NCBI RefSeq assembly: GCF_037094465.1
Contig: NZ_CP146609.1
Span: 3,219,501-3,283,500, forward strand
Direction: 5' to 3'
DNA: 64,000 nt
Origin: Pseudodesulfovibrio sp. 5S69
GTDB lineage: Bacteria; Desulfobacterota; Desulfovibrionia; Desulfovibrionales; Desulfovibrionaceae
Shown here: positions 1-64,000 of the stretch, one piece after another
How the letters are laid out: each line of letters opens with the position of its first letter
Numbering within the stretch: the stretch's first letter is position 1
Translations under genes and position numbers: made by a program
Notes under the pieces: generated by a model
What the model saw: the letters and a program-made list of their open reading frames with translations, nothing else
What the model was told of the DNA's origin: nothing
Database searches by the model: none

Positions 1-671
1 GCGCCGATGACCGTGGCCAGGATGACCGACCACTGAGCCGCCCCGGCTTCATTCAGGACAAGGGCGAGCAGACCGCTGAACCCGGCCACCAGTATGTGCA
101 GGCCGTTCTTCATCTGCATGACCAGCAGGGCGATGAACATGGCGGGCAGGGCGTAGTCTATGCCCAGCGGCTCCACGCTCGGGATGGACGCCCCGGCGAA
201 ATAACCGGCGAACGAGGCCAGCACCCAGGATATCTGGGCCAGCCCGTTGATGCCGAAGCAGGTGGTCTTGTTCAGGTCGCCGCGAGCGAAGCGTACCGAG
301 TGCACGGCGAACGACTCGTCGGTGACCTCGTAGGCGAACAGGGCCAGTTCCCACTTGTTCCAACTCTTGAGGTTCGGAGCCAGCGACGCGCTCATGAGCA
401 GGTGCCGCAGATTGACCACGAAGGTGGTGGCGATGATCGACACCGGGTTCAGGCCTGCCGCGAACATGGCCACGGCGATGAGCTGGGCGGACCCGGCGTA
501 GACCAGGACCGACATGAGCACGGTGTTGAGCAGGGACAGCCCGGCCTGCTGGGCCAGGACCCCGTAGGCCGCGCCCACGGGCAGGTAGCCCATGACGATG
601 GGCGCCACCTGCCGGGCGGCGGACATCATAGGCGAGCCGGTCTGTTCCCCGGCAAGGGCTTCGGTGGTCAT
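1..671 (-). CDS. azlC: AzlC family branched-chain amino acid permease, large subunit (3' end cut by window edge)
   Basis: The reading frame is open from ATG 671 to the left window edge, so the C-terminus is missing. The translation is strongly hydrophobic and carries AzlC-type features: PVGAAYGVLAQQAG near residue 33, YAGSAQLIAVAM near 61, and NLRHLLMSASL near 88. In the characterised family AzlC pairs with the small protein AzlD to export branched-chain amino acids or analogues across the inner membrane; azlD would lie beyond the edge. The start is supported by GGAGAG about 8 nt upstream. It is divergent from the MocR-type regulator at 811, which is a natural candidate to control it. The family call is from motif recognition; the substrate is not shown by the sequence. 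Confidence 0.8.
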   Translation of the reverse strand, partial: MTTEALAGEQTGSPMMSAARQVAPIVMGYLPVGAAYGVLAQQAGLSLLNTVLMSVLVYAGSAQLIAVAMFAAGLNPVSIIATTFVVNLRHLLMSASLAPNLKSWNKWELALFAYEVTDESFAVHSVRFARGDLNKTTCFGINGLAQISWVLASFAGYFAGASIPSVEPLGIDYALPAMFIALLVMQMKNGLHILVAGFSGLLALVLNEAGAAQWSVILATVIG

Positions 672-750
672 GAAGAGCTTCTCTCCGATCGTTTTTCGGG
701 CCATGGCCCGGTTAATCTGCGGTATCCGCGTCTTGCAGTAAAGCCGAATT

Positions 751-767
751 TCTGTAATCGGTACAGA
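751..767. promoter_or_regulatory. Candidate MocR operator, inverted repeat between azlC and the regulator gene
   Basis: TCTGTA and TACAGA form a perfect 6-bp inverted repeat with a 5-nt spacer, 43 bp before the regulator start. MocR/PdxR regulators commonly bind repeats in the divergent promoter region beside their own gene. The assignment is by position only. Confidence 0.35.
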
Positions 768-810
768 TACAGTTCAAACAAAAATCATACGAAACAGATT
801 CAGGTGAACC

Positions 811-2235
811 ATGGAGACATACCGCTACCGGACTGTGGAGAAGAACGTCATGTCCATGATCGACGCGGGCGCGCTCGGGCTGGGCGACAAGCTGCCCTCC
901 CTACGCTCCCTGAGCGCCAGGCTCGGGGTATCCGTGTCCACGGTCAATCAGGCATACCTGGAGCTGGAGCGTAAGGGTATCATCGAAGCCCGAGCCCGGT
1001 CCGGTTTCTTCGTACGGCACAGATCCAAGCGGTTGCCGCGCACCGAAACCGCACCCACGCCCATGGCCCAGCCCCGGCCGGTGACCCGCATCGGGCTGAT
1101 ACAGAGCGTGCTCGAATCCGTGGGCGCTGCCGACCGCGTGGCCCTCGACGTCATCGCGCCCGGCCCCCAGCGCATGCCGCTGAGGGAGTTGGGGCGCATA
1201 ACGGCGGCCATGGTCCGGGCCGAGCCCGAGCGGGCCATGGGCTACGCGCCCATCCCCGGCGACCCGATGCTCATCCACCAGATCGCCTACCGGTCGATGG
1301 AATTCGGCATCCCGGCCGGGCCCGACGACCCGCTGATCACCTCCGGGTGCATGGAGGCCCTGTACCTCTCCCTGCGTTCCATCTGCCGCCGCGGCGACAC
1401 CGTGCTCATCCAGTCGCCCACTTACTACTGCTTCCTGCAACTGCTCGAAACCCTGGGGCTGCGCGCCATCGAGGTGCCGTCCGACCCGGAACACGGGGTG
1501 TCGCCCCGGGAACTGGCCCGCGCGCTCAAGACCTTCGACATCGCGGCCTGTGTGCTCGCGCCCAACTTCAACAACCCGGATTCCAGCCTGACCCCGGACG
1601 AGGCCAAGCGGGAGATCGTCTCCATGCTGGCCGGGCGCGACATCCCTCTGGTGGAGGACGACGTATACTCGGACCTGCACTTCGGGCCCAAGCGGCCCGG
1701 CACCTTCAAGCAGTTCGACGAGAAGGGCCTGGTCCTGCTCTGCTCGTCCTTTTCCAAGACCATCGCGCCCGGCTTCCGGGTGGGCTGGATGCTGCCGGGC
1801 CGATACCGGCAGAAGGCCCTGGAGATCAAGGCCACCACCAACGTGTCCAGCTCGGCCCCGGCCCAGATGGCCATCGCCGAATACCTCCGCCAGGGCCGCA
1901 TGGAGCGCCACCTCAAGAAGCTGCGCACGGACCTGGAACGGCAGATGGACACCATGCAGCTCCACCTGGGCCGCCACTTCCCGGCCGGGACCAGGGTGAC
2001 CCACCCGGTGGGCGGCGCGGTTCTCTGGCTGGAGCTGCCCAAATCCGTGGACTCGGTGGAGCTCTTCTTCCAGGCCCGGGCCGAGGGCGTGGGCATCGCG
2101 CCCGGGGCCATCTTCTCCACCCAGGACAAGTTCGCCAACTACATCCGGCTGAGCTGCGGCTACCCGTGGACCGACGAAGTGGAACAGGGCGTACGGACCC
2201 TGGGCAGGCTGGCCGGGTCCATGTGCCGCCCCTGA
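811..2235 (+). CDS. MocR family regulator (GntR winged helix fused to a class I aminotransferase domain)
   Basis: This 474-residue protein has the two-part MocR layout. Residues about 1-75 form a GntR-type winged helix (KLPSLRSLSARLGVS, then NQAYLELERKGIIEARARSG). Residues about 95-465 form a PLP-dependent aminotransferase fold. The likely Schiff-base lysine is Lys316 in SSFSKTIAPG; NFNNPDSS and the later arginine-containing RVGWM are also family-like. MocR proteins usually use the bound PLP adduct as a sensor and act as DNA-binding regulators rather than enzymes. An AGGTGAACC stretch before the ATG supports the start. Divergent orientation suggests control of azlC. A true aminotransferase role cannot be excluded from sequence alone. 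Confidence 0.88.
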   Translation: METYRYRTVEKNVMSMIDAGALGLGDKLPSLRSLSARLGVSVSTVNQAYLELERKGIIEARARSGFFVRHRSKRLPRTETAPTPMAQPRPVTRIGLIQSVLESVGAADRVALDVIAPGPQRMPLRELGRITAAMVRAEPERAMGYAPIPGDPMLIHQIAYRSMEFGIPAGPDDPLITSGCMEALYLSLRSICRRGDTVLIQSPTYYCFLQLLETLGLRAIEVPSDPEHGVSPRELARALKTFDIAACVLAPNFNNPDSSLTPDEAKREIVSMLAGRDIPLVEDDVYSDLHFGPKRPGTFKQFDEKGLVLLCSSFSKTIAPGFRVGWMLPGRYRQKALEIKATTNVSSSAPAQMAIAEYLRQGRMERHLKKLRTDLERQMDTMQLHLGRHFPAGTRVTHPVGGAVLWLELPKSVDSVELFFQARAEGVGIAPGAIFSTQDKFANYIRLSCGYPWTDEVEQGVRTLGRLAGSMCRP

Positions 2236-2316
2236 TCGGGGCCATCGCCATTTCCGACTTTACCCGGCACGCGCCCACGGGTATCTTCGCGCTCCCCATA
2301 CCGGAGTAAGAACGAC

Positions 2317-3240
2317 ATGCGCCACATCGACCCGAAACAGAAATCCTACGGCTTTGCCGCCGCCCTGGCCGCCTTCTTCGGCTGGGGGCTCCTGCCCGTG
2401 TACTGGAAGTCCCTGATCACCGTGAACCCCTTCGAGATTCTCTGCCACAGGGTGGTCTGGTCGCTGATCTTCCTCGCCATGCTCCTGACCCTGCGCCGGG
2501 GATGGAAAGAGGCCCTCCTCCCGCTCCGGTCGCCGCGCGACCTGCTCATCCTGACCGGCAGTTCGCTGATGATCGGGTTCAACTGGCTGCTGTACATCTG
2601 GGCCGTGAACACCGGCCACGTCCTGGACACGAGCCTGGGCTACTACATCAATCCCCTGGTCAATGTGCTGCTCGGTTTCGTCTTCTTCCGCGAGCGCCTG
2701 CGGCCTCTGCAGATGGTCGCCATCGGCCTGGCCGCCCTGGGCGTGGTCAACTCCTTGATCGCCCACGGCCAGCTCCCCTGGATATCCCTGGCCCTGGCCG
2801 TGAGTTTCGGCCTGTACGGGCTGCTGCGCAAGATCGCCTCGGTGGAATCCCTGCCCGGCCTGTTCCTTGAAACCATGGTCCTCGGCCCCTTTGCCCTGGC
2901 CTACATCCTCTGGCTCCAGGCCCACGGGGCGTCCGCCCTGTTCCACCAGGGACTGCGCGTGGACGCGCTGCTCATGGGCGCGGGCGTGGTCACGGCCATG
3001 CCGCTCGTCGGCTTCGCGTTCGGCGCCCGGCGGCTGCAACTGACCACCGTGGGGCTGCTCCAGTATCTGGCTCCGTCCCTCGCCTTTCTGCTCGGCGTGT
3101 TCGTCTACGAGGAACCGTTCAACGCACGCAGCCTGCTGACCTTTGCCCTGATCTGGTCCGGCCTGGCCGTGTACACCGCCGAGTCCGTCATGGCCATTCG
3201 CGGCCAACGACGCCTGACAGGCCCCAAGTCGGCCGCCTAG
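2317..3240 (+). CDS. rarD: RarD-type EamA family transporter
   Basis: The 307-residue protein is an inner-membrane drug/metabolite transporter with about ten hydrophobic segments. The N-terminal region GFAAALAAFFGWGLLPVYWK and the following EILCHRVVWSL match the RarD subgroup. Other RarD-like stretches are LDTSLGYYINPLVNVLLG and a C-terminal LQYLAPSLAFLLGVFVYEEP. Length is normal for the family. The natural substrate of RarD is unclear; the name comes from a drug-sensitivity phenotype in other bacteria. It follows the MocR gene by about 80 bp on the same strand and could be its co-transcribed neighbour. No terminator separates it clearly from the next gene, but the palindrome at 3280 suggests a new promoter. 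Confidence 0.85.
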   Translation: MRHIDPKQKSYGFAAALAAFFGWGLLPVYWKSLITVNPFEILCHRVVWSLIFLAMLLTLRRGWKEALLPLRSPRDLLILTGSSLMIGFNWLLYIWAVNTGHVLDTSLGYYINPLVNVLLGFVFFRERLRPLQMVAIGLAALGVVNSLIAHGQLPWISLALAVSFGLYGLLRKIASVESLPGLFLETMVLGPFALAYILWLQAHGASALFHQGLRVDALLMGAGVVTAMPLVGFAFGARRLQLTTVGLLQYLAPSLAFLLGVFVYEEPFNARSLLTFALIWSGLAVYTAESVMAIRGQRRLTGPKSAA

Positions 3241-3279
3241 TCCGCGCGCGCCGCCGTTGACAACAAGGCACATATCGTA

Positions 3280-3297
3280 TATCGTCGATTGACGATA
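3280..3297. promoter_or_regulatory. Candidate ArsR operator upstream of the arsR-hgcA-hgcB operon
   Basis: TATCGTC, a 4-nt spacer, then GACGATA make a perfect 7-bp inverted repeat ending 19 bp before the arsR ATG. A partial extra copy (ATATCG at 3272-3277) sits just upstream. Autoregulatory ArsR repressors typically bind such a dyad over their own promoter, so this is the likely control site for mercury-methylation gene expression. The role is inferred from position and symmetry. Confidence 0.6.
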
Positions 3298-3316
3298 AAA
3301 CAACCCCGGAGAGAGC

Positions 3317-3634
3317 ATGTTCTTTAACCCGCCTCTACACAGCGACGACGAGGCATTTCTGGCCAACGTCTGTAAAGGTCTGGCTCACCCCGCCCGCATC
3401 CGCATCCTCAGGCAGCTACTGACCGAACACAGCTGTACCTGCGGGCACCTGGTCGAGGGGCTGCCCCTGGCCCAGTCCACGGTCAGCCAGCACCTCAAGA
3501 TCCTTAAGGAATCCGGACTGGTGCGCGGCGAGGTGGAAGGCCCCCGGACCTGCTACTGCGTAGACCGCGAGACCGTGAGCCGATTCGGTCCGCTCATCCG
3601 GGCGCTCCTGGCGATCACCCCGGAGGCGGCATGA
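3317..3634 (+). CDS. ArsR family metal(loid)-responsive repressor, first gene of the hgcAB operon
   Basis: The 105-residue protein is a single winged helix-turn-helix domain of the ArsR/SmtB family: a GLAHPARIRILRQLL helix, then the recognition helix LAQSTVSQHLKILKESGLV. Two cysteine pairs stand out. Cys40 and Cys42 (SCTCGHL) lie where ArsR proteins hold the alpha-3 CxC metal site. Cys79 and Cys81 (CYC) lie in the wing strand. This suggests derepression on binding As(III) or another thiophilic metal; which one cannot be read from the sequence. GGAGAG precedes the ATG. Its TGA overlaps ATG 3631 of the extended hgcA (ATGA), so the two genes appear translationally coupled. ArsR-like genes beside hgcAB have been noted in other methylators. 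Confidence 0.9.
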   Translation: MFFNPPLHSDDEAFLANVCKGLAHPARIRILRQLLTEHSCTCGHLVEGLPLAQSTVSQHLKILKESGLVRGEVEGPRTCYCVDRETVSRFGPLIRALLAITPEAA

Positions 3635-4839
3635 CCCCCCGTGTTCCCAAGCCCGCCGAAGCATCCGCCCTCGACCCCCTGGGGCTGATGGCGCCCCTCG
3701 ACGCCATCCCGCCCACCGCCTGCGCGCCCGACTCGCCCCAGAACGACGCCCCTTGTTGAGGCCCCAGGCCCGACCCCCGTGCCGGGGTCTTCGAAAAACC
3801 GGGATACGCCGTCGAGCCGTTCGTGGACGGGTTCGTGGACACGCCCGCCGGGCCGGTCCCGCGCGTGCGCACCCGCATGCTCCCGTCCGACCGGCTGGGC
3901 ACGGCCCTGACCAGGCTGGGGGCGATCCGCAGCCGTTACAAGGTAGTGCCCGGCCTGTACTGCGTGGGAGACCCCACCCCGGATTCGCCGGTCCTGGTCA
4001 CGGCCAACTACAAGCTGACCTTCGACGCGGTGCGCCGCGAGCTGGCGGGCATCGACGCCTGGCTGTTGGTCGCGGACACGCGCGGCATCAACGTGTGGTG
4101 CGCGGCGGGCAAGGGGTTGTTCGCCACCGACGAGATCGCCTTCAGCGTGAATCGGGCAAAGCTCCACCAGGTGGTCTCCCACCGCGAACTGGTCCTGCCT
4201 CAACTCGGGGCAACGGGCGTGTCCGCGCGCGAGGTCCGGAAGGGATGCGGCTTCAAGGTGGCGTGGGGGCCGGTGCGGGCCGAGGATTTGCCCGAATTTC
4301 TCGCTGACGGGAACCGGGCGGACCGGGACATGCGCATGGTCGCCTTCCCTCTGAAGGAACGGGCCGTGCTCATCCCGGTGGAGCTGTTCCTGCTCTGGAA
4401 ACTCCTGGCCTGGACCCTGCCCGCGCTCTTCCTGCTCTCGGGCATCGGCCCGGACTTCTTCTCGCTGTCCGGACTCTGGCACCGGGGGCTCAACGCCGTG
4501 GCGGCCACCCTGTTCGGCGTCCTGGCGGGCTGCGTTGCGGTGCCCCTGCTGCTCGACCGGCTGCCGTGGCGCGCGTTCTGGCCCAAGGGCGCGCTCACCG
4601 GCGCCGCAGCCGGACTGCTCGCCGCTGCCCTGCTGCCCCTGCGCGGATGGCTCGAACCGGCCGCCGTCCTCCTGTGGACCGCGACCGTATCGTCCTACCT
4701 GGCCATGAACTTCACCGGTTCCACCCCCTACACCTCGCCCTCGGGCGTGGAAAAGGAGATGCGCCGGGGCATACCGCTCCAGGCGCTGGCCGGGCTCGCG
4801 GCCCTGATCCTGTGGCTAACTGCGCCGTTTCTCAAGTAA
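3631..4839 (+). CDS. hgcA: Mercury methylation corrinoid protein HgcA, proposed selenoprotein with in-frame UGA (conventional start GTG 3823)
   Basis: HgcA is the membrane corrinoid protein that passes a methyl group to Hg(II). From GTG 3823 the product has 338 residues. The cap-helix motif NVWCAAGK puts the cobalt-ligating cysteine at residue 93, the number I recall for strain ND132. About five membrane helices follow from residue 170, as in the family. I place the start at ATG 3631: GGAGG lies 4 nt upstream, ATGA overlaps the arsR stop, and no start codon or ribosome binding site lies near 3823. The frame is the same and is interrupted only by UGA at codon 43, after Cys42. Residues 59-83, spanning the GTG, read continuously into FVDGFVDTPAGPVP, which I recall as conserved in HgcA. 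Full length would be 402 residues with the cap Cys at 157. Identity is very secure; the extension with Sec is an inference. Confidence 0.88.
3757..3759 (+). other. In-frame UGA, proposed selenocysteine codon 43 of hgcA
   Basis: TGA directly follows a TGT codon, which would give a Cys-Sec pair. It lies in the frame shared by ATG 3631 and GTG 3823. The 21 codons between the UGA and the GTG end in G or C 17 times out of 21, the same bias as the surrounding coding sequence. Ordinary termination, giving a 42-residue peptide, is the alternative reading. Confidence 0.6.
3760..3789 (+). promoter_or_regulatory. SECIS-like hairpin downstream of the hgcA UGA
   Basis: GACCCC (3772-3777) pairs with GGGGTC (3784-3789) around the 6-nt loop CGTGCC. 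The loop begins 18 nt after the UGA, has G as its second base, and contains a GU step. These fit the usual description of bacterial SECIS elements: apical loop about 16-37 nt after UGA, with G among its first two loop bases. No experimental support is available here. Confidence 0.5.
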
Positions 4840-4850
4840 AGGAGGCCGTG

Positions 4851-5138
4851 ATGAAAAATTTCCGCTACCTGGAAGGCGTGGCCACCCTGGCCCTGAATAC
4901 GGACACCTGCATAGGCTGCGGCTCATGTGTGGAGGTCTGCCCCCACCGCATTCTCGAAATGCGCGGGAAAAAGGCCGCGATCCTCGACCCGGACGCCTGC
5001 ATGGAATGCGGGGCCTGCGCGACCAACTGCCCGGTCCGGGCGGTCACGGTCACGCCCGGCGTGGGCTGCGCCTCCTACCTCATCTCGGCCTGGCTGCACC
5101 GGCTGACCGGGCGCAAGACCGACTCCGCCTGCTGCTAG
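4851..5138 (+). CDS. hgcB: Mercury methylation ferredoxin HgcB
   Basis: HgcB is the 95-residue ferredoxin partner of HgcA, thought to reduce its corrinoid and to handle Hg. Two complete 4Fe-4S motifs are visible: Cys20, 23, 26, 30 (CIGCGSCVEVCP) and Cys50, 53, 56, 60 (CMECGACATNCP). Beyond them are the conserved Cys73 (GVGCASY) and the C-terminal pair Cys94-Cys95, the residues reported as important in ND132. GGAGG lies just upstream of ATG 4851, 11 bp after the hgcA stop, so the two genes are one transcript. The stop overlaps by 3 bp the end of the convergent hydrolase gene, leaving no room for a separate terminator. Confidence 0.96.
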   Translation: MKNFRYLEGVATLALNTDTCIGCGSCVEVCPHRILEMRGKKAAILDPDACMECGACATNCPVRAVTVTPGVGCASYLISAWLHRLTGRKTDSACC

Positions 5139-5689
5139 AGCCCGAACCGGGACGGCAATTCATCCACGGTCATGACCGGGGCATAGGCCGCTTGCAGGGC
5201 GGCGAGGAACGCACCGTGCACCTGCGCCGCCGGGATGGTTCGGCCGCTGAACTCCAGGTCGCGGGTGGCCGACGCATCGGACAGAACCGCGCATTCGAAG
5301 CCGAGGTCCACGGCCGCGCGCACCCCGGCGTCCAGACACATGTGGGTCATCATCCCGGCCACGGCCAGTCGGGTCACGCCCGCCGCGCGCAGCAGTTCGA
5401 GCAGGTCCGTCTCCCGGAAGCTGTTGGGGTAGTGCTTGGTCACCACCAGCTCGCCGTCCCCGGGCAAAACCGAAGCGTGGATGTCCGCGCCCGGCGTGCC
5501 GGGCAGGAAAAAGGTCGCGCCCTCGTTGAGCGCTTCGTGGCGCACGTGGAACACGGGCAGTCCGCGCTCGCGGAACAGTTCAAGCGCCCGCGCCGCGCGG
5601 GCCGAGGCCTGAGGGGAACCGACGAGCTCCATGCGCCCGCCGGGAAAATAATCGTTTTGCAGATCGATGAGCAAAAGGGCCGTTTGCAT
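5135..5689 (-). CDS. Cysteine hydrolase of the isochorismatase family
   Basis: The 184-residue protein has the isochorismatase/nicotinamidase-like fold. Asp9 (LLLIDLQNDYF), Lys85 (VVTKHYPN) and Cys118 (MMTHMCLDAG) form the expected catalytic triad. A cis-peptide-type VAGMMTHMC stretch before the nucleophile is also typical. I chose ATG 5689 over an upstream in-frame ATG because GGAGG lies 5 nt before it and the family begins with this strand. Members hydrolyse small amides or vinyl ethers; no specificity motif identifies the substrate here. It converges on hgcB and is probably unrelated to it. Confidence 0.85.
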   Translation of the reverse strand: MQTALLLIDLQNDYFPGGRMELVGSPQASARAARALELFRERGLPVFHVRHEALNEGATFFLPGTPGADIHASVLPGDGELVVTKHYPNSFRETDLLELLRAAGVTRLAVAGMMTHMCLDAGVRAAVDLGFECAVLSDASATRDLEFSGRTIPAAQVHGAFLAALQAAYAPVMTVDELPSRFGL

Positions 5690-5767
5690 GGGCACCTCCG
5701 TTTTGGGCCACAATAGCCGCCCGCCCCGGACACGGTCCAATCGATTTCCCCGATACAGACATCAACA

Positions 5768-5847
5768 TATCCAATATTCATCACCTGAATGCTTGCTACA
5801 AAGCCCACACTGGGTTATGTATTGGATAATCAAACTATTAACCAATA
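5768..5847. promoter_or_regulatory. AT-rich intergenic region with inverted TATCCAATA half-sites
   Basis: TATCCAATA (5768-5776) has its exact reverse complement TATTGGATA at 5820-5828, and a shorter CCAATA at 5842-5847. The interval between the divergent hydrolase and DsrE-like genes is much more AT-rich than its surroundings, as expected of a promoter region. It looks like a multi-site operator; the regulator is unknown. Confidence 0.4.
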
Positions 5848-5871
5848 CGTATAGCACCGTTCACAAGCCCC

Positions 5872-6234
5872 ATGACAAACGACACACCAGCCCCCAAACC
5901 CGACGCCCTGTGCGTCGTCTGGAGTTCCCCCGACCCCGAAGTGGCCGACAACCTGGTCTTCATGTACGCGCAGAACGCCCTGAACAGGAGCTGGTGGAAA
6001 CAGGTCCGGCTGATCATCTGGGGCCCTTCGGCTTCGCTCGCGGCCCGCGACGAACGCGTCCGGGACCGGCTCCGGGAGATGATGGCCGACGGCGTGGAGG
6101 TCTGGGCCTGCCGGGCCTGCGCCGAAAACTACGGGGTGGTCGAGCCGCTCGAGACCTTGGGTGCGAACGTGCTCTATGTTGGTGAGCCCTTTACCGAAAT
6201 GCTGAAAAACGGGTGGACGCAGTTGACATTTTGA
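5872..6234 (+). CDS. DsrE-like family protein
   Basis: The 120-residue protein resembles small DsrE/DsrF-like proteins: an N-terminal beta strand (ALCVVWSSPDPEVADNLVFM), a middle strand (VRLIIWGPSASL), then VWACRACAENYGV containing two cysteines, and a final strand (GANVLYVGEPFTEML). In the family the conserved cysteine after the third strand can carry sulfur; here Cys80 or Cys83 would be the candidate. There is no obvious ribosome binding site before the ATG, so the exact start is uncertain. It lies 56 bp ahead of a response regulator gene on the same strand and may share its transcript. The family call is moderate. Confidence 0.55.
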   Translation: MTNDTPAPKPDALCVVWSSPDPEVADNLVFMYAQNALNRSWWKQVRLIIWGPSASLAARDERVRDRLREMMADGVEVWACRACAENYGVVEPLETLGANVLYVGEPFTEMLKNGWTQLTF

Positions 6235-6290
6235 CCAGGCCCGCCCACACAAGACGGTAACCGGAGAAAAGAGAGACGAGAGTGACAAAT

Positions 6291-6710
6291 ATGCAGCCCA
6301 CAAGGGACCACGGACAGATCAAGCCCGTGCACATCCTTATCGCCGAGGACTCGGAGAGCAACCAGATGCTCCTCTCCCTGTACTTCACCGATTCCGGCTA
6401 TACCCTGGATTTCGCCGGGAACGGCCGCGAGGCCGTGACCCGCTTCAAGACCGGCTCCTACGGACTGGTACTCATGGACATCTTCATGCCGGTCATGGAC
6501 GGACTCGACGCCACACGTGAAATCCGCAACTTCGAAAAGGAGCGCGGGATGCGTCCCGTGCCCATCGTGGCCGTGTCCGCCAACGCCTTTGCCGAGGACA
6601 GGAGACGCTCCCTGAAGGCCGGCTGCTCGGACTTCATGGCCAAACCGATCCGCAAGGCCCCGCTGCTCAAATTCATCGCCCGCACCCTGGAGGGGACAAC
6701 CAGGCCATGA
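6291..6710 (+). CDS. Single-domain response regulator (CheY-like receiver)
   Basis: One receiver domain fills this protein of about 139 residues. The acidic pocket is in LIAEDSESN, the phosphoacceptor Asp is in LVLMDIFMPVMDG (residue 63 from ATG 6291), the switch Ser/Thr region is VAVSANAF, and the conserved Lys is in DFMAKPIRKAP. There is no output domain, so it probably works in a phosphorelay with the hybrid kinase that follows. The stop overlaps the kinase start (ATGA at 6707), indicating translational coupling. GTG 6282 is an alternative start; ATG 6291 has GAGAG 8 nt upstream. Confidence 0.85.
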   Translation: MQPTRDHGQIKPVHILIAEDSESNQMLLSLYFTDSGYTLDFAGNGREAVTRFKTGSYGLVLMDIFMPVMDGLDATREIRNFEKERGMRPVPIVAVSANAFAEDRRRSLKAGCSDFMAKPIRKAPLLKFIARTLEGTTRP

Positions 6711-8758
6711 CGCACCCCGACCTCCTCCGCAACATCCTCGCATTGCAGGAACCGGAAGCCGCGCTGGCCTGCCGGACGGAGGGGGGGGCCCCCGACAAAG
6801 CGCGCATCGTCGAAGCCAACAAGGCCGCCTGCGCCCTGCTCTGCCTGCCCCGCGAAGAGCTCCTGACCAGGACGCCCGGCGAGGTCATCACCAATTTCGC
6901 GGCCCTCGCCGAGGACGCGCCCGTGTTCGAGACCGGCTCCAGGCGCATCGAGCACACCCTGTGCGGGCCGGGCCGGGCCACGCCCGTGGAGATCCGTTCC
7001 CATGCCCTCGCGCTCGGCGACGACACCTTCTTCGTGATCATCCTGCGGGACATCACCGTGCGGCGGCGGCGGGAGATGAAATCCGACCTGGACGAGCAAC
7101 GGTTCAAGACCCTGTACACCCTCTCGCGGATGATCGACCGCACCGAGGAGGAGATCCTCGACTACGCCCTGGTCCAGACCGTGTACATGACCGACAGCCG
7201 CATGGGGTACATCGGGTTCCTGGACGAGACCGAGTCCGTGTTGTCCCTGCGCCCCTGGGCGGTCCCCGACCTGGGTGAATGCACGGTGCACGACAAATCC
7301 CGGATATTCAGGATCGAGGGAGCGGGACTCTGGGCGGACGCCGTCCGGCAGCGCAGGACGATCATCACCAACGACTACGCCAATTGCCCCGGCAAGCGGG
7401 GCACTCCCGAGGGGCACGTGCCGCTCGTCCGGCACATGAGCGTGCCGGTCATGGAGAAGAACCGCATCCGGATGCTGGTCGGAGTGGCCAACAAGGACGA
7501 GGACTACACCGAGTCCGATGCGGTCCAGCTCTCCCTGATCATGGACGGGGTCTGGCACATCATCCAGCGCAAACGCATGGAGACGGACCTCATTCGAGCC
7601 ATGCACGAGGCTCGGCAGGCCGACCGGGCCAAGAGCCAGTTCCTGGCCAACATGAGCCACGAACTACGCACCCCCCTGAACGGCATCATGGGCATGACCC
7701 AACTGCTGCTGGGCACCGAGGGGCTCACCGAAGAACAAACGGAATACCTGACGCTGAGCCTGGACTCGAGTATCCAACTGTCCGGCGTCCTCTCCTCTCT
7801 GCTCGATCTTTCCAGCATCGAATCCGGCGGCACCGGGCTGAACCGCGTGGACTTCGACCTGCCCGACATCATCCATTCGGCCGTCGCCCCCCTGCTCCCC
7901 CAGGCCGAAGTCAAGGGGCTGCGCCTGCACTGCCGACTGCCCCGCGGCCTCCCCGTCAAGGTTCACGGCGATGCGGAGAAACTCCGCCAGATCCTCATCA
8001 ACCTGGTGCACAACGCCGTGAAATTCACGCAGAGCGGTTCGGTCTCGGTCACGGCGTCCTGCACGCCCCTTGCCCACGTTCCGGACAGGATCGAGCTGTG
8101 CGTCTCGGTCTCCGACACCGGCGTGGGCATCCCCGAAAACAAGCTGGAGTCGGTGTTCGAGAGCTTCATGCTCGGCGAGGAATACATGACCAAACGCTAC
8201 AGCGGCGCGGGGCTGGGGCTGACCATCTCCCGCAAGCTGGCCGAGATCATGGACGGGAGCATCGAACTCCGAAGCAGACCGGGCGAGGGCTCCGTCTTCA
8301 CCCTGACCCTGCCCCTGCTGCACCGGCCGGAACGAGACGGCGGCTGTACGGAAGAGGAGAAGGCCGGCCTGGCCCTGAACATCCTCCTGGTCGAGGACGA
8401 GGAGGTCAACGCCCTGGTCACCTCGCAGTTCCTCCGGAAGCACGGACACGAAACCACAGTGGTGGACAACGGCCAGCGCGCCATAGATGCCCTGATGGAC
8501 GGCGGTTTCGACCTGGTGCTCATGGACGTGCAGATGCCGGTCATCAACGGCATGAAGGTCACGGAGATCATCCGCTCGGGAGCGGCCGAGGGCATTGACG
8601 CCGACATCCCGATCATCGGCCTGACCGCCTTTGCCGACGAAGCCGACCGCAGCCGCTTCCTCCTGGCGGGCATGAACGGGGTGGTGACCAAGCCCTTCAA
8701 CGCCGAGGAACTCCTGGACGCCGTGTGCAGGGCGGCGATCTCGAAAAGGGCTATTTGA
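6707..8758 (+). CDS. Hybrid sensor histidine kinase (PAS-like, GAF, HisKA, HATPase, receiver)
   Basis: The 683-residue kinase has no clear membrane segment and is probably cytoplasmic. Domains in order: PAS-like region about 20-125, GAF-like sensor about 130-290 (including CPGKRGTPEGHVPLVRHMSV), coiled linker, HisKA with phosphoacceptor His318 in MSHELRTPLNGIMG, ATPase domain with NLVHNAVKFT, DTGVGIPE and GAGLGLTIS, and a C-terminal receiver with Asp607 in LVLMDVQMP. It is translationally coupled to the response regulator upstream. The signal sensed is not shown. The gene runs 8 bp into the end of the convergent rhodanese gene. Confidence 0.9.
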   Translation: MTHPDLLRNILALQEPEAALACRTEGGAPDKARIVEANKAACALLCLPREELLTRTPGEVITNFAALAEDAPVFETGSRRIEHTLCGPGRATPVEIRSHALALGDDTFFVIILRDITVRRRREMKSDLDEQRFKTLYTLSRMIDRTEEEILDYALVQTVYMTDSRMGYIGFLDETESVLSLRPWAVPDLGECTVHDKSRIFRIEGAGLWADAVRQRRTIITNDYANCPGKRGTPEGHVPLVRHMSVPVMEKNRIRMLVGVANKDEDYTESDAVQLSLIMDGVWHIIQRKRMETDLIRAMHEARQADRAKSQFLANMSHELRTPLNGIMGMTQLLLGTEGLTEEQTEYLTLSLDSSIQLSGVLSSLLDLSSIESGGTGLNRVDFDLPDIIHSAVAPLLPQAEVKGLRLHCRLPRGLPVKVHGDAEKLRQILINLVHNAVKFTQSGSVSVTASCTPLAHVPDRIELCVSVSDTGVGIPENKLESVFESFMLGEEYMTKRYSGAGLGLTISRKLAEIMDGSIELRSRPGEGSVFTLTLPLLHRPERDGGCTEEEKAGLALNILLVEDEEVNALVTSQFLRKHGHETTVVDNGQRAIDALMDGGFDLVLMDVQMPVINGMKVTEIIRSGAAEGIDADIPIIGLTAFADEADRSRFLLAGMNGVVTKPFNAEELLDAVCRAAISKRAI

Positions 8759-9158
8759 CCAGCGGCAGCCCCTGCCCCTGCCAGTCCCGTATTCCTCGCG
8801 ACATATGCAGGACATGAGTGAAGCCGAGCCGCCCGAAGACCTTCATGGCCCGCGCGCTGCGGTTCCCGGACCGACAATAGACGAGATAGGCCGCGTCCCG
8901 ATCGAGCCCCTCCAGCCGCTTGGCGAAATCCGACGCCATGAAATCGATGTTCCGCGCGCCCCGGATGTGCCCTTCGGCGTATTCGGCCGGAGTCCGAATG
9001 TCGAGGATGCGGATGTCCGGGTCGGCGGCCAGTTCGGCCTGGGCCTGGGTCGCGCTCAACGCCGTGACGCCGTCAGGTTCGCCCTGCCCGTACTGCCGGT
9101 AGAAGAAAAAGACCACCGCCACTGCGGTCAGGATGAGAGCGATATATCTTGGATTCAC
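8751..9158 (-). CDS. Membrane-anchored rhodanese-like domain protein
   Basis: The 135-residue protein has one N-terminal hydrophobic helix (residues about 5-20), then a single rhodanese domain. The active loop is CRSGNRS with catalytic Cys95; the upstream LDIRTPAEYAEGHIRGARNI is the usual structural motif. The short anchor implies a periplasmic or membrane-facing domain. Single-domain rhodaneses carry persulfide sulfur to acceptors. It reads towards the kinase gene and overlaps its 3' end by 8 bp. Confidence 0.9.
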   Translation of the reverse strand: MNPRYIALILTAVAVVFFFYRQYGQGEPDGVTALSATQAQAELAADPDIRILDIRTPAEYAEGHIRGARNIDFMASDFAKRLEGLDRDAAYLVYCRSGNRSARAMKVFGRLGFTHVLHMSRGIRDWQGQGLPLVK

Positions 9159-9181
9159 GTGGGACCTCCCGATCGGTTGCC

Positions 9182-9213
9182 GAAAAAAGGCCGCACCCGG
9201 AACAGGTGCGGCC
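9182..9213 (-). terminator. Rho-independent terminator of the acd-etf operon
   Basis: GGCCGCACC and GGTGCGGCC form a 9-bp stem with a 7-nt loop. Read on the minus strand it is followed by six T residues. It lies 24 bp after the etfA stop. Confidence 0.85.
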
Positions 9214-9237
9214 TCCGTTCATTCATATCCGCCCGAA

Positions 9238-10248
9238 TCAACCGAGCAATTCGTTGACTTTCTTCATGATCGCGAACGCATCGCCCACGTAGAGCACGTC
9301 GCACTTGCCCTGGGCCCAGCCGCAACCGGCGTCCAGGTTGATGGCCCTCCGTTCCTTGATGAAACGCCAACCGACCACGTGCGGCTCCTCGCCGTGGCAG
9401 CAGGTGGACAATCCCTTGGGATGGCGCGGGGTCGCGCCGGTCTGCCCCACCTGATGCATGTGCGTCAAAAACGAGATGACCGCGCCGCCCTCGCCCGAGA
9501 TGTCCACCAGGGACTTGGACGAGCCGAGCGAGGCCTTGGTGGCGTCCAGGAAGACGCGGATGGTCTCCTCGGCCTCGGGCACGTGCGTGGCCCCGTCGGC
9601 CTGCTTCTTGGTCCAGCCCGCGCCCGCCACGAAGAGCAGGTCCGCGTCGGGGCGGATGGTCTGCTGGTCTTCGGAGGCGCACTCCATGCCCGCCACTTTG
9701 GTCCGCACGGAGGACACGTCCACGCTCAGCGCCTCCACGTCCGCCGCGCCCGCGCCGTCAAAAGGCTCGGCGCAGCCGGAGTCCAGGGTCAGCACCCAGG
9801 GACGCTCGTCGCGCGTCAGAGTGCCTTCCATGCGCTGGCGGTAGAACCACCGCTTGGCCACAGGCTTGCCGTCCTCGGCAGCCAGGCCGGACAAGTGGGT
9901 GTCCACCCGGCCGTCCAGGCGGATGGCCAGGCCGGGCAGGGCCCGGCTGAAGCGGGACGTGGCCGGAGCCACCACCACCTCGGGCGAGCACGCCTTGGCG
10001 ATCGCCTCGGCGGCGGTCAGGTCGGAAGCGTAGCGTCCGTCCGCGAACTCGGGACCGGACACGGCGTAGAATTTGGCATCGCAGCCGCCGATGGTCCCGG
10101 CGGCCTCGGCAACGTCCGCGCCGATGAGCCCGACCACCAGGTCGGAACCCATGCCGTCGGCCAACGCCTTGGCGGCGGTCAGCGTTTCCAAGGCGGACTT
10201 GTGCAGGGAATTGTCGCATTCGGTGTGTGCAAGAAACAAAACTGTCAT
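9238..10248 (-). CDS. etfA: Electron transfer flavoprotein alpha subunit (divergent FAD site)
   Basis: This 336-residue protein is the alpha subunit of an electron transfer flavoprotein that passes electrons from the acyl-CoA dehydrogenase to the membrane oxidoreductase encoded upstream. The N-terminal domain has FLAHTECDN and VVVAPATSRFSRALPGLAIRL. The C-terminal FAD domain keeps HQVGQTGATPRHPKG and AINLDAGCGWAQ. The segment that normally reads like AVGISGAIQH is replaced by GLSTCCHGEEPHVVGW, with adjacent cysteines, so flavin binding or partner use may differ. ATG 10248 is preceded by GGGGGAATC and lies 11 bp after etfB. It is the last gene before the terminator. Confidence 0.85.
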   Translation of the reverse strand: MTVLFLAHTECDNSLHKSALETLTAAKALADGMGSDLVVGLIGADVAEAAGTIGGCDAKFYAVSGPEFADGRYASDLTAAEAIAKACSPEVVVAPATSRFSRALPGLAIRLDGRVDTHLSGLAAEDGKPVAKRWFYRQRMEGTLTRDERPWVLTLDSGCAEPFDGAGAADVEALSVDVSSVRTKVAGMECASEDQQTIRPDADLLFVAGAGWTKKQADGATHVPEAEETIRVFLDATKASLGSSKSLVDISGEGGAVISFLTHMHQVGQTGATPRHPKGLSTCCHGEEPHVVGWRFIKERRAINLDAGCGWAQGKCDVLYVGDAFAIMKKVNELLG

Positions 10249-10259
10249 GGCGATTCCCC

Positions 10260-11069
10260 CTAACCCTTGATCCATTCGACGATTTCTTTGGCCATCTCAT
10301 CCACCGGCACGTCCTTGACGATGCGGGTCTCGCGGCGCTGCTTGGGCAGCTCCACCGAGGAGAATTTCAGGCTCGTGCCGGACAGATCCGCGGGCTTGGC
10401 CTGCATCAGCGCGGGCATGTTCTTCTGCATGTTCTGCATGCCCACCTGCGGGTTGTTCGGCGGCTCGGGCAGCTCGCCCGTGGCCCAGCCGAACGCGGCG
10501 GGCGCGCCGTCCACCACGGACTTCTGGTACGCACCGCCCTCCACGCGCTCAAGCACCTCCAGGGAGCCGTCACCACCCACGGTGAGCTTGTCCACGCCCT
10601 GGAACTGTTCGGTCACGCCGAGCAGTTCGCCGACCATCTGGATGACCGCGCCGGAGCCGCGCGAAGCGGACTGCCAGCCGCCGAAGAGCAGCATCTTGGA
10701 CCTGTCCAGCCCGCCTATGCCCTCGATCGTCTCGGCCAGGACCTTGGCGGTCTCATAGGCATCGGTGAAGCCGGAAGCCGAGCCGTCGGCCACGACCAAC
10801 TGGAAGGGGGCCTTCTGGGACACGGACATCATGACCTGCTGCAACTTGGCCTTGGGGCCGAGGCTGACCAGCCAGACCTGGCTGCCCGGATTCTTGGCCG
10901 CCAGGTTCGCGGCCTCGAACAGGGCATGTCCGGCCCACGGGTCGAGCACGGCGGGAAGCATCATTTCGTTCTTCAGGGACGGCCCGGCAGGCCCGTCCTG
11001 GGGCGCGAGGGTCTGGAGCGGGTCCGGAACGATGGAACCGCAGACCACGATGTGGAATTCACTACCCAT
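10260..11069 (-). CDS. etfB: Electron transfer flavoprotein beta subunit
   Basis: The 269-residue protein matches EtfB: an N-terminal strand with IVVCGSIVPDP, conserved LDPWAGHALFEAANLAAK and VWLVSLGPKAKLQQ, and the nucleotide-site stretch LFGGWQSASRGSGAVIQMVGELLG. The C-terminal helix (VDEMAKEIVEWIKG) is the arm that usually packs on EtfA. It pairs with etfA 11 bp downstream. About 540 bp separates it from the upstream quinone oxidoreductase gene, filled by two repeat elements, so expression may be differently tuned from the two genes before it. Confidence 0.88.
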   Translation of the reverse strand: MGSEFHIVVCGSIVPDPLQTLAPQDGPAGPSLKNEMMLPAVLDPWAGHALFEAANLAAKNPGSQVWLVSLGPKAKLQQVMMSVSQKAPFQLVVADGSASGFTDAYETAKVLAETIEGIGGLDRSKMLLFGGWQSASRGSGAVIQMVGELLGVTEQFQGVDKLTVGGDGSLEVLERVEGGAYQKSVVDGAPAAFGWATGELPEPPNNPQVGMQNMQKNMPALMQAKPADLSGTSLKFSSVELPKQRRETRIVKDVPVDEMAKEIVEWIKG

Positions 11070-11150
11070 TCAATGTTCTCCTTGATTAGCGGCGGCAATC
11101 GCATTTCTCATGCCGTCCATTCAATGCCTTCGCCACCGCTGCGCGGGGAT

Positions 11151-11321
11151 GCCTCCGGCGGCTTAAGAACCTTTTGAAAAAGGTTCTTAAGGATCTCCAA
11201 AACTTTTTATCGCCGCTTCGCGGGGTGCGTCCGCGCGAGTACGGCTCTTTTTTTTATGAACAACTTCGCCGAAGGCGACAACGGGGTTCCAAGGGGTCAT
11301 AGCCCTTTGGCCGCCGGAGGC
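11151..11321. repeat. Intergenic repeat with 12-bp terminal inverted repeats, copy 1
   Basis: It begins GCCTCCGGCGGC (11151-11162) and ends with the exact inverse GCCGCCGGAGGC (11310-11321). Inside are a hairpin of TTAAGAACC against GGTTCTTAA (11163-11190), the shared motif CGCCGCTTCGCGG near 11211-11223, and a second CCAAGGGG/CCCTTTGG hairpin beside the right end. No coding capacity is evident. Confidence 0.8.
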
Positions 11322-11378
11322 GAAATCACCGGTCCAATTCGCCGCAGGCGATTCGACCTTTTCCCCTCGCCGGGGAGG

Positions 11379-11551
11379 CGTCTCCGACGGCTTAAGAACC
11401 TTTTGAAAAAGGTTCTTAAAAATCTCCAAAACTTTTTATCGCCGCTTCGCGGGGTGCGTCCGCGCGGGTCTGGCTGTCTTTCCCAATGAACAACTCCGCC
11501 GAAGGCGACAACGGGGTTCCAAGGGGTCATAGCCCCTTGGCCGCCGGAGGC
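11379..11551. repeat. Intergenic repeat, tandem copy 2
   Basis: This is a near-identical direct copy of the element at 11151-11321, displaced by about 228 bp. Its left end is degenerate (GCGTCTCCGACGGC) and its right end is a perfect GCCGCCGGAGGC (11540-11551). It carries the same TTAAGAACC hairpin and CCAAGGGG/CCCCTTGG hairpin. Together the two copies fill most of the 542-bp gap between etfB and the oxidoreductase gene. Confidence 0.8.
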
Positions 11552-11611
11552 GAAATCATCTGTCCAATTCGCCGCAGGCGATTCGACCGATTTCTCCCGC
11601 CCTTCTTTATC

Positions 11612-13453
11612 CTAATTTTCCACGGAATGCAGCCCGCCGGACCCGGCCATGAACTTGACGTTGGTCCGCTCGGGGTCTTCGGGGTTGGACTTGCTGCAAT
11701 TCCACATGCACGCCCCGCAGTGGACGCACTTCTCGCGGTCGAACAGCGGCACGCCGCCGTCGGGATTGGTGTAGATGGCCTGGCCCGAACACGCCTCGAT
11801 GCAGACCTGTTCGCGGCAACCCGCGCACAGGGCCGTGTCGGCGAAGCGCACGTGGTCGCCGTAGCCGGGATTGGCCTGGACCTTGCCGCCCATGAGCAGG
11901 GCGTCCTGGTGGGAGACCAGCAGCTGGCCGTCCAGGGGGATTTCCGGCCAGCCCGCGCGATCCATGAGCGCATCGTGCAGACTCGCGCCCTTCTTGGCGC
12001 ACTCGGCTCGGATGGCCGCGATCTCGCCCGCCGGAATGACGTCGCGGTAATAGTCCTCGACCGAAGGAATGCGGTCCTGGGGCTTGAACGCCTTGCCCGG
12101 CATGTTCAGCAGGCCGTTGGTCAGGCCGGTCAGGCCCATGCCCAGGAAGCCGGATATGACGGACTTGGTGAAGCCGTCGCGGGACTTTTTGGCCACCTCG
12201 GCCTCCTGTTCGACCCAGGAGGCGCGGCGGCGCGAAACATAGGTGTTTTCCAGGTTCTCTTTGGTGAACTCGCGGCCGGACCTGAGCAGTTCGAGCACGG
12301 CCTCGCCGAGTTGCACGCCCGTGGCCCAGGCCTCGTCCACGCCCGAGCCGGTCAGGATATTGGTCGAACCCGAGCCCTCGCCGATGCGGGCAAACCCGTC
12401 GCCGCACAGGATCGGCTCGCCGGCCTTGCCCGACTCGTTCAGGGACTTGGCGCCCCAGGAGCGCAAGGTGCCGCCCTTGAGCCCCTTCCACAGGTACGGG
12501 TGGAGCATCCAGTGCTGCATGTAGCGGTAGGCGGTGCGCACCGGATTGTCGAACCAGGACGGAACGAAGATGCCCAAGCTCGCGACGTTGCCGGGATAGA
12601 CGTACAGGAAGCCGAATATCTCGGGCTCGGGATAGCCGATGGTGTGCAGCACGGTGCCCGGCTCCCAGGGGCAATCTTCGGGCAGGTCGACCACGCACTT
12701 CATGCCCACGGCCCACTCGCGCTGGTGGTTGCCTTCGGGCATGCCCAGCTTGCGGTTGAGCTTCTGGCCCACCGGGCCCACCGGGCCGTCGGCGACCACG
12801 GTCAGGGCGGCCTTCATGTCCATGCCGGGCATGTACCCGGCGTTCGGGGTGCCGTCCTTGTCCACGCCCTGGTCGGCCATACGCACGCCCTTGACCGCCG
12901 TGCCTTCCATCAAGGGCTCGGCCACAGGGCTGGACGGCCAGATCTGGGCCATGCCCGTGCCCATCAGGTTCGCGCCCACCCATTGGTTGAGCTGGCCGAT
13001 GGAGAACAGCATGCCCGGATGCTTTTCCAAAAATTTCGGGATGAACGGTAGCTCATAGGCGTCGTCCTTCATGAACCCGCCGAGGACCTTGTCGGCCACC
13101 TTGAACAGGCCGGGCCTGCGGCTCGCGCCCACCGGGTCCTTGAGGAACAGGACCTTCTCCTCCCTGACATCGCAGGCCATGGGAATCTGGGACAGGTCCA
13201 GGTCCGGGAACGTGGCCTTGATGGCGCGGCCCTTGGTGACCACGCCCGACACGCCGAAGCCGATGTCGTCGGCCCGCTCGTAGCAGATGACCTGGGGCGG
13301 CATGCCCGGCATGGCCTTGGACTCGGCTACGGGCGTGCCGTCCTCGTTCATCAGCCCGCGCGTCAGGGTCGTCAGAAACCCGCCCGCGGCAGGGCCGAAG
13401 CCCACGCATACAATGTCCGTTTCCATCTCGACACGCGGCGTCTCGTCGCTCAT
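11612..13453 (-). CDS. ETF-quinone oxidoreductase-like FAD/4Fe-4S protein
   Basis: The 613-residue protein resembles electron transfer flavoprotein:quinone oxidoreductases, which take electrons from reduced ETF to the quinone pool at the membrane. An N-terminal FAD-binding motif is visible (VCVGFGPAAGGFL), as is a later LCGDGFARIGEGSGSTN flavin motif. The C-terminus has ferredoxin-like clusters: CAGCREQVCIEAC near residue 560 and CVHCGACMWNC near 585. The first cluster has unusual spacing. A repeat-derived GGAGG supplies the ribosome binding site 7 nt before ATG 13453. It lies between the acyl-CoA dehydrogenase and etfB, completing a dehydrogenase-to-quinone chain. Menaquinone as acceptor is inferred from the organism type. 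Confidence 0.85.
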   Translation of the reverse strand: MSDETPRVEMETDIVCVGFGPAAGGFLTTLTRGLMNEDGTPVAESKAMPGMPPQVICYERADDIGFGVSGVVTKGRAIKATFPDLDLSQIPMACDVREEKVLFLKDPVGASRRPGLFKVADKVLGGFMKDDAYELPFIPKFLEKHPGMLFSIGQLNQWVGANLMGTGMAQIWPSSPVAEPLMEGTAVKGVRMADQGVDKDGTPNAGYMPGMDMKAALTVVADGPVGPVGQKLNRKLGMPEGNHQREWAVGMKCVVDLPEDCPWEPGTVLHTIGYPEPEIFGFLYVYPGNVASLGIFVPSWFDNPVRTAYRYMQHWMLHPYLWKGLKGGTLRSWGAKSLNESGKAGEPILCGDGFARIGEGSGSTNILTGSGVDEAWATGVQLGEAVLELLRSGREFTKENLENTYVSRRRASWVEQEAEVAKKSRDGFTKSVISGFLGMGLTGLTNGLLNMPGKAFKPQDRIPSVEDYYRDVIPAGEIAAIRAECAKKGASLHDALMDRAGWPEIPLDGQLLVSHQDALLMGGKVQANPGYGDHVRFADTALCAGCREQVCIEACSGQAIYTNPDGGVPLFDREKCVHCGACMWNCSKSNPEDPERTNVKFMAGSGGLHSVEN

Positions 13454-13458
13454 GGGGT

Positions 13459-13563
13459 GCCTCCGGCGGCCGGGGGAAGGGGAGAGGAACCCTTTGAAAG
13501 GGCTTCCTCTCCCTTCCCCGGACCCCCATCCCCTCCCTCCGAAGCCTTTACGCCGCTTCGCGG
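13459..13563. repeat. Intergenic repeat half-unit upstream of the ETF-quinone oxidoreductase gene
   Basis: It starts GCCTCCGGCGGC (13459-13470), contains a GAGAGGAACCC/GGGCTTCCTCTC hairpin, and ends at the shared CGCTTCGCGG motif. Read on the minus strand, its end GCCGCCGGAGGC lies 5 bp before the start codon at 13453 and supplies GGAGG. Confidence 0.8.
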
Positions 13564-13710
13564 GGTGTGTCGGGAGGTTGTTCAGGCGTATCCCTTCCCG
13601 GTCGCCTGTTGGGGGTGGGTTTGGTCGAAGTTCGTCATGCTCAGGACGCGGGATTCAGACCCGCGCCCCCCGCGCCGCCAATAATATCCATGGCTGCCCT
13701 CTCCCTTTCC

Positions 13711-13790
13711 AGCGGCGCGGCAACAAGAAGTTTTGGAAGGGAGAGCGCGAGAGGGAAACCTTTCTCAAAAGGTTTCCCTCTCGCATTGCC
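13711..13790. repeat. Degenerate inverted repeat half-unit downstream of the acyl-CoA dehydrogenase gene
   Basis: The stretch AGAAGTTTTGGAAGGGAGAG followed by a CGAGAGGGAAACC/GGTTTCCCTCTCG hairpin is an opposite-orientation half-unit of the same family, lacking the GCCGCCGGAGGC end. With 13459-13563 it fills the 346-bp gap between the two genes. The hairpin could also attenuate transcription between them. Confidence 0.65.
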
Positions 13791-13799
13791 TTTATCTTG

Positions 13800-15968
13800 C
13801 TAGCCCTGCGGGTAGTCGAGGGCTTCGGGGATCATCACTTCGGCCAGGGCGTTGCCCGCACGGTCCTTGGCCAGACGGGAGCCGGCCAGGCACATGTCGA
13901 CCGTGGCCTTGAGTTCGCGGAAGCGGACGAGCTCCGGCCGCGAGCACTTGGACTGGTCGCCCAGCGTGCCGTCCTGGGCGCATTCGTCCTTGGACTTCAG
14001 CTCGGGCTCGCACTTCTCGGCGATCCCGCCATCCGGGGTCGGGCAGCGGTTCCAGTTGAAACCGTAAACCAATTCGGAGCAGATGCGGGCCACTTCACCG
14101 GCGGCGCGGGCGGCCTGCACGTGGCACAAGTCCTTGTAGAATCCGGTCAGGTCGTCCAGCCCCTCGGCCAGGGTCATGGACATGGGGCCTTTCTCCATGA
14201 GCTCCATGACGTCGCAGGCCAGGAAGTAGGGGCCGAGAATCCAACCCAGCGCGTCGGCCATGGGGAAGGTCACGCCCTGCCGTTTGTTGTGGTAGAGCTT
14301 GCGGCCGTCCTGGTCCTTGGCCTCCTGGAGATGGCCCAGGGTCCACTGCCACAGCTCCATGGCCGCGGCCAGCACGTAGCCGCCCAGGCCGGGAACGTCC
14401 TGGCCCGCGCGGCGCATCTGCGTGATCCAGTTCTCCATGATGCAGCCGAAGATGTCGGAAGTCATGGTCATGGTCAGGTGGCGGCGCTGCACGGCCTCGG
14501 GGCCTTCGTAGGTGGCCTCGAGCTGGCAGTCGGTCCATTTCTGCATGAGGAAGCCGGGGCAGTCCTCGGTGATACCGTATCCGCCGACCAGGGCCACGGC
14601 CTCGCGCATCTTGTTGGCGCCCTCGCCCGTGTTCCAGAGCTTCACGCCCGGGTTGAGGACGCCCGCCAGGGCCTCCATGTAGGCGTACTGGACCAAGGTG
14701 TCGCTCAAAAGCTCGTTGTACCGGGCCTCGTCGCGCGTGCCCGCCGGAGCGTATTCCAGCTTGATGAATTCGCGGACCTGGTCGTGCAGCTTGCGCAGGA
14801 CGGCCATCTGCTTGCGGATGGAAGTCACGCCCTCGGACTCGAAGTGGGCCTCCTTGGCTTTTTCGATGGGATCGAAGCGGTCGGCCAGGCGCGCGGCCGC
14901 GAAGGCCAGGGAACAGCCCGCTTCGCCGGCGGCCCAGACGTCCGCCAGACGCTGCAGGGCGTCCTCGTTGATCTGCAAGCCCTTGTCGTAGCGCGGCGAG
15001 CCTTCCTTGCAGGCGTCGCCGCCCCGGAAACGGTTGCGGTGGTACCGGATGACCGGCTCCACGGCGGAAAGCAGCTTGGCCGAGGTCATCAGTCCCACGG
15101 GGATGCGGGTGCGGTGGAAGACCGCGCCGATGATCTCGGAGTGGTTGTACTTGGGCACGATCACGCCGTCGACCACGTCATAGCCGCCGATGATGCGGGA
15201 AGCGGGCACCTTGAGGTTGAGCACGGGGTCGCGGGTGGACGAAAGCTGGTGGACCATCTTCAGCGTGGGCGCGCCGCGGTCGAAGGTGCCCTCGTCGCCC
15301 TCTTCGAGGATGACCATGAAGGTCCCCTTGATGCGCTCGTCGTTGGACTCCACGGCGGCGGTGACGAAGTTGGCGAAGTCCATGTTGGTGATGAACCGGC
15401 CGCGCTTGTCGACCTGAAGCATGGGCTCCTCGCCGTTGTTCCACTCGGCCACGGTGGCCTTGCCGCAGAGCACGCCGGTGTCCACGCCCACGTAGGGCAG
15501 CGGCTCGGTCAGGGCAAACGCCCCGCGCCAGATTTCGCGGTCCTCGCCCGGCTGGGGCGGGACGCAGGCGGACATGTACTTGTCGCGCTGCTCGGGGGTG
15601 CCCTTCTCGTGGATGGGGGCCAGGGCCAGGCAGGAGGCCAGGGAGGAGGTGGCCGCACCGGCGTCCACCCAGGCCAGTTCGAAGGCGACCAGGGCCAGGG
15701 CCAGGTTCTTGGGGCCCTCGATGAAGCCGCCCTGATGGGGATCCATGAATAATGCGGTCAATCCGGCCTGGTCGAAAGCGGTCAAAAGCTCGCCCTTCTG
15801 CTCGGTCCATTCGTGCGTGTCGCGCGCCCCTTCGGCCACCAGTTTGGCGACGGTGGTGCGGGCGATGGAACGGGCGCTCTGCACGGACATCTGGAGATCG
15901 AACCGCTCGGCGAAACGCCACATGATCTGACGGACATCGTCTCCCGGAAGGGTACGAAGTGTATACAT
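13800..15968 (-). CDS. Acyl-CoA dehydrogenase family protein (large form)
   Basis: The 722-residue protein is clearly longer than classical 380-residue acyl-CoA dehydrogenases. It has the N-terminal helical domain, a middle beta domain (FALTEPLPYVGVDTG; MDFANFVTAAVE), and the C-terminal helical domain. The likely catalytic base is Glu488 in ATYEGPEAVQRR, the position matching YEGT in homologues. The extra C-terminal region of about 190 residues carries scattered cysteines (CPTPDGG, CEPEL, CAQDG, CSRPEL). It heads the minus-strand operon with ETF-quinone oxidoreductase, EtfB and EtfA, so it probably oxidises an acyl-CoA or related thioester. The substrate is not identifiable from the sequence. 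Confidence 0.83.
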   Translation of the reverse strand: MYTLRTLPGDDVRQIMWRFAERFDLQMSVQSARSIARTTVAKLVAEGARDTHEWTEQKGELLTAFDQAGLTALFMDPHQGGFIEGPKNLALALVAFELAWVDAGAATSSLASCLALAPIHEKGTPEQRDKYMSACVPPQPGEDREIWRGAFALTEPLPYVGVDTGVLCGKATVAEWNNGEEPMLQVDKRGRFITNMDFANFVTAAVESNDERIKGTFMVILEEGDEGTFDRGAPTLKMVHQLSSTRDPVLNLKVPASRIIGGYDVVDGVIVPKYNHSEIIGAVFHRTRIPVGLMTSAKLLSAVEPVIRYHRNRFRGGDACKEGSPRYDKGLQINEDALQRLADVWAAGEAGCSLAFAAARLADRFDPIEKAKEAHFESEGVTSIRKQMAVLRKLHDQVREFIKLEYAPAGTRDEARYNELLSDTLVQYAYMEALAGVLNPGVKLWNTGEGANKMREAVALVGGYGITEDCPGFLMQKWTDCQLEATYEGPEAVQRRHLTMTMTSDIFGCIMENWITQMRRAGQDVPGLGGYVLAAAMELWQWTLGHLQEAKDQDGRKLYHNKRQGVTFPMADALGWILGPYFLACDVMELMEKGPMSMTLAEGLDDLTGFYKDLCHVQAARAAGEVARICSELVYGFNWNRCPTPDGGIAEKCEPELKSKDECAQDGTLGDQSKCSRPELVRFRELKATVDMCLAGSRLAKDRAGNALAEVMIPEALDYPQG

Positions 15969-16244
15969 AAGTGTCTTCCCTAAAAGGTTGTTTATGGACT
16001 GGGGATTTCAGTTATCAATAATAGTCGGGGACGATAGGCCATTGTCCCTGGTGAGTCAAAGTCTTTTTGCCCCTTAAACAAGTGTTTCAGCGGCTTCCCG
16101 GGCGTTCCGGACCCGTTTTCGCCCCCTCAGAACCGTTCTCTTCCGAGGATTCCGGAAATGCGGATTCCCGGTGCTGGAATCCCGCTTTGACTTCGCTTCC
16201 GATTCCCTGCACTATCGCGCCATCTCAGCAAGGCGGCAGAGGTG

Positions 16245-19200
16245 ATGAGCCTAGAAATTCCGAACATACGAACCCTGGCCGGGGCCATAGGCGCCCTGTC
16301 CGAGGGTGCGCCCGGCGGCGGCCCCGGCATCGGGGAGCTGACCGCGGAGTTCATGACGTGGTGCGACCAGGCGCCCCACCCGGCCCACGACGAGGCCGTG
16401 CCCCAGGCCGAGGCCGTCCTGGCCCTGTACCGCTTGGCCGCCAACTCAGGCGACATCCACACGGTCCAGACCTGCCTCCAGGCCCTGGTCCGCTCGACCC
16501 GGTTCGGCCGGACCCTGTGCGCCCGCTGCATCAACGCCCACAACGCGCCCCTGCCCCGCCTGGCCCCCAAGGTGGCGGCCTGGCCCGCCCGTGACCGGCT
16601 GGCCCTGGTCCACGGGATGCTCAAGGATTTCCCCGGCGACATGGACCGCGAGACCCTGGCCTGGATCGAGGAGTTGCTCAAGCCGCTCATGGGCACCGAC
16701 CCCGAGGAACTGGTCCCGTTCGTGGCCCGGCTCGGCGAACAGGACGAAGTCCTGGCCTTCCCGGTCCGGCAGGTCATCGTGGGCGGACTCTTCGGCCGCT
16801 GGATCAACTCCCGGCTGACCAACGGCGTGGAGGGCGCCGACCAGGAACAACTCTGCCAGGTCATCCGCGGCGTGGGCGACTCGGCCTACGGCGAGGTCCT
16901 GGCCAAGGCCGTGGACCTGGGCCGTCTCGAACCGGACGCGGCGCTCCTGCGGACCATCGCGGCCGTGGGCGAGGCGGGCAACAAGACCATCCTCGGCACG
17001 CTGCTCAAAATTCTGCCCAAGGCCGACGTCCGGCTCGCCGGGGCGTGCCTGGACGCGCTCATCAGCCAGGACCATCCCGCCATGGGCAAGCTGCTGGCCT
17101 CGGTCCGCTCCCGTATGCCGAGCATCCGCACGGCCGCCGTGTCCCGCGCCCCCCTGCTCGGCGACATCGGCTTCGTCCAGTACATCTCTTCCCTGCCCGA
17201 AGAACGCCGGGAGAACGCCCAGTTCGAAATGCTCGGCGCGCTGGAGGCGATCGCCCCGGACTTCGTGCGCAACGTGGCCGGGGACTGTCCGCCCAGGGGC
17301 ACCATTTCCCCCCGCGTGCTGGAGGCCGCCCCCCCGTCGCCGCCCCATCGGGAGGCGCCCGCGCCGCCCAAGGCCGGTTTTCTCAAGGGGCTGTTCAAAT
17401 CCAAACCCAAGCGCCTTCAGGACCTGTTGCCCAAGCCCGGCAACGTCCGCGACCAGGACCTGCCCGGCTCCGTGGTGGACGGCGCACAGTTGGAAAACCG
17501 CGAACTGACCGGGCTCGGCCTGGCCGGGTCCTCCTTCGCCCACACCCGGTTCTTCAAAGGAAAGCTGAACAACACCGACCTGGCCGACGGGACCTTCCGC
17601 GACTGCTCGGCGTCCGGCACCGAATTCCGGGAGGTGCGCTTCACCGGCACGGAACTCGCCGGCACCCGGTTCGAGGACTGCGTGTTCACGGACTGCACGT
17701 TCACGGGCGCGTTCCTGTCAGGCTGCACCTTCGAGGGGTGCCGGTTCCGACACTCGGTGTTCAGCGAGGCCGCCTTCCGCGACTGCAGGCTGGCCCGCAC
17801 GGACTTCACCGCCTGCACCCTGGCCGGGAGCGCCCTGCATGGCTGCTCCGTGCGCTCCACCCGGTTCAATGCGTGCGACCTGTCCTTCGCCGAACTCATC
17901 GGCGACGAATTCCGGGGCTTGGAATTCCGCCACACTTGTCTGCACGCCCTGTACGTCCGGGACTGCGTGCTGCTGTCCCTGGAGCTGCACGGCTCGTTCG
18001 TGACCCGATCCATCATCAAGAATTCCGACGCCGGGCACCCGCAGTTCCTGGCCAACCGCCTCCGCCAAATGACCCTGTTCGCCAGGGAGACGGAAATGGG
18101 CACCCCGCCGAAGAGCCGGGAGACCGATCCGTTCCGGGCCCAGAAGGCACTGGCCGCGTGGTCCAGGGAGCTGACCTTCATGCGCCGGGAACGGCGCATG
18201 CTCGAAAACAACCGGCAGCGCATGCACCGAGCCATGGGCACCCTGTCCAGGGACCAGCAGGCCTTCCTGCGCATGCTCCCCATACTCCTGGACAGCGACC
18301 TGTTCGAGCGCCGCTACAATTTCGGCAACATCCCGTCCTCGCGGGTCTGGGGCTATTATCCCTGCCTGACCGACCTGGAACTGGCCAGAGAGCGGCTGGG
18401 GCTGGAGCCGGAGTTCGATCCCTCGCCCGAGGTGCGCATCCTGGCGGTCTACGCCATGGGCAGCCTGGGCACCGTGGCCCAGACATCGAGTTCGGACCTG
18501 GACTGCTGGGTCTGTTACGACGGCGACGTGACCATGACCATGGAGCACGGCCTCAAGCGCAAACTCGAAGCCATGTCCCTGTGGGCAGACAGCGACTACG
18601 GCCTGGAAGTCCATTTCTACCCCATGCGCATGGACGACGTGCGCGACAACCGCTTCCTGTCCGGGGACGAGGAGAGTTCGGGCTCGGCCCAGGTCCTGCT
18701 GCTCAAGGAGGAGTTCTACCGCACGGCGCTGAAGCTGGCGGGCAAGAACATCGCCTGGTGGGTCACTCCGGCCGGGGCCAGCCGCAAGATGTACGAGTCG
18801 TGCATCCGCGCGGCCAGGCGCTACCCCCTGTGCGGCAAGCCGCGCCTGGAGGACTTCGGCCACCTGGCCGAGGTGCCGCCGGCCGAATATTTCGGCGGGT
18901 CCCTGTGGCAGATGGTCAAGGCCGTCCACTCGCCCTTCAAATCCGTGCTCAAGCTCGGCCTGCTGGAGACCTACGCCGCGCCGGGTGCGTCCGCCCTGCC
19001 CCTGTGCGACCGCATCAAGCGCAACCTGATCCGCAACCGCCAGGGGCGGCTCGACACCGATCCGTACACCGCCCTGTATTCTACCCTGCACGATTACTAT
19101 TCCGGGCGCGGAGAGGACAACGCCGCGGCCCTGCTCAAGGAGTCCTTCCGGCTCAAGGCCAACCTGTCGGACATCCCCCTGTTCATGAACCTGCCCACCC

Positions 19201-20084
19201 GGCCGGAGGACGAGTCCCTGATCTCGGTCCTGTTCGGCTCGGGCTACGTGGAGCCGGGCCGACTGGTCGAGACGCACCGCACCTGGCCGTTCGAGAAGTC
19301 CCTGCGCATGGGCTCGCACGTGCGCCGGTACATGGTCGACACCTACCAGCGCATCCAGGAGGGGCTGTCCGCGAACGGCCGGGCCAAGGGCAGGACCAGG
19401 GCCCTGGTCAACCCCGAGGACCTGACGCGCATGGGACGGCGCATCGCGGCCAACTTCGCGAGGAAGAACCACAAGATCATGCGCGTGCCGTTCATGGACA
19501 CCCGTGAGAACGGCTTCCCCATTCTGCATTTCTCGGCGGAAAAGGCGCCGGGCAAACCGCCCGCCTGGACCGTGCGCGGGGGCGAGCGGGTGGAGGCCAA
19601 GCAATCCGCCGAGCATCTCCAGCTCCTGCACCGCAACCAGGACCCGGTGCACCTGCTGGCCTGGCTCCTGGCCAACCGCATCTACGCCCCCAAGAGCCTG
19701 TTGCAGGCGGACCGGACCATCGCGCCCATCGCCCTGATCGACCTGCAAAAGCTCATGGCCGCCCTGCACGACTTCTTTCCCTTTGCCGAGACCTTCGAGC
19801 CGGACATCAACGAGGGGCTGCGCGCCGAGGAGGTCGAGCGGGCCTTCTTCATCCTCAACCTGGCCGCCCCGCCCGAGACCGGTCGCATTGAGCAGGCCGC
19901 GGTGATCTACGCCACCAACTGGGGCGAGATGTTCTGTCGCACCTTCCTGCGGCCCGGCCAGATGTTCGAGCACGGGCCGACCCGCTTCCTGGCCGAAAAG
20001 ATCGGGCAACCGCTGGCCGAAACCGTGCAACTGGGGCTCTTCATTCCCAAGGGGTCGCAATGCAGAAGAATCAGCCTGGCCTGA
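16245..20084 (+). CDS. Class I adenylate cyclase with N-terminal HEAT-like and pentapeptide-repeat regions
   Basis: This protein of about 1279 residues makes cAMP from ATP if active. The C-terminal part, from about residue 640, matches class I (enterobacterial CyaA-type) cyclases: LFERRYNFGNIPSSRVWGYY, then GSLGTVAQTSSSDLDCWVCY with the metal-binding Asp752 and Asp754 (numbered from GTG 16242), followed by LKEEFYRTALKLAGK. The first 370 residues look like helical HEAT-type repeats. Residues about 410-590 are pentapeptide repeats (many A-D/N-L-x-x and F-x-x-C units, rich in cysteine). This N-terminal arrangement differs from CyaA of enterobacteria and suggests membrane or protein interaction. 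ATG 16245 has AGAGG upstream; GTG 16242 is also possible. Confidence 0.85.
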   Translation: MSLEIPNIRTLAGAIGALSEGAPGGGPGIGELTAEFMTWCDQAPHPAHDEAVPQAEAVLALYRLAANSGDIHTVQTCLQALVRSTRFGRTLCARCINAHNAPLPRLAPKVAAWPARDRLALVHGMLKDFPGDMDRETLAWIEELLKPLMGTDPEELVPFVARLGEQDEVLAFPVRQVIVGGLFGRWINSRLTNGVEGADQEQLCQVIRGVGDSAYGEVLAKAVDLGRLEPDAALLRTIAAVGEAGNKTILGTLLKILPKADVRLAGACLDALISQDHPAMGKLLASVRSRMPSIRTAAVSRAPLLGDIGFVQYISSLPEERRENAQFEMLGALEAIAPDFVRNVAGDCPPRGTISPRVLEAAPPSPPHREAPAPPKAGFLKGLFKSKPKRLQDLLPKPGNVRDQDLPGSVVDGAQLENRELTGLGLAGSSFAHTRFFKGKLNNTDLADGTFRDCSASGTEFREVRFTGTELAGTRFEDCVFTDCTFTGAFLSGCTFEGCRFRHSVFSEAAFRDCRLARTDFTACTLAGSALHGCSVRSTRFNACDLSFAELIGDEFRGLEFRHTCLHALYVRDCVLLSLELHGSFVTRSIIKNSDAGHPQFLANRLRQMTLFARETEMGTPPKSRETDPFRAQKALAAWSRELTFMRRERRMLENNRQRMHRAMGTLSRDQQAFLRMLPILLDSDLFERRYNFGNIPSSRVWGYYPCLTDLELARERLGLEPEFDPSPEVRILAVYAMGSLGTVAQTSSSDLDCWVCYDGDVTMTMEHGLKRKLEAMSLWADSDYGLEVHFYPMRMDDVRDNRFLSGDEESSGSAQVLLLKEEFYRTALKLAGKNIAWWVTPAGASRKMYESCIRAARRYPLCGKPRLEDFGHLAEVPPAEYFGGSLWQMVKAVHSPFKSVLKLGLLETYAAPGASALPLCDRIKRNLIRNRQGRLDTDPYTALYSTLHDYYSGRGEDNAAALLKESFRLKANLSDIPLFMNLPTRPEDESLISVLFGSGYVEPGRLVETHRTWPFEKSLRMGSHVRRYMVDTYQRIQEGLSANGRAKGRTRALVNPEDLTRMGRRIAANFARKNHKIMRVPFMDTRENGFPILHFSAEKAPGKPPAWTVRGGERVEAKQSAEHLQLLHRNQDPVHLLAWLLANRIYAPKSLLQADRTIAPIALIDLQKLMAALHDFFPFAETFEPDINEGLRAEEVERAFFILNLAAPPETGRIEQAAVIYATNWGEMFCRTFLRPGQMFEHGPTRFLAEKIGQPLAETVQLGLFIPKGSQCRRISLA

Positions 20085-20383
20085 ACGACCGGACCTGCTG
20101 GGCCGTGATCTTCACTTCCGTGCGCACGGACCGGGACGACGGCTACGCCGCGACCGCCGGGCGCATGCTCGAACTGGCCCGGTCCATGCCCGGCTTCCTG
20201 GGCGCGGATTCCGCCCGCGAGGAGGTCGGCATCACCGTGTCCTACTGGGACAGCCCGGAGGCCATCCGAGCGTGGCGCGAACACCCCGAGCACAGGGCTG
20301 CCCAGGCGCGCGGCCGCAAAGAATGGTACGCCTCCTTCACCACCCGCGTCTGCAAGGTGGAGCGCGAAAGCCGATTCCCCTGA
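20060..20383 (+). CDS. Antibiotic biosynthesis monooxygenase (ABM) domain protein
   Basis: The 107-residue protein resembles the ABM family of small dimeric ferredoxin-like folds: WAVIFTSVRTDRDDGYA, MLELARSMPGFLGADSAREE, then ITVSYWDSPEAIRAWREHPEHRAAQARGR and WYASFTTRVCKVER. The YWDSPEAI.AW..H.EH.AAQ..GR pattern is typical of this group. Function in the family ranges from quinol oxidation to heme degradation and is unknown here. It overlaps the end of the cyclase gene by 25 bp in another frame, so it is translationally linked to it. Confidence 0.75.
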   Translation: MQKNQPGLNDRTCWAVIFTSVRTDRDDGYAATAGRMLELARSMPGFLGADSAREEVGITVSYWDSPEAIRAWREHPEHRAAQARGRKEWYASFTTRVCKVERESRFP

Positions 20384-20479
20384 CCGACCCGCAAAATTTC
20401 CCTTTTTTGGCAATGCATTCGGAAGTCGATATCTCTTCACCATCGACAAACACTGACGAATGATATATGCCTGCTCTCC

Positions 20480-20516
20480 ATCAACGCCGCATACAATTTT
20501 GTATTTCGGCGTTGAT
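20480..20516 (+). promoter_or_regulatory. Long hairpin in the nhaC leader
   Basis: ATCAACGCCG (20480-20489) pairs perfectly with CGGCGTTGAT (20507-20516), and inside it ATACAA pairs with TTGTAT around a 2-nt loop. The hairpin ends 45 bp before the antiporter ATG and has no following T-run, so it looks more like a cis-regulatory RNA or an operator dyad than a terminator. Confidence 0.45.
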
Positions 20517-20561
20517 TTCGATTATTCCGTACTCCAACGAGCATATTTCAAAGGGAACTTT

Positions 20562-22259
20562 ATGCGTAAATCTCTCATCCTGACGGCCGCCTGCCTGGCG
20601 GCCTTTCTCATGCCCGCCCTCGCCCTGGCCGCCGATCCGGCGGTGGTCGCGGCCAACGCCGAACACTGGGGGTTGCTGACCCTGATCCCGCCGCTGCTGG
20701 CCATCGCCCTGGCCTTTGCCAGCAAGAACGTCATCCTGTCGCTGTTCATCGGCGTGTTCTCGGGCTGTTTCATGCTCGAACTGGAGGGATGGGACGTGTA
20801 CCACGCCCTGATCGGCGGATTCCTGCACCTGTCCACCCAAGTCCTGACCTCGCTGGCCGACCCATGGGACGCGGGCATCGTGCTCCAGGTTCTGGCCATC
20901 GGCGGGCTCATCGCGCTGATCTCCAAGATGGGCGGGGCACAGGCCATCGCCGGGGCGATCTCCCGTTGGGCCAGGACGCCGCGCTCCTCCCAACTGGCCG
21001 CCTGGTGCATGGGCCTGTTCATCTTTTTCGACGACTACGCCAACTCCCTGACCGTGGGCCCGATCATGCGCCCGGTGACCGACCGCCTGAACGTCTCGCG
21101 CGAGAAGCTGGCCTTCATCATCGACGCCACGGCCGCGCCCATCGCGGGCATCGCCCTCATCTCCACCTGGGTAGCCTACGAGGTCGGCCTGATCCGCGAC
21201 GGCTACCAGACCATCGGCATCACCGGCAACGCCTACGGCATCTTCGTCCAGACCATCCCGTTCCGGTTCTACAACATCTACATCCTGCTCTTCATCCTCC
21301 TGGCCGTGTGGCTCAAGCGCGACTTCGGGCCCATGTATGCGGCCGAGATGCGCGCCCGGACCCACGGCAAGGTGCTCGGCGACAACGCCGTGCCCATGGC
21401 CTCGGACGAGGCCACCACCCTGGAACCCGCCTCGCACGTGAAACCGTCGGTCTGGAGCGCCATCCTGCCCATCGGTACCCTCATGGTCGCCGCCTTTCTC
21501 GGCTTCTACTTCAACGGCTACCAGAACCTCGACGACCCGGCCGTACTGGCGGCCGTCAACGCCTCGCCCCTGTCCTTCACCTCCATGCGCATCTGCTTCG
21601 GGGCCTCGGACGCCTCGGTGGTCCTGTTCCAGGCCGCCCTGATCGCCTCTCTGGTGGCCATCGCCATGGCCGTGATCCGCAAAATCATGCCCCTCAAAGA
21701 CGCCATCGAGACCTTTGTCACGGGCATCAAGTCCATGAACATCACCGCGGTCATCCTGCTTCTGGCCTGGTCCCTGTCCGGGATCATGAAGGAACTGGGC
21801 ACGGCCACCTACCTGGTGGGCGCGCTGTCCGACGCCCTGCCCGCGTACCTGCTGCCGTCGATCATCTTCATCCTCGGCTCGATCATCTCGTTCGCCACCG
21901 GGACCTCCTACGGGACCATGGGCATCCTCATGCCCCTGACCATTCCCCTGGCCTTCGCCCTGAACCCGGCCCCGGAGTTCGTGGTCCTTTCCGTGGGCTC
22001 GGTCCTGACCGGAGCCATCTTCGGCGACCACTGCTCGCCCATCTCGGACACGACCATCCTGTCCTCCATGGGCGCGGGCTGCGACCACATCGACCACGTT
22101 CGCACCCAGCTGACCTACGCCGTGGTCGTGGCAGGCCTGGCCATCGTCACCGGCTACCTCCCGGCGGGCCTCGGCCTGCCCGTCACCCTGACCCTGCCGC
22201 TGGGCATCCTGGCCACGGCCCTGGTCATCCGCTTTGCGGGCAAGAAGGTCGACGCCTGA
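20562..22259 (+). CDS. NhaC family Na+/H+ antiporter
   Basis: The 565-residue integral membrane protein belongs to the NhaC-type antiporters. A cleavable-looking N-terminus (MRKSLILTAACLAAFLMP then ALALAAD) precedes about 11-12 hydrophobic helices. Conserved polar membrane motifs include FIFFDDYANSLTVGPIMRP, IIDATAAPIAGIALISTWV and IFGDHCSPISDTTILSSMGA. The family exchanges Na+ for H+, with some members exchanging amino acids or other substrates. I chose ATG 20562 because AAGGGAA lies upstream and the protein then begins with a signal-like helix; a longer in-frame ATG at 20460 would add an unlikely leader spanning the hairpin at 20480-20516. Confidence 0.85.
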   Translation: MRKSLILTAACLAAFLMPALALAADPAVVAANAEHWGLLTLIPPLLAIALAFASKNVILSLFIGVFSGCFMLELEGWDVYHALIGGFLHLSTQVLTSLADPWDAGIVLQVLAIGGLIALISKMGGAQAIAGAISRWARTPRSSQLAAWCMGLFIFFDDYANSLTVGPIMRPVTDRLNVSREKLAFIIDATAAPIAGIALISTWVAYEVGLIRDGYQTIGITGNAYGIFVQTIPFRFYNIYILLFILLAVWLKRDFGPMYAAEMRARTHGKVLGDNAVPMASDEATTLEPASHVKPSVWSAILPIGTLMVAAFLGFYFNGYQNLDDPAVLAAVNASPLSFTSMRICFGASDASVVLFQAALIASLVAIAMAVIRKIMPLKDAIETFVTGIKSMNITAVILLLAWSLSGIMKELGTATYLVGALSDALPAYLLPSIIFILGSIISFATGTSYGTMGILMPLTIPLAFALNPAPEFVVLSVGSVLTGAIFGDHCSPISDTTILSSMGAGCDHIDHVRTQLTYAVVVAGLAIVTGYLPAGLGLPVTLTLPLGILATALVIRFAGKKVDA

Positions 22260-22280
22260 CCGGACCGCGCACGACACAAA

Positions 22281-22316
22281 AAACGCCCGGATCGGTTCTC
22301 CGATCCGGGCGTTTTC
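22281..22316. terminator. Bidirectional terminator between nhaC and the GNAT gene
   Basis: AAACGCCCGGATCGG and its inverse CCGATCCGGGCGTTT form a 15-bp stem with a 4-nt loop. A-rich and T-rich flanks allow termination of both convergent transcripts. Confidence 0.9.
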
Positions 22317-22337
22317 CGTTGCCACGGCCATGCCGCG

Positions 22338-22817
22338 CTAAAAACGGTAGCGGTAGTATTTGACGTCCACGTCCATTAGCGGAACCGTATCCGGGACCTC
22401 GGCCCGGCCCACCTCCGTGAAGCCGGATTTCTCATAGAAGCGATGCGCCGCGTGGTACACGTCCACGGTACCGAGAAATATCTCACGCACCCCGCGGGCC
22501 CTGGCCCGGTCGAGCAGGGTTCGCATGAGCTTCGCGCCCACGCCGCGTTCCCTGCCCCGGTACGCCTTCTTGACGAACATCTTGCGCAGGGCGCAGACCC
22601 CGCCGCCCACATCCTTCAGCGCGATGGTCCCGATGAGCTCGTCGCCCTCGAAGGCGAGCCAGAAATCGCCCGCGCCGTATTGGTAGTAGTCCGGGATGTC
22701 GCGCAGGTCCGGCTGCTTCGCGGCCGAGGTGGCCACGCCGAATTCCGCGATCTGGATATGGGTGATGAGTTCGACGATGGCGTCGGCGTCGTGCCCGGAG
22801 TACTCGACGATGCGCAA
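22338..22817 (-). CDS. GNAT family N-acetyltransferase
   Basis: The 159-residue protein has the GNAT fold: WLAFEGDELIGTIALKDVG, the pantetheine strand LRKMFVKKAYRGRERGVG with the R-x-x-R/G-x-G/A acetyl-CoA loop, and the C-terminal FLGTVDVYHAAHRFYEKSGF. The acceptor substrate is unknown. The only plausible start is TTG 22817, which lies 3 nt after the holB stop with GTAGG upstream, so it is probably translated by coupling. It ends the purA-holB-GNAT gene string before the terminator. Confidence 0.8.
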   Translation of the reverse strand: MRIVEYSGHDADAIVELITHIQIAEFGVATSAAKQPDLRDIPDYYQYGAGDFWLAFEGDELIGTIALKDVGGGVCALRKMFVKKAYRGRERGVGAKLMRTLLDRARARGVREIFLGTVDVYHAAHRFYEKSGFTEVGRAEVPDTVPLMDVDVKYYRYRF

Positions 22818-22820
22818 GAC

Positions 22821-23668
22821 CTACGCCATCCGGGTGGCGACCCAGTCGAGAACCATGGTCGGGTTGACCGGGATCTGGGTGTTCAGGGCGTCCTGGGCCT
22901 GTTCGAGAACCAGGCCGATGCGCCGCAGGTCGGCCGGGCCGTAGGCCTTGGCCATGCCCGCCGAAAGGGGCGTGGAGCAGGCGCCGGACATGGCTTCGCG
23001 CAGCTCGCGCTGCATGCCGACGACCACGTCCATGGCCAGGTTGCGGTCCACCGCGCCGCGCACCTGGGTGCGCTCGAACCAGCCCCGCCCGGTCTGCCAG
23101 AAATGGACCAGGGCCGTGGTCCATTCGGTCACCTCGGGCGGGTTCACGCGCACATCCGGCCAGGACAGGGTGACCACCCAGGAGCGGGAGACCAGGGTCT
23201 CCAGGAGCCGCTCGCGCTGGGGCGCGGCCAGGACGAAGACGTTGCCGGGCCTCGGCTCCTCCAGGGACTTCAGCAGGGCGTTGGCCGCCTCGGTCATGAA
23301 CATCTGGGCCTCGGCGAAGATGGACACGCGGTAGCCGTCGCCGTTGGGCGGCTGGCCCCAGGTGGAGCGCTTCTCGCGCACGGAGTCCACCTTGATCAAC
23401 CCCTCGCGGCCGTCGAAGAACAACAGGTCGTTGAAGGCCAGGTCCGCGATCTGCCTGCACGCCGGGCACTGGCCGCAGGCACGGAACCGGACGCGCAGTT
23501 CAGACGCATGGCCCAATACAGGGCGAGGGCGACGCGGGATTCCGCGTCGCCCCCCTCGATGACGATGGATTGGGGCGGGTCGTGGGCGATGGCGTTGAGC
23601 CGCCGGACCGCGTGCTCCTGCCCAACCAGGGCGGCCAGCGGATCGTCGTGCAGCGTCATGCCCGCCAC
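22821..23668 (-). pseudogene. holB: DNA polymerase III delta prime subunit, interrupted by a frameshift near 23478
   Basis: Two overlapping reading frames together make one HolB-like clamp-loader protein. The first frame (from GTG 23668 or ATG 23659) gives LVGQEHAVRRL and ALYWAMRLNC. The second gives CGQCPACRQIADL, EAQMFMTEAANALLKSLEEP and the SRS motif, and ends at 22821. Adding one C to the CC in GTGCC (plus-strand position about 23478) would restore VPCGQCPAC, completing the zinc-site cysteines expected after LNC. Because holB is normally essential, a sequencing or assembly error is the simplest explanation; a real lesion or programmed frameshift is less likely. It lies between purA and the GNAT gene. 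Confidence 0.8.
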
Positions 23669-23671
23669 TCC

Positions 23672-25045
<1,374 letters not shown>

Positions 25046-25438
25046 CTACTTGCCGTTCTTGGGCGTCAGGGTGAGCAATTTGCCGCGGCGGTCTTTCTTG
25101 TCCGGCCCGGCCCCGTGATCCGCATCCCGGTCGGCGAGGTCTCCGTTCACCGGCCCGGAAGGCTTCTCCGGCGCGGTCAGGGCGGCCAGGTCGATCTCCA
25201 CCGGCCCGTCGCCGGGCTGGCGGGACTGCGCCCAGTTGTAGTTGAAAAGCTGGTTCTTGAGGCGGGTGGACTGGATGAGATTGAACACCAGGACCGATTC
25301 CTCCCACCGTTTGGTGGGCTCGAAATGACGGACCTTTTCCGCGTATTTTTCCCAAAGGCTCATGAGCGAGGCCTCGTCGTAGGCATTGATCTGACGGGCG
25401 AGCTTCAAGAGCGCCTTTTCCATGTAGCTTTCTGACAT
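25046..25438 (-). CDS. Hypothetical protein, Lys/Asp-rich C-terminus
   Basis: I do not recognise this 130-residue protein. The first 75 residues look helical and folded (MEKALLKLARQINAYDEAS, then SVLVFNLIQSTRLKNQLFNY). The last 50 are charged and probably disordered (DLADRDADHGAGPDKKDRRG). No membrane segment or metal motif is seen. AAGGAA precedes ATG 25438; an upstream in-frame start would lack a ribosome binding site. It sits between purA and the chemotaxis receptor, separated from the latter by a terminator. Confidence 0.6.
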   Translation of the reverse strand: MSESYMEKALLKLARQINAYDEASLMSLWEKYAEKVRHFEPTKRWEESVLVFNLIQSTRLKNQLFNYNWAQSRQPGDGPVEIDLAALTAPEKPSGPVNGDLADRDADHGAGPDKKDRRGKLLTLTPKNGK

Positions 25439-25535
25439 CGGTGTTCCTTGATTGATGAAAAAACGCACGCCGGGATTCTTTGCATAGCAAATATTGAGCG
25501 CCCCCGCCAAGGCAAAATCGCGGTCCGTCCCGGAC

Positions 25536-25565
25536 AAAAAAGGCCGCCCGGAAAACCGGGCGGCC
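25536..25565 (-). terminator. Rho-independent terminator of the chemotaxis receptor gene
   Basis: GGCCGCCCGG and CCGGGCGGCC form a 10-bp stem with an AAAA loop; on the minus strand six T residues follow. Confidence 0.9.
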
Positions 25566-25593
25566 GTATCGTTCGCCTGGGGCGTCGTTACCG

Positions 25594-27264
25594 TCAGAAG
25601 CGTTCGAAGTCGCCGTCGTCCATGTCGCCCATTTCCAGGTCCATCCCGCCGGACGGAGGCCCGGCCACCGGCTTGAGCGCGCCCCCGCCGATCGCCTTGG
25701 CCTTGGGCTTGGACACCTTGACCTTGTTGGCGGCCGGGACATAGGCCCTCCCGCCGAGCTTGAAGAAGCTGACGATCTTCTGCAACTGCACGGCCTGGGA
25801 CGAGAGTTCCTCCGCCGTGGAGGCCACTTCCTCGGAAGCGGCCGCGTTCTGCTGGATGACCTTGTCCATGTCCTGGATGGCCGCGTTGACCTGGGAGCCG
25901 CCCGCGTTCTGCTCGTTGGTGGCGGCGGATATCTCCTGGACCAGCTCGGCCGTCTTCTGGATGTCCGGCACGATCTGGGCCAGCAGGGTCCCGGCCTCTT
26001 CGGCCACCTCGACGCTGGACGAAGACAATTCGCTGATCTCGGCCGCGGACGCGCCGCTGCGTTCGGCCAGCTTGCGGACCTCGGCGGCGACCACGGCAAA
26101 GCCCTTGCCGTGCTCGCCGGCGCGGGCCGCCTCGATGGCCGCGTTGAGCGCCAGCAGGTTGGTCTGGCGGGCGATCTCCTCAATGATCGAGATCTTCTCG
26201 GCTATCTGCTTCATGGCCCCCACGGTCTTGGTCACGGCCTTGCCGCCGGACTCGGTGTCGCGGGCCGCCTTGTTGGTCATGGTGTTGGTGGTCTGGGCGT
26301 TCTCCGCGTTCTGGCCGATGGACGAGGTCATCTCCTCCATGGCGGCCGAGACCTCCTCCACGGCCGAGGCCTGCTCGGTGGCGCCGTGGGACAGGTCGAT
26401 GGCCGAGGAGGCCAGCTCCTCGCTGCCCGAGGTGACCTGTTCCGAGGCCAGGCTGACCTCGGAGACCACGTTGCGCAGGGCCTGCAGCATGTTGGACATG
26501 GCCTCGGTCAACTGGCCGACCTCGTCCCTGCTCCGGGACACGATGTCCACGGTCAGGTCGCCCTCGGCCATGGCGTTGGACACGGCCACGGCCTCGCGCA
26601 AAGGCCGGATGATGCCGCGCAGCACCCAGAAGACAATGAGGATCATGAGTCCCATGCCGACCACGGTGGGAATGAGAATCTGCCAGCGCAGGGAGGAGAC
26701 CTGGGCTTGCACGTCATCCACGTAGATGCCCGAGCCCACGACCCAGCCCCAGGGCTTGTACAACTTGACGAAGGAGACCTTGGGCACGGGCTGGTCCGAG
26801 CCGGGCTTGGGCCACATGTAGTTGACGAATCCCTGGTCCTTGGTCTTGGCCACCTTGACCATTTCCTGGAATATATAGACGCCGTGGGGATCCTTCATGT
26901 CCGTCAGGTCCTTGCCGTTGAGTTCCGGCTTGACCCCGTGGACCACGATGACCTGGTGGAGGTCGTTGACCCAGAAATATTCCCCGCCCTTGTAGCGCAG
27001 GGTCGCGAGTTCCGCCTTGGCGGCCTCCTGCGCCGCCTCCGTGGTCATGCTCCCGGCTCCGGCCTTGGCGGCCCAGGACTCGATCACCCCGTAGGCCACC
27101 TCGACCACGCTCTGGGTGGCCACGCGCTTTTCCTGCATGAGGGAATTACCTACGACAGGCAGGAAGTATCCGAGCAGACCGGCCAGAATCAGGACAACGA
27201 TGGCCAGGAAAAAACTGAGGATCTTGGTCTGCAGACCCCAGTCCTTGAAGTTGAATGCATGCAT
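25594..27264 (-). CDS. Methyl-accepting chemotaxis protein with Cache sensor
   Basis: The 556-residue transducer has an N-terminal membrane helix (about 11-31, [20 protein letters not shown]), a periplasmic single-Cache domain ([34 protein letters not shown]), a second membrane helix (about 188-208), a HAMP linker, and the cytoplasmic signalling domain. The hairpin tip is [20 protein letters not shown] with [20 protein letters not shown]. Such receptors steer flagellar motors through CheA and CheW. Cache domains often bind small organic acids; the ligand is not evident. It has its own terminator and is divergent from the purH gene. Confidence 0.95.
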
Positions 27265-27506
27265 AATTCCTCCCGTACGCTGGAAATTTCAAATGCAACC
27301 GCAACAGCGGGCGGCGAACCCGATTCCTTCTGAGAGGTTCCACCTGATCCAACAATACGCCGGAATCGCGTTAGAACAATTATTATTCATCGGATATTTC
27401 AAACGAATGCTTGAATACCGGGCCGGGCCGGGCCCCAATCATTGCCCGCCTGTGGAAGGTGTGTTATGACCGCCACCTCACACGGCAACAACACGGAGTC
27501 CAAGCG

Positions 27507-28781
<1,275 letters not shown>

Positions 28782-28803
28782 TCCGGGACGAACGAAGGAA
28801 AGT

Positions 28804-28838
28804 GGGCTTCGCCGGGCAGGAGTTCGGCGAGCCCTTTT
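28804..28838 (+). terminator. Terminator of the AICAR formyltransferase gene
   Basis: GGGC-TT-CGCCG and CGGCG-A-GCCC pair with a small internal loop, followed by TTTTATTT. It overlaps the stop codon of the convergent SemiSWEET gene. Confidence 0.7.
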
Positions 28839-29133
28839 ATTTGGAACGGCGGCCGCTCCCCTTGCGGGGGGACTTGTCGTAGACGAGTTTCATGACCAGA
28901 ATGGACGCGGCCAGGACCAGCGTGACGGCGTTGGCCAGGGTCACGGCCAGGGAACCGATACGGATGCCGTAGACCAGCCAGAGCACGACCCCCAGGGTGA
29001 ACAGCAGGTACATGCGCAGGGACAGGTCCGCCACGGAGCGGGTCCGCCAGGTGTGCAGGACCTGCGGAAAAAACGCCGCCGTGGTGCAGCAACCGGCCGC
29101 AAGGCCGATGAGTTCCAGAAAATCCATCTGCAT
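28837..29133 (-). CDS. SemiSWEET-type transporter (PQ-loop, three helices)
   Basis: The 98-residue protein has three membrane helices and the diagnostic Pro23-Gln24 in FFPQVLHTWRTRSVADLS, with LLFTLGVVLWLVYGIRIGS as the second helix. SemiSWEETs dimerise to form a sugar-permeable channel. The C-terminal tail is very basic (KSPRKGSGRRSK). ATG 29133 follows GGAGATGC; an internal ATG two codons later is possible. It is convergent with the purH gene and divergent from the ribonuclease gene. Confidence 0.85.
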   Translation of the reverse strand: MQMDFLELIGLAAGCCTTAAFFPQVLHTWRTRSVADLSLRMYLLFTLGVVLWLVYGIRIGSLAVTLANAVTLVLAASILVMKLVYDKSPRKGSGRRSK

Positions 29134-29220
29134 GCATCTCCCATACGCGCACGGACTTACACTGACAACCGTTTCATGCTAACCGAACCCTTAGCGCAAC
29201 GAAAAAGAATCGACTGATAC

Positions 29221-31275
29221 ATGGCTAAAACAACCCCGCTCGGCCCCACGGTCCGCCCCGGAACGGTGGTGGAATTCATGCACGGCGACCAGCCGCAGCT
29301 CGCCTGGGTGCTTGAGGAATCGTCCGGCAAGCTCCGCCTGCTGACCATCAACAAGCGCGAGATGAAGCTGCCCGCCGCCCGGCTGCTGCCGTGGCACGGC
29401 CCGGTGCTGTCCGCCGACGCCTCGCGACAGGACATCCAGAACATCCTCAACGAACGCCAGGAAGCGCGCGGCGAAATCCAGGCCGGACTGGACGTCATGG
29501 AACTTTGGGAACTGTCCCAGGGCGAGGTGGAATCCGCGCCCCTGAACTGGTTCGCCGACCTGCTCTGGGAGGAGTGGGACGAGGACCGGCTGGCCGCGCT
29601 GGGCCGGGCCATGCTCCAGGCCAAGACCCACTTCAAGTTCCGCCCGCCGGTCTTCGAAATATGGCCGGCCGAAAAGGTCGAGCAAAAGCTCCGGCAACAG
29701 GCCGAGGAAAAGGAGCGGGAGGCCATCACCAGTGCCGGCCAGATCCTGCTCAAGGACCTCTGGGACGCCCACAATCAGGGACGCAAGCCGCGCCTGCCCG
29801 ATCTGGACCCGGAACTGGCCGACGGGCTGGAGCGCATTCTCAAGGGCAAGGTCGGCGAGACCCTGGACGAAACCGACCGCAAGATATGGACGGCCATCTC
29901 CAAGGGGCTGCCCGACGTTCCGCACCTGGCCCTGCTCCTGGCCCAGGCCTGGGGGGTGTTGCCGGCCCACCACAACTACCGCCTGGATGAGGCCGAATAC
30001 GCCTGGGACGACGCATGGTCCCAATCCTTTTCCAGTGAAATAAAAGAGATAGAAAAGGGCTTTTCCAATCAGGCTCAGACGCCGGAGATCGAGGATGCGG
30101 TTTCCATAGACGCCAGCACCACCCGGGACATCGACGACGCCTTCCGCATCGAAAAACACGGCACGGGGTATCGGCTCTCCATCGTCCTGGCCCGGCCCGA
30201 GGCCCACTGGACCTTCGGATCGGCCCTGGACAAGGCGGTCCTGCACCGGGCCACCAGCCTGTACCTGCCCGAGGGCACCAGCCACATGATGCCCGAGCGG
30301 CTCGGCACCGGGCTGTACTCCCTGCTTGCCGGGGAGGCGCGCCCGGCCCTGGTCACGGACTTTTTCCTGGCGGCCGACGGCGCCCTGGAGAAGGTCGAAC
30401 CGCGCACGGCCTGGGTCCGGGTCAAGGCCAACACCACCTACGAGGACGCGGACCGGGCCATCCGGGAGCGGAGCGACGAATCCCTGATGCTGGCCCACGA
30501 CCTGGCCACCCACCTCCTGGAACGGCGGCTGGCCTCGGGCGCCTGCGTCATCCGCAAGCCCGAGCCCGTCGTCACCCTCACCGGGAGCGGCGCGCAGACA
30601 TCGGTCAACATAGATCTGAAGACGCCCAGCCCGCTCTCGGAGCTGATCATCAGCGAATTCATGATCCTGGCCAACTCGGGTCTGGCCCTGTGGGCGCGGG
30701 ACAACGGCGTGCCCCTGCTCCACCGCACCCAGGACATCGCCCTGCCCCAGGAGGCCGCCGGCATTTTCACCGAGCCTGCCGAGATCCTGCGCTCGGTCAA
30801 ATTGCTCCTGCCCCCGACCCTGGAGACCGCGCCCAAGCGGCACGCGGCCCTGGGCGTTTCGGCCTACGCGCCCATCACCTCGCCGCTTCGGCGCTACACC
30901 GATTTCATCAACATGGCCCAGGTCTGCGCCTTCCTGGCATCGGGCGAGCCGAGGCTCGACCGCGATGAGCTGGACCAGCTCATCACCCACCTGAACATGC
31001 GCATCCAGGCGGTCGGTGCGGTGCAGCGGTTCCGGCCCCGGTACTGGAAGCTGGTCTATCTCGCCAAGCGGCGGCGCGAGTTCCAGCCCGCCGTGCTGGT
31101 GGACGAGGCCGGGCCCATGGCCACCCTGGCCATGCCCCACCTCCAGGTCAACGTGCGCGCCCCCAAAAAAATGCTCGGCGACAAGCTCTATCCGGGCCAG
31201 CGCTTCCAGATCAACTTCTCGCGTATCGACCCGCTGACCAACGAAATACGCCTCGGCGAAGCCCTGGAAGAATAA
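29221..31275 (+). CDS. RNB domain ribonuclease (RNase II/R family)
   Basis: The 684-residue protein is an exoribonuclease of the RNase II/R superfamily. The catalytic RNB domain starts near residue 290 with EDAVSIDASTTRDIDDAF, whose aspartates bind Mg2+. The family-defining SPLRRYTDFINMAQ lies near residue 557. The N-terminal 280 residues do not show a clear cold-shock domain and are partly coiled (EKVEQKLRQQAEEKEREAI). The C-terminus has a short S1-like region (YPGQRFQINFSRIDPLTNEIRL). It is a shorter and less canonical layout than RNase R. It is followed by plsY after 70 bp. Confidence 0.85.
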   Translation: MAKTTPLGPTVRPGTVVEFMHGDQPQLAWVLEESSGKLRLLTINKREMKLPAARLLPWHGPVLSADASRQDIQNILNERQEARGEIQAGLDVMELWELSQGEVESAPLNWFADLLWEEWDEDRLAALGRAMLQAKTHFKFRPPVFEIWPAEKVEQKLRQQAEEKEREAITSAGQILLKDLWDAHNQGRKPRLPDLDPELADGLERILKGKVGETLDETDRKIWTAISKGLPDVPHLALLLAQAWGVLPAHHNYRLDEAEYAWDDAWSQSFSSEIKEIEKGFSNQAQTPEIEDAVSIDASTTRDIDDAFRIEKHGTGYRLSIVLARPEAHWTFGSALDKAVLHRATSLYLPEGTSHMMPERLGTGLYSLLAGEARPALVTDFFLAADGALEKVEPRTAWVRVKANTTYEDADRAIRERSDESLMLAHDLATHLLERRLASGACVIRKPEPVVTLTGSGAQTSVNIDLKTPSPLSELIISEFMILANSGLALWARDNGVPLLHRTQDIALPQEAAGIFTEPAEILRSVKLLLPPTLETAPKRHAALGVSAYAPITSPLRRYTDFINMAQVCAFLASGEPRLDRDELDQLITHLNMRIQAVGAVQRFRPRYWKLVYLAKRRREFQPAVLVDEAGPMATLAMPHLQVNVRAPKKMLGDKLYPGQRFQINFSRIDPLTNEIRLGEALEE

Positions 31276-31345
31276 GCGTACTTTTCAACATGCCGCAAAA
31301 TCTGTAGTATCACGCAGCAATCGCGATTTATCAGGAGAAATCACA

Positions 31346-31933
31346 ATGAGTTTCATTTTCTGGGCCCTGCTCGCCTATGTCCTCGGCTCCATCCCCTTCG
31401 GGCTGGTCATCGCCAAATCCGCATGCGGCATCGACCCGAGGAAGGACGGCAGCAGGAACACCGGCGCCACCAACGTGGCCCGGCTGTGCGGCATGAAGTA
31501 CGGCATCGCCACCCTGGTCTGCGACGTGCTCAAAGGCCTGCTGCCCGTGATCTTCGCCGCCTCCTGGCTCGAATCCCCTTTCGCCCTGTCCCTGGTCGCC
31601 CTGGCGGCCATCCTGGGCCACGTCTTTTCCTGCTTCATGGGCTTCAAGGGCGGCAAGGCCGTGGCCACCACCGTGGGCGCGTTCCTGGGGCTGGCCTTCT
31701 GGCCCGCGCTGATCTGCATCATCCTGTGCCTGCTCATGGTCTGGCTCACCGGGCACGTGTCCATGGGCTCCCTGACCTTCGCCCTGTCCCTGCCGGTGCT
31801 CATGCTCCTGTCCGGCAACTTCGCCTTCATCCCCGTGGCCGTCGTGGTCATGCTCGTCCTGTTCTGGCGGCACAAGGAGAACATCCGTCGCCTGGCACGC
31901 GGCGAGGAAAACCCCTGGCTCAAAAAGGACTAG
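31346..31933 (+). CDS. plsY: Glycerol-3-phosphate acyltransferase PlsY
   Basis: PlsY transfers an acyl group from acyl phosphate to glycerol 3-phosphate, the first step of phospholipid synthesis, at the inner membrane. The 195-residue protein has about five helices and the three family motifs: YVLGSIPFGLVIAK with GSRNTGATNVAR, GHVFSCFMGFKGGKAVATT, and VMLVLFWRHKENIRRL near the C-terminus. AGGAGAAATCACA precedes the ATG. The following transporter gene starts 4 nt after the stop, so the two are co-transcribed. Confidence 0.95.
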   Translation: MSFIFWALLAYVLGSIPFGLVIAKSACGIDPRKDGSRNTGATNVARLCGMKYGIATLVCDVLKGLLPVIFAASWLESPFALSLVALAAILGHVFSCFMGFKGGKAVATTVGAFLGLAFWPALICIILCLLMVWLTGHVSMGSLTFALSLPVLMLLSGNFAFIPVAVVVMLVLFWRHKENIRRLARGEENPWLKKD

Positions 31934-31937
31934 TCCC

Positions 31938-32909
31938 GTGCAGAAGGCCTCCCCCAAGCGCTACGCCGTCTACTCCATCGGGGCGTCCATCCTGACCCTG
32001 GTGCTGAAGTTCGGCGCCTGGGGGATGACCGGCTCGGTCGGCCTGCTCTCCGACGCCACCGAATCCCTGGTCAACCTGACCGCGGGCGTGCTCGCCCTGA
32101 CCGCCATCACCATCGCCCTGCGCCCGGCCGACGCGGACCATGCGTACGGCCACGGCAAGGCCGAATACTTTTCGAGCGGTATCGAGGGCGTACTGATCAT
32201 CGTAGCCGCCTTCGGCATCGGCTACGCGGCCATCGACCGCTTCCTCTCGCCCCAGGAACTGCATCACCTCGGCCCCGGCCTGCTCCTGGCGCTGGTCTCC
32301 TCGGTGATCAACTTCCTGGTCGCCCGGATCATGCTCCGTGCGGCCGACCGGTTCGACTCCATCACGCTCGAGGCCGACGCCAAACACCTGCTTACCGACG
32401 TCTGGACCTCGGTGGGACTGGTGGCCGGGCTGGCCGTGATCATCGTCATGCCCCAGTGGAAGCTCCTGGACCCGATCATCGCCGTGATCATGGCCGTGAA
32501 CATCGTCTTCACCGGGGTCGGGCTGCTCAAGCGGTCCGTGGGCGGGCTCATGGATGACTCCCTGCCCGAAGACGAACTGCAACTCATCGCCAACGCCATT
32601 CACAGCTACACGGGCACGGAATCGTCCTTCCACGGCCTGCGCACTCGCAAGTCCGGGCCCAAGCGATTCATCGACTTTCATCTGGTGGTGCCCGGTTCCA
32701 TGACCGTGCACGATTCCCATGAGCTCTGTGAACTCATCGAAGAACTCATCCACTCCAAGTTGCCACGCGCCGAGGTGACCATCCACGTGGAGCCGCTGGA
32801 AAGCGACACTTCCTATGACGGGAAGCATGTGGGCGGAGCCTGCGCGGCCAGTCTTGGCGGAGAATGTCCCATGATATCGCCTCCTCCGACGGACAAATCG
32901 GGCGAGTAG
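31938..32909 (+). CDS. Cation diffusion facilitator (CDF) family metal transporter
   Basis: The 323-residue protein exports divalent metal cations by proton antiport. Six membrane helices are visible. Metal-site residues lie in LLSDATESLVN (Asp39) of helix 2 and AKHLLTDVWTS of helix 5. HAYGHGKAEYFSSG is the usual loop, and a cytoplasmic ferredoxin-like domain contains IDFHLVVPGSMTVHDSHEL. The C-terminal tail has two cysteines (GGACAASLGGECPM). The start is GTG 31938, just after the plsY stop. Metal specificity (Zn, Fe, Cd or other) is not readable with confidence. Confidence 0.9.
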   Translation: MQKASPKRYAVYSIGASILTLVLKFGAWGMTGSVGLLSDATESLVNLTAGVLALTAITIALRPADADHAYGHGKAEYFSSGIEGVLIIVAAFGIGYAAIDRFLSPQELHHLGPGLLLALVSSVINFLVARIMLRAADRFDSITLEADAKHLLTDVWTSVGLVAGLAVIIVMPQWKLLDPIIAVIMAVNIVFTGVGLLKRSVGGLMDDSLPEDELQLIANAIHSYTGTESSFHGLRTRKSGPKRFIDFHLVVPGSMTVHDSHELCELIEELIHSKLPRAEVTIHVEPLESDTSYDGKHVGGACAASLGGECPMISPPPTDKSGE

Positions 32910-32929
32910 ACCCTGCTCCCCCACCTCTT

Positions 32930-32960
32930 TCGAGGTCCATGGGCCCAGGCCCATTCTTTT
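32930..32960 (+). terminator. Probable terminator after the CDF gene
   Basis: ATGGGCC and GGCCCAT form a compact stem followed by TCTTTT. An adjacent ACCTC/GAGGT hairpin precedes it. Confidence 0.5.
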
Positions 32961-33002
32961 GTCACGTCCTTAACCGGCCCTGCGCCGGACATGAGGTTAC
33001 AC

Positions 33003-33572
33003 ATGGATATTCTGCTTCAGATATGGGGCGGGTCTTCGTACCTGCTCAACAAGATATGCTTTTCCCGGGCCGAGCGCAGCGCCACCCCGGAATCCAACAA
33101 AGCCTGGCGGCTGTGGTCATGGGGCATCTTCCTGGCCGGGCTGCCCGCCTGGGTCGCCGTCTTCATCATGGAACACAACTGGATCGCGGCCGCCGTGGAG
33201 GCGGGCGGCGCCCCGGCCATGCTCATCGGCTTCATCATCGCCCTGCACGGCCACGGCCGGGAGCCGAGATGGCTCGACTGCCTGGCCCGTTTCTCGGTGG
33301 TCTTCGGCCTGGCCGCAAGCCTCTATGATTTCGGCGGGATAACGACCCTGACCCAGGTCTTCGAACTGTGCGTGGCCGCGGGTTTCCTGATCGGCACCTA
33401 CCTGTCGGCCAAGAACGACGTGCGGGGCTACTTCGGGTTCATGCTCGGCAACCTGAGCTGCGCGGCCCTGATGGGTAATCAGGGATATTACATCCTCATG
33501 GCCCAGCAGTTGGTCTCGCTAATCTTTGTGGCCGACGCCTATCGCGCCCGCCGCAGGGCGGGCCGAAAGTAA
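33003..33572 (+). CDS. Hypothetical membrane protein
   Basis: I do not recognise this 189-residue protein. It has about five or six hydrophobic segments (SWGIFLAGLPAWVAVFIM; GAPAMLIGFIIALHG; FSVVFGLAASLYDFGG; GFMLGNLSCAALMGN) and ends in a basic ARRRAGRK tail. The overall look, with short helices and small polar loops, recalls small-molecule transporters of the PnuC type, but no signature confirms that. ATG 33003 has GAGG 6 nt upstream and is preferred over ATG 32991. It converges on hflX. Confidence 0.6.
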   Translation: MDILLQIWGGSSYLLNKICFSRAERSATPESNKAWRLWSWGIFLAGLPAWVAVFIMEHNWIAAAVEAGGAPAMLIGFIIALHGHGREPRWLDCLARFSVVFGLAASLYDFGGITTLTQVFELCVAAGFLIGTYLSAKNDVRGYFGFMLGNLSCAALMGNQGYYILMAQQLVSLIFVADAYRARRRAGRK

Positions 33573-33587
33573 TGGGCCGGGAAGGCG

Positions 33588-35231
33588 TCAGGCGCCCTGC
33601 TTCTCCCAGGGGAGGTTGCCGAGGATGGCCTCGACCACCGGCTCCAGGGAGGCCCGGTCCACGGCCACGGCCGGGATGCCTTCGGGGAAGACGCGGGCCA
33701 TGGCTTCGCGCCCTTCCTCGTCGAGCCTGTCCCACTTGTTCAGGACCAGGATGGACGGAATCTCGTTCAGTTCCATTTCTTCGAGGATGGCGCGGACTGC
33801 CTCCACCTGCTCCTCCACCTCCGGGTGGGAGGCATCGCAGACGAGCACCAGCAGGTCGGCGGAGTCCAGCTCCTCCAGGGTGGCCCGGAAGGCCTCCTTG
33901 AGGTCCGGCGGCAACCGGCGGATGAAGCCGACCGTGTCGGTCAGGACCACCTCGCGCTCCTCGGGGAAGCGGATGCGGCGGCTGGTCGGGTCCAGGGTGG
34001 CGAAGAGCTTGTCCTCGGCCAGGACCTTGGAGCTGGTCAGGGTGTTCAACAGCGTGGACTTGCCCGCGTTGGTGTAGCCGACCAGCGAGACGATGGGCAA
34101 CCCTGCCTTGGCGCGGCGCTCGCGGGTCTGGGTGCGATGCCTGCGGACCTGCTTGAGTTCGGCCTTGAGCCGGGTCAGCCGGTCGTTGGCGCGGCGGCGG
34201 TCGATCTCGAGCTTGGTCTCGCCGGGCCCGCGCCCGCCGATGCCGCCCATGAGCCGGGACATGGCCCGGTTCTTCCCCACCAACCGGGGCAGGGTGTACT
34301 TGAGCTGGGCCATCTCCACCTGGAGCTTGCCCGACTTGCTGGTGGCGTGCTGGGCGAAGATGTCCAGGATGAGCTGGGTGCGGTCCAGAATCTTGCGCTC
34401 GGTGACCTCGGCCAGGTTGCGCATCTGGGTGGGCGAAAGTTCCTGATCGAAGATGATGATCGAGGCGTTGGCCTGGAGCGCCCGGACCTCGAGGTCGGCC
34501 AACTTGCCCTTGCCCATGATGAACTTGGGGTTGCGTTTGCGCACCCGCTGAATCATGGTCCCGGCCGCAACCAGCCCGGCGGTGTCGGCCAGTTCGGCCA
34601 GCTCCTCCAGGGAAAGCTCCTGCACCGGGCGCGGGGTCTCGTCCACGCTGACCAAAAGCGCCCGGTCCTCGTCCGAGCCCAGTCCCTGGCCGTCGGCCTG
34701 ACGGCCGAACTCGTCCTCGACGGCCGTGGTGACGGCTCCCAGGTCGTGCTCGAACCGGTCCCAGCGCACGGGCGGGAACAACTCGTAGCTCTTCTCGTCC
34801 GGATTGGGCGGCAGCAGGTGGGCGGCCTCCACGGCCACCGGGAACCCCTCGCGCACGGTCAGGGCGGCCACGGAATCGAGCCGCAGGAAGACCATGTCCA
34901 TAAGGTCCTCCTGGCTCAGGCTCTCCTCGGCCAGGTGGGTGTGCAACAGCCGCAGGCCGCGAAGACGGCCCGAGCTCATGCGCGCCCGCGGCAGCTCCGG
35001 GATGTAGATGGACCGGTTGTCGCCGACCAGGACCATGGCCACCTTGCCCTGGCGGTCGATGAGCAGGCCGAGCTGACGGCCGGTGTCCTCTGAGAGTTCG
35101 GCCAACTCGCGGGCCTGCTCGTTGGTGTAGGCCCCGTCGGTAGGGAACTGACGCTGGTACAGGCGGGATAACCGCTTGATCTGGCTGGGCTTCAACCCTT
35201 GCAGGTTGCCCTTGGGCTTCTGGGCGATGAT
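33588..35231 (-). CDS. hflX: Ribosome-associated GTPase HflX
   Basis: HflX binds the 50S subunit and splits or rescues stalled ribosomes. The N-terminal HflX domain (LLIDRQGKVAMVLVGDNRSI; LRLLHTHLAEESLSQEDLMD) is followed by a GTPase domain with P-loop GYTNAGKSTLLNTL, DTVGFIRRLP and NKWD. The linker GIGGRGPGETKLEIDRRR is diagnostic. The start is a puzzle: the family N-terminus would begin near KPSQIKRLSRLY, and AGGAG lies just before two consecutive ATC codons (35226-35231) with no ATG, GTG or TTG there. I mark the first ATC as the provisional start; in-frame ATG 35306 lacks a ribosome binding site and sits beside a large palindrome. Confidence 0.9.
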   Translation of the reverse strand: MIAQKPKGNLQGLKPSQIKRLSRLYQRQFPTDGAYTNEQARELAELSEDTGRQLGLLIDRQGKVAMVLVGDNRSIYIPELPRARMSSGRLRGLRLLHTHLAEESLSQEDLMDMVFLRLDSVAALTVREGFPVAVEAAHLLPPNPDEKSYELFPPVRWDRFEHDLGAVTTAVEDEFGRQADGQGLGSDEDRALLVSVDETPRPVQELSLEELAELADTAGLVAAGTMIQRVRKRNPKFIMGKGKLADLEVRALQANASIIIFDQELSPTQMRNLAEVTERKILDRTQLILDIFAQHATSKSGKLQVEMAQLKYTLPRLVGKNRAMSRLMGGIGGRGPGETKLEIDRRRANDRLTRLKAELKQVRRHRTQTRERRAKAGLPIVSLVGYTNAGKSTLLNTLTSSKVLAEDKLFATLDPTSRRIRFPEEREVVLTDTVGFIRRLPPDLKEAFRATLEELDSADLLVLVCDASHPEVEEQVEAVRAILEEMELNEIPSILVLNKWDRLDEEGREAMARVFPEGIPAVAVDRASLEPVVEAILGNLPWEKQGA

Positions 35232-35309
35232 GACGCTCCTGGATAAGAGATGCCTGCGGCGGCCCCGAGGCCGATCACCGCAGCCGGTAAGATTCGGAAA
35301 TTCCATTGT

Positions 35310-35350
35310 CGATCGGGGAGTTGGGACCAGTGGCCCCAACTCCCCGATCG
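35310..35350. repeat. 16-bp perfect palindrome between hflX and the IMP cyclohydrolase gene
   Basis: CGATCGGGGAGTTGGG (35310-35325) has an exact inverse at 35335-35350 with a 9-nt centre. No T-run follows on either strand, so a simple terminator is unlikely. It lies about 80 bp upstream of the hflX coding region and may be an operator or cruciform/RNA element. Confidence 0.55.
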
Positions 35351-35485
35351 GAGTGATTCGACTATGCACCCTCTTGCGCCGCGCGGCAATCCCCCCGGAC
35401 GCCGCGCGGCGAACCCCTGCCTCCGAGGACTGAGCGAAGTCGAAAGAATGTGCAGACGGCCCGCCATCGCAGGCCGCCGTGTGTG

Positions 35486-36082
35486 CTAGACGTCGTTTTC
35501 GCTGAGGTATTTCGTGATCATCGCGTCGTATTCACTGGTCAGCCTGAAGGTCAGGGTGGCCATCTCCTTGCGGAATTCCAGGGTCAGACCGCCGTGCTCC
35601 TCGATCTCCTTTTGCACGGTCTCGTAGTACTTCGGATCGGGGACCACGCAGATGGAGTGGAAGTTCTTGGCCGTGGCCCGCAGCATGGTCGGGCCGCCGA
35701 TGTCGATCTGCTCCACCGCCGCCTTGAGGTCCAACCCCTTGGCCACCGCGTCGGCGAAATTATACAGATTGACGCAGACCAGGTCGAAGGGTTCGATGCC
35801 GAAATCGCGCAGGGTCTCCATGTGCGCCTCGTCATCCTTGTCGGCCAGGATGCCGCCATGGATGTGCGGGTGCAGGGTCTTGACCCGGCCGCCCAGGATT
35901 TCGGGAAAATCGGTGACGTCGGACACCGAGGTGACGGGCAGCCCCGCTTCCTTCAGCATCTTCTTGGTCCCACCGGTGGACACCAGCTCGCACCCCTGAT
36001 CAACCAGGAATTTGCCGAACTCGGCCAAGCCGGTTTTGTCGGTAACGGATAGTATGGCTCTCTTAACAGGCAACAGATTCAT
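35486..36082 (-). CDS. IMP cyclohydrolase (stand-alone N-terminal half of PurH)
   Basis: This 198-residue protein is the MGS-fold IMP cyclohydrolase domain of PurH, closing FAICAR to IMP. Motifs: AILSVTDKTGLAEFGKFL, STGGTKKMLKEAGLPV, GGRVKTLHPHIHGGIL, FDLVCVNLYNF and IDIGGPTMLRATAKNFH. It ends where the transformylase domain would begin in a bifunctional PurH; that half is the separate gene at 27507. ATG 36082 is preceded by GTGAGGTTGCG. Between its stop and the palindrome is GC-rich DNA with small dyads that could act as a terminator. Confidence 0.92.
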   Translation of the reverse strand: MNLLPVKRAILSVTDKTGLAEFGKFLVDQGCELVSTGGTKKMLKEAGLPVTSVSDVTDFPEILGGRVKTLHPHIHGGILADKDDEAHMETLRDFGIEPFDLVCVNLYNFADAVAKGLDLKAAVEQIDIGGPTMLRATAKNFHSICVVPDPKYYETVQKEIEEHGGLTLEFRKEMATLTFRLTSEYDAMITKYLSENDV

Positions 36083-36537
36083 CGCAACCTCACTTGATGT
36101 TTTGAGTGCCTGTGCCAGATTTGAGGCGCAAACGCAAGGCGCGGAAGACCACGGTTTCCGGCGAAAAGAGGGCCGATTGCCCCTACTTTTTCCACAGTTG
36201 TGCATAACGCCGGCAAAGCCGGAATCAAAAACCTCCGAAAAACCGGGAACTAGTCGGACCGCCCGCCGGGCGGGGAAACGCGACGCGGCGCCCGGCCCTC
36301 GCTGCGGGGGGCTTTGGAAAACCTGCGGGGAAAACCGATTGGAGAGTGGGGAAGTAACGGACCCGACCGGGACGCGGGGAGCCCGGCACGGAAAAACGGC
36401 AAGACCGCGCAGCCTGCCGCGCGAGGGGATGGTCACGTTCGCGGCGGCCGCTCCGCCGGGCGGTCTCAAGGCTGATTTCCCGCCCCACCGCCGCAAGGGC
36501 CGCGGGACGGGAAATCAACGGGGAGGGGAGACCGTTG
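36083..36537. other. 455-bp gap without a recognisable gene
   Basis: The open frames here have no family resemblance. The only structure noted is a small CCGGC-AAA-GCCGG hairpin at 36210-36222, next to an AT-richer stretch with TTGTGCATAAC that may belong to the promoter of the downstream minus-strand gene. Confidence 0.4.
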
Positions 36538-37101
36538 TCAGGACCGGAACTGGTCGAGCATTTCCTTGGCCGGGCCGTTCTCGGGATCCTTTTCCAGGAT
36601 CGTCTCGAGTTCCTTGACGGCCGCGTCCTTCTGCCCGACGCAGGCGAGGCAACCGGCCAGAGAGTAGCGCACTTCGTGCTTGGCCGGATCGATTTCGAGA
36701 TAATTCTCGAGGTGCGGAATGATTTCGCCGATGCGTTCCAGTTCATGACCGAGCCTGATCAGGCTGAACAGGGCGACCATGTTTTCGGGATTCATCTCGA
36801 TGGCCTCGACGAACAGGGAAAAAGCGTGGTCCCTGTCGCCGTTCTCCATGCGGATGAGCGCAATCCCGGAAAGACTCTTGTCCGAAGGCTCGATCTTGTG
36901 GGCCTTCCGGTACATCAGTTCGGCGTCTTCCAGATCGCCGCGCTGGACGGCGACCGTGGCCAGCCCGAGGTACGGGTCCGGATGGACGCCGTTGGAGCTG
37001 ACAGCCTTCTTGTAGTACTCCTCGGCCTTGTCCAGCTCACCCATGAACAGGTAGCATTCGCCGAGTTCCTTGTTGATTTCGTAATCCAGATGACCACTCA
37101 T
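36538..37101 (-). CDS. Tetratricopeptide repeat protein
   Basis: The 187-residue protein is made of about five TPR units: YEINKELGECYLFMGELDKA, PYLGLATVAVQRGDLEDAEL, SLSGIALIRMENGDRDHAFS, MVALFSLIRLGHELERIG and VRYSLAGCLACVGQKDAAVK. There is no signal peptide, so it is probably a cytoplasmic adaptor. Its partner is unknown. It is divergent from the flagellar operon across a 434-bp gap. Confidence 0.85.
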   Translation of the reverse strand: MSGHLDYEINKELGECYLFMGELDKAEEYYKKAVSSNGVHPDPYLGLATVAVQRGDLEDAELMYRKAHKIEPSDKSLSGIALIRMENGDRDHAFSLFVEAIEMNPENMVALFSLIRLGHELERIGEIIPHLENYLEIDPAKHEVRYSLAGCLACVGQKDAAVKELETILEKDPENGPAKEMLDQFRS

Positions 37102-37441
37102 AGTTCCCCTCCATTTCTCCTTTGCCCGAGGGCCGGGCTGAAAAGATCTCCATGGCCGATTCGGCCGCTACCGATCTAGCAATCAATGTGCCAAGGGGTG
37201 GAATGCCCGCTTTCAGCGTCCGGCCGACAGACTTCCAACATATTGGTAAAACAACCAATTCATGCCCAGCAACCGATGGACGGCAGCCCGTGCCGCCGGG
37301 CTCCGAACCGCTTCGGGTGGAAGAAACTACCCTGTTTTTTGGCCTGGTTCGACCCGCCCCGTAGCGGGGTGACTGGCCGGGAGTCTGACGCCCGAAGGGT
37401 TGCTTTTCATGAATTCTCTTCGATTTCAAGTAGTTATTTAT

Positions 37442-37459
37442 TTGGAACGGGAGTTGCTA
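37442..37459 (+). promoter_or_regulatory. Sigma-54-type promoter of the flagellar operon
   Basis: TTGGAACGGGAGTTGCTA matches the RpoN consensus TGGCACG-N4-TTGC with one substitution and the exact GG-N10-GC spacing (GG 37444-37445, GC 37456-37457). It lies about 77 bp before flgB. Flagellar basal-body genes are often RpoN-dependent. The rest of the 434-bp gap upstream holds no gene I can see. Confidence 0.65.
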
Positions 37460-37535
37460 AGTTTCCTGCGGACCCGGCGGAAAATCATGCCCCGCCGGCC
37501 CCCCAACCGCCACGCGAACGAAGGAGGAGCAAGGA

Positions 37536-37946
37536 ATGCGAGGACTTTTCGAGCATCACCTCAACATAACGGAAAAGGTCATGGACCTTCGCCTGCAACG
37601 TCAAAATATCGTCACGGGCAACATCGCCAACGTGAATACGCCCGGCTTCAAGGCCCGGCGCCTGGAATTCGAAAACCAGCTCCAGGCGGCCCTGAACCAG
37701 GACTCCCTGGGCAAGCTCACCCGCACCAAGCAGGACCACCTGCCCGCCACTTTCGACGTCGACGGGTTCAAGGGCCAGGGACTGCAAGAGTTCCGCGGCC
37801 GCGAGATCTACGGCCAGGACGAGGTCAATCTGGACAAGGAAATGGCCACCAACGCCAAGAACACCATGATGTACAACGCCCTGGCCTCGGTCATCAAAAA
37901 GAGCTTCGACGGCATGACCAAGGTGATTCAGGAAGGGAGCAAGTAA
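37536..37946 (+). CDS. flgB: Flagellar basal-body rod protein FlgB
   Basis: FlgB forms part of the proximal rod. The 136-residue protein has the rod-type N-terminal motif RQNIVTGNIANVNTPGFKAR, and a C-terminal amphipathic helix (MATNAKNTMMYNALASVI) that pairs with it in the assembled rod. GGAGGAGCAAGGA lies before the ATG. It opens a tightly packed operon; the flgC ATG directly follows its stop codon. Confidence 0.95.
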   Translation: MRGLFEHHLNITEKVMDLRLQRQNIVTGNIANVNTPGFKARRLEFENQLQAALNQDSLGKLTRTKQDHLPATFDVDGFKGQGLQEFRGREIYGQDEVNLDKEMATNAKNTMMYNALASVIKKSFDGMTKVIQEGSK

Positions 37947-38384
37947 ATGGATCTCATGACCGCACTCGACATCGGCGCGTCCGGGCTCACGGCCCAGCGG
38001 GCGCAGTTGAACGTCATTTCCATGAACATGGCCAACATCCGGACCACCAAGACCGAGACGGGCGGCCCGTACCAGCGCAAGTCGGTCTCCTTCGAGGCCA
38101 CCCCGGTCTATTCGCCCTTCGACCAGGCCATGCAGGACCAGCTCAACCGCAACCTGGAGGGGGTCAAGGTGCTGGGCGTCACCCAGGACCAGCGCCCGTT
38201 CAAACAGGTCTACGAGCCCAACCATCCGGACGCCAACGACCAGGGATACGTGTTCTACCCGGACATCAACGTGGTCGAGGAGATGGCCAACATGATGCAG
38301 ACCATGCGCGGCTACGAGGCCAACGTCCAGACCATCGAGAGCGTCAAGCGGATGTTCCAGAAGGCCCTGATCATCGGTCAATAG
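37947..38384 (+). CDS. flgC: Flagellar basal-body rod protein FlgC
   Basis: The 145-residue protein is the second proximal-rod subunit. The N-terminal ALDIGASGLTAQRAQLNVIS with NMANIRTTKTETGGPYQRK is the FlgC variant of the rod signature. DQGYVFYPDINVVEEMANMM and the C-terminal helix ending in FQKALIIGQ are also typical. It is directly downstream of flgB and 17 bp before fliE. Confidence 0.95.
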   Translation: MDLMTALDIGASGLTAQRAQLNVISMNMANIRTTKTETGGPYQRKSVSFEATPVYSPFDQAMQDQLNRNLEGVKVLGVTQDQRPFKQVYEPNHPDANDQGYVFYPDINVVEEMANMMQTMRGYEANVQTIESVKRMFQKALIIGQ

Positions 38385-38401
38385 GAAAAGGAGAAGAGTA
38401 A

Positions 38402-38731
38402 ATGGTCGTCAAAAGCGTCGCCTTCAATGCCTATCAAAACGCCATGGACCTCCGCCGCCGCACGGTGGACTCCACGGTCGCCGAGAGCCTTAAGAAACCC
38501 CAGGCGCCCGTCACGAGCTTCCAGGACACCCTCAAGTCCTCCCTGGTCAAGGTCAACGACCTCCAGGAGACCAAGGAGACGATGATCGAGGAGTTCGCCT
38601 CCGGCAAGACCCAGAACGTGCACGAATTGATGATCTCGATGCAGAAGGCGGGCATGGCCATGCAGATGACCGGCGCCGTCCGCTCCAAGATCATGTCCGC
38701 GTACAAGGAAATCATGCAGATGCCCTTCTAG
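38402..38731 (+). CDS. fliE: Flagellar hook-basal body protein FliE
   Basis: FliE joins the MS ring to the rod. The 109-residue protein ends with the FliE signature (VHELMISMQKAGMAMQMTGA followed by VRSKIMSAYKEIMQMPF). AAAAGGAGAAGAGTAA precedes the ATG. It lies in its usual place between flgC and fliF. Confidence 0.93.
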   Translation: MVVKSVAFNAYQNAMDLRRRTVDSTVAESLKKPQAPVTSFQDTLKSSLVKVNDLQETKETMIEEFASGKTQNVHELMISMQKAGMAMQMTGAVRSKIMSAYKEIMQMPF

Positions 38732-38781
38732 GCGTCATTGCATACGGAACACACCGCCAACGCAAGCTGGAGAAATAGAAG

Positions 38782-40377
38782 ATGCCGCCGTTCGTCGCCG
38801 AATACTGGTCCAAAATGCAAGGGCTCTGGGCCGACCGCACCGTGTCCCAGCGTATCCTCATCGGGGGGCTGGCCGCCGCCGTGATCATCTCCTTCGCGCT
38901 GATGATCTACTGGATGAACAAGCCGGACTACCGGGTCCTGATGACCAACCTCTATCCCGAGGACGCGTCCAGGGTCGTGGCCATGCTCCAGGGCCAGAAA
39001 GAGGACTACAAGCTCGAAAACAACGGCACGACCATCCTGGTCCCGGCCGACCGCGTCTACGAGCTGCGCCTCAAGGTGGCGGGCGAAGGCAACCTGCACG
39101 GCCAGGGCATCGGCTTCGAGATTTTCGACGAGGTCCAGATCGGCCAGACCGACTTTGTCCAGCACATCAACTACCAGCGGGCGCTCCAGGGCGAACTGGC
39201 CCGCACCATCACGGAATTTCCCATCGTGGACAAGGCCAGGGTGCATCTGGTCATCCCGCAGAAGTCTCTGTTCATCGAGGACCAGATCGCGCCGTCCGCG
39301 TCCATCGTCCTCCAGCTCAAGGGCGACGGCAAGCTTGAGCCCGACGAGGTCAAGGGCATCGTCAACCTGGTGTCCATGGCCGTGGAGGGGCTCGAACCCA
39401 AGAACATCACGGTCACGGACATGAAGGGGCATCCCCTGTACACCCCGGAGGACGCGTCCACCGGCCTGGCCATGTCCAACGCCCAGCTTGAGCACAAGGC
39501 GGACGTGGAGAACAAGCTGCAACGCCGCATCCTCGAACTGCTCGGCCCGGCCGTGGGCCCGGAGAAGGTCATCGCCCGCGTCAACGCGGACCTCGATTTC
39601 AGCCAGCGCACCGTGCGCAAGGAGACCTACGATCCCAACAGCGCGGTCGTCCGCTCCGAAACCCGCAACGAGGAAACCACCAACGGCGCGGCCAATCTGG
39701 GCGCCAGCAACTCGCCCGATACCAACTTCCGCGGCGACGGCTTCACCGGCACCCAGACCACCCAGGACTCCACCCGCAACTCCCGGACCACCAACTTCGA
39801 GATCGACAAACAGGAAGAAAATATCGTAGCCCCCGTCGGGGAATTGAAACGTCTGACCGTTGCGGTTATCGTGGATGGGACGTGGCAGACGGACGCCAAC
39901 GGCCAACAGGTGTACGTGCCCCGCACCACCCAGGAGATCGACCGCATCCGCACCCTGATCGAGAACGCGGTCGGCTTCGACGCGGCGCGCGGCGACACCA
40001 TCGAGGTCAGCAACATCTCGTTCGGCGAACCGCAGTTGGCCAGCGGCGATTCCCTGATGCGGACCATGCTGGAATACGCCCAGCGGCTGGGCAAGCCGTT
40101 CCTGAACGGGCTGCTGATCTTCCTCTTCCTGATCCTGGTCGTCCGCCCGGTGGTCATGGCCCTGATCCGGCCGCGTGTCGCGGAGCAGGAGATCGAGGAG
40201 ATGGCCGGACTGCCCGGTTCCGAGCGGCTGGCGCTGGAGGAGGAAGACATGGACGAGGAGGCCCTGGACGCATCCCGGCGGCTCGAGAACGCCAAGAACC
40301 ACGCCATCCAGCTGTCCGACGAGAACCTCGACCAGGCGGTCCACCTGCTCAAAACCTGGCTTACCCAGGAGGCGTAA
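38782..40377 (+). CDS. fliF: Flagellar MS-ring protein FliF
   Basis: The 531-residue protein builds the membrane ring on which the flagellum assembles. A membrane helix lies near residues 29-48 and a second near 437-458 (PFLNGLLIFLFLILVVRPVV). Between them are the ring-building domains (YRVLMTNLYPEDASRVVAML; IGQTDFVQHINYQRALQGEL) and a Ser/Thr/Asn-rich loop near 300-340. The C-terminal tail, which binds FliG, is acidic. GGAGAAATAGAAG precedes the ATG. Confidence 0.96.
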   Translation: MPPFVAEYWSKMQGLWADRTVSQRILIGGLAAAVIISFALMIYWMNKPDYRVLMTNLYPEDASRVVAMLQGQKEDYKLENNGTTILVPADRVYELRLKVAGEGNLHGQGIGFEIFDEVQIGQTDFVQHINYQRALQGELARTITEFPIVDKARVHLVIPQKSLFIEDQIAPSASIVLQLKGDGKLEPDEVKGIVNLVSMAVEGLEPKNITVTDMKGHPLYTPEDASTGLAMSNAQLEHKADVENKLQRRILELLGPAVGPEKVIARVNADLDFSQRTVRKETYDPNSAVVRSETRNEETTNGAANLGASNSPDTNFRGDGFTGTQTTQDSTRNSRTTNFEIDKQEENIVAPVGELKRLTVAVIVDGTWQTDANGQQVYVPRTTQEIDRIRTLIENAVGFDAARGDTIEVSNISFGEPQLASGDSLMRTMLEYAQRLGKPFLNGLLIFLFLILVVRPVVMALIRPRVAEQEIEEMAGLPGSERLALEEEDMDEEALDASRRLENAKNHAIQLSDENLDQAVHLLKTWLTQEA

Positions 40378-40380
40378 GAC

Positions 40381-41379
40381 ATGGCAGACTTCACCGGCCC
40401 CCAGAAAACGGCCATCGTGCTCCTCGCCCTGGGCGAGAAGTTCACGGCGGAGGTGTTCAAGCGCATGGAGCGCAACGAGATCGCCGCCGTGTCCAAGGCC
40501 ATGCTCGAAACCGACTCCGTGCCCAAGGAGGAAGTCCTGGAAGTGCTCAAGGAGTACAACGAGGCCCTGGCCTACGGTGCGGAACTCCTGGTGGGCGGAC
40601 CGGAACAGGTCAAGCGGCTGCTGACCCAGTCCCTGGACGCGGAGACCGCCAAGTACATCATGGATTCCCTGGACCTGGACACCGGCCCCACGCCGTTCCA
40701 GGAATTGGAGAACGTCAGCCCGCGCATCCTGGCCCAGATCCTGCGCAACGAGCACCCCCAGACCCTGGCCCTCATCCTGGGCCACCTGCACCCGGACCAG
40801 GCCGCGGAGCTCATCCAGAACCTGCCCGCGGGCGTGCGCGCCGAGGTGCTCATGCGCCTGGCCAAGCTCGAAGCCGTGGCCGAGGAGATGCTCATGGAAG
40901 TGGACAAGGTCCTGCAGAGCCAGCTCATCGCCATGGGCGGCAAGGAAGGCAAGAAGGTCGGCGGCGTCAATTCCGTGGCCGAAATCCTCAACGCCGTGGA
41001 CCGCAACACCGAGGAAGAGGTCCTGTCCGAGATCGAGGAGGAGTCCACCCAGATGGCCGAGGACATCCGCAACCTCATGTTCGTGTTCGAGGACGTCAAG
41101 GGCATCGACGACATCGCCATCCGCGAACTGCTCAAGGAGGTCTCCAACGAGGACCTCACCGTGGCCCTCAAGGGCGCCAGCGAGGACCTGCGCGAAAAAT
41201 TCTTCAAGAACCTGTCCGAGCGCGCCTCGGCCATGATCAAGGAAGACCTGGAAATCATGCCGCCCAAGAAACTCTCCGAGGTGGAGGCCGCCCAGCAGTC
41301 CATCGTCAAGACCGTCCGCCGCCTGGAGGACGAGGGCAAGATCGTCATCAGCCGAGGTGGCAGCGATGTCTTTATCTAA
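40381..41379 (+). CDS. fliG: Flagellar motor switch protein FliG
   Basis: FliG is the rotor protein that contacts the stator and FliM. The 332-residue protein shows the N-terminal KTAIVLLALGEKFTAEVFKR, the EHPQTLALILGHL linker region, and the C-terminal torque helix with LSERASAMIKEDLEIMPPK. Length and order are normal. It starts 3 nt after the fliF stop, and its last codons overlap fliH. Confidence 0.97.
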   Translation: MADFTGPQKTAIVLLALGEKFTAEVFKRMERNEIAAVSKAMLETDSVPKEEVLEVLKEYNEALAYGAELLVGGPEQVKRLLTQSLDAETAKYIMDSLDLDTGPTPFQELENVSPRILAQILRNEHPQTLALILGHLHPDQAAELIQNLPAGVRAEVLMRLAKLEAVAEEMLMEVDKVLQSQLIAMGGKEGKKVGGVNSVAEILNAVDRNTEEEVLSEIEEESTQMAEDIRNLMFVFEDVKGIDDIAIRELLKEVSNEDLTVALKGASEDLREKFFKNLSERASAMIKEDLEIMPPKKLSEVEAAQQSIVKTVRRLEDEGKIVISRGGSDVFI

Positions 41380-42115
41380 GTCCATGGGCCGCCGCCCGCG
41401 CATGACGGGCAAGGTCGTGGTCGGCATGGATACGCCAGGCCCGGACGAAATGACCATCCAGGAGCTGGAGGGCAAGCGCCAGCTCATCTGGGACGACTCG
41501 ACCAACGAGGAGTACCTGGCCCGCGTGCGCGAAAAGGCCCGCGAGGCGGCCAAGGAGATCAAGATGCTGGCCGAGCTTGAGGCCGAGGCGTTGCGCGCCA
41601 CGGCCCGGCACGAGGGATTCGCCCAGGGCATGGCCGAGGCCCAGGAGTTCGTGGACCAGCAGATCAAGGACGTCTCGACAAAGGCCGAGGCCCTGTTCGC
41701 CCAAATCGGGGCCCAGGGCAAAGACATTTACGAGACCAGGCGGGAGGACGTGGTCCGGCTTATCCGCCTGGCCCTGAAAAAGACCCTCAAGGTGGAGCTG
41801 GACGAGAAGCGCGGCGAAGCCCTGAAGGTCCTCATGACCGAGGCTCTGGAACGCATCGAGTCCCAACGGCGGATCGAGATCCGCTGCCACCCCGAGGAGG
41901 CCGCCGAACTGGACGAGTTCGTCAAGATCATCCAGGACCGCAACCCGACCCTCAAGTACTGGACCGTCAAGGGCGACGCCTCCATAGAAATGGGCGGCGT
42001 GGTCATCGAGGCCGAGGGCGGCAAGGTGGACAACACCATCGACACCCGCTGGAAGCTGGTGGAGCCCATCTTCGATCAACTGGCGGAACAGGTCACTACC
42101 GGGGACGAGGAGTAG
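41366..42115 (+). CDS. fliH: Flagellar assembly protein FliH
   Basis: FliH regulates the export ATPase FliI. This protein of 249 residues has a long charged helical middle (YLARVREKAREAAKEIKMLA; ALRATARHEGFAQGMAEAQE) and a C-terminal domain with VRLIRLALKKTLKVELDEKR and the FliH-like IEIRCHPEEAAELDEF and VDNTIDTRWKLVE. ATG 41366 has GAGG 8 nt upstream and overlaps fliG; GTG 41357 would add three residues. It is followed directly by fliI. Confidence 0.9.
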   Translation: MSLSKSMGRRPRMTGKVVVGMDTPGPDEMTIQELEGKRQLIWDDSTNEEYLARVREKAREAAKEIKMLAELEAEALRATARHEGFAQGMAEAQEFVDQQIKDVSTKAEALFAQIGAQGKDIYETRREDVVRLIRLALKKTLKVELDEKRGEALKVLMTEALERIESQRRIEIRCHPEEAAELDEFVKIIQDRNPTLKYWTVKGDASIEMGGVVIEAEGGKVDNTIDTRWKLVEPIFDQLAEQVTTGDEE

Positions 42116-42117
42116 GC

Positions 42118-43533
42118 ATGGACCCGAAGCTCGGACTGCTGGAAGAGCTCGATCCCTGCCAGACCTTCGGCAAGGTCACCAAGGTGGTCGGCCTGATCGC
42201 CGAGGGCCACGGCATCAAGGCACCGCTCGGCTCGGTCTGCTATCTCCTGCCCACGGGGCACGACCCCATCCCCGCCGAGGTGGTCGGCTTCCGCGACGGG
42301 GCGTGCCTGTTCATGCCCTACTCGGACATGCGCGGCATCGGCCCCGGCTCGCTCATCCAAAACGCGGCCACTCCGCCGCACGTCCCGGTGGGCAACGCCC
42401 TGCTCGGCCGGGCCGTGGACGCATTCGGCGCCCCGCTCGACGGCAAGGGCGCCATCCACGCCGAGACCTTCGCCCCGCTGCACCGCGAGCCGCCCAACCC
42501 GCTCGAACGGCCGCGCATCAACGAACCGCTCGACGTCGGCATCCGCTCGGTCAACGCACTTTTGACGCTCGGCAAGGGCCAGCGCGTCGGCATCATGGCC
42601 GGTTCCGGCGTGGGCAAGTCCACCACGCTGGGCATGATGGCCCGCTACACCAAGGCGGACATCAACGTCATCGCCCTGGTCGGGGAGCGCGGCAGGGAGG
42701 TGGTCGAATTCATGGAGCGCGACCTCGGCCCCGAAGGCTTGGCCCGCAGCGTGCTGGTGGTGGCCACCTCGGACAAGAGCCCGCTCATCCGCATGCGCGC
42801 GGCTTACGCGGCCACGGCCATCGCAGAATATTTCCGGGACCGGGGCAAGGACGTATTGCTGATGATGGACTCGGTCACCCGGTTCGCCATGGCGGGCCGC
42901 GAAGTCGGCCTGGCCGCGGGCGAACCGCCCACCCGCGGCGGCTACACCCCGTCCGTCTTCGCCCACCTGCCTCAACTGCTCGAACGCGCGGGCAAGAACC
43001 GCAAGGGATCCATCACCGGCATCTACACGGTCCTGGTGGACGGCGACGACTTCACCGAGCCCATCGCGGACTCCACCCGCTCCATCCTGGACGGGCACAT
43101 CGTCCTGACCCGCGACCTGGCCGACATGGGCCATTATCCGGCCATCGACGTGCTCAAGTCCATCAGCCGCCTGCGCAGCGACATCACCACCAAGCAGGCC
43201 CAGGCGGATGGCCGCGCCCTGCTGCGGCACATGGCCACCTTCAAGCGCGTGGAGGACATGGTCAACATCGGGGCGTACCAGAAGGGCGCCAACGCCGAGG
43301 TGGACCGGGCCATCGCCATGGTCGGGCCGATCAACCGCTTCCTGCGGCAACTGGTCGAGGAAAATGAATCCTTGGAAGGGGCCTTCCAGGCCATGCACGA
43401 ACTGGTGGGCGAGGACGCCGCACCGGTCGCGCCCCAACAGCCCGCCCCGCAGGCCAAGTCGAGACAGCAGCTCAAGAAGGTGCCCCGCAAGAACGGCCCG
43501 CCCCCGGCCAACATCAAGATGAAGGCCCGCTAG
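42118..43533 (+). CDS. fliI: Flagellum-specific export ATPase FliI
   Basis: FliI drives substrate unloading at the flagellar type III export gate. The 471-residue protein is F1-beta-like: P-loop AGSGVGKST at residues about 161-169, GERGREVVEF, MMDSVTRFAMAGREVGLAAG and the PTRGGYTPSVFAHLPQLLER stretch. A basic C-terminal extension (KKVPRKNGPPPANIKMKAR) is longer than in many homologues. It is the last gene of the flagellar string here and overlaps the end of the convergent asmA gene by 4 bp; fliJ does not follow. Confidence 0.97.
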   Translation: MDPKLGLLEELDPCQTFGKVTKVVGLIAEGHGIKAPLGSVCYLLPTGHDPIPAEVVGFRDGACLFMPYSDMRGIGPGSLIQNAATPPHVPVGNALLGRAVDAFGAPLDGKGAIHAETFAPLHREPPNPLERPRINEPLDVGIRSVNALLTLGKGQRVGIMAGSGVGKSTTLGMMARYTKADINVIALVGERGREVVEFMERDLGPEGLARSVLVVATSDKSPLIRMRAAYAATAIAEYFRDRGKDVLLMMDSVTRFAMAGREVGLAAGEPPTRGGYTPSVFAHLPQLLERAGKNRKGSITGIYTVLVDGDDFTEPIADSTRSILDGHIVLTRDLADMGHYPAIDVLKSISRLRSDITTKQAQADGRALLRHMATFKRVEDMVNIGAYQKGANAEVDRAIAMVGPINRFLRQLVEENESLEGAFQAMHELVGEDAAPVAPQQPAPQAKSRQQLKKVPRKNGPPPANIKMKAR

Positions 43534-45677
43534 AATATTCCGAGGAACTTCTTCCGCCCGGGCCCGGCGGACTCCGTCCCGCCCTCCCCGGACGACCTCT
43601 CCAGGGCCGAGCCCACGCCTTTGACCACGCTCTTCACCCCGCCGAGCACCGTGCCCACGGTATCGACCACCACGCCGCCCAGCGCCTTGACGTACTCCCG
43701 GACCGAGACCCAGTAGTGGGGCTTGTCGAGGGTCCCGGTCACATGGATGGGGACCATGACACCGATGAGGTCCTTGGACGCCTTGCCGCCCTGCCCCACG
43801 CCGGTGGGCACCAGCTTGGCCCGGACCATGTAGTCGATCTGGCGGTTGACCAGGGAGACCACGCCGTGGCCTTCGGCGCGCAGCCCCGGCGCCTTGACCT
43901 CCAAATCCTTGTTGGTCACCACGCCGTCCCGGATGGTCCCGGTGCCCTCGATGGAGCCGAACCGGGTGGAGCCGGTCCCGGCACCCTCCACCGTGCCCTG
44001 CCTGTCCCTGGCCGAGTGGGTTGACCGGGCCAGGCCGATCAGGTCCACGCCGGGAAACACGCCGTCGGACAATTTGAAGGAGAACTCGCCGCCCAGTGTG
44101 CCCAGGAGATCGCGCAGGCGCTCGCCCCGCGCTTGCAAAGAGGAATTGCAGTCCGCAATCCCGGCATATTCGGACTTGCCGGTCACGTCCCTGGCCAGCC
44201 CGGCCACGTCCAGGTGGACCGCCTCGGTGCGCACCGCGGCCACGGGCAGGCCCTGCCGGGCGTCCACCGTGCCGGTCAGCCTGAGGGTGCCGCCGTAGGC
44301 CTCGGCCGCAAGGGAATCGACGGTCACCAACCCGTCCGCACCCTTGGCCGACACGGCCACGTTGCTGAAATGCGCCCCGCCGAACGTCAGCCCGGCAACC
44401 TTCGCGTCCAGGCCGAAATCGAGCCGCCGGAGTACCCTGCCGGGCAGAACCGTGTCGTCCAGCATGCCGGACTTGGCCTGTACTCCGGACCCGCTCCCGT
44501 TTGCCGCGTGCTCCGGGGGCAGGTACCGGTCCATGTCCAGGTCGCCCACGTCCAGGTGCGCCGAGAACCGTGGCCACGCGCCGCCGCGTTCCACCGCCCC
44601 CCGGCCCACGATGCGCGTCCCGTCCACGGACAGCTCCACATCCTCCACGGACAACCGGCCGGGCTTGAAACGCACCCTGGCCGTGCCGCCCACTCCGGTC
44701 AGCGCCTTGGCGTCGCCGGTCTCCGGGACCACGGCCCCCAGGGCGCCGAGCACCGCGCGCAGGTCGGCCTGTTGCAGGGTCACGTCGGCCGAGGCCGCTT
44801 CGAGCCCGTCGGTCAGGCCCCGGATGGTGCCGTCCGCGAGCAGTGTGGCCCCGTAGGCCGAGCACTCGAACCCCGTGACCTGTGCCGTCTCCTTGTTGAA
44901 ATCCAGGGCCAGGGATTGAAAGGACAGGGTCCCGTCCAGCTTGCCGCCGGGAACGGACGCGCCCTCGGCCCGGATGGCGGCACGCATGTTCATGTGGCCG
45001 TACTGGCGTTCCGTCAGGTCCAGGGAGGACTGCCCCTCCATGGTCACCGTGCCCCGGACGTCCGGGTGGCGGCAGTCGAAATGCATGGACAACCTGACTG
45101 GAAAAAGCCCGCCCTTGCTGATCGCGCCCGTGGTCACGTCCAGGCTGCCCACAACGAAGCGGACATCCGCCTTGCGGTCATCCCAGGTCAGCTCGCCGCC
45201 GGTCACGGCCACGCCGGCCACGTCCAGGTCGAAGGACGTGCCGCCGCCCGCCTTGTCCGGCTCGCCCGATTTGCCGCCCACCAGGTCGTCCCAGTTGGCC
45301 CGGCCCTGTGCGTCGCGGCCCAGGTTCAGGACCGGCCCGTCCAGCTCCAGTTGCCCGAACCGGACCTTGCCCATAAGCAACGGCAAAAGGCGCACGGAAA
45401 CCCGGGCCGAACGCACCGAAACCATGGGTTCGGGCCCGAACCCGTCCGCATTGCTCAGGGAGAGCCCGCCCAGCGTCACGGCCAGGCCCGGGAAAAACGA
45501 CACCCCGATGTCGCCGTCGAAGGTCAGGGTCCTGCCCGTCTCGTCGCGCACGGCCCGGCTGATCCGTTCCTTGTAGTCGTTGGGATCGAAAACGGCCATG
45601 AAGACCACGGCCGCGACCACGAACAGGACCAGGCAGACGCCCAGGCCGATCAGCCCGAATTTCAGGAAGTTGCCCAT
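43530..45677 (-). CDS. AsmA family protein
   Basis: The 715-residue protein has an N-terminal membrane anchor (LIGLGVCLVLFVVAAVVFMA) followed by the AsmA-type stretch VFDPNDYKERISRAVRDETG and RTLTFDGDIGVSFFPGLAVT. Long repeated beta-rich segments (VRFGQLELDGPVLNLGRDAQ; LGGEFSFKLSDGVFPGVDL) fit the periplasmic groove of bridge-like lipid-transfer proteins. AsmA-like proteins act in phospholipid transport or outer-membrane homeostasis. It is downstream of merR on the minus strand. Confidence 0.85.
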   Translation of the reverse strand: MGNFLKFGLIGLGVCLVLFVVAAVVFMAVFDPNDYKERISRAVRDETGRTLTFDGDIGVSFFPGLAVTLGGLSLSNADGFGPEPMVSVRSARVSVRLLPLLMGKVRFGQLELDGPVLNLGRDAQGRANWDDLVGGKSGEPDKAGGGTSFDLDVAGVAVTGGELTWDDRKADVRFVVGSLDVTTGAISKGGLFPVRLSMHFDCRHPDVRGTVTMEGQSSLDLTERQYGHMNMRAAIRAEGASVPGGKLDGTLSFQSLALDFNKETAQVTGFECSAYGATLLADGTIRGLTDGLEAASADVTLQQADLRAVLGALGAVVPETGDAKALTGVGGTARVRFKPGRLSVEDVELSVDGTRIVGRGAVERGGAWPRFSAHLDVGDLDMDRYLPPEHAANGSGSGVQAKSGMLDDTVLPGRVLRRLDFGLDAKVAGLTFGGAHFSNVAVSAKGADGLVTVDSLAAEAYGGTLRLTGTVDARQGLPVAAVRTEAVHLDVAGLARDVTGKSEYAGIADCNSSLQARGERLRDLLGTLGGEFSFKLSDGVFPGVDLIGLARSTHSARDRQGTVEGAGTGSTRFGSIEGTGTIRDGVVTNKDLEVKAPGLRAEGHGVVSLVNRQIDYMVRAKLVPTGVGQGGKASKDLIGVMVPIHVTGTLDKPHYWVSVREYVKALGGVVVDTVGTVLGGVKSVVKGVGSALERSSGEGGTESAGPGRKKFLGIF

Positions 45678-45703
45678 GGTCCGCCCCTTTGCGGATGGTC
45701 CCG

Positions 45704-46012
45704 CTATCGTCTCAGGAGGTTTCGGATGGCCAGCAGCTCGTCATGCACCTCGGACAGGATGTCGCTGTGCTCGCGGCTGCGCAGTTTTTTCTTGGCCCCG
45801 TCGATGGTCAGCCCCTCGTCATACAGGAGCCGCTTTATCTCGCGGATGATTTCCAGGTGTTCTTCGGTGTACAGCCGCTGGCCGCTCTCCGTGCGGATGG
45901 GGTCGATCTCGTCGAACTCGCCCTCCCAAAAGCGGAGCACGTAGGTCTTGACCCCGATGGCCTTGGCCGCCTGCCCGATCTTGTACCGCTTGAATTCCTG
46001 TAAATCTTCCAT
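45704..46012 (-). CDS. MerR family regulator, pheT-linked type
   Basis: The 102-residue protein has a MerR winged helix (YKIGQAAKAIGVKTYVLRFW then TESGQRLYTEEHLEIIREIK) and a short helical tail without cysteines, so it is not a metal sensor of the classical kind. Small MerR proteins of this type are common after pheT or ihfA genes, and their targets are poorly known. It is separated from pheT by a terminator and a repeat, so it has its own promoter. Confidence 0.85.
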   Translation of the reverse strand: MEDLQEFKRYKIGQAAKAIGVKTYVLRFWEGEFDEIDPIRTESGQRLYTEEHLEIIREIKRLLYDEGLTIDGAKKKLRSREHSDILSEVHDELLAIRNLLRR

Positions 46013-46066
46013 CCCCTACGTCTATCAAATACCCCCGCCGCCTTCAACAACGTTTGGGGGAAAGAT

Positions 46067-46362
46067 GCCTCCGGCGGCCGGGAAGGGAAAGGGAACCCTT
46101 GAAAAGGGCTTCCCTTTCCCCTTCCCCCGGACTCTCATCCCCTATCCCTCCTGAAGCTTTTATTACCGCTTCGCGGATGGGCATGGCCCGAGAAAGCTCC
46201 CTCTTGAACTCCCGTACCAAAACGCCGCGAGACCGGCTCTACGAGTTCGGCGCCCACCATCCACATTCCCAGCAATATAGGCCCACATCCCGCCACCCAC
46301 GCCCCTGCCGAAGGCACACAAAAAGTTTGGGAGGGTCCAGGGCAGCGCCCCGGCCGCCGGAG
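46067..46362. repeat. Intergenic repeat pair in inverted orientation between merR and pheT
   Basis: The left half-unit starts GCCTCCGGCGGC (46067-46078), has a GGGAAAGGGAACCC-type hairpin, and ends at CGCTTCGCGG (46170-46179). The right half-unit (about 46320-46362) is inverted and ends GCCGCCGGAG. The intervening 140 bp codes for nothing recognisable. It fills most of the 416-bp gap. Confidence 0.75.
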
Positions 46363-46376
46363 ACATCTGCGCACGC

Positions 46377-46409
46377 AAAAAGGCCCCGTTCCTTTCGGAG
46401 CGGGGCCTT
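46377..46409 (-). terminator. Terminator of the thrS-to-pheT operon
   Basis: AAGGCCCCGTTCC and GGAGCGGGGCCTT form a strong stem with a TTTC loop. Five T residues follow on the minus strand. It lies about 20 bp after the pheT stop. Confidence 0.9.
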
Positions 46410-46428
46410 GGCATTGTCGTATTCGCGA

Positions 46429-48831
46429 CTAGAAACGGATGGGCAGGTTCTTTTCCAGTCCGTCCAGGATCTTTTTGTGTTCCTTGTCCACCTGCTTGTC
46501 CTTGAGGGTCTTGGTCGGCGAGCGGTAGGTCAGGCGGAAGGACAGGTTGCGTTCCTCCTCCTGGCCTTCGGGCACGAACTCGGCCACCAGTTCCACGGAC
46601 TCCAGGATATCCACGCCCGCGGACAGGATGGTCTCGCGGATGGCGTCGGCATGCAGGGTGACGGGGCCGATGACGGTCACGTCGCGGCGGCTGGGCGGGA
46701 AGACCGGCAGGGGCCGGAAGTCGATCTTGTGTGCGTCGACCATGTCGCGCAGGCCATCCAGGTTGAAATCGCCGAGCCAGACGTCCTTGCGGGCGTGGTA
46801 GTAGTCGGCCATTTCCTCACGGATCCGGCCGATGACGCCCACGGCCTCGCCGGACACGCTCACCTGCACGCAGGGCGTGAGGTAGGGATGCTCGCCTTCG
46901 GCCACGGTAAAGACCGGTTCTTCGAGCTTGAGGGTGTCGGTCAGCAGGTGCTCCACGTGGCCCTTGATATCCAGGTAGTCCACGTCGCCGTGGGCCCAGG
47001 GCCATTCCTCGGCGTGGCGCGGACCGTAGAGCAGGAGGCCCAGGCGGGTCTGTTCGCGGGTCTCGGTCTCGGAAGTCTCGTCGAAGACGAACTGCTTGGC
47101 CACCTCGAACAGGCGGATGTGGTTGTTGCCCTTGGCCAGATTATTCTTGAGCGTGTTGAGCAGGCCGGGGGCCAGCTCGGTGCGCATGACGTTCTGCTCT
47201 TCGGACAGGGGGTTGGCGATGAACACGCGGCCCGCTTCGGGCAGGTTGAGACGGTCGAGGTCGTCGGACCCGGTGAAGCTGTAGTTGATCGCCTCGTTCA
47301 GGCCCACGCCGCGGCCCCACAGCTTGATCCGCTTGTTGAAATCATAAACCGGGGTTCCGGCCACGCCTTCCAGGGACTTGGCCACCTTGGGCAGCACCGC
47401 CGGGATGCGGTCCAGGCCGTAGACGCGGCCCACTTCCTCATAGAGGTCCACCTCACGCTCGAGGTCGAGGCGGTGGGACGGGGTGTCCACGGTCCAGTTG
47501 TCCGGATTGGAATCGTCCACGGTGCAGCCTTCGAGCTCGAAGACCTTCTTGGCGAAGGCCGGTTCCAGGTCCAGGCCGAGCAGGGACATGCAGCGTTTAT
47601 GGCGGTAGCCGTGGGTGCGGTCCTGCCAGGGCCGGGGCTCGTTGGAGACCACGCCCTTCAGGACGGTGCCGCCGGAGGTCTCGGCCATGAGCTGGGCGGC
47701 GCGGTCGATGCAGAAGCGGTTGAGCTGCTGGTCCACGCCGCGCTCGAAGCGGTAGGACGCCTCGGACGGCAGGGCCAGGCGGCGGGCCGTCTTGCGGATG
47801 GTGCCGGGCCGGAACACGGCGGCCTCCAGGAGGACGTTGGTGGAACCGGCGTGCATTTCGGTATTGGAACCGCCCATGACGCCGGCCAGGCCCACGGCGC
47901 GCTTGCCGTCGCGGATGAGCAGGTCGTTGGCCGTGAGCGTGCGTTCCACGTCGTCCAGGGTGGTGAACTTCATGCCCTCTTCGGCCAGGGCCACGCGCAG
48001 GGTGGCGTCCTCGACCAGGTCGAGGTCGTAGGAGTGCATGGGCTGGCCCAGTTCGAACATGATGTAGTTGGTCACGTCCACGATGTTGGAGATGGGGCGC
48101 TGGCCCAAGGCGAGCAGCTTGAAGCGCATCCAGTCCGGGGCCTTGCGGGTCTCCACGCCCTTGATGACGCGGCCGTTGAAAAGCGGGCAGTACTCGGGGT
48201 CGTCGATCAGGATCGTGATCTCGTCGGCAGCGTTTCCGCCGCCTTCGACCAGGTTCAGTTCGGGCATGGTCAGGGGCAGGTCGAAGGCCAGAGCGGTCTC
48301 ACGGGCGAAACCGAGGATGGAAAGACAGTCGGCGCGGTTGGGGGTGATGTCGAAGTCGAAGACCACCCGCTCCAGATTCAGGGCGTCGACCAGCTTGTCG
48401 CCGACCTTGAGCGAATCGTCGAGAACCCAGATGCCCTCGTGGTCCTCGGAAAAGCCCAACTCGCGCTCGGAGCAGATCATGCCCATGGACTTGACGCCCC
48501 TGAGCTTGGCCTTCTTGATCTTCATGCCATCGGGCATGGTCGTGCCGACCATGGCCACGGGCACTTTCTGGCCCTTGTCCACGTTGGGCGCGCCGCACAC
48601 GATGGTCAGGGTCTCGGGACCGCCCACGTCCACAGTGCAGACCGACAGGTGGTCCGACTCGGGATGCGGCTCGCGCTCGGCCACAAAACCGACCACGATA
48701 TCCTTGACGGCCTCGAAGGGATCGGTGATGCCGTCCAGCTCGAGGCCGAGCATGGTCAACTTGTCCCCCAGGACCTGGATGTCCCCCTCATAGGGGACGA
48801 ATTCACGCAACCAATTCAAGCTAACTAACAT
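46429..48831 (-). CDS. pheT: Phenylalanyl-tRNA synthetase beta subunit
   Basis: PheT forms the alpha2-beta2 enzyme charging tRNA-Phe. The 800-residue protein starts MLVSLNWLREFVPYEG, has an EMAP-type tRNA-binding region (about 40-150, IVCGAPNVDKGQKVPVAMVG), the B3/B4 editing and B5 domains (TPNRADCLSILGFARETAL), the catalytic-like core, and the C-terminal anticodon domain (FPPSRRDVTVIGPVTLHADA). ATG 48831 is chosen because it gives the standard start; the ribosome binding site GGAGG is contributed by the adjacent repeat. It is the last gene of the operon. Confidence 0.97.
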   Translation of the reverse strand: MLVSLNWLREFVPYEGDIQVLGDKLTMLGLELDGITDPFEAVKDIVVGFVAEREPHPESDHLSVCTVDVGGPETLTIVCGAPNVDKGQKVPVAMVGTTMPDGMKIKKAKLRGVKSMGMICSERELGFSEDHEGIWVLDDSLKVGDKLVDALNLERVVFDFDITPNRADCLSILGFARETALAFDLPLTMPELNLVEGGGNAADEITILIDDPEYCPLFNGRVIKGVETRKAPDWMRFKLLALGQRPISNIVDVTNYIMFELGQPMHSYDLDLVEDATLRVALAEEGMKFTTLDDVERTLTANDLLIRDGKRAVGLAGVMGGSNTEMHAGSTNVLLEAAVFRPGTIRKTARRLALPSEASYRFERGVDQQLNRFCIDRAAQLMAETSGGTVLKGVVSNEPRPWQDRTHGYRHKRCMSLLGLDLEPAFAKKVFELEGCTVDDSNPDNWTVDTPSHRLDLEREVDLYEEVGRVYGLDRIPAVLPKVAKSLEGVAGTPVYDFNKRIKLWGRGVGLNEAINYSFTGSDDLDRLNLPEAGRVFIANPLSEEQNVMRTELAPGLLNTLKNNLAKGNNHIRLFEVAKQFVFDETSETETREQTRLGLLLYGPRHAEEWPWAHGDVDYLDIKGHVEHLLTDTLKLEEPVFTVAEGEHPYLTPCVQVSVSGEAVGVIGRIREEMADYYHARKDVWLGDFNLDGLRDMVDAHKIDFRPLPVFPPSRRDVTVIGPVTLHADAIRETILSAGVDILESVELVAEFVPEGQEEERNLSFRLTYRSPTKTLKDKQVDKEHKKILDGLEKNLPIRF

Positions 48832-48835
48832 GAGT

Positions 48836-48945
48836 GCCTCCGGCGGCCGGGGAGGGAGAGGGAACCCTTGCAAAGGGCTTCCCTCTCCTTCCCCGGACCT
48901 CATCCCTTCTCCCTCCTGAACTTTTTGGTGCGCTTCGCGCAAGTC
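48836..48945. repeat. Intergenic repeat half-unit between pheS and pheT
   Basis: It runs from GCCTCCGGCGGC (48836-48847) through a GGGAGAGGGAACCC/GGGCTTCCCTCTCC hairpin to the terminal GCGCTTCGCGC motif. Its outer end, read on the minus strand, is GCCGCCGGAGGC placed 4 nt before the pheT start. Confidence 0.8.
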
Positions 48946-49050
48946 GGAAGGGAGTGGAAAAGTTGTCTTCGTAAGGGGTGAACTCGGTGGAGTTCAGTAT
49001 GTCAACGGGGCACGCGGGAAGGCTCGCGCCCTCCCGTGGCGCCACAAAAT

Positions 49051-50103
49051 CTAGGCGAACTGTTCCAGGAAACGGACGTCGTTCTCGAAGAACATGCGCA
49101 AGTCGTCGATGCCGTACTTGAGCATGGCCATGCGCTCGACGCCGAGCCCGAAGGCAAAGCCCGTGTAGACCTCGGGGTCGTAGCCCACCGACTTGAACAC
49201 GTTGGGATCGACCATGCCGCAGCCCAGAATCTCCACCCAGCCGGTGCCCTTGCAGACACGGCAGGTCTTGCCGTCCATCTCGCCCTTGCCGCCGCACACG
49301 GCGCAGGAGATGTCCACCTCGGCGCTGGGTTCGGTGAACGGGAAGAAGCTCGGGCGGAAGCGGACCTCGGTCCTGGGACCGAAAACCTTACGCACGAACA
49401 CGGTCAGGGTTCCGCGCAGGTCGCCCATGGACACGTTTTTGTCGACCAGCAGCCCCTCGATCTGGTGGAACATGGGGGTGTGGGTCAGGTCCGAGTCGCG
49501 GCGGTAGACCTTGCCCGGCGCGATGATCGCCACCGGCGGCTTCTGCTTGAGCATGGTCCGGATCTGCATGCCGGAGGTATGGGTCCGCAGAACGATGTTG
49601 TCCGACATGTACAGGGTGTCCTGCATGTCCCGGGCCGGGTGGTCCGGGGGCATGTTCAGGGCCTCGAAGTTATGCCAGTCGTTCTCGACCTCGGGTCCGG
49701 CGGCGTGCTCGAAGCCGAGTCCGACCAGAACAGAGGCGATTTCGTCCATGACCAGGGTCACGGGGTGCAGGGAACCGGCCCACGGCTTGCGGCCCGGCAT
49801 GGAGGGATCAAAGCGCGACAGGGCCTGCCCCGCCTCGGCGGCGTGCAGCGCGGCCTCCCAACCGTCGATCAGGCCGGTGATGGCCTGCTTGACCTCGTTG
49901 GCCTTCTTGCCCGCGGCGGGCTTGTCGGCGTTGTCGAGCTTGCCGAGCCTGCCCATGATCTGGGCGAGCTTGCCCTTCCGGCCCAGGAACTCGATGCGGA
50001 GTTCCTCCAGTTCCTTTAACGAACAAGCCTGGCCCTTGCGCGATGCGCAATCCTGGGCCAGGCTGTCGAGTCCTTCCAGGAAGGACTTCAATTCACTACT
50101 CAC
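49051..50103 (-). CDS. pheS: Phenylalanyl-tRNA synthetase alpha subunit
   Basis: PheS is the catalytic subunit. The 350-residue protein has an N-terminal coiled-coil ([20 protein letters not shown]), class II motif 1 ([20 protein letters not shown]), motif 2 ([20 protein letters not shown]) and motif 3 ([20 protein letters not shown]). [19 protein letters not shown] insert with four cysteines looks like a zinc knuckle and is found in some PheS proteins. It starts 3 nt after the rplT stop. Confidence 0.97.
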
Positions 50104-50106
50104 GAT

Positions 50107-50460
50107 CTAGCTCACTTTGGCCTTGGCTGCCTCTGCGATCTTGGCGAACACCTGCGGGTCGCGCACTGCCATATCCGCCAGAACCTTGCGGTTCAGCTCG
50201 ATGCCGGCCTTCTTCAGGCCGTCCATCAGACGGCTGTAGGACATGCCGTTGATGCGGGCGGCGGCGTTGATGCGCATGATCCACAGCTTGCGGAACTCGC
50301 GCTTCTTGCGTTTGCGGTCCTTGTAGGAATGGCACAGGGCCTTTTCGACGCGCTCACGGGCGGTGCGGTACAGGCGGGAACCCGCTCCGCGGTAGCCCTT
50401 GGCCATTTTCAGATATTTGTTGTGACGCCGCTTGGCGGCAACTCCACGCTTTACTCTCAT
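50107..50460 (-). CDS. rplT: Ribosomal protein L20
   Basis: The 117-residue basic protein matches L20: [60 protein letters not shown] and [25 protein letters not shown] lies 8 nt before the ATG. A 180-bp gap separates it from rpmI, longer than the other junctions in this string, and could contain regulatory RNA. Confidence 0.98.
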
Positions 50461-50640
50461 GGTAAAACCTCCATCGCTTTTACCTCCCGGGCCGGACGGA
50501 CTCCCCCGGCGAGGTGGATTGCTTTATAGGTTGAAAGGGATCAACGGGCATCTCGTCTGGGCGCAACCGGCGTACGTGCGAGTCGGGGCCGTTCCCCGCC
50601 TCTCTTGTGACGCCGCCGGATGGCCGTATCAGGCGGATTG

Positions 50641-50838
50641 CTAGCCGTTGGGCAACTGACGACGGACAGCCTTCATGTTCGCGCCGTCCACGGTGGTGGA
50701 CTGGCCGAGCCGACGCTTTCTCTTGGCATTCTTCTTGGTCAGAATGTGCCGGAGATTCTTGCGGCGGCGCTTGAACTTGCCGGTCGCGGTCTTGGAAAAC
50801 CGCTTGGCGGCTGCGCGGCGGGTTTTGATCTTGGGCAT
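50641..50838 (-). CDS. rpmI: Ribosomal protein L35
   Basis: The 65-residue protein is L35: [40 protein letters not shown] and [20 protein letters not shown]. It is very basic and in its universal place between infC and rplT. GGAGGATACT lies before the ATG. Confidence 0.98.
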
Positions 50839-50880
50839 AGTATCCTCCTAGAATGGGACCAAAGGCCCCTTCTCAAGTCT

Positions 50881-51411
50881 CTATTTTTTCACCGGAGCGA
50901 GCATCATCGTCATGGTCCGTCCTTCCGACATGGGCTTGCTCTCGACTTTGGCTAAATCCTGCGTGTCCACGACGACCCGTTCGAGCATGGCCAGCCCGCG
51001 GTCCTTGTGGACGATCTCGCGTCCCCGGAAGAAGATGGTCACCTTGCAGCGGTCGCCGCCTTCCAGGAACTTTACAATTTGTTTGAGCTTGGTCTGGTAA
51101 TCGTGCTCGTCGGTCTTGGGCCGGAATTTGACTTCCTTGATCTTGATTACGGTCTGCTTCTTCTTCGCTTCCTGCAGCTTCTTCTGCTGCTGGTACTTGA
51201 ATTTGCCGTAATCCATGATCTTGCAGACAGGCGGGTCGGCGTTGGGCGCGACCTCCACAAGATCGAGGCCCTTCTCCCGGGCGCGATCAAGCGCGTCACG
51301 GGTTGCCATTACACCGAGCTGCTCACCGTCGTCGTCCACGACCCGCACCTTGGGGATGCGGATTCTCTCGTTCCGCCGGACCAGGTCTTCCCTCTTCTGG
51401 TCCCGGCGCAT
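50881..51411 (-). CDS. infC: Translation initiation factor IF-3
   Basis: IF-3 checks start-codon pairing on the 30S subunit. The 176-residue protein has RRNERIRIPKVRVVDDDGEQ, the PVCKIMDYGKFKYQQQKK motif at the domain junction, and the C-terminal RCKVTIFFRGREIVHKDRG. The start is ATG 51411, one base after the thrS stop, so the two are translationally linked. It therefore does not use the AUU start known for enterobacterial infC, unless the true start lies inside thrS. Confidence 0.96.
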   Translation of the reverse strand: MRRDQKREDLVRRNERIRIPKVRVVDDDGEQLGVMATRDALDRAREKGLDLVEVAPNADPPVCKIMDYGKFKYQQQKKLQEAKKKQTVIKIKEVKFRPKTDEHDYQTKLKQIVKFLEGGDRCKVTIFFRGREIVHKDRGLAMLERVVVDTQDLAKVESKPMSEGRTMTMMLAPVKK

Positions 51412-51412
51412 G

Positions 51413-53374
51413 TTACCCCGAAAAGCTATAGCTCATTCCTCCTGCTTTGAAGGGCGCCTTTGCAGCATCAAGAATCAACTGCGCGGCTTCCTCCAGTGTC
51501 ACCATCCCGGGGTCTTCTCCGTCTCGTGAACGGATATTGACGCACCCGGCCTCAACCTCTTTGTCACCGATTACCAACATGTACGGGATCTTCTCGACCT
51601 GAGCTTCCCGTATCTTGTAGCCGAGCTTCTCGTTGCGGGTATCCGCTTCGACGCGGATCCCCTTGGAAACGAGGAAGTCCTCGGCTTTCTTTACGAAATC
51701 TGCTTGTGCATCGGTCACGTTCAGCAAACGTGCCTGCACGGGCGCCAGCCAGACAGGATACGCACCAGCGCAGTGCTCCGTCAAGACGCCGATGAAGCGT
51801 TCGATGGAGCCGAGCATGGCGCGATGGATCATCACGGGCCTGTGCCTCTCACCGTCCTCGCCCACATATACTATGTCAAAGCGCTCTGGCAAGGTGAAAT
51901 CCACTTGAATTGTGCCGCATTGCCAGCTCCGACCGATGGAGTCGCGCAGGTGGAAATCGATCTTCGGGCCGTAGAACGCGCCGTCGCCTTCGTTGATGGC
52001 GTACGGCATGCCCGATTTGTCGAGGGCCTGACGCAGCCCCTCGGTGGCCAGCTCCCAGTCCGCGTCCGAGCCGATGGACTTCTCCGGACGGGTGGACAGC
52101 TCCACGTCGAACTCGTAGTCGAACAGGGCGTAGATGTCCTGGTAGAACTTGATCAGGTTGAGGATTTCCTCCTCCACCTGATCCGGGCGGCAGATGAGGT
52201 GCGCATCGTCCTGGGTGAAGGTGCGCACGCGCATGAGCCCGTGGAGCACACCGGACTTCTCGTGGCGGTGGACCACGCCCAGCTCGAAGTAGCGCTGGGG
52301 CAGGTCGCGGTAGCTCATGATCTTCCGCTTATAGATGATCATGTGCGCCAGGCAGTTCATGGGCTTGATGCCGTAGGCCTGCTCGTCGATCTCCGTGAAA
52401 TACATGTTCTCGCGGTAGTTGTCGTAGTGGCCGGACTTCTCCCACAACTCCCGCTTGAGGATGATCGGGCCCTGGACCAACTGGTAGCCGCGCTTGAGGT
52501 GCTCCTTGCGCTCGAAATCCTCAAGGATGGCGCGCAGGAGCATACCGCGCGGGTGCCACAGGGACATGCCCGGACCGACCTCGTCGCTGAACGAGAACAG
52601 GTCGAGTTGCTTGCCGAGCTTACGGTGGTCGCGCTTCTTGGCCTCTTCCAGGCGGGCCAGGTGCTTCTTCAGGGCCTTGGGGTCCTGCCAGGCGGTGCCG
52701 TAGATGCGCTGCAACTGCTTGTTCTTCTCGTCACCGCGCCAGTAGGCCCCGGCCACGGAGAGCAGCTTGAAGGCCTTGATCTGGCCGGTGCGGGCCACGT
52801 GCGGCCCCCGGCACAGGTCGGCGAAGTCGCCGTGCGTGTAGATGGAAAATTCGTCGCCGCCCAGGTCGTCCATGATCTCGGACTTGTAGGTCTCGCCCTT
52901 GGCCTCGAACAGTTTCTTGGCCTCGGCCTTGGACATGACCGTGCGCGTGAACTCCTTGTTCGCGCCCACCGAGGAGAGCATCTCCTTCTCGATGGCCTCC
53001 AGGTCCTCGGGCGTGAACGGGCGCTCGTAGTCGAAGTCGTAGTAGAACCCGTCGGTGATGGACGGGCCGATGGTCACCTTGGCGGTGGGAAACAGCTTCT
53101 TGACGGCCTCGGCCATGACGTGGGCCGCGGAATGGCGGATGATGCCGAGCCCCTCCTCGCTGTCCGCGAAGACGGGCTCGATGGTAGTGCAGGTCTCGGT
53201 AACGGGAGTGGAAAGGTCCACGATCGCATCGCCGCACCGGGCGGCCACGACGTTCTTGAACTGTTTCTTGGACAGCCCTTCCTGGAGGACGTCGGCGCAG
53301 GAGGCGCCGTCGGCCGCTTCAACCTGTTTACCGGAGATTTCTACCAACACTTCATCTCTCCCTTGTCCGACCAT
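51413..53374 (-). CDS. thrS: Threonyl-tRNA synthetase
   Basis: The 653-residue enzyme has the N-terminal TGS domain (from VLVEISGKQVEAADGASCAD), the editing domain with HSAAHVMAEAVKKLFP and GDFADLCRGPHVARTGQ, the class II core (YRDLPQRYFELGVVHRHEKS; GRSWQCGTIQVDFTLPERFD), and the anticodon-binding domain with AYPVWLAPVQARL. ATG 53374 is chosen over far-upstream ATG 53527 because the protein then begins at the TGS domain and AAAGG precedes it. It heads the thrS-infC-rpmI-rplT-pheS-pheT operon. Confidence 0.97.
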   Translation of the reverse strand: MVGQGRDEVLVEISGKQVEAADGASCADVLQEGLSKKQFKNVVAARCGDAIVDLSTPVTETCTTIEPVFADSEEGLGIIRHSAAHVMAEAVKKLFPTAKVTIGPSITDGFYYDFDYERPFTPEDLEAIEKEMLSSVGANKEFTRTVMSKAEAKKLFEAKGETYKSEIMDDLGGDEFSIYTHGDFADLCRGPHVARTGQIKAFKLLSVAGAYWRGDEKNKQLQRIYGTAWQDPKALKKHLARLEEAKKRDHRKLGKQLDLFSFSDEVGPGMSLWHPRGMLLRAILEDFERKEHLKRGYQLVQGPIILKRELWEKSGHYDNYRENMYFTEIDEQAYGIKPMNCLAHMIIYKRKIMSYRDLPQRYFELGVVHRHEKSGVLHGLMRVRTFTQDDAHLICRPDQVEEEILNLIKFYQDIYALFDYEFDVELSTRPEKSIGSDADWELATEGLRQALDKSGMPYAINEGDGAFYGPKIDFHLRDSIGRSWQCGTIQVDFTLPERFDIVYVGEDGERHRPVMIHRAMLGSIERFIGVLTEHCAGAYPVWLAPVQARLLNVTDAQADFVKKAEDFLVSKGIRVEADTRNEKLGYKIREAQVEKIPYMLVIGDKEVEAGCVNIRSRDGEDPGMVTLEEAAQLILDAAKAPFKAGGMSYSFSG

Positions 53375-53524
53375 GGCCGGAACCTTTAGGCGCGCCGTAT
53401 CATTGCGCCGTGAAACACCTGATCCGATCCGCCGGAGCGGTTCGCGTTCGACTCCGTACAAGGTAGGAACGGAACCGTGGGCCGTCAATGCGGAGACTGC
53501 CCGGACCGGCGTTTTCGCTTCAAC

Positions 53525-53560
53525 CAAAAAATGGAAGGGAGGCCACTAGGCCTCCCTTCC
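53525..53560 (-). terminator. Terminator of the tRNA-Val transcript
   Basis: GGAAGGGAGGCC and GGCCTCCCTTCC form a 12-bp stem with a 4-nt loop, followed on the minus strand by ATTTTTTGG. It separates tRNA-Val from thrS. Confidence 0.9.
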
Positions 53561-53570
53561 GGGGATGTTC

Positions 53571-53645
53571 TGGTAGGCGCGGAGGGATTTGAACCCACGA
53601 CCCTTTGCACGTCAAGCAAATGCTCTCCCCCTGAGCTACGCGCCT
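53571..53645 (-). tRNA. tRNA-Val (anticodon GAC)
   Basis: Read on the minus strand, the 75-nt sequence folds as a cloverleaf: acceptor AGGCGCG with CGCGCCT, D-stem GCTC/GAGC, anticodon stem TTTGC/GCAAA with loop TTGACGT (anticodon GAC), and T-loop TTCAAAT. The CCA tail is encoded. One U-U mismatch (positions 50 and 64) occurs in the T-stem. Confidence 0.93.
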
Positions 53646-53841
53646 TCTCGTCGAAGCGGAGTGAATAACTATATGGAGGCCGGTTGGTTGTCAAGCACGT
53701 TGTGCGAATTTTTTCATTTTTTCGCCTCCCGTTTTCGCGGCCCCCGGCCGGACCCTTTTCCCGCGCCGGATTCCGACGTCGGGATGGCGCAAGAGCCCGA
53801 TTTGCCGTACAGGATGAAAAACCCGATCCAAGGAGACAACC

Positions 53842-54243
53842 ATGCGCCCCATCGACATATCCGCCACCATCGTCGTGGAGGACTTGGCCCCGGCCCGGAC
53901 CTTCTACACCAAGCACCTGGACGGTCGCCTGATCTTCGACTGCGGCTGGTACATCGGCTTCCAATTCGGCCAGGACGGCCCCACCCTGCACTTCATGCAG
54001 CCGCAGTCCCCTGCCCACCAACCCTACCGGGGCGGCCTGACCTACAACCTCAAGCTGGCGGACGCGGCCAAGGTCGAGGAGGCCCACCGCGAGGCCGTTG
54101 CGGCGGGCCTGCCCCTGCTCATGCCCTTGGAGGACCACCCCTGGGGCGACCGGGGCTTCTGCACGCTCGATCCCTACGGCGTGTCCCTGTACGTCTACGT
54201 GGACATCGAGCCGAGCGAGGAGTTCAAGCAGTACTATCTGTAA
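53842..54243 (+). CDS. VOC family (glyoxalase-like) protein
   Basis: The 133-residue protein has the paired beta-alpha-beta-beta-beta modules of the VOC superfamily: IDISATIVVEDLAPARTFYT at the N-terminus, TLHFMQPQSP, then LPLLMPLEDHPWGDRGFCTL and DPYGVSLYVYVDIEPSEEFK at the C-terminus. VOC members include glyoxalases, dioxygenases and resistance proteins; the activity here is unknown. AAGGAGACAACC precedes the ATG, and a terminator follows. Confidence 0.85.
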   Translation: MRPIDISATIVVEDLAPARTFYTKHLDGRLIFDCGWYIGFQFGQDGPTLHFMQPQSPAHQPYRGGLTYNLKLADAAKVEEAHREAVAAGLPLLMPLEDHPWGDRGFCTLDPYGVSLYVYVDIEPSEEFKQYYL

Positions 54244-54323
54244 TTGGGTGCGGAAAGCTCCTGAAGCGCATGGGGCACTGCGAACAGGACACCGCCCCAT
54301 TACTCACCCAGGAAAAGCCCAAA

Positions 54324-54352
54324 AAAGCCGCCCTTGCGGGCGGCTTTATTTT
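54324..54352. terminator. Bidirectional terminator after the VOC gene
   Basis: AAAGCCGCCC and GGGCGGCTTT form a 10-bp stem with a TTGC loop, followed by ATTTTG. A-residues on the other side allow use by the convergent gene. Confidence 0.9.
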
Positions 54353-54368
54353 GTTCAGGGGACGACAA

Positions 54369-55058
54369 CTACCCCAGATCATCCAGGGCCACCCGCGCCA
54401 GTTCGCCCACGGTGGTGTCGATGAGCTCGCGGTGGTGGAAGGTGCGGATTTCGGCGGGGTCGTCCTTGAGGGCCTCCAGCTTGCTCCGCGCCCCTTCGGC
54501 CTTGATCAGGCCGAGCACACGGGCCGCGTAGGCCCGGTTGTAGGCGTCGGGGTCGTCCAGGCCGACCATCAGGAAACGCTCGCCGTGGGCCACCAGCTCG
54601 GGACGGTACTCGGCCAGGCGAACCAGGCCCCAGTAAACGTCGCGCCTCAACTCCGGGTGGTCCAGAAAGTTGCCGTCGCACTCCTCGTCGCAGAAGATGT
54701 AGGAAACCAGAATCTTGTGAAATTCCTTGGCAATGCGCCCGTTGTTGACCATGGCCTCGGCCATGAAGAGCGGGATGCCCCAGCCGAGGTTGCCGGACTC
54801 CTCGTTCATGTACCACATCAGGGTACGCATGATCACCCGCGCCTTTTCCATGGACGCCTCGGCCATGCGCGCGGCGGTCAGGCCGAAAGCCGTGGCCGAG
54901 CGCCAGCGGACGGTCTCCAGACGGTCCAGGCGCAGGTTGAGCAACGGCGGAACAAGGTCCACGGGGCGGAACTCGTCCAGCTCGGCGAGCCGAGCCTGCC
55001 AATCGTCATCGGCCAGGATGTCTCGGACGGTCTTCTTGACGCTGCGGAATCGGGACAT
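54369..55058 (-). CDS. HEAT-like repeat protein conserved in Desulfovibrio relatives
   Basis: The 229-residue protein is mainly helical, with HEAT-like units (VRWRSATAFGLTAARMAEAS; LRRDVYWGLVRLAEYRPELV; NRAYAARVLGLIKAEGARSK). I believe it belongs to a group annotated after a D. vulgaris protein (DVU0298 type), but I cannot confirm that here. Conserved-looking residues include the FCDEECDGNF stretch with two cysteines. ATG 55058 has GGAG 6 nt upstream. A cytosolic scaffold role is plausible; no enzymatic motif is seen. Confidence 0.6.
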   Translation of the reverse strand: MSRFRSVKKTVRDILADDDWQARLAELDEFRPVDLVPPLLNLRLDRLETVRWRSATAFGLTAARMAEASMEKARVIMRTLMWYMNEESGNLGWGIPLFMAEAMVNNGRIAKEFHKILVSYIFCDEECDGNFLDHPELRRDVYWGLVRLAEYRPELVAHGERFLMVGLDDPDAYNRAYAARVLGLIKAEGARSKLEALKDDPAEIRTFHHRELIDTTVGELARVALDDLG

Positions 55059-55145
55059 GACACTCCTCCAAGAAAAAAAGGGAGCCGTCAACGGACAGCC
55101 CCCTTATTGTAATCATCTTTTCGGGATGGGCAACAGAAGCGGGGC

Positions 55146-55772
55146 TTAGTTCCCGGCCTTCTCCTCCACTTCCTTCTTGAAATCGGCGGGCACCTCGAAA
55201 CCGGACTCCTCGGCTTTCGCGATGCACACGGCGGCCTCGGACCAGTTGCCGCGCTCGGCCTCGATGATCGCCTTGTTGTTCCAGCCCGGACCGAAGTGGG
55301 CTTGTTTCTCGAGCAGGGTCTTGAGCAGCTTGTCCGCCTCCTCGAAATCGCCCATGGCGATGAGCACGCTGGACATGGTCGCCTGGGCCTGTGCGAACTC
55401 GGGGTCGAGCTTGAGGGCCTTCTTCAGGGACTTGTGGGCCTTGTCGTTGTCGCCCTGCTGCATGTAGACGAAGCCGATGTTGCCCCAGGGCACGGCGAAG
55501 AACGGGCGCTGCTGGGTGGCCTGGACGTTGTAGCTCAGGCAGGAGTCCATGTCCCCGCGCTGCAGGGCGATGCCGCCGAGCTGCACGTAGGCCTCGGCCA
55601 TGCGCGGGGAATGGGCCACGGCGTCCAGGAACTCGCGCTCGGCCTCCATGAAATCGCGGCGGGAAAGATAGGCCACGCCCAGGTTGTAGTGGGTGTTGCC
55701 GCAGGAGGGATTGTCGCGCAGCTTGGACTTGAGATCGGCAATGTAATCTTCAATATTGTCGAATTGTTCCAT
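55146..55772 (-). CDS. Tetratricopeptide repeat protein
   Basis: The 208-residue protein has about five TPR units, among them CGNTHYNLGVAYLSRRDFME, AEAYVQLGGIALQRGDMDSC, AVPWGNIGFVYMQQGDNDKA and FAQAQATMSSVLIAMGDFEE. It lacks a signal peptide. It is 15 bp from the next upstream gene of the same strand, so it belongs to a unit with the small unknown protein and the YkgJ-type protein. Confidence 0.85.
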   Translation of the reverse strand: MEQFDNIEDYIADLKSKLRDNPSCGNTHYNLGVAYLSRRDFMEAEREFLDAVAHSPRMAEAYVQLGGIALQRGDMDSCLSYNVQATQQRPFFAVPWGNIGFVYMQQGDNDKAHKSLKKALKLDPEFAQAQATMSSVLIAMGDFEEADKLLKTLLEKQAHFGPGWNNKAIIEAERGNWSEAAVCIAKAEESGFEVPADFKKEVEEKAGN

Positions 55773-55787
55773 TTGGTTATCCTTGCT

Positions 55788-56153
55788 TTATGGCTGGACG
55801 CCGTGTTTCTTGCAATGCTCCGCGTACCAGAGGCAGAAATCGTAGACCGGCCGGATCTTTTCGAAGTTCATGACCAGCATCACGTTGAATTCGTTGATCT
55901 GGTCGATGTATTCCTGATTCATGTGCTTCCCCGACTCCCGAATGAACAGTTGCGTCAACTGGGTCTGGGTCAGCCCGGTCTTCTCCACGCGGATGTCGAT
56001 GGGGTCGAACGGCGCCTGGAACGGGTCCCAGTTCTCGTAGCCCATGCGGTCCACGAACTTGCGCCGCCGGGGCGACATCTTTTCGTACATGAACCGCTTG
56101 CGGGCCTCGACCTCGTGGTCGGGCATTTCCTCATAGTTCACCGTCTTGGTCAT
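55788..56153 (-). CDS. Hypothetical protein in the YkgJ/TPR cluster
   Basis: I do not recognise this 121-residue protein. It is charged and helical without membrane segments (EMPDHEVEARKRFMYEKMSP; KFVDRMGYENWDPFQAPFDP). The C-terminal half has NQEYIDQINEFNVMLVMNFE and FCLWYAEHCKKHGVQP with two cysteines. It starts 3 nt after the YkgJ-type gene, so it is likely a functional partner of it. Confidence 0.65.
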   Translation of the reverse strand: MTKTVNYEEMPDHEVEARKRFMYEKMSPRRRKFVDRMGYENWDPFQAPFDPIDIRVEKTGLTQTQLTQLFIRESGKHMNQEYIDQINEFNVMLVMNFEKIRPVYDFCLWYAEHCKKHGVQP

Positions 56154-56156
56154 GGG

Positions 56157-56975
56157 CTATTCCTTGCCGCCCAGGACGATGGACTCGCCGCAGGACTCGC
56201 AGGAGGACTTGGACTCGGTGCAGGAGGCGCAGACCGCGGACTTGGCCGGGCCCTTGGCCGCCGCCGGGGCGACAATCTCCTGCGGCTTCACCTCTTCCTC
56301 GGGGCTCTTTTCCCTGAGCGCGGTCTTCTCGCCCACGCCGAGATAGGCCTCGTCGTAGTCCGTGACGATGGCCATGGACACGGGCAGGAGCATCTCTCCC
56401 AGTTCGCTGAACCGGGAGCCGATGCCGGACTGGAGTTCCTTGCCGATGGCCAGCAGCCTGTCCAGGACGATGTCCATGTTCACGGTGGGGTACTTCTCCC
56501 CGCCCTTGAAGCCCGCCTTGTTGCAGGTATGGGCCTCGCCGCCGATGGAGGTGGGTACGCCGTACAACCGGCAGGTGATGGGCCGGTGCTCGTAGATGGA
56601 GCACAGGTCGTCGTCGCCCAGCATGGGACAGCGCACCCGGGCCTTGGCCACCTCAAGCAGAATGTCGTTGACCGGACGGCCTTCCTGGCTCGCCTTGTAG
56701 ACCTTGCGCTTGAGCTTGTGGATCTCGCGGTCGGCTTTGTCGGCGCGGTCCAGGATGGCCGAGCGCTCCAGGCCGGAAAATTTCTCGTTGAACTTGGCGT
56801 TGATGTACATGGCCTCGACCAGGGTCACGTCGAACAGGGCGTAACAGCAGTCGCTGCACCCCTTGCCGCACTTGACCAGGTCCGGCATCTCGGTCTCGAA
56901 TTTCTTGAAAACCGCGTCGACCTCGGCCACGATGGCTTCGTATTTTTTGAAATACTCCGTAAAATCAAGGGCCAT
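56157..56975 (-). CDS. YkgJ family zinc/iron-chelating cysteine-cluster protein
   Basis: The 272-residue protein has the YkgJ-type cysteine cluster: CGKGCSDCCYALFDVTLVEA near residue 40, and CPMLGDDDLCSIYEHRPITC with RLYGVP near 120. It is longer than the usual domain and ends with an extra CASCTESKSSCESCGES motif, possibly a second metal site. ATG 56975 has AGGAG upstream. It opens the three-gene unit with the unknown protein and the TPR protein. The molecular role of the family is poorly known. Confidence 0.8.
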   Translation of the reverse strand: MALDFTEYFKKYEAIVAEVDAVFKKFETEMPDLVKCGKGCSDCCYALFDVTLVEAMYINAKFNEKFSGLERSAILDRADKADREIHKLKRKVYKASQEGRPVNDILLEVAKARVRCPMLGDDDLCSIYEHRPITCRLYGVPTSIGGEAHTCNKAGFKGGEKYPTVNMDIVLDRLLAIGKELQSGIGSRFSELGEMLLPVSMAIVTDYDEAYLGVGEKTALREKSPEEEVKPQEIVAPAAAKGPAKSAVCASCTESKSSCESCGESIVLGGKE

Positions 56976-57206
56976 TATCTGCTCCTGGGCCGGTCCGGCA
57001 AAGAAGCCGGCCATGGCTGGTGTTTCGCTTGGGACCAAGTAAGTCGTGATCCGGCGCCGTCAACCGCGCCGCCGTAAAAAAGGAGGGGCTTACCCTGGAA
57101 AATAGAGGCCTTCGGACGACGGCTTCGGCGGTGAAAGGAGGCGGTCCGGAACGTTTCCCCGTGGCCGCGGCCCGCTGCGCGCCCACCGTCCGGCGGCCTC
57201 AAAATG

Positions 57207-57238
57207 GAACGGGAGCGGCGGATATCCGCCGCTCCCGT
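57207..57238 (-). terminator. Terminator of the ferredoxin gene
   Basis: A perfect 30-bp palindrome (ACGGGAGCGGCGGAT and its inverse, 57209-57238) lies 21 bp after the ferredoxin stop; TTTT follows shortly on the minus strand. The rest of the 57039-57206 gap shows no gene. Confidence 0.8.
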
Positions 57239-57259
57239 AACCATATCAAATCGTAAAGA

Positions 57260-57448
57260 CTAGTTTTCTTCGACAGTGATGGCGTCGTTTTCGCAAACTT
57301 CGACGCAGGACTCACAACCGAGACATTCATCTTCGTTGACCGCAACGGCTTTGCCGTCCTGAAGTTCGTAAACTTCAACGGGGCAAACGTCCACGCATTC
57401 GCCGTCGCCGGTGCACTTGTCAGTGTCGATAGTGATAGTGTAGCCCAT
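57260..57448 (-). CDS. Ferredoxin with one complete 4Fe-4S motif and one CxxDxxC motif
   Basis: The 62-residue acidic ferredoxin closely resembles Desulfovibrio ferredoxins. The first motif is Cys12-x2-Asp15-x2-Cys18-x3-Cys22-Pro (CTGDGECVDVCP), where Asp replaces the second cysteine; in D. africanus FdIII this arrangement binds a 3Fe-4S cluster that can take up another metal. The second motif is complete (Cys42, 45, 48, 52: CLGCESCVEVC). It is probably a cytoplasmic low-potential electron carrier. ATG 57448 has GAGGGAAAA upstream. Confidence 0.95.
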   Translation of the reverse strand: MGYTITIDTDKCTGDGECVDVCPVEVYELQDGKAVAVNEDECLGCESCVEVCENDAITVEEN

Positions 57449-57735
57449 TTTTCCCTCCAGAAAATAATTTGGGATGCCCACCGAATGGGGGCTGGTTTTC
57501 GCGCTGCCCGTTCGTCCTGCGAGCGGGGCGAGACACGACATTTCAAAGTACGATTCCGGCCACGCGGGACCGGGCACGAACTTGCTGATATATTCATGCC
57601 AGCCCTGTGTCAAGCCATGAAAGCGCTTTTCAAAAGTCCTACAAAATCGTGATCTGCGATGGCGGCTTGTGGTGCGGCCCGGAGTCGTTTACCTTACGGG
57701 CTGAAATCACGAGACCAACCAAACGAGGTACCCAT

Positions 57736-58938
57736 ATGTTTACCACAGATGAACTGAAAAAATATGCTGAAACCCTGTGGTGGGGACTGTCCACCGCCCG
57801 CACCAAACCCTTTGAACCCGGAGACTTCGTGCTCCTGCGCTTCGACCCCGATGCCCTGCCCCTGGCCGAGGCCATGTTCGACCTGCTCATGGAAAAGGGC
57901 CTCAACCCGATCCCGCGGCAGAACCTGTCCGCAGGCATGGAGGTTTCCTTCTACGGCAAGGGCAACGACAGCCAGTTGACCGCCGTTCCCTCCGGCGACC
58001 GCGAGTTCATCGGCGGCCTGAACGGGCTCATCTCGCTCATCGCCCCCGCCTCGCTGACCCACCTGCAAAACATCGACTCCAAGCGCATCGGCCAGGCCGC
58101 CGTGGCCCGCAAGTTCATGCGCGACATCATGGAGAAGCGCGAGCAGACCGGCGAGTTCGGCTGGACCCTGTGCATCTACCCCACCGCGGCCCTGGCCGAG
58201 GCGGCAAAGCTGTCCATGGCCGACTTCAAGGCCCAGGTGGTCAAGGCCTGCTACCTCGACGACGACAACCCGCCCGCCCGCTGGAACGATATTTTCAAGG
58301 AGGCCGAAAAGGTCAAGGCGTGGCTGAACGGCCTGGCCATCGAGCACCTGCGCATCCAGTCCAAGGACACGGATCTCACCGTGGTCCCCGGCGAACAGCG
58401 CCGCTGGCTCGGCGTGTCCGGCCACAACATCCCGTCCTTCGAGATCTTCCTTTCCCCGGACTGGCGCGGCACCGAAGGCGTCTACTACGCCGACCAGCCC
58501 TCCTTCCGCTCCGGCAACTTCGTGGAGGGCGTGCGCCTGACCTTCGAAAAAGGCGTGGCCGTCAAGACCGAAGCCAAGATCGGCGGCGATTTCGTGGCCA
58601 AACAACTGACCCTGGACGAGGGCGCCAACCGGCTGGGCGAGTTCTCCCTGACCGACCGCCGCTTCTCCAAGATCAACGCCTTCATGGCCAACACCCTGTT
58701 CGACGAGAACTTCGGCGGCCCCCAGGGCAACTGCCACGTGGCCGTGGGCGCGTCCTACGCCGACACCTTCTCCGGCGACCAGTCCACCCTGGACGAGAGC
58801 CTGAAAAAGGAGCTCGGCTTCAACGACTCCGCCCTGCACTGGGACCTGGTCAACACCCAACAGAAAACCGTCACCGCCACCCTCAAGGGCGGCGAGGAAC
58901 TCGTCATCTACACCGACGGCGAATTCCAGTACGAATAG
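57736..58938 (+). CDS. M29-type aminopeptidase
   Basis: The 400-residue protein resembles M29 (AmpS-type) metallo-aminopeptidases. Likely active-site stretches are SGHNIPSFEIFLSPDW and TEGVYYADQP (metal-binding Glu), NCHVAVGASYADTFSGD (His and Tyr) and SALHWDLVN (His-x-Asp) near the C-terminus. Such enzymes remove N-terminal residues from peptides in the cytoplasm. GAGGTACCC precedes ATG 57736. It is divergent from the ferredoxin gene across 287 bp, and its stop is 5 bp before the repeat at 58944. Confidence 0.85.
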   Translation: MFTTDELKKYAETLWWGLSTARTKPFEPGDFVLLRFDPDALPLAEAMFDLLMEKGLNPIPRQNLSAGMEVSFYGKGNDSQLTAVPSGDREFIGGLNGLISLIAPASLTHLQNIDSKRIGQAAVARKFMRDIMEKREQTGEFGWTLCIYPTAALAEAAKLSMADFKAQVVKACYLDDDNPPARWNDIFKEAEKVKAWLNGLAIEHLRIQSKDTDLTVVPGEQRRWLGVSGHNIPSFEIFLSPDWRGTEGVYYADQPSFRSGNFVEGVRLTFEKGVAVKTEAKIGGDFVAKQLTLDEGANRLGEFSLTDRRFSKINAFMANTLFDENFGGPQGNCHVAVGASYADTFSGDQSTLDESLKKELGFNDSALHWDLVNTQQKTVTATLKGGEELVIYTDGEFQYE

Positions 58939-58943
58939 GAAAT

Positions 58944-59218
58944 GCCTCCGGCGGCGAGAGGAAGGAGAGAGGAACCCTTTGAAAAGGGCTTCCCTCTCTC
59001 CTCTCCCGGACTCCATCCCTCTCTCCCTCCTGAGCTTTCTGTGCCGCTTCGCGGAGGGAGATGTCGTAGAATGGAAAATTCGGAAAGGGTTGCCTTTTTT
59101 CCCGCCGGAACGATACATCTACATATGTTTGAGTACGACGCGAAGCGCGCCAAAAAGTTTTGAAGAGGAGTCCAGAGGGGAAACTTTTATAAAAGTTTCC
59201 CCTCTGGCCGCCGGAGGC
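58944..59218. repeat. Complete intergenic repeat with 12-bp perfect terminal inverted repeats, upstream of moeA
   Basis: The left half-unit runs from GCCTCCGGCGGC (58944-58955) through a GAGAGAGGAACCC hairpin to CGCTTCGCGG (59044-59053). The right, inverted half-unit (about 59143-59218) has GCGAAGCGC, CCAAAAAGTTTTG, a GAGGGGAAAC-TTTTATAAAA-GTTTCCCCTC hairpin and ends GCCGCCGGAGGC (59207-59218). The latter sits 9 bp before the moeA ATG. Confidence 0.85.
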
Positions 59219-59227
59219 AACCTCACC

Positions 59228-61189
59228 ATGAGCACACGCAATATCTATCTGAAGACCGTTCCGCCCGAAGAGGCGGTGGCCCTGGCCAAGGCGAATCTCG
59301 ACCGAGACGCCCTGTTCGGCACCGAGCGCGTGCCCACGCACGAAGCGGCCGGACGGGTCACGGCCGGGCCGATCTACGCCCGGTATTCCTCGCCCACCTT
59401 CCACGCGGCGGCCATGGACGGCGTGGCCGTGATGGCCGAATCCACCTTCGCGGCCCGCGAGGACGAGCCCGTGGCCTTGGAGCAGGGGGAAGGATTCCTG
59501 TTCGTCAACACCGGCAATCCCCTGCCCGAAGGCAAAAACGCGGTGGTCATGATCGAGAACGTGGTCCAGAAGGACGAGTCGACCGTGCTTATCGACGGGC
59601 CCGCCTTCCCCTGGCAGCACGTCCGCCGCATCGGCGAGGATATCGTGGCCACGGAACTGCTCATCCCCCAGAACAGGGAGTTGACGCCGTCGGACATCGG
59701 CGCGCTCATCTCGGCGGGCATCTACGAGGTGGAGGTCCGCGACCGGGTCCGAACCATCTTCCTGCCCACGGGCGACGAGGTGCTGAATTTCCTGGACAAG
59801 CCCGAGCCGCGCGCCGGGCAGGTCATCGAATCCAACTCCCAGGTCTTCCGGGCCTATGCCAAAAGCTGGGGCATCGACGCCCAGTGGTCCGCCCCGGTGC
59901 CGGACGACGAGGACGCCCTGCGCCAGGCGGTCGTGGACGGGCTGCGCAAGGGCTGCCACATGGTCGTGGTCGGCGCCGGATCGAGCGCCGGGAGCAAGGA
60001 TTACTCCAAGAAGGTTTTCGAATCCATCGGCACGGTCCTGGTCCACGGCATCTCGGTCATGCCGGGCAAGCCGAGCCTGCTGGCCGTGACCGACGAGCGC
60101 AGCGGATATCCGGGGAGGCTCCTGGTGGGCGCGCCGGGCTATCCGGTGTCGGCCATCGTCTGCCACGAAAAGATCCTCGCGCCCGTGGTCCACTGGCTCA
60201 TGGGCAAATCCGCGCCCGAGCGCCGCGAGGCGGACATCGTCCTGGCCCGCAAGACGCCGTCCAGGCCGGGCATGCGCGAGGCCATCAGACTGGCCGCCGG
60301 ACGCATCGGCGAAAACATCGTGGGCGCGCCGCTGGCCCGGGGCGCGGGCATGATCTCGACCATGACCAAGGCCCAGGCCGTGACCTACATCCCCGAGGAT
60401 GTGGAGGGCGTGGAACAGGGCGAGACGGTCAAAGCCGAGTTGCTGGTCCCCAAGAGCGATCTGGACCGGGTGCTGGTCCACGTGGGCAGCCACGACAACA
60501 CCCTGGACCTGCTGGCCAACGAATTGATGGGGCTGCCCGACCCCCTGCGCCTGGTCTCCAGCCACGCCGGGTCCATGGGCGGCCTGACCGCGCTCAAGGC
60601 GGGCTCGGCCCTGTTCGCCGGGGCGCACCTGTTCGACCCCGAGACCGGGGACTTCAACTTCCCGTTCATCGAGCGTTACCTGAAGGGCATCCCGGTCACC
60701 GTGGTCAACCTGGCCATCCGCCACCAGGGGCTGATCGTGGCCAAGGGCAACCCCTTGTCCATCCGGGGCGTGAACGACCTGACCCGCGACGACGTGACCT
60801 TCATCAACCGCCAGCGCGGGGCCGGGACGCGCATCCTGCTCGACCATCATTTAAAAAAGGCGGGCATCGACCCGCGCGCGGTGGCCGGGTACGAAAACGA
60901 GGAGTTCACCCACATGGCCGTGGCCGTGAACGTGCTCACCGGCGCGGCCTCCTGCGGGCTGGGCATCTATGCGGCGGCCAAGGCGCTGGGCCTGGACTTC
61001 GCGCCCCTGGCCCACGAGCGCTACGACCTGGTCATCCCGGACAAATACATGGACGACCCGCGCATCAAGACCCTGATAGAGATCATCGGCAGGAACTCCG
61101 TCCAGACCAAGATCAAGGCCCAGGGCGGATACGAGACGGACATGACCGGCCAAATCATGCGGCCGGGCATGGGACTGGGGCAGGATTAA
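59228..61189 (+). CDS. MoeA fused to a periplasmic-binding-like domain (molybdopterin biosynthesis)
   Basis: The 653-residue protein joins two modules. Residues about 1-400 are MoeA-like, the enzyme that inserts molybdate into adenylylated molybdopterin: [59 protein letters not shown] and [10 protein letters not shown]. Residues about 430-640 are a PBP-like domain ([60 protein letters not shown]). This fusion is known from archaea and anaerobic bacteria and may capture molybdate or tungstate. GGAGG from the repeat precedes the ATG. Confidence 0.9.
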
Positions 61190-61416
61190 AGCAGGGAAGC
61201 GGTCTTGACCTCGTCGGCCGGGCGGACCTCGACGGCCTTGGGGCCGGTCTCCTCGTCGGTCAGGCCGAAGGTGACCTTTTCGCCGGGCTCCAATGTCTGG
61301 AACCCGTCGCGGACGATCTCGGTGTAGTGGACGAAGACGTCACTGCCGTCCTCGTCGGTGATGAAACCGAACCCCTTCTGTTCGTTGAACCAGGTCACTT
61401 CGCCCTTGTGTCGCAT
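61186..61416 (-). CDS. Cold-shock domain protein
   Basis: The 76-residue protein is one CspA-type OB fold: [20 protein letters not shown] with RNP1 (KGFGFI) and RNP2 (DVFVHYTEI), then [20 protein letters not shown]. Such proteins bind single-stranded RNA or DNA. GGAGGAAGCC lies before ATG 61416, which I prefer to ATG 61440. It is convergent with moeA, with a 4-bp overlap at the stops. Confidence 0.92.
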
Positions 61417-61511
61417 GGCTTCCTCCGCATGCTCACGCATGGAATTTGCCTGATATTACCCGTTGGCCGGGGTCTTGGCAATGCGCCAACCGCCCCGGCC
61501 CGACAAAGAAA

Positions 61512-61670
61512 TCAGGACGCCTCGTCCCGGTCGCCGTCCGCATCCGCGTCGTCGTCCGAATCAAAGTCATCCTGCTTCTTCAATTGCTTGCGCTTCAGTT
61601 TTTCTTCTTTCTTCTTTTTCTTCGCCAACTCTTTCTGCCGCTTTGCGAATTTATAATTCGGTTTGGCCAA
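61512..61670 (-). CDS. Small lysine-rich protein with TTG start
   Basis: The 52-residue protein reads AKPNYKFAKRQKELAKKKKK, then an EEKLKRKQLKKQDD stretch and an acidic tail (DDDADADGDRDEAS). The NYxFxKRQxELAKxKKxEEK pattern is a small protein that I recall from many proteobacteria; its role is unknown. The start is TTG 61670, with GGGAG 5 nt upstream. It is a two-part charge distribution, basic then acidic, of a probably disordered nucleic-acid-associated protein. Confidence 0.7.
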   Translation of the reverse strand: MAKPNYKFAKRQKELAKKKKKEEKLKRKQLKKQDDFDSDDDADADGDRDEAS

Positions 61671-61710
61671 AACAACTCCCGGTTATGGGTGACCGGCCGG
61701 ACGCCGGAAA

Positions 61711-61746
61711 ATAAAAAGCCCGTCCCTCCCTCGAGAGAGACGGGCA
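61711..61746 (-). terminator. Terminator of the RRM protein gene
   Basis: GCCCGTC and GACGGGC form the outer stem with a CCTCCCTCGAGAGA interior; five T residues follow on the minus strand. Confidence 0.75.
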
Positions 61747-61773
61747 TCGATTGCCTTTAATGGCGCGCGCCGA

Positions 61774-62040
61774 CTACCAGCGGGGACGCTCCACACGGGG
61801 CTTGGCCTCGTTGACCTTCAGGTTACGGCCGCCGAAGTCCTTGCCGTCCAGCGCCTCGATGGCGTCCAGAGCGGCGGAGTCGTCGTCCATTTCCACGAAA
61901 CCGAAACCACGGGGGCGGCCGGTCTCACGGTCTTCGATCAGTTTGACGGAGGAAACCTGGCCGTGAGCTTCGAAAGCAGCACGGACTTCGTCTTCGGTGG
62001 CGGACCAGGGCAGATTGCCGACATAGATATTCTTGGACAT
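61774..62040 (-). CDS. RNA-binding protein with one RRM domain
   Basis: The 88-residue protein is a single RNA recognition motif: RNP2 IYVGNLPW at the N-terminus and RNP1 RGFGFVEM near residue 46, with ALDAIEALDGKDFGGRNLKV between. The tail is short and basic (EAKPRVERPRW). Small bacterial RRM proteins of this kind are often cold-induced, but their targets are unclear. AGGAGTGAATATT precedes ATG 62040. It has its own terminator and a long leader (62041-62286). Confidence 0.93.
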   Translation of the reverse strand: MSKNIYVGNLPWSATEDEVRAAFEAHGQVSSVKLIEDRETGRPRGFGFVEMDDDSAALDAIEALDGKDFGGRNLKVNEAKPRVERPRW

Positions 62041-62043
62041 AAT

Positions 62044-62129
62044 ATTCACTCCTGGTGAATGCAATTTGATGCTCTCGCATCGATGAAATAATAAGAGAAG
62101 CAGCGTACACGATGCGCACACTGCTTCTC
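62044..62129 (-). promoter_or_regulatory. Structured leader of the RRM gene, with the ribosome binding site in a hairpin
   Basis: On the minus strand ATTCAC and GTGAAT (62044-62049, 62055-62060) form a stem whose 5-nt loop contains most of the AGGAG ribosome binding site. Just upstream GAGAAGCAG and CTGCTTCTC (62095-62103, 62121-62129) form a 9-bp stem. A longer dyad, GTCAGCG/CGCTGAC, spans 62153-62199. This suggests translation control of the gene by RNA structure. Confidence 0.45.
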
Positions 62130-62286
62130 GATATACCTGTTTCCTTTCCCCAGTCAGCGTCGGCCGGAAATGAGACCGTCCCCTAAGGGTCCCGCTGACA
62201 CACTAGTGGGCACAGTTCTCTAAAAAACAGAATAAGTCAAGGGGTTTTTTTAAATTTAAACGGAATTAAATGGCAGGGTTCCACTT

Positions 62287-63783
62287 TCAGCCCTTTGACC
62301 GGGCCGCTTCAAACGCGCTCCGATCGCCGCAAAACCGTTGCCGTCCGCCCGCAAGTTCCATAATTCGGTTGACCGCGGGAACGCGATCCTCGGCGTAATG
62401 GGAGACCATGACCAGCGGGATTCCGGACTCGGCCAGCCGCTCGATGAGACCGACCATTAACGCCCTGGAGGCAGGGTCCAGGCCGGACAGCGGCTCGTCC
62501 AGGAGAAGCAGCCGCGGCCCCGGCGCCATGGCCCGTGCCAGAAAAACCCTCCGCTGCTGGCCGTAGGACATGTGCCGCAGCCGCCGCGCGCCCAGCCCGT
62601 TCAGGCCGACGATGTCCAGCCACTGTTCGGCCCCGAGCCGCTCCCGGCTGGTGGGCTCGTCGAGCATGCCCACCGAGCCGCGGAACCCGGACATGACCGT
62701 CTCCTCGGCGGTCACCTCCCAGCCCAACTCGCGGGCGTACCCGGCCTGGAGATCCGGGGAGACCACGCCGATGAGCGGCCGGGCCTCGTCCATGGTCATG
62801 CCGCCGAAGCGCTCCACCGTGCCCGTACCCCGCTCGCCGTCGGCATAAGGGGCGATGTGGCTCAGGATCAGCTTGAGCAGCGTGGACTTGCCCGCCCCGT
62901 TCTCGCCGAGCACGAGCCAGTTCTCGCCGGGCAGGACCTCCCAGTTGATATCGTGGAGAATGCGCTTGCCGTCGGCCACCACGGACACGTCGGTCATGCG
63001 CAGGAGGAATTCGAAGGACTCGGGCGCGGGCACGGAGGGCAGGTCGCAGGCGACCACGTCCGGGGCGGCCTCGCTCAGAGCTCGTTCGGCCTGTGCGCGC
63101 TCCCCTTCGGCCAGGACCTCGCCCTGGCCCAGGGCCAGGGCATGGCGTACGCAGTCGGGCAGGTCTCCGGCCCGGTGTGCGGCGCAGACCAGGGTGGTCC
63201 GTTCCCCGGCCAGATCAAGCAGTGCGACCACCTCGCCCCGCGAGGCCGCGTCCAGCCCGTCCAGGGCCTCGTCCAGGAGCAGGATGTCCGGCTCCGGGGC
63301 CAGGGCGCGGGCCACCAGGAGCTTGCGCACCTGGCCTGTGGAAAGTGTGCGCAACTCGCTCTCGGCCAGATCGCGGATGTCCAGCCGGTCGATGACCGTG
63401 TCGGCTGCGGCCTCCTCCCCGGGCTCGGCCCGGTCGTAGAGGATGGGGGTGTCGTAAAACCCGGCCAGGACCACGTCGCGGCCCTTCACCCTCGGGGTGT
63501 GCAGAAAGTAGAAGTCCTGCATGTCCGCCGAGACCAGGCCGATGCGCTGCCTGAGGCCGAGCACGGTCCGCTGCGGACCTTCGCCGAAATCGTAGACGCG
63601 CTCACCGCCGATGTCCGGGGTGATCTCGCCGCGCAGCAAGCGCAGCAGGGTGGTCTTGCCCGAGCCGTTGCGCCCGGTCACGGCGGTGTGGCGGCCGCGC
63701 GCCAGTTGCCAGGTCACGGGCCCGAGCAGCCGCCTGCCGTTTCGGGTCACGGACACGTCTTTCAGAGAAACGAGTGGATTCAT
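62287..63783 (-). CDS. Tandem ABC ATPase (ModF-like)
   Basis: The 498-residue protein has two complete ABC ATPase domains and no membrane segment. The first has Walker A GRNGSGKTT, the signature LSTGQVRKLL and Walker B ILLLDEALDGLDA. The second has Walker A GENGAGKST, the signature MSYGQQRRVF and Walker B LLLLDEPLSGLDP. This resembles ModF/PhrA proteins, which are linked to molybdate metabolism in some bacteria but poorly defined. No permease or binding-protein gene is next to it. ATG 63783 has GGAG 11 nt upstream, which is long. Confidence 0.8.
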   Translation of the reverse strand: MNPLVSLKDVSVTRNGRRLLGPVTWQLARGRHTAVTGRNGSGKTTLLRLLRGEITPDIGGERVYDFGEGPQRTVLGLRQRIGLVSADMQDFYFLHTPRVKGRDVVLAGFYDTPILYDRAEPGEEAAADTVIDRLDIRDLAESELRTLSTGQVRKLLVARALAPEPDILLLDEALDGLDAASRGEVVALLDLAGERTTLVCAAHRAGDLPDCVRHALALGQGEVLAEGERAQAERALSEAAPDVVACDLPSVPAPESFEFLLRMTDVSVVADGKRILHDINWEVLPGENWLVLGENGAGKSTLLKLILSHIAPYADGERGTGTVERFGGMTMDEARPLIGVVSPDLQAGYARELGWEVTAEETVMSGFRGSVGMLDEPTSRERLGAEQWLDIVGLNGLGARRLRHMSYGQQRRVFLARAMAPGPRLLLLDEPLSGLDPASRALMVGLIERLAESGIPLVMVSHYAEDRVPAVNRIMELAGGRQRFCGDRSAFEAARSKG

Positions 63784-63850
63784 TCGGCTATTGTCTCCTT
63801 TCCCGACCCGGCTGGCAAGCCCCGACTTGTCAATGTCCGGGACCGGGCCT

Positions 63851-64000
63851 ATGCTCACCCGCATGCCTGAAACCGTCGCCATTCTCCACGTCCCGGAATA
63901 CCGGCCCGAACGGCTCGGCCCGGCCGTTGCCCGGCTCCTGGAGACCATCGGATTCACGCCCACGCCGGGCGACCGGGTTCTGGTCAAGCCGAACCTGGTC
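63851..64000 (+). CDS. DUF362 domain protein, N-terminal fragment
   Basis: The frame is open from ATG 63851 (or ATG 63863, four codons later) to the right edge. The protein begins VAILHVPEYRPERLGPAVAR, then TPGDRVLVKPNLV. The VLVKPNLV motif is typical of DUF362 proteins, which often pair with Fe-S proteins and whose enzymatic role is unclear. It is cut at residue about 50, so the rest cannot be judged. Confidence 0.65.
   Translation, partial: MLTRMPETVAILHVPEYRPERLGPAVARLLETIGFTPTPGDRVLVKPNLV

What the first reader, a model, noticed from the sequence alone, without database searches (positions are those of the whole stretch)
3631..4839. HgcA as a candidate selenoprotein: in-frame UGA after Cys in an N-terminal extension
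Seen: ATG 3631 has GGAGG 4 nt upstream and overlaps the arsR stop. The same frame continues into HgcA with one interruption, UGA 3757-3759, after TGT. There is no start codon between the UGA and GTG 3823, and GTG 3823 has no ribosome binding site. The codon-end GC bias continues across the UGA. Residues GYAVEPF just before the GTG read into the DGFVDTPAGPVP stretch that I recall as conserved in HgcA. Established: many Desulfovibrio relatives make selenoproteins. Inference: HgcA is 402 residues, with Cys42-Sec43, and the usual 338-residue annotation is truncated. A Cys-Sec pair would bind Hg(II) very tightly, which would bear on the mechanism of Hg transfer alongside the HgcB Cys94-Cys95 pair.
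Basis: partly seen in the sequence, partly recalled or inferred. Interest (0 to 1): 0.95.

Follow-up and report, generated by a model that had tools for sequence, protein, structure and literature searches.

The report
Selenocysteine in mercury-methylating protein HgcA
An in-frame UGA near the start of this bacterium's mercury-methylation gene hgcA sits at the same place in its close relatives and is matched by a cysteine codon in most other hgcA genes examined, so it is likely read as selenocysteine, and the enzyme is predicted to be 64 residues longer than usually annotated, with a cysteine-selenocysteine pair that would bind mercury; that some HgcA proteins may contain selenium is already in print.

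Summary
UGA 3757-3759 follows Cys42 in a frame from ATG 3631 (GGAGG 4 nt upstream) into hgcA. Of 28 HgcA loci found in the own genome and 59 relatives, 27 carry TGA exactly here, always after Cys; the 28th contig is cut short. In 80 further named loci the site is TGA in 34, Cys in 44, Arg in 1, cut in 1; no TAA or TAG. A bSECIS-like hairpin follows (6-bp stem: 80% of cells paired in Sec forms, 38% in Cys forms), though this sequence's free 45-nt fold prefers another pairing. The genome has tRNA-Sec, SelA, SelB and a SelD with its own in-frame TGA. In 3 of 59 Sec-type genes no start codon follows the UGA for 75 codons, so a downstream start cannot be general. HgcA is very likely a 402-residue selenoprotein with Cys42-Sec43; the 338-residue form is truncated. 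The idea is not new: a 2026 review lists HgcA with motif CU, citing Haft & Gwadz 2023. The Hg-handling role is inferred; against it, a ~37-kDa recombinant HgcA, apparently without the motif, gave methylmercury in E. coli lysates.

The parts
3317..3634 (+). ArsR/SmtB-family regulator, stop overlaps hgcA start (ATGA)
   Evidence: NCBIfam NF033788 72.4 bits against cut-off 55; ORF
3622..3626 (+). Shine-Dalgarno-like GGAGG, 4 nt before ATG 3631
   Evidence: sequence
3631..4839 (+). hgcA, full-length reading: 402 residues with Sec43 (stop TAA 4837-4839)
   Evidence: NF040863 433.8 bits against cut-off 275, matching residues 76-400 only
3631..3756 (+). N-terminal extension, residues 1-42, ending in Cys42
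   Evidence: extension present in relatives and in Cys-form homologues; AF2 pLDDT under 50 for residues 1-29
3757..3759 (+). UGA, predicted selenocysteine codon 43
   Evidence: TGA in 27 of 28 loci of own genome and relatives; TGA 34, Cys 44, Arg 1, cut 1 in 80 further named loci
3772..3789 (+). bSECIS-like hairpin: stem GACCCC/GGGGTC, loop CGTGCC, 12 nt after the UGA
   Evidence: alone it folds at -10.2 kcal/mol. The free 45-nt fold prefers another pairing
3760..3822 (+). 21 codons between UGA and GTG, conserved coding (GPRPDPRAGVFEKPGYAVEPF)
   Evidence: pN/pS 0.247; residues 51-60 mean pLDDT 80, 61-70 93
3823..3825 (+). GTG = start of the 338-residue reading, here Val65, first residue of the first predicted strand (65-69)
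4099..4101 (+). Cobalt-ligand Cys (Cys157 in full-length numbering, Cys93 in the 338-residue numbering) in NVWCAAGK
   Evidence: sequence; invariant in A1 and A3; role from PMC7305189 (passages)
4851..5138 (+). hgcB, 95-residue dicluster ferredoxin with GVGC (Cys73) and C-terminal Cys94-Cys95
   Evidence: NF040864 126 bits against cut-off 99

Best explanation
This hgcA has an in-frame UGA that is conserved in its relatives and matched by cysteine codons in most other HgcA genes examined; it is very likely decoded as selenocysteine, which makes HgcA a predicted 402-residue selenoprotein with a Cys42-Sec43 pair that would handle mercury. Ribosomes would start at ATG 3631, coupled to the arsR stop. 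SelB with Sec-tRNA would recognise the hairpin 3772-3789 and insert Sec at UGA 3757-3759 (inferred from conservation and covariation, not observed). The pair sits in a predicted flexible N-terminal arm just before the corrinoid domain. The most likely mechanism is that the pair captures Hg(II), or takes away CH3Hg+, near the corrinoid held by Cys157 (Cys93 in the old numbering), together with the HgcB C-terminal Cys-Cys tail. That last step is inference from soft-metal chemistry and position; I give the Hg-handling role about 0.4 and the Sec decoding about 0.93. The stated confidence is for the selenoprotein reading.
For: Same-column TGA in 27 of 28 own and relative loci. Over all 108 loci: TGA 61, Cys 44, Arg 1, cut 2. 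Of 120 listed database homologues, 78 are 365 aa or longer; all 78 have CCG in the arm, 77 at 111 residues before NVWC. Hairpin in fixed register: 80.0% of cells paired against 29-63% when slid, covariation score 0.179 against 0.095 shuffled; 38% in Cys forms. Own genome: tRNA-Sec 79.6 bits, SelA 608.9, SelB 390.1, SelD 329.7 with its own in-frame TGA followed by a hairpin of like placing. No in-frame start codon for 75 codons after the UGA in 3 of 59 Sec forms. 56 of 58 Sec rows of the tree form one clade (SH-aLRT 95, quick search) with no Cys row inside. Phylum sample: Cys-UGA at the site in 35 of 114 loci, own included.
Against: No protein or selenium measurement exists here. The free fold of the 45 nt after the UGA in this sequence pairs GGCCCC (3760-3765) with GGGGTC instead of the short hairpin; by the published rules on the free fold 14 of 59 Sec forms fail, this one included, and 11 of 44 Cys forms pass. 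Sliding the stem by +2 gives more cells with a change on both sides (22) than the stem itself (15), though less pairing. L103 has Cys-Arg at the site. In the phylum sample 15 of 114 loci are open there with Cys but no Cys-Cys and 10 have no Cys nearby, so the pair is not universal. HgcA purified from E. coli ran at 37 kDa, and such lysates made methylmercury (passages of PMC11588087), so the pair is probably not essential to the chemistry. The DNA upstream of hgcA in ND132 was not available to me.
Confidence: 0.9

Rival explanations
1. The UGA is a true stop: 3631-3759 is a leader ORF, and HgcA starts at GTG 3823 or a nearby codon.
For: NCBIfam's HgcA model starts at residue 76; 42 of 120 listed homologues are 311-343 aa long, shorter than a protein that holds the site, such as P0003 and P0026 of 338 aa; the literature numbers the 338-residue form, and the 37-kDa band fits it.
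Against: The extension runs on without a break in Cys-form homologues; at the site the stop is always TGA and always after Cys in the 61 loci; the 21 codons after it are under purifying selection; in L024, L102 and L112 no start codon follows for 75 codons; GTG 3823 has no good ribosome site.
Confidence: 0.04
2. The UGA is read through by another route, such as near-cognate readthrough, and not as selenocysteine.
For: A strong G+C-rich structure follows the UGA, which can promote readthrough in general (recalled).
Against: Exchange almost only with Cys (44 of 45 uncut non-TGA loci of the 108), a hairpin at bSECIS spacing, and a full Sec system with another in-frame TGA in selD.
Confidence: 0.03
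3. Sec43 is real but serves redox chemistry, for example reducing the corrinoid or an oxidised HgcB thiol pair, or acts on a non-mercury substrate, and does not bind Hg.
For: Sec is most often a redox residue (recalled); [quoted passage not shown]
Against: The gene overlaps an ArsR/SmtB-type metal regulator and precedes HgcB, whose own Cys pair matters for Hg methylation. None of this decides it.
Confidence: 0.35

Closest known systems
HgcA selenoproteins, NCBIfam NF040863, motif CU (listed in PMC13188914, which cites Zhang & Gladyshev 2008 and Haft & Gwadz 2023)
   Same: Same family, same Cys-Sec motif; this gene is a further member
   Different: Haft & Gwadz 2023 was not held, so I cannot say which organisms it covered; four search terms found no HgcA-like entry in the main text of the 2008 paper. 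Shown here: TGA in 27 of 28 loci of the window's order, Cys counterparts at the exact column, hairpin covariation, and reversed Sec-Cys order in four loci
Cys-form HgcA (P0036, P0039, L051 and others)
   Same: Full length about 400-410 aa, same N-terminal arm, CCG at the column, same corrinoid and membrane domains
   Different: Cys in place of Sec; the same stem pairs in 38% of cells against 80%
HgcB selenoproteins, NF040864, motif GVGU
   Same: Partner protein with UGA at its key thiol in some species (L101, L105 here)
   Different: The window's HgcB has Cys there; both GVGU HgcBs seen here pair with a Cys-form HgcA
Corrinoid iron-sulfur protein large/gamma subunit (2ycl, 2h9a)
   Different: No cobalt-ligand Cys at this place (PMC7305189, passages); the match covers the corrinoid domain only

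Membership tests
HgcA (mercury methylation corrinoid protein) | NCBIfam NF040863 over its curated cut-off | tested here: met
   433.8 bits (402 aa) and 434.7 bits (338 aa) against 275
HgcA (mercury methylation corrinoid protein) | Cobalt-ligand Cys in N(V/I)WCAAGK | tested here: met
   NVWCAAGK at residues 154-161; Cys157 invariant in A1 and A3
HgcA (mercury methylation corrinoid protein) | Helical membrane domain after the corrinoid domain, and adjacent hgcB | tested here: met
   AF2: five helices between 256 and 401; HgcB NF040864 126 bits directly downstream. Membrane insertion itself was not tested
HgcA (mercury methylation corrinoid protein) | Methylates Hg(II) | not testable with these tools
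   needs an assay
Bacterial selenoprotein | In-frame UGA aligned with Cys in homologues | tested here: met
   TGA 61, Cys 44, Arg 1, cut 2 of 108 loci
Bacterial selenoprotein | bSECIS after the UGA (rules in PMC13188914 Fig. 2: loop 3-9 nt, stem 4-16 bp, G in first two loop positions, 16-37 nt spacing, energy at most -7.5) | tested here: inconclusive
   The local hairpin fits (6 bp, loop CGUGCC, 18 nt from UGA to loop, -10.2 kcal/mol) and covaries across 58 Sec forms, but this sequence's free 45-nt fold pairs otherwise and fails the rules
Bacterial selenoprotein | Genome has selA, selB, selC, selD | tested here: met
   all four over their family cut-offs in the own genome
Bacterial selenoprotein | Selenium shown in the protein | not testable with these tools
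   needs 75Se labelling or mass spectrometry

The most novel reading that the evidence does not exclude
The N-terminal Cys-Sec (or Cys-Cys, or Sec-Cys) pair of HgcA is the enzyme's own Hg(II)/CH3Hg+ transfer site, a second soft-metal pair facing the HgcB tail. It would be missing from the 338-residue numbering, from the deposited HgcAB model, and apparently from the recombinant enzyme, so present mechanisms of mercury methylation describe a truncated protein.
Probability: 0.3. Interest if true: 0.85.

Novelty: new member of a known kind. Interest (0 to 1): 0.5.

Why it matters
HgcAB makes methylmercury, and how Hg(II) reaches the corrinoid is open. If native HgcA carries a Cys-Sec pair, then the residue numbering, the deposited computed model (9a0b starts at full-length residue 74) and, to judge from the 37-kDa band, the recombinant enzyme leave out a conserved soft-metal site, and selenium supply becomes a possible control on methylation. 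Listed database proteins of the nearest relatives also lack the arm (311-343 aa).

Tried and rejected
Sequencing error in this genome: rejected, the TGA recurs in 26 other genomes. A true stop with a leader peptide, or a start at GTG 3823: rejected. Frameshift: not needed, one frame runs throughout. The whole 45-nt free fold as the SECIS: it gives an alternative pairing in this sequence, so the fixed-position stem with slide, shuffle and Cys-form controls was used. Of the 45 Sec forms that pass on the free fold, one (L106) passes by a different hairpin. Rfam near the site: only four matches far below their gathering scores. Whether HgcA-Sec and HgcB-Sec exclude each other: HgcB was found in 98 of 103 loci; GVGU in 0 of 59 Sec-HgcA loci (one of them, L052, not typed by the pattern) and in 2 of 39 Cys-HgcA loci, too few to say. 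Solved structures by sequence: only corrinoid iron-sulfur protein relatives; Foldseek added the 2020 computed HgcAB model. Distance from the pair to the corrinoid: not measured, no coordinates in the Python box. The pattern was too strict and missed 45 of 108 loci; classification was redone, which missed six (L013, L035, L101, L103, L105, L110) that were read.

Rows dropped before counts: L037 (hgcA fragments) and L038 (another family) of the 30 loci; duplicates L040 = L021 and L042 = L022 in hairpin, start-codon and tree work; L035 in the fixed-register stem (one codon shift); L103, L025 and L097 in hairpin work; L036 and L068 in the tree (too short); two of 116 matches were not fetched (G211, G142: the match begins inside the protein).

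Literature: nine searches. Seen: PMC13188914 (passages and the whole of section 5), PMC11588087 (passages), PMC7305189 (passages), PMC12013277 (passages, no mention of HgcA), PMC2398784 (passages for four terms). Haft & Gwadz 2023, Haft & Tolstoy 2025 and Smith 2015 were not held; I know them from citations only.

Full report
Observation. With the TGA read as one residue the protein has 402 residues. The first in-frame start codon after the UGA is GTG 3823, with no useful ribosome site. NCBIfam names both forms HgcA, and its model matches residues 76-400 only, so it does not see the motif.

Conservation in relatives. A search of 60 genomes (the own one and 59 relatives) found matches in 34. 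Thirty loci were returned; L037 (fragments) and L038 (another family) are not usable. Of the other 28, 27 have TGA after a Cys codon 111 codons before the NVWC motif (112 in L035), with the motif C-U-G-P (C-U-D-P in L031); the contig of L025 ends before the site. They span four families of one order by the tool's group codes. The genus is Pseudodesulfovibrio by inference: contigs of same-genus genomes (3,966,573 and 46,046 bases) are those of named Pseudodesulfovibrio proteins P0014 and P0023.

Cysteine counterparts. A scan of named genomes kept the best 80 of 561 loci. Over these 80: TGA 34, Cys 44, Arg 1 (L103), cut 1 (L097) (six loci that the pattern missed were read; in two Cys rows, L099 and L114, the CC is shifted by a few residues). 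With the relatives: TGA 61, Cys 44, Arg 1, cut 2 of 108; two TGA loci are duplicates. No TAA or TAG occurs at the site. Of 120 listed database homologues 78 are at least 365 aa long; all 78 carry CCG in the arm, 77 of them 111 residues before NVWC (P0072 misses only through the pattern); the other 42 are 311-343 aa, too short to hold the site. In the 12-row alignment A1 the columns of Cys42, residue 43 and Gly44 are invariant, Sec being shown as Cys. In a quick tree of 101 rows, 56 Sec forms make one clade (SH-aLRT 95) with no Cys row inside; Sec stands outside it in L035 and L096 only; three changes are the fewest, but well-supported branches force only one.

Hairpin. After the UGA comes GACCCC-CGTGCC-GGGGTC at 3772-3789. 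In fixed codon register the six pairs form in 80% of cells in 58 Sec forms and 38% in 44 Cys forms. On the alignment (55 distinct rows) sliding the partner drops pairing to 29-63%; the covariation score is 0.179 against 0.095 in shuffles, none of 500 reaching it. Less favourable: the number of pairs with a change on both sides is not unusual (124 of 500 shuffles reach it), and a slide by +2 has more such cells (22 against 15). By the published rules (PMC13188914, section 5) on the free fold of 45 nt, 45 of 59 Sec forms and 11 of 44 Cys forms pass; one Sec form, L106, passes by another hairpin. This window's own free fold fails because GGCCCC right after the UGA pairs with GGGGTC; that part would lie in the ribosome during decoding (inference), and the short hairpin alone folds at -10.2 kcal/mol.

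Machinery. The genome holds tRNA-Sec (79.6 bits, cut-off 47; weaker matches to other tRNAs also occur in all 14 control genomes, over the cut-off in 5), SelA (608.9), SelB (390.1) and SelD (329.7, with one in-frame TGA). SelD's TGA is followed by a hairpin with stem from +13 and loop from +20, placed like that of hgcA. SelB exceeds its cut-off in 58 of the 60 genomes, own included.

Alternative start. Of 59 distinct Sec-form genes, L024, L102 and L112 have no ATG, GTG or TTG in frame for 75 codons after the UGA. Pooled over 14 sequences of the genus, pN/pS is 0.247 for the 21 codons after the UGA, 0.316 for the next 21, 0.334 for a core stretch and 0.565 for the 12 codons before the UGA: the arm before the UGA is looser.

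Wider sample. Of 395 genomes drawn from the phylum (own included), 114 had an HgcA match. Of 114 loci read (of 116 matches), the site is Cys-UGA in 35, UGA-Cys in 4, UGA with no Cys neighbour in 7 (five in clearly homologous surroundings, two doubtful: L224, L244), another stop within the same span in 5 (one of them in masked sequence), open with CC in 37, open with Cys in 15, open without Cys in 10, cut in 1. The 'open' classes take any CC or C in a 30-residue span, which may reach beyond the start of some genes. Of the 46 UGA rows ten were scanned against NCBIfam; all ten match HgcA best, two full-length ones over the cut-off, eight N-terminal halves at 224-262 bits against 275 for a whole protein. 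A Sec site is thus common in the sample, and the pair is not universal.

Structure. AlphaFold2 on 61 rows gives mean pLDDT 86; residues 1-29 are below 50, residues 41-50 average 69, 51-60 average 80 and 61-70 average 93; later blocks are at 76 or more except 361-370 (60). Val65 (GTG 3823) is the first residue of the first strand. The deposited computed HgcAB model aligns to residues 74-402 only. The model holds Cys at 43, not Sec.

Mechanism. Shown: a conserved Cys-Sec/Cys-Cys pair in an arm of low model confidence before the corrinoid domain, in a gene between an ArsR-type regulator and HgcB. Inferred: Hg(II) capture or product release by the pair, in exchange with HgcB Cys94-Cys95, which PMC7305189 (passages) proposes for Hg transfer. 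Against an essential role: PMC11588087 (passages) reports ND132 HgcA as a 37-kDa band (36.7 kDa calculated for 338 residues, 43.1 kDa for the window's 402), and E. coli lysates with it made methylmercury; the purified complex did not in their assay, which they put down to Sarkosyl, and its detailed study covers the methylation of cobalt only. The Hg step of the full-length native protein remains open.

Prior knowledge. PMC13188914 lists HgcA (NF040863, CU) and HgcB (NF040864, GVGU) among prokaryotic selenoproteins; for HgcA it cites Zhang & Gladyshev 2008, in whose main text four search terms found no such entry, and Haft & Gwadz 2023, which I could not open. The finding is a good independent detection of a known kind, with a new member.

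Noticed in passing
L170, L193, L199, L200: HgcA genes with the order reversed, UGA directly before a Cys codon (Sec-Cys), 105-107 codons before the cobalt motif.
   Followed up: partly
L177, L198, L214, L215, L232: HgcA genes with UGA at the site but no neighbouring Cys, in otherwise homologous surroundings.
   Followed up: partly
L101, L105: HgcB with GVGU (UGA at Cys73) in loci whose HgcA is the Cys form.
   Followed up: no
L043-L046, L059-L061, L077, L084 and others: A set of HgcBs, many from Desulfobulbales-like bins, have DDGCGC in place of PGVGC and often a C-terminal CxC in place of CC; those seen go with Sec-form HgcA.
   Followed up: no
L103: One HgcA has Cys-Arg where others have Cys-Cys or Cys-Sec.
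   Followed up: no
L136 (G000 745607-746533, minus strand): SelD of the window's genome is itself a predicted selenoprotein (in-frame TGA, KAAGUAAK) with a similarly placed hairpin.
   Followed up: yes
L036 (G039) and L037 (G033): hgcA matched in two adjoining pieces in G039, and as fragments with an in-frame TAG in G033: possible broken genes or assembly faults.
   Followed up: no
P0122-P0241: Many Geobacter-like HgcAs have N-terminal arms packed with repeated CCPP motifs instead of one CCGP.
   Followed up: no
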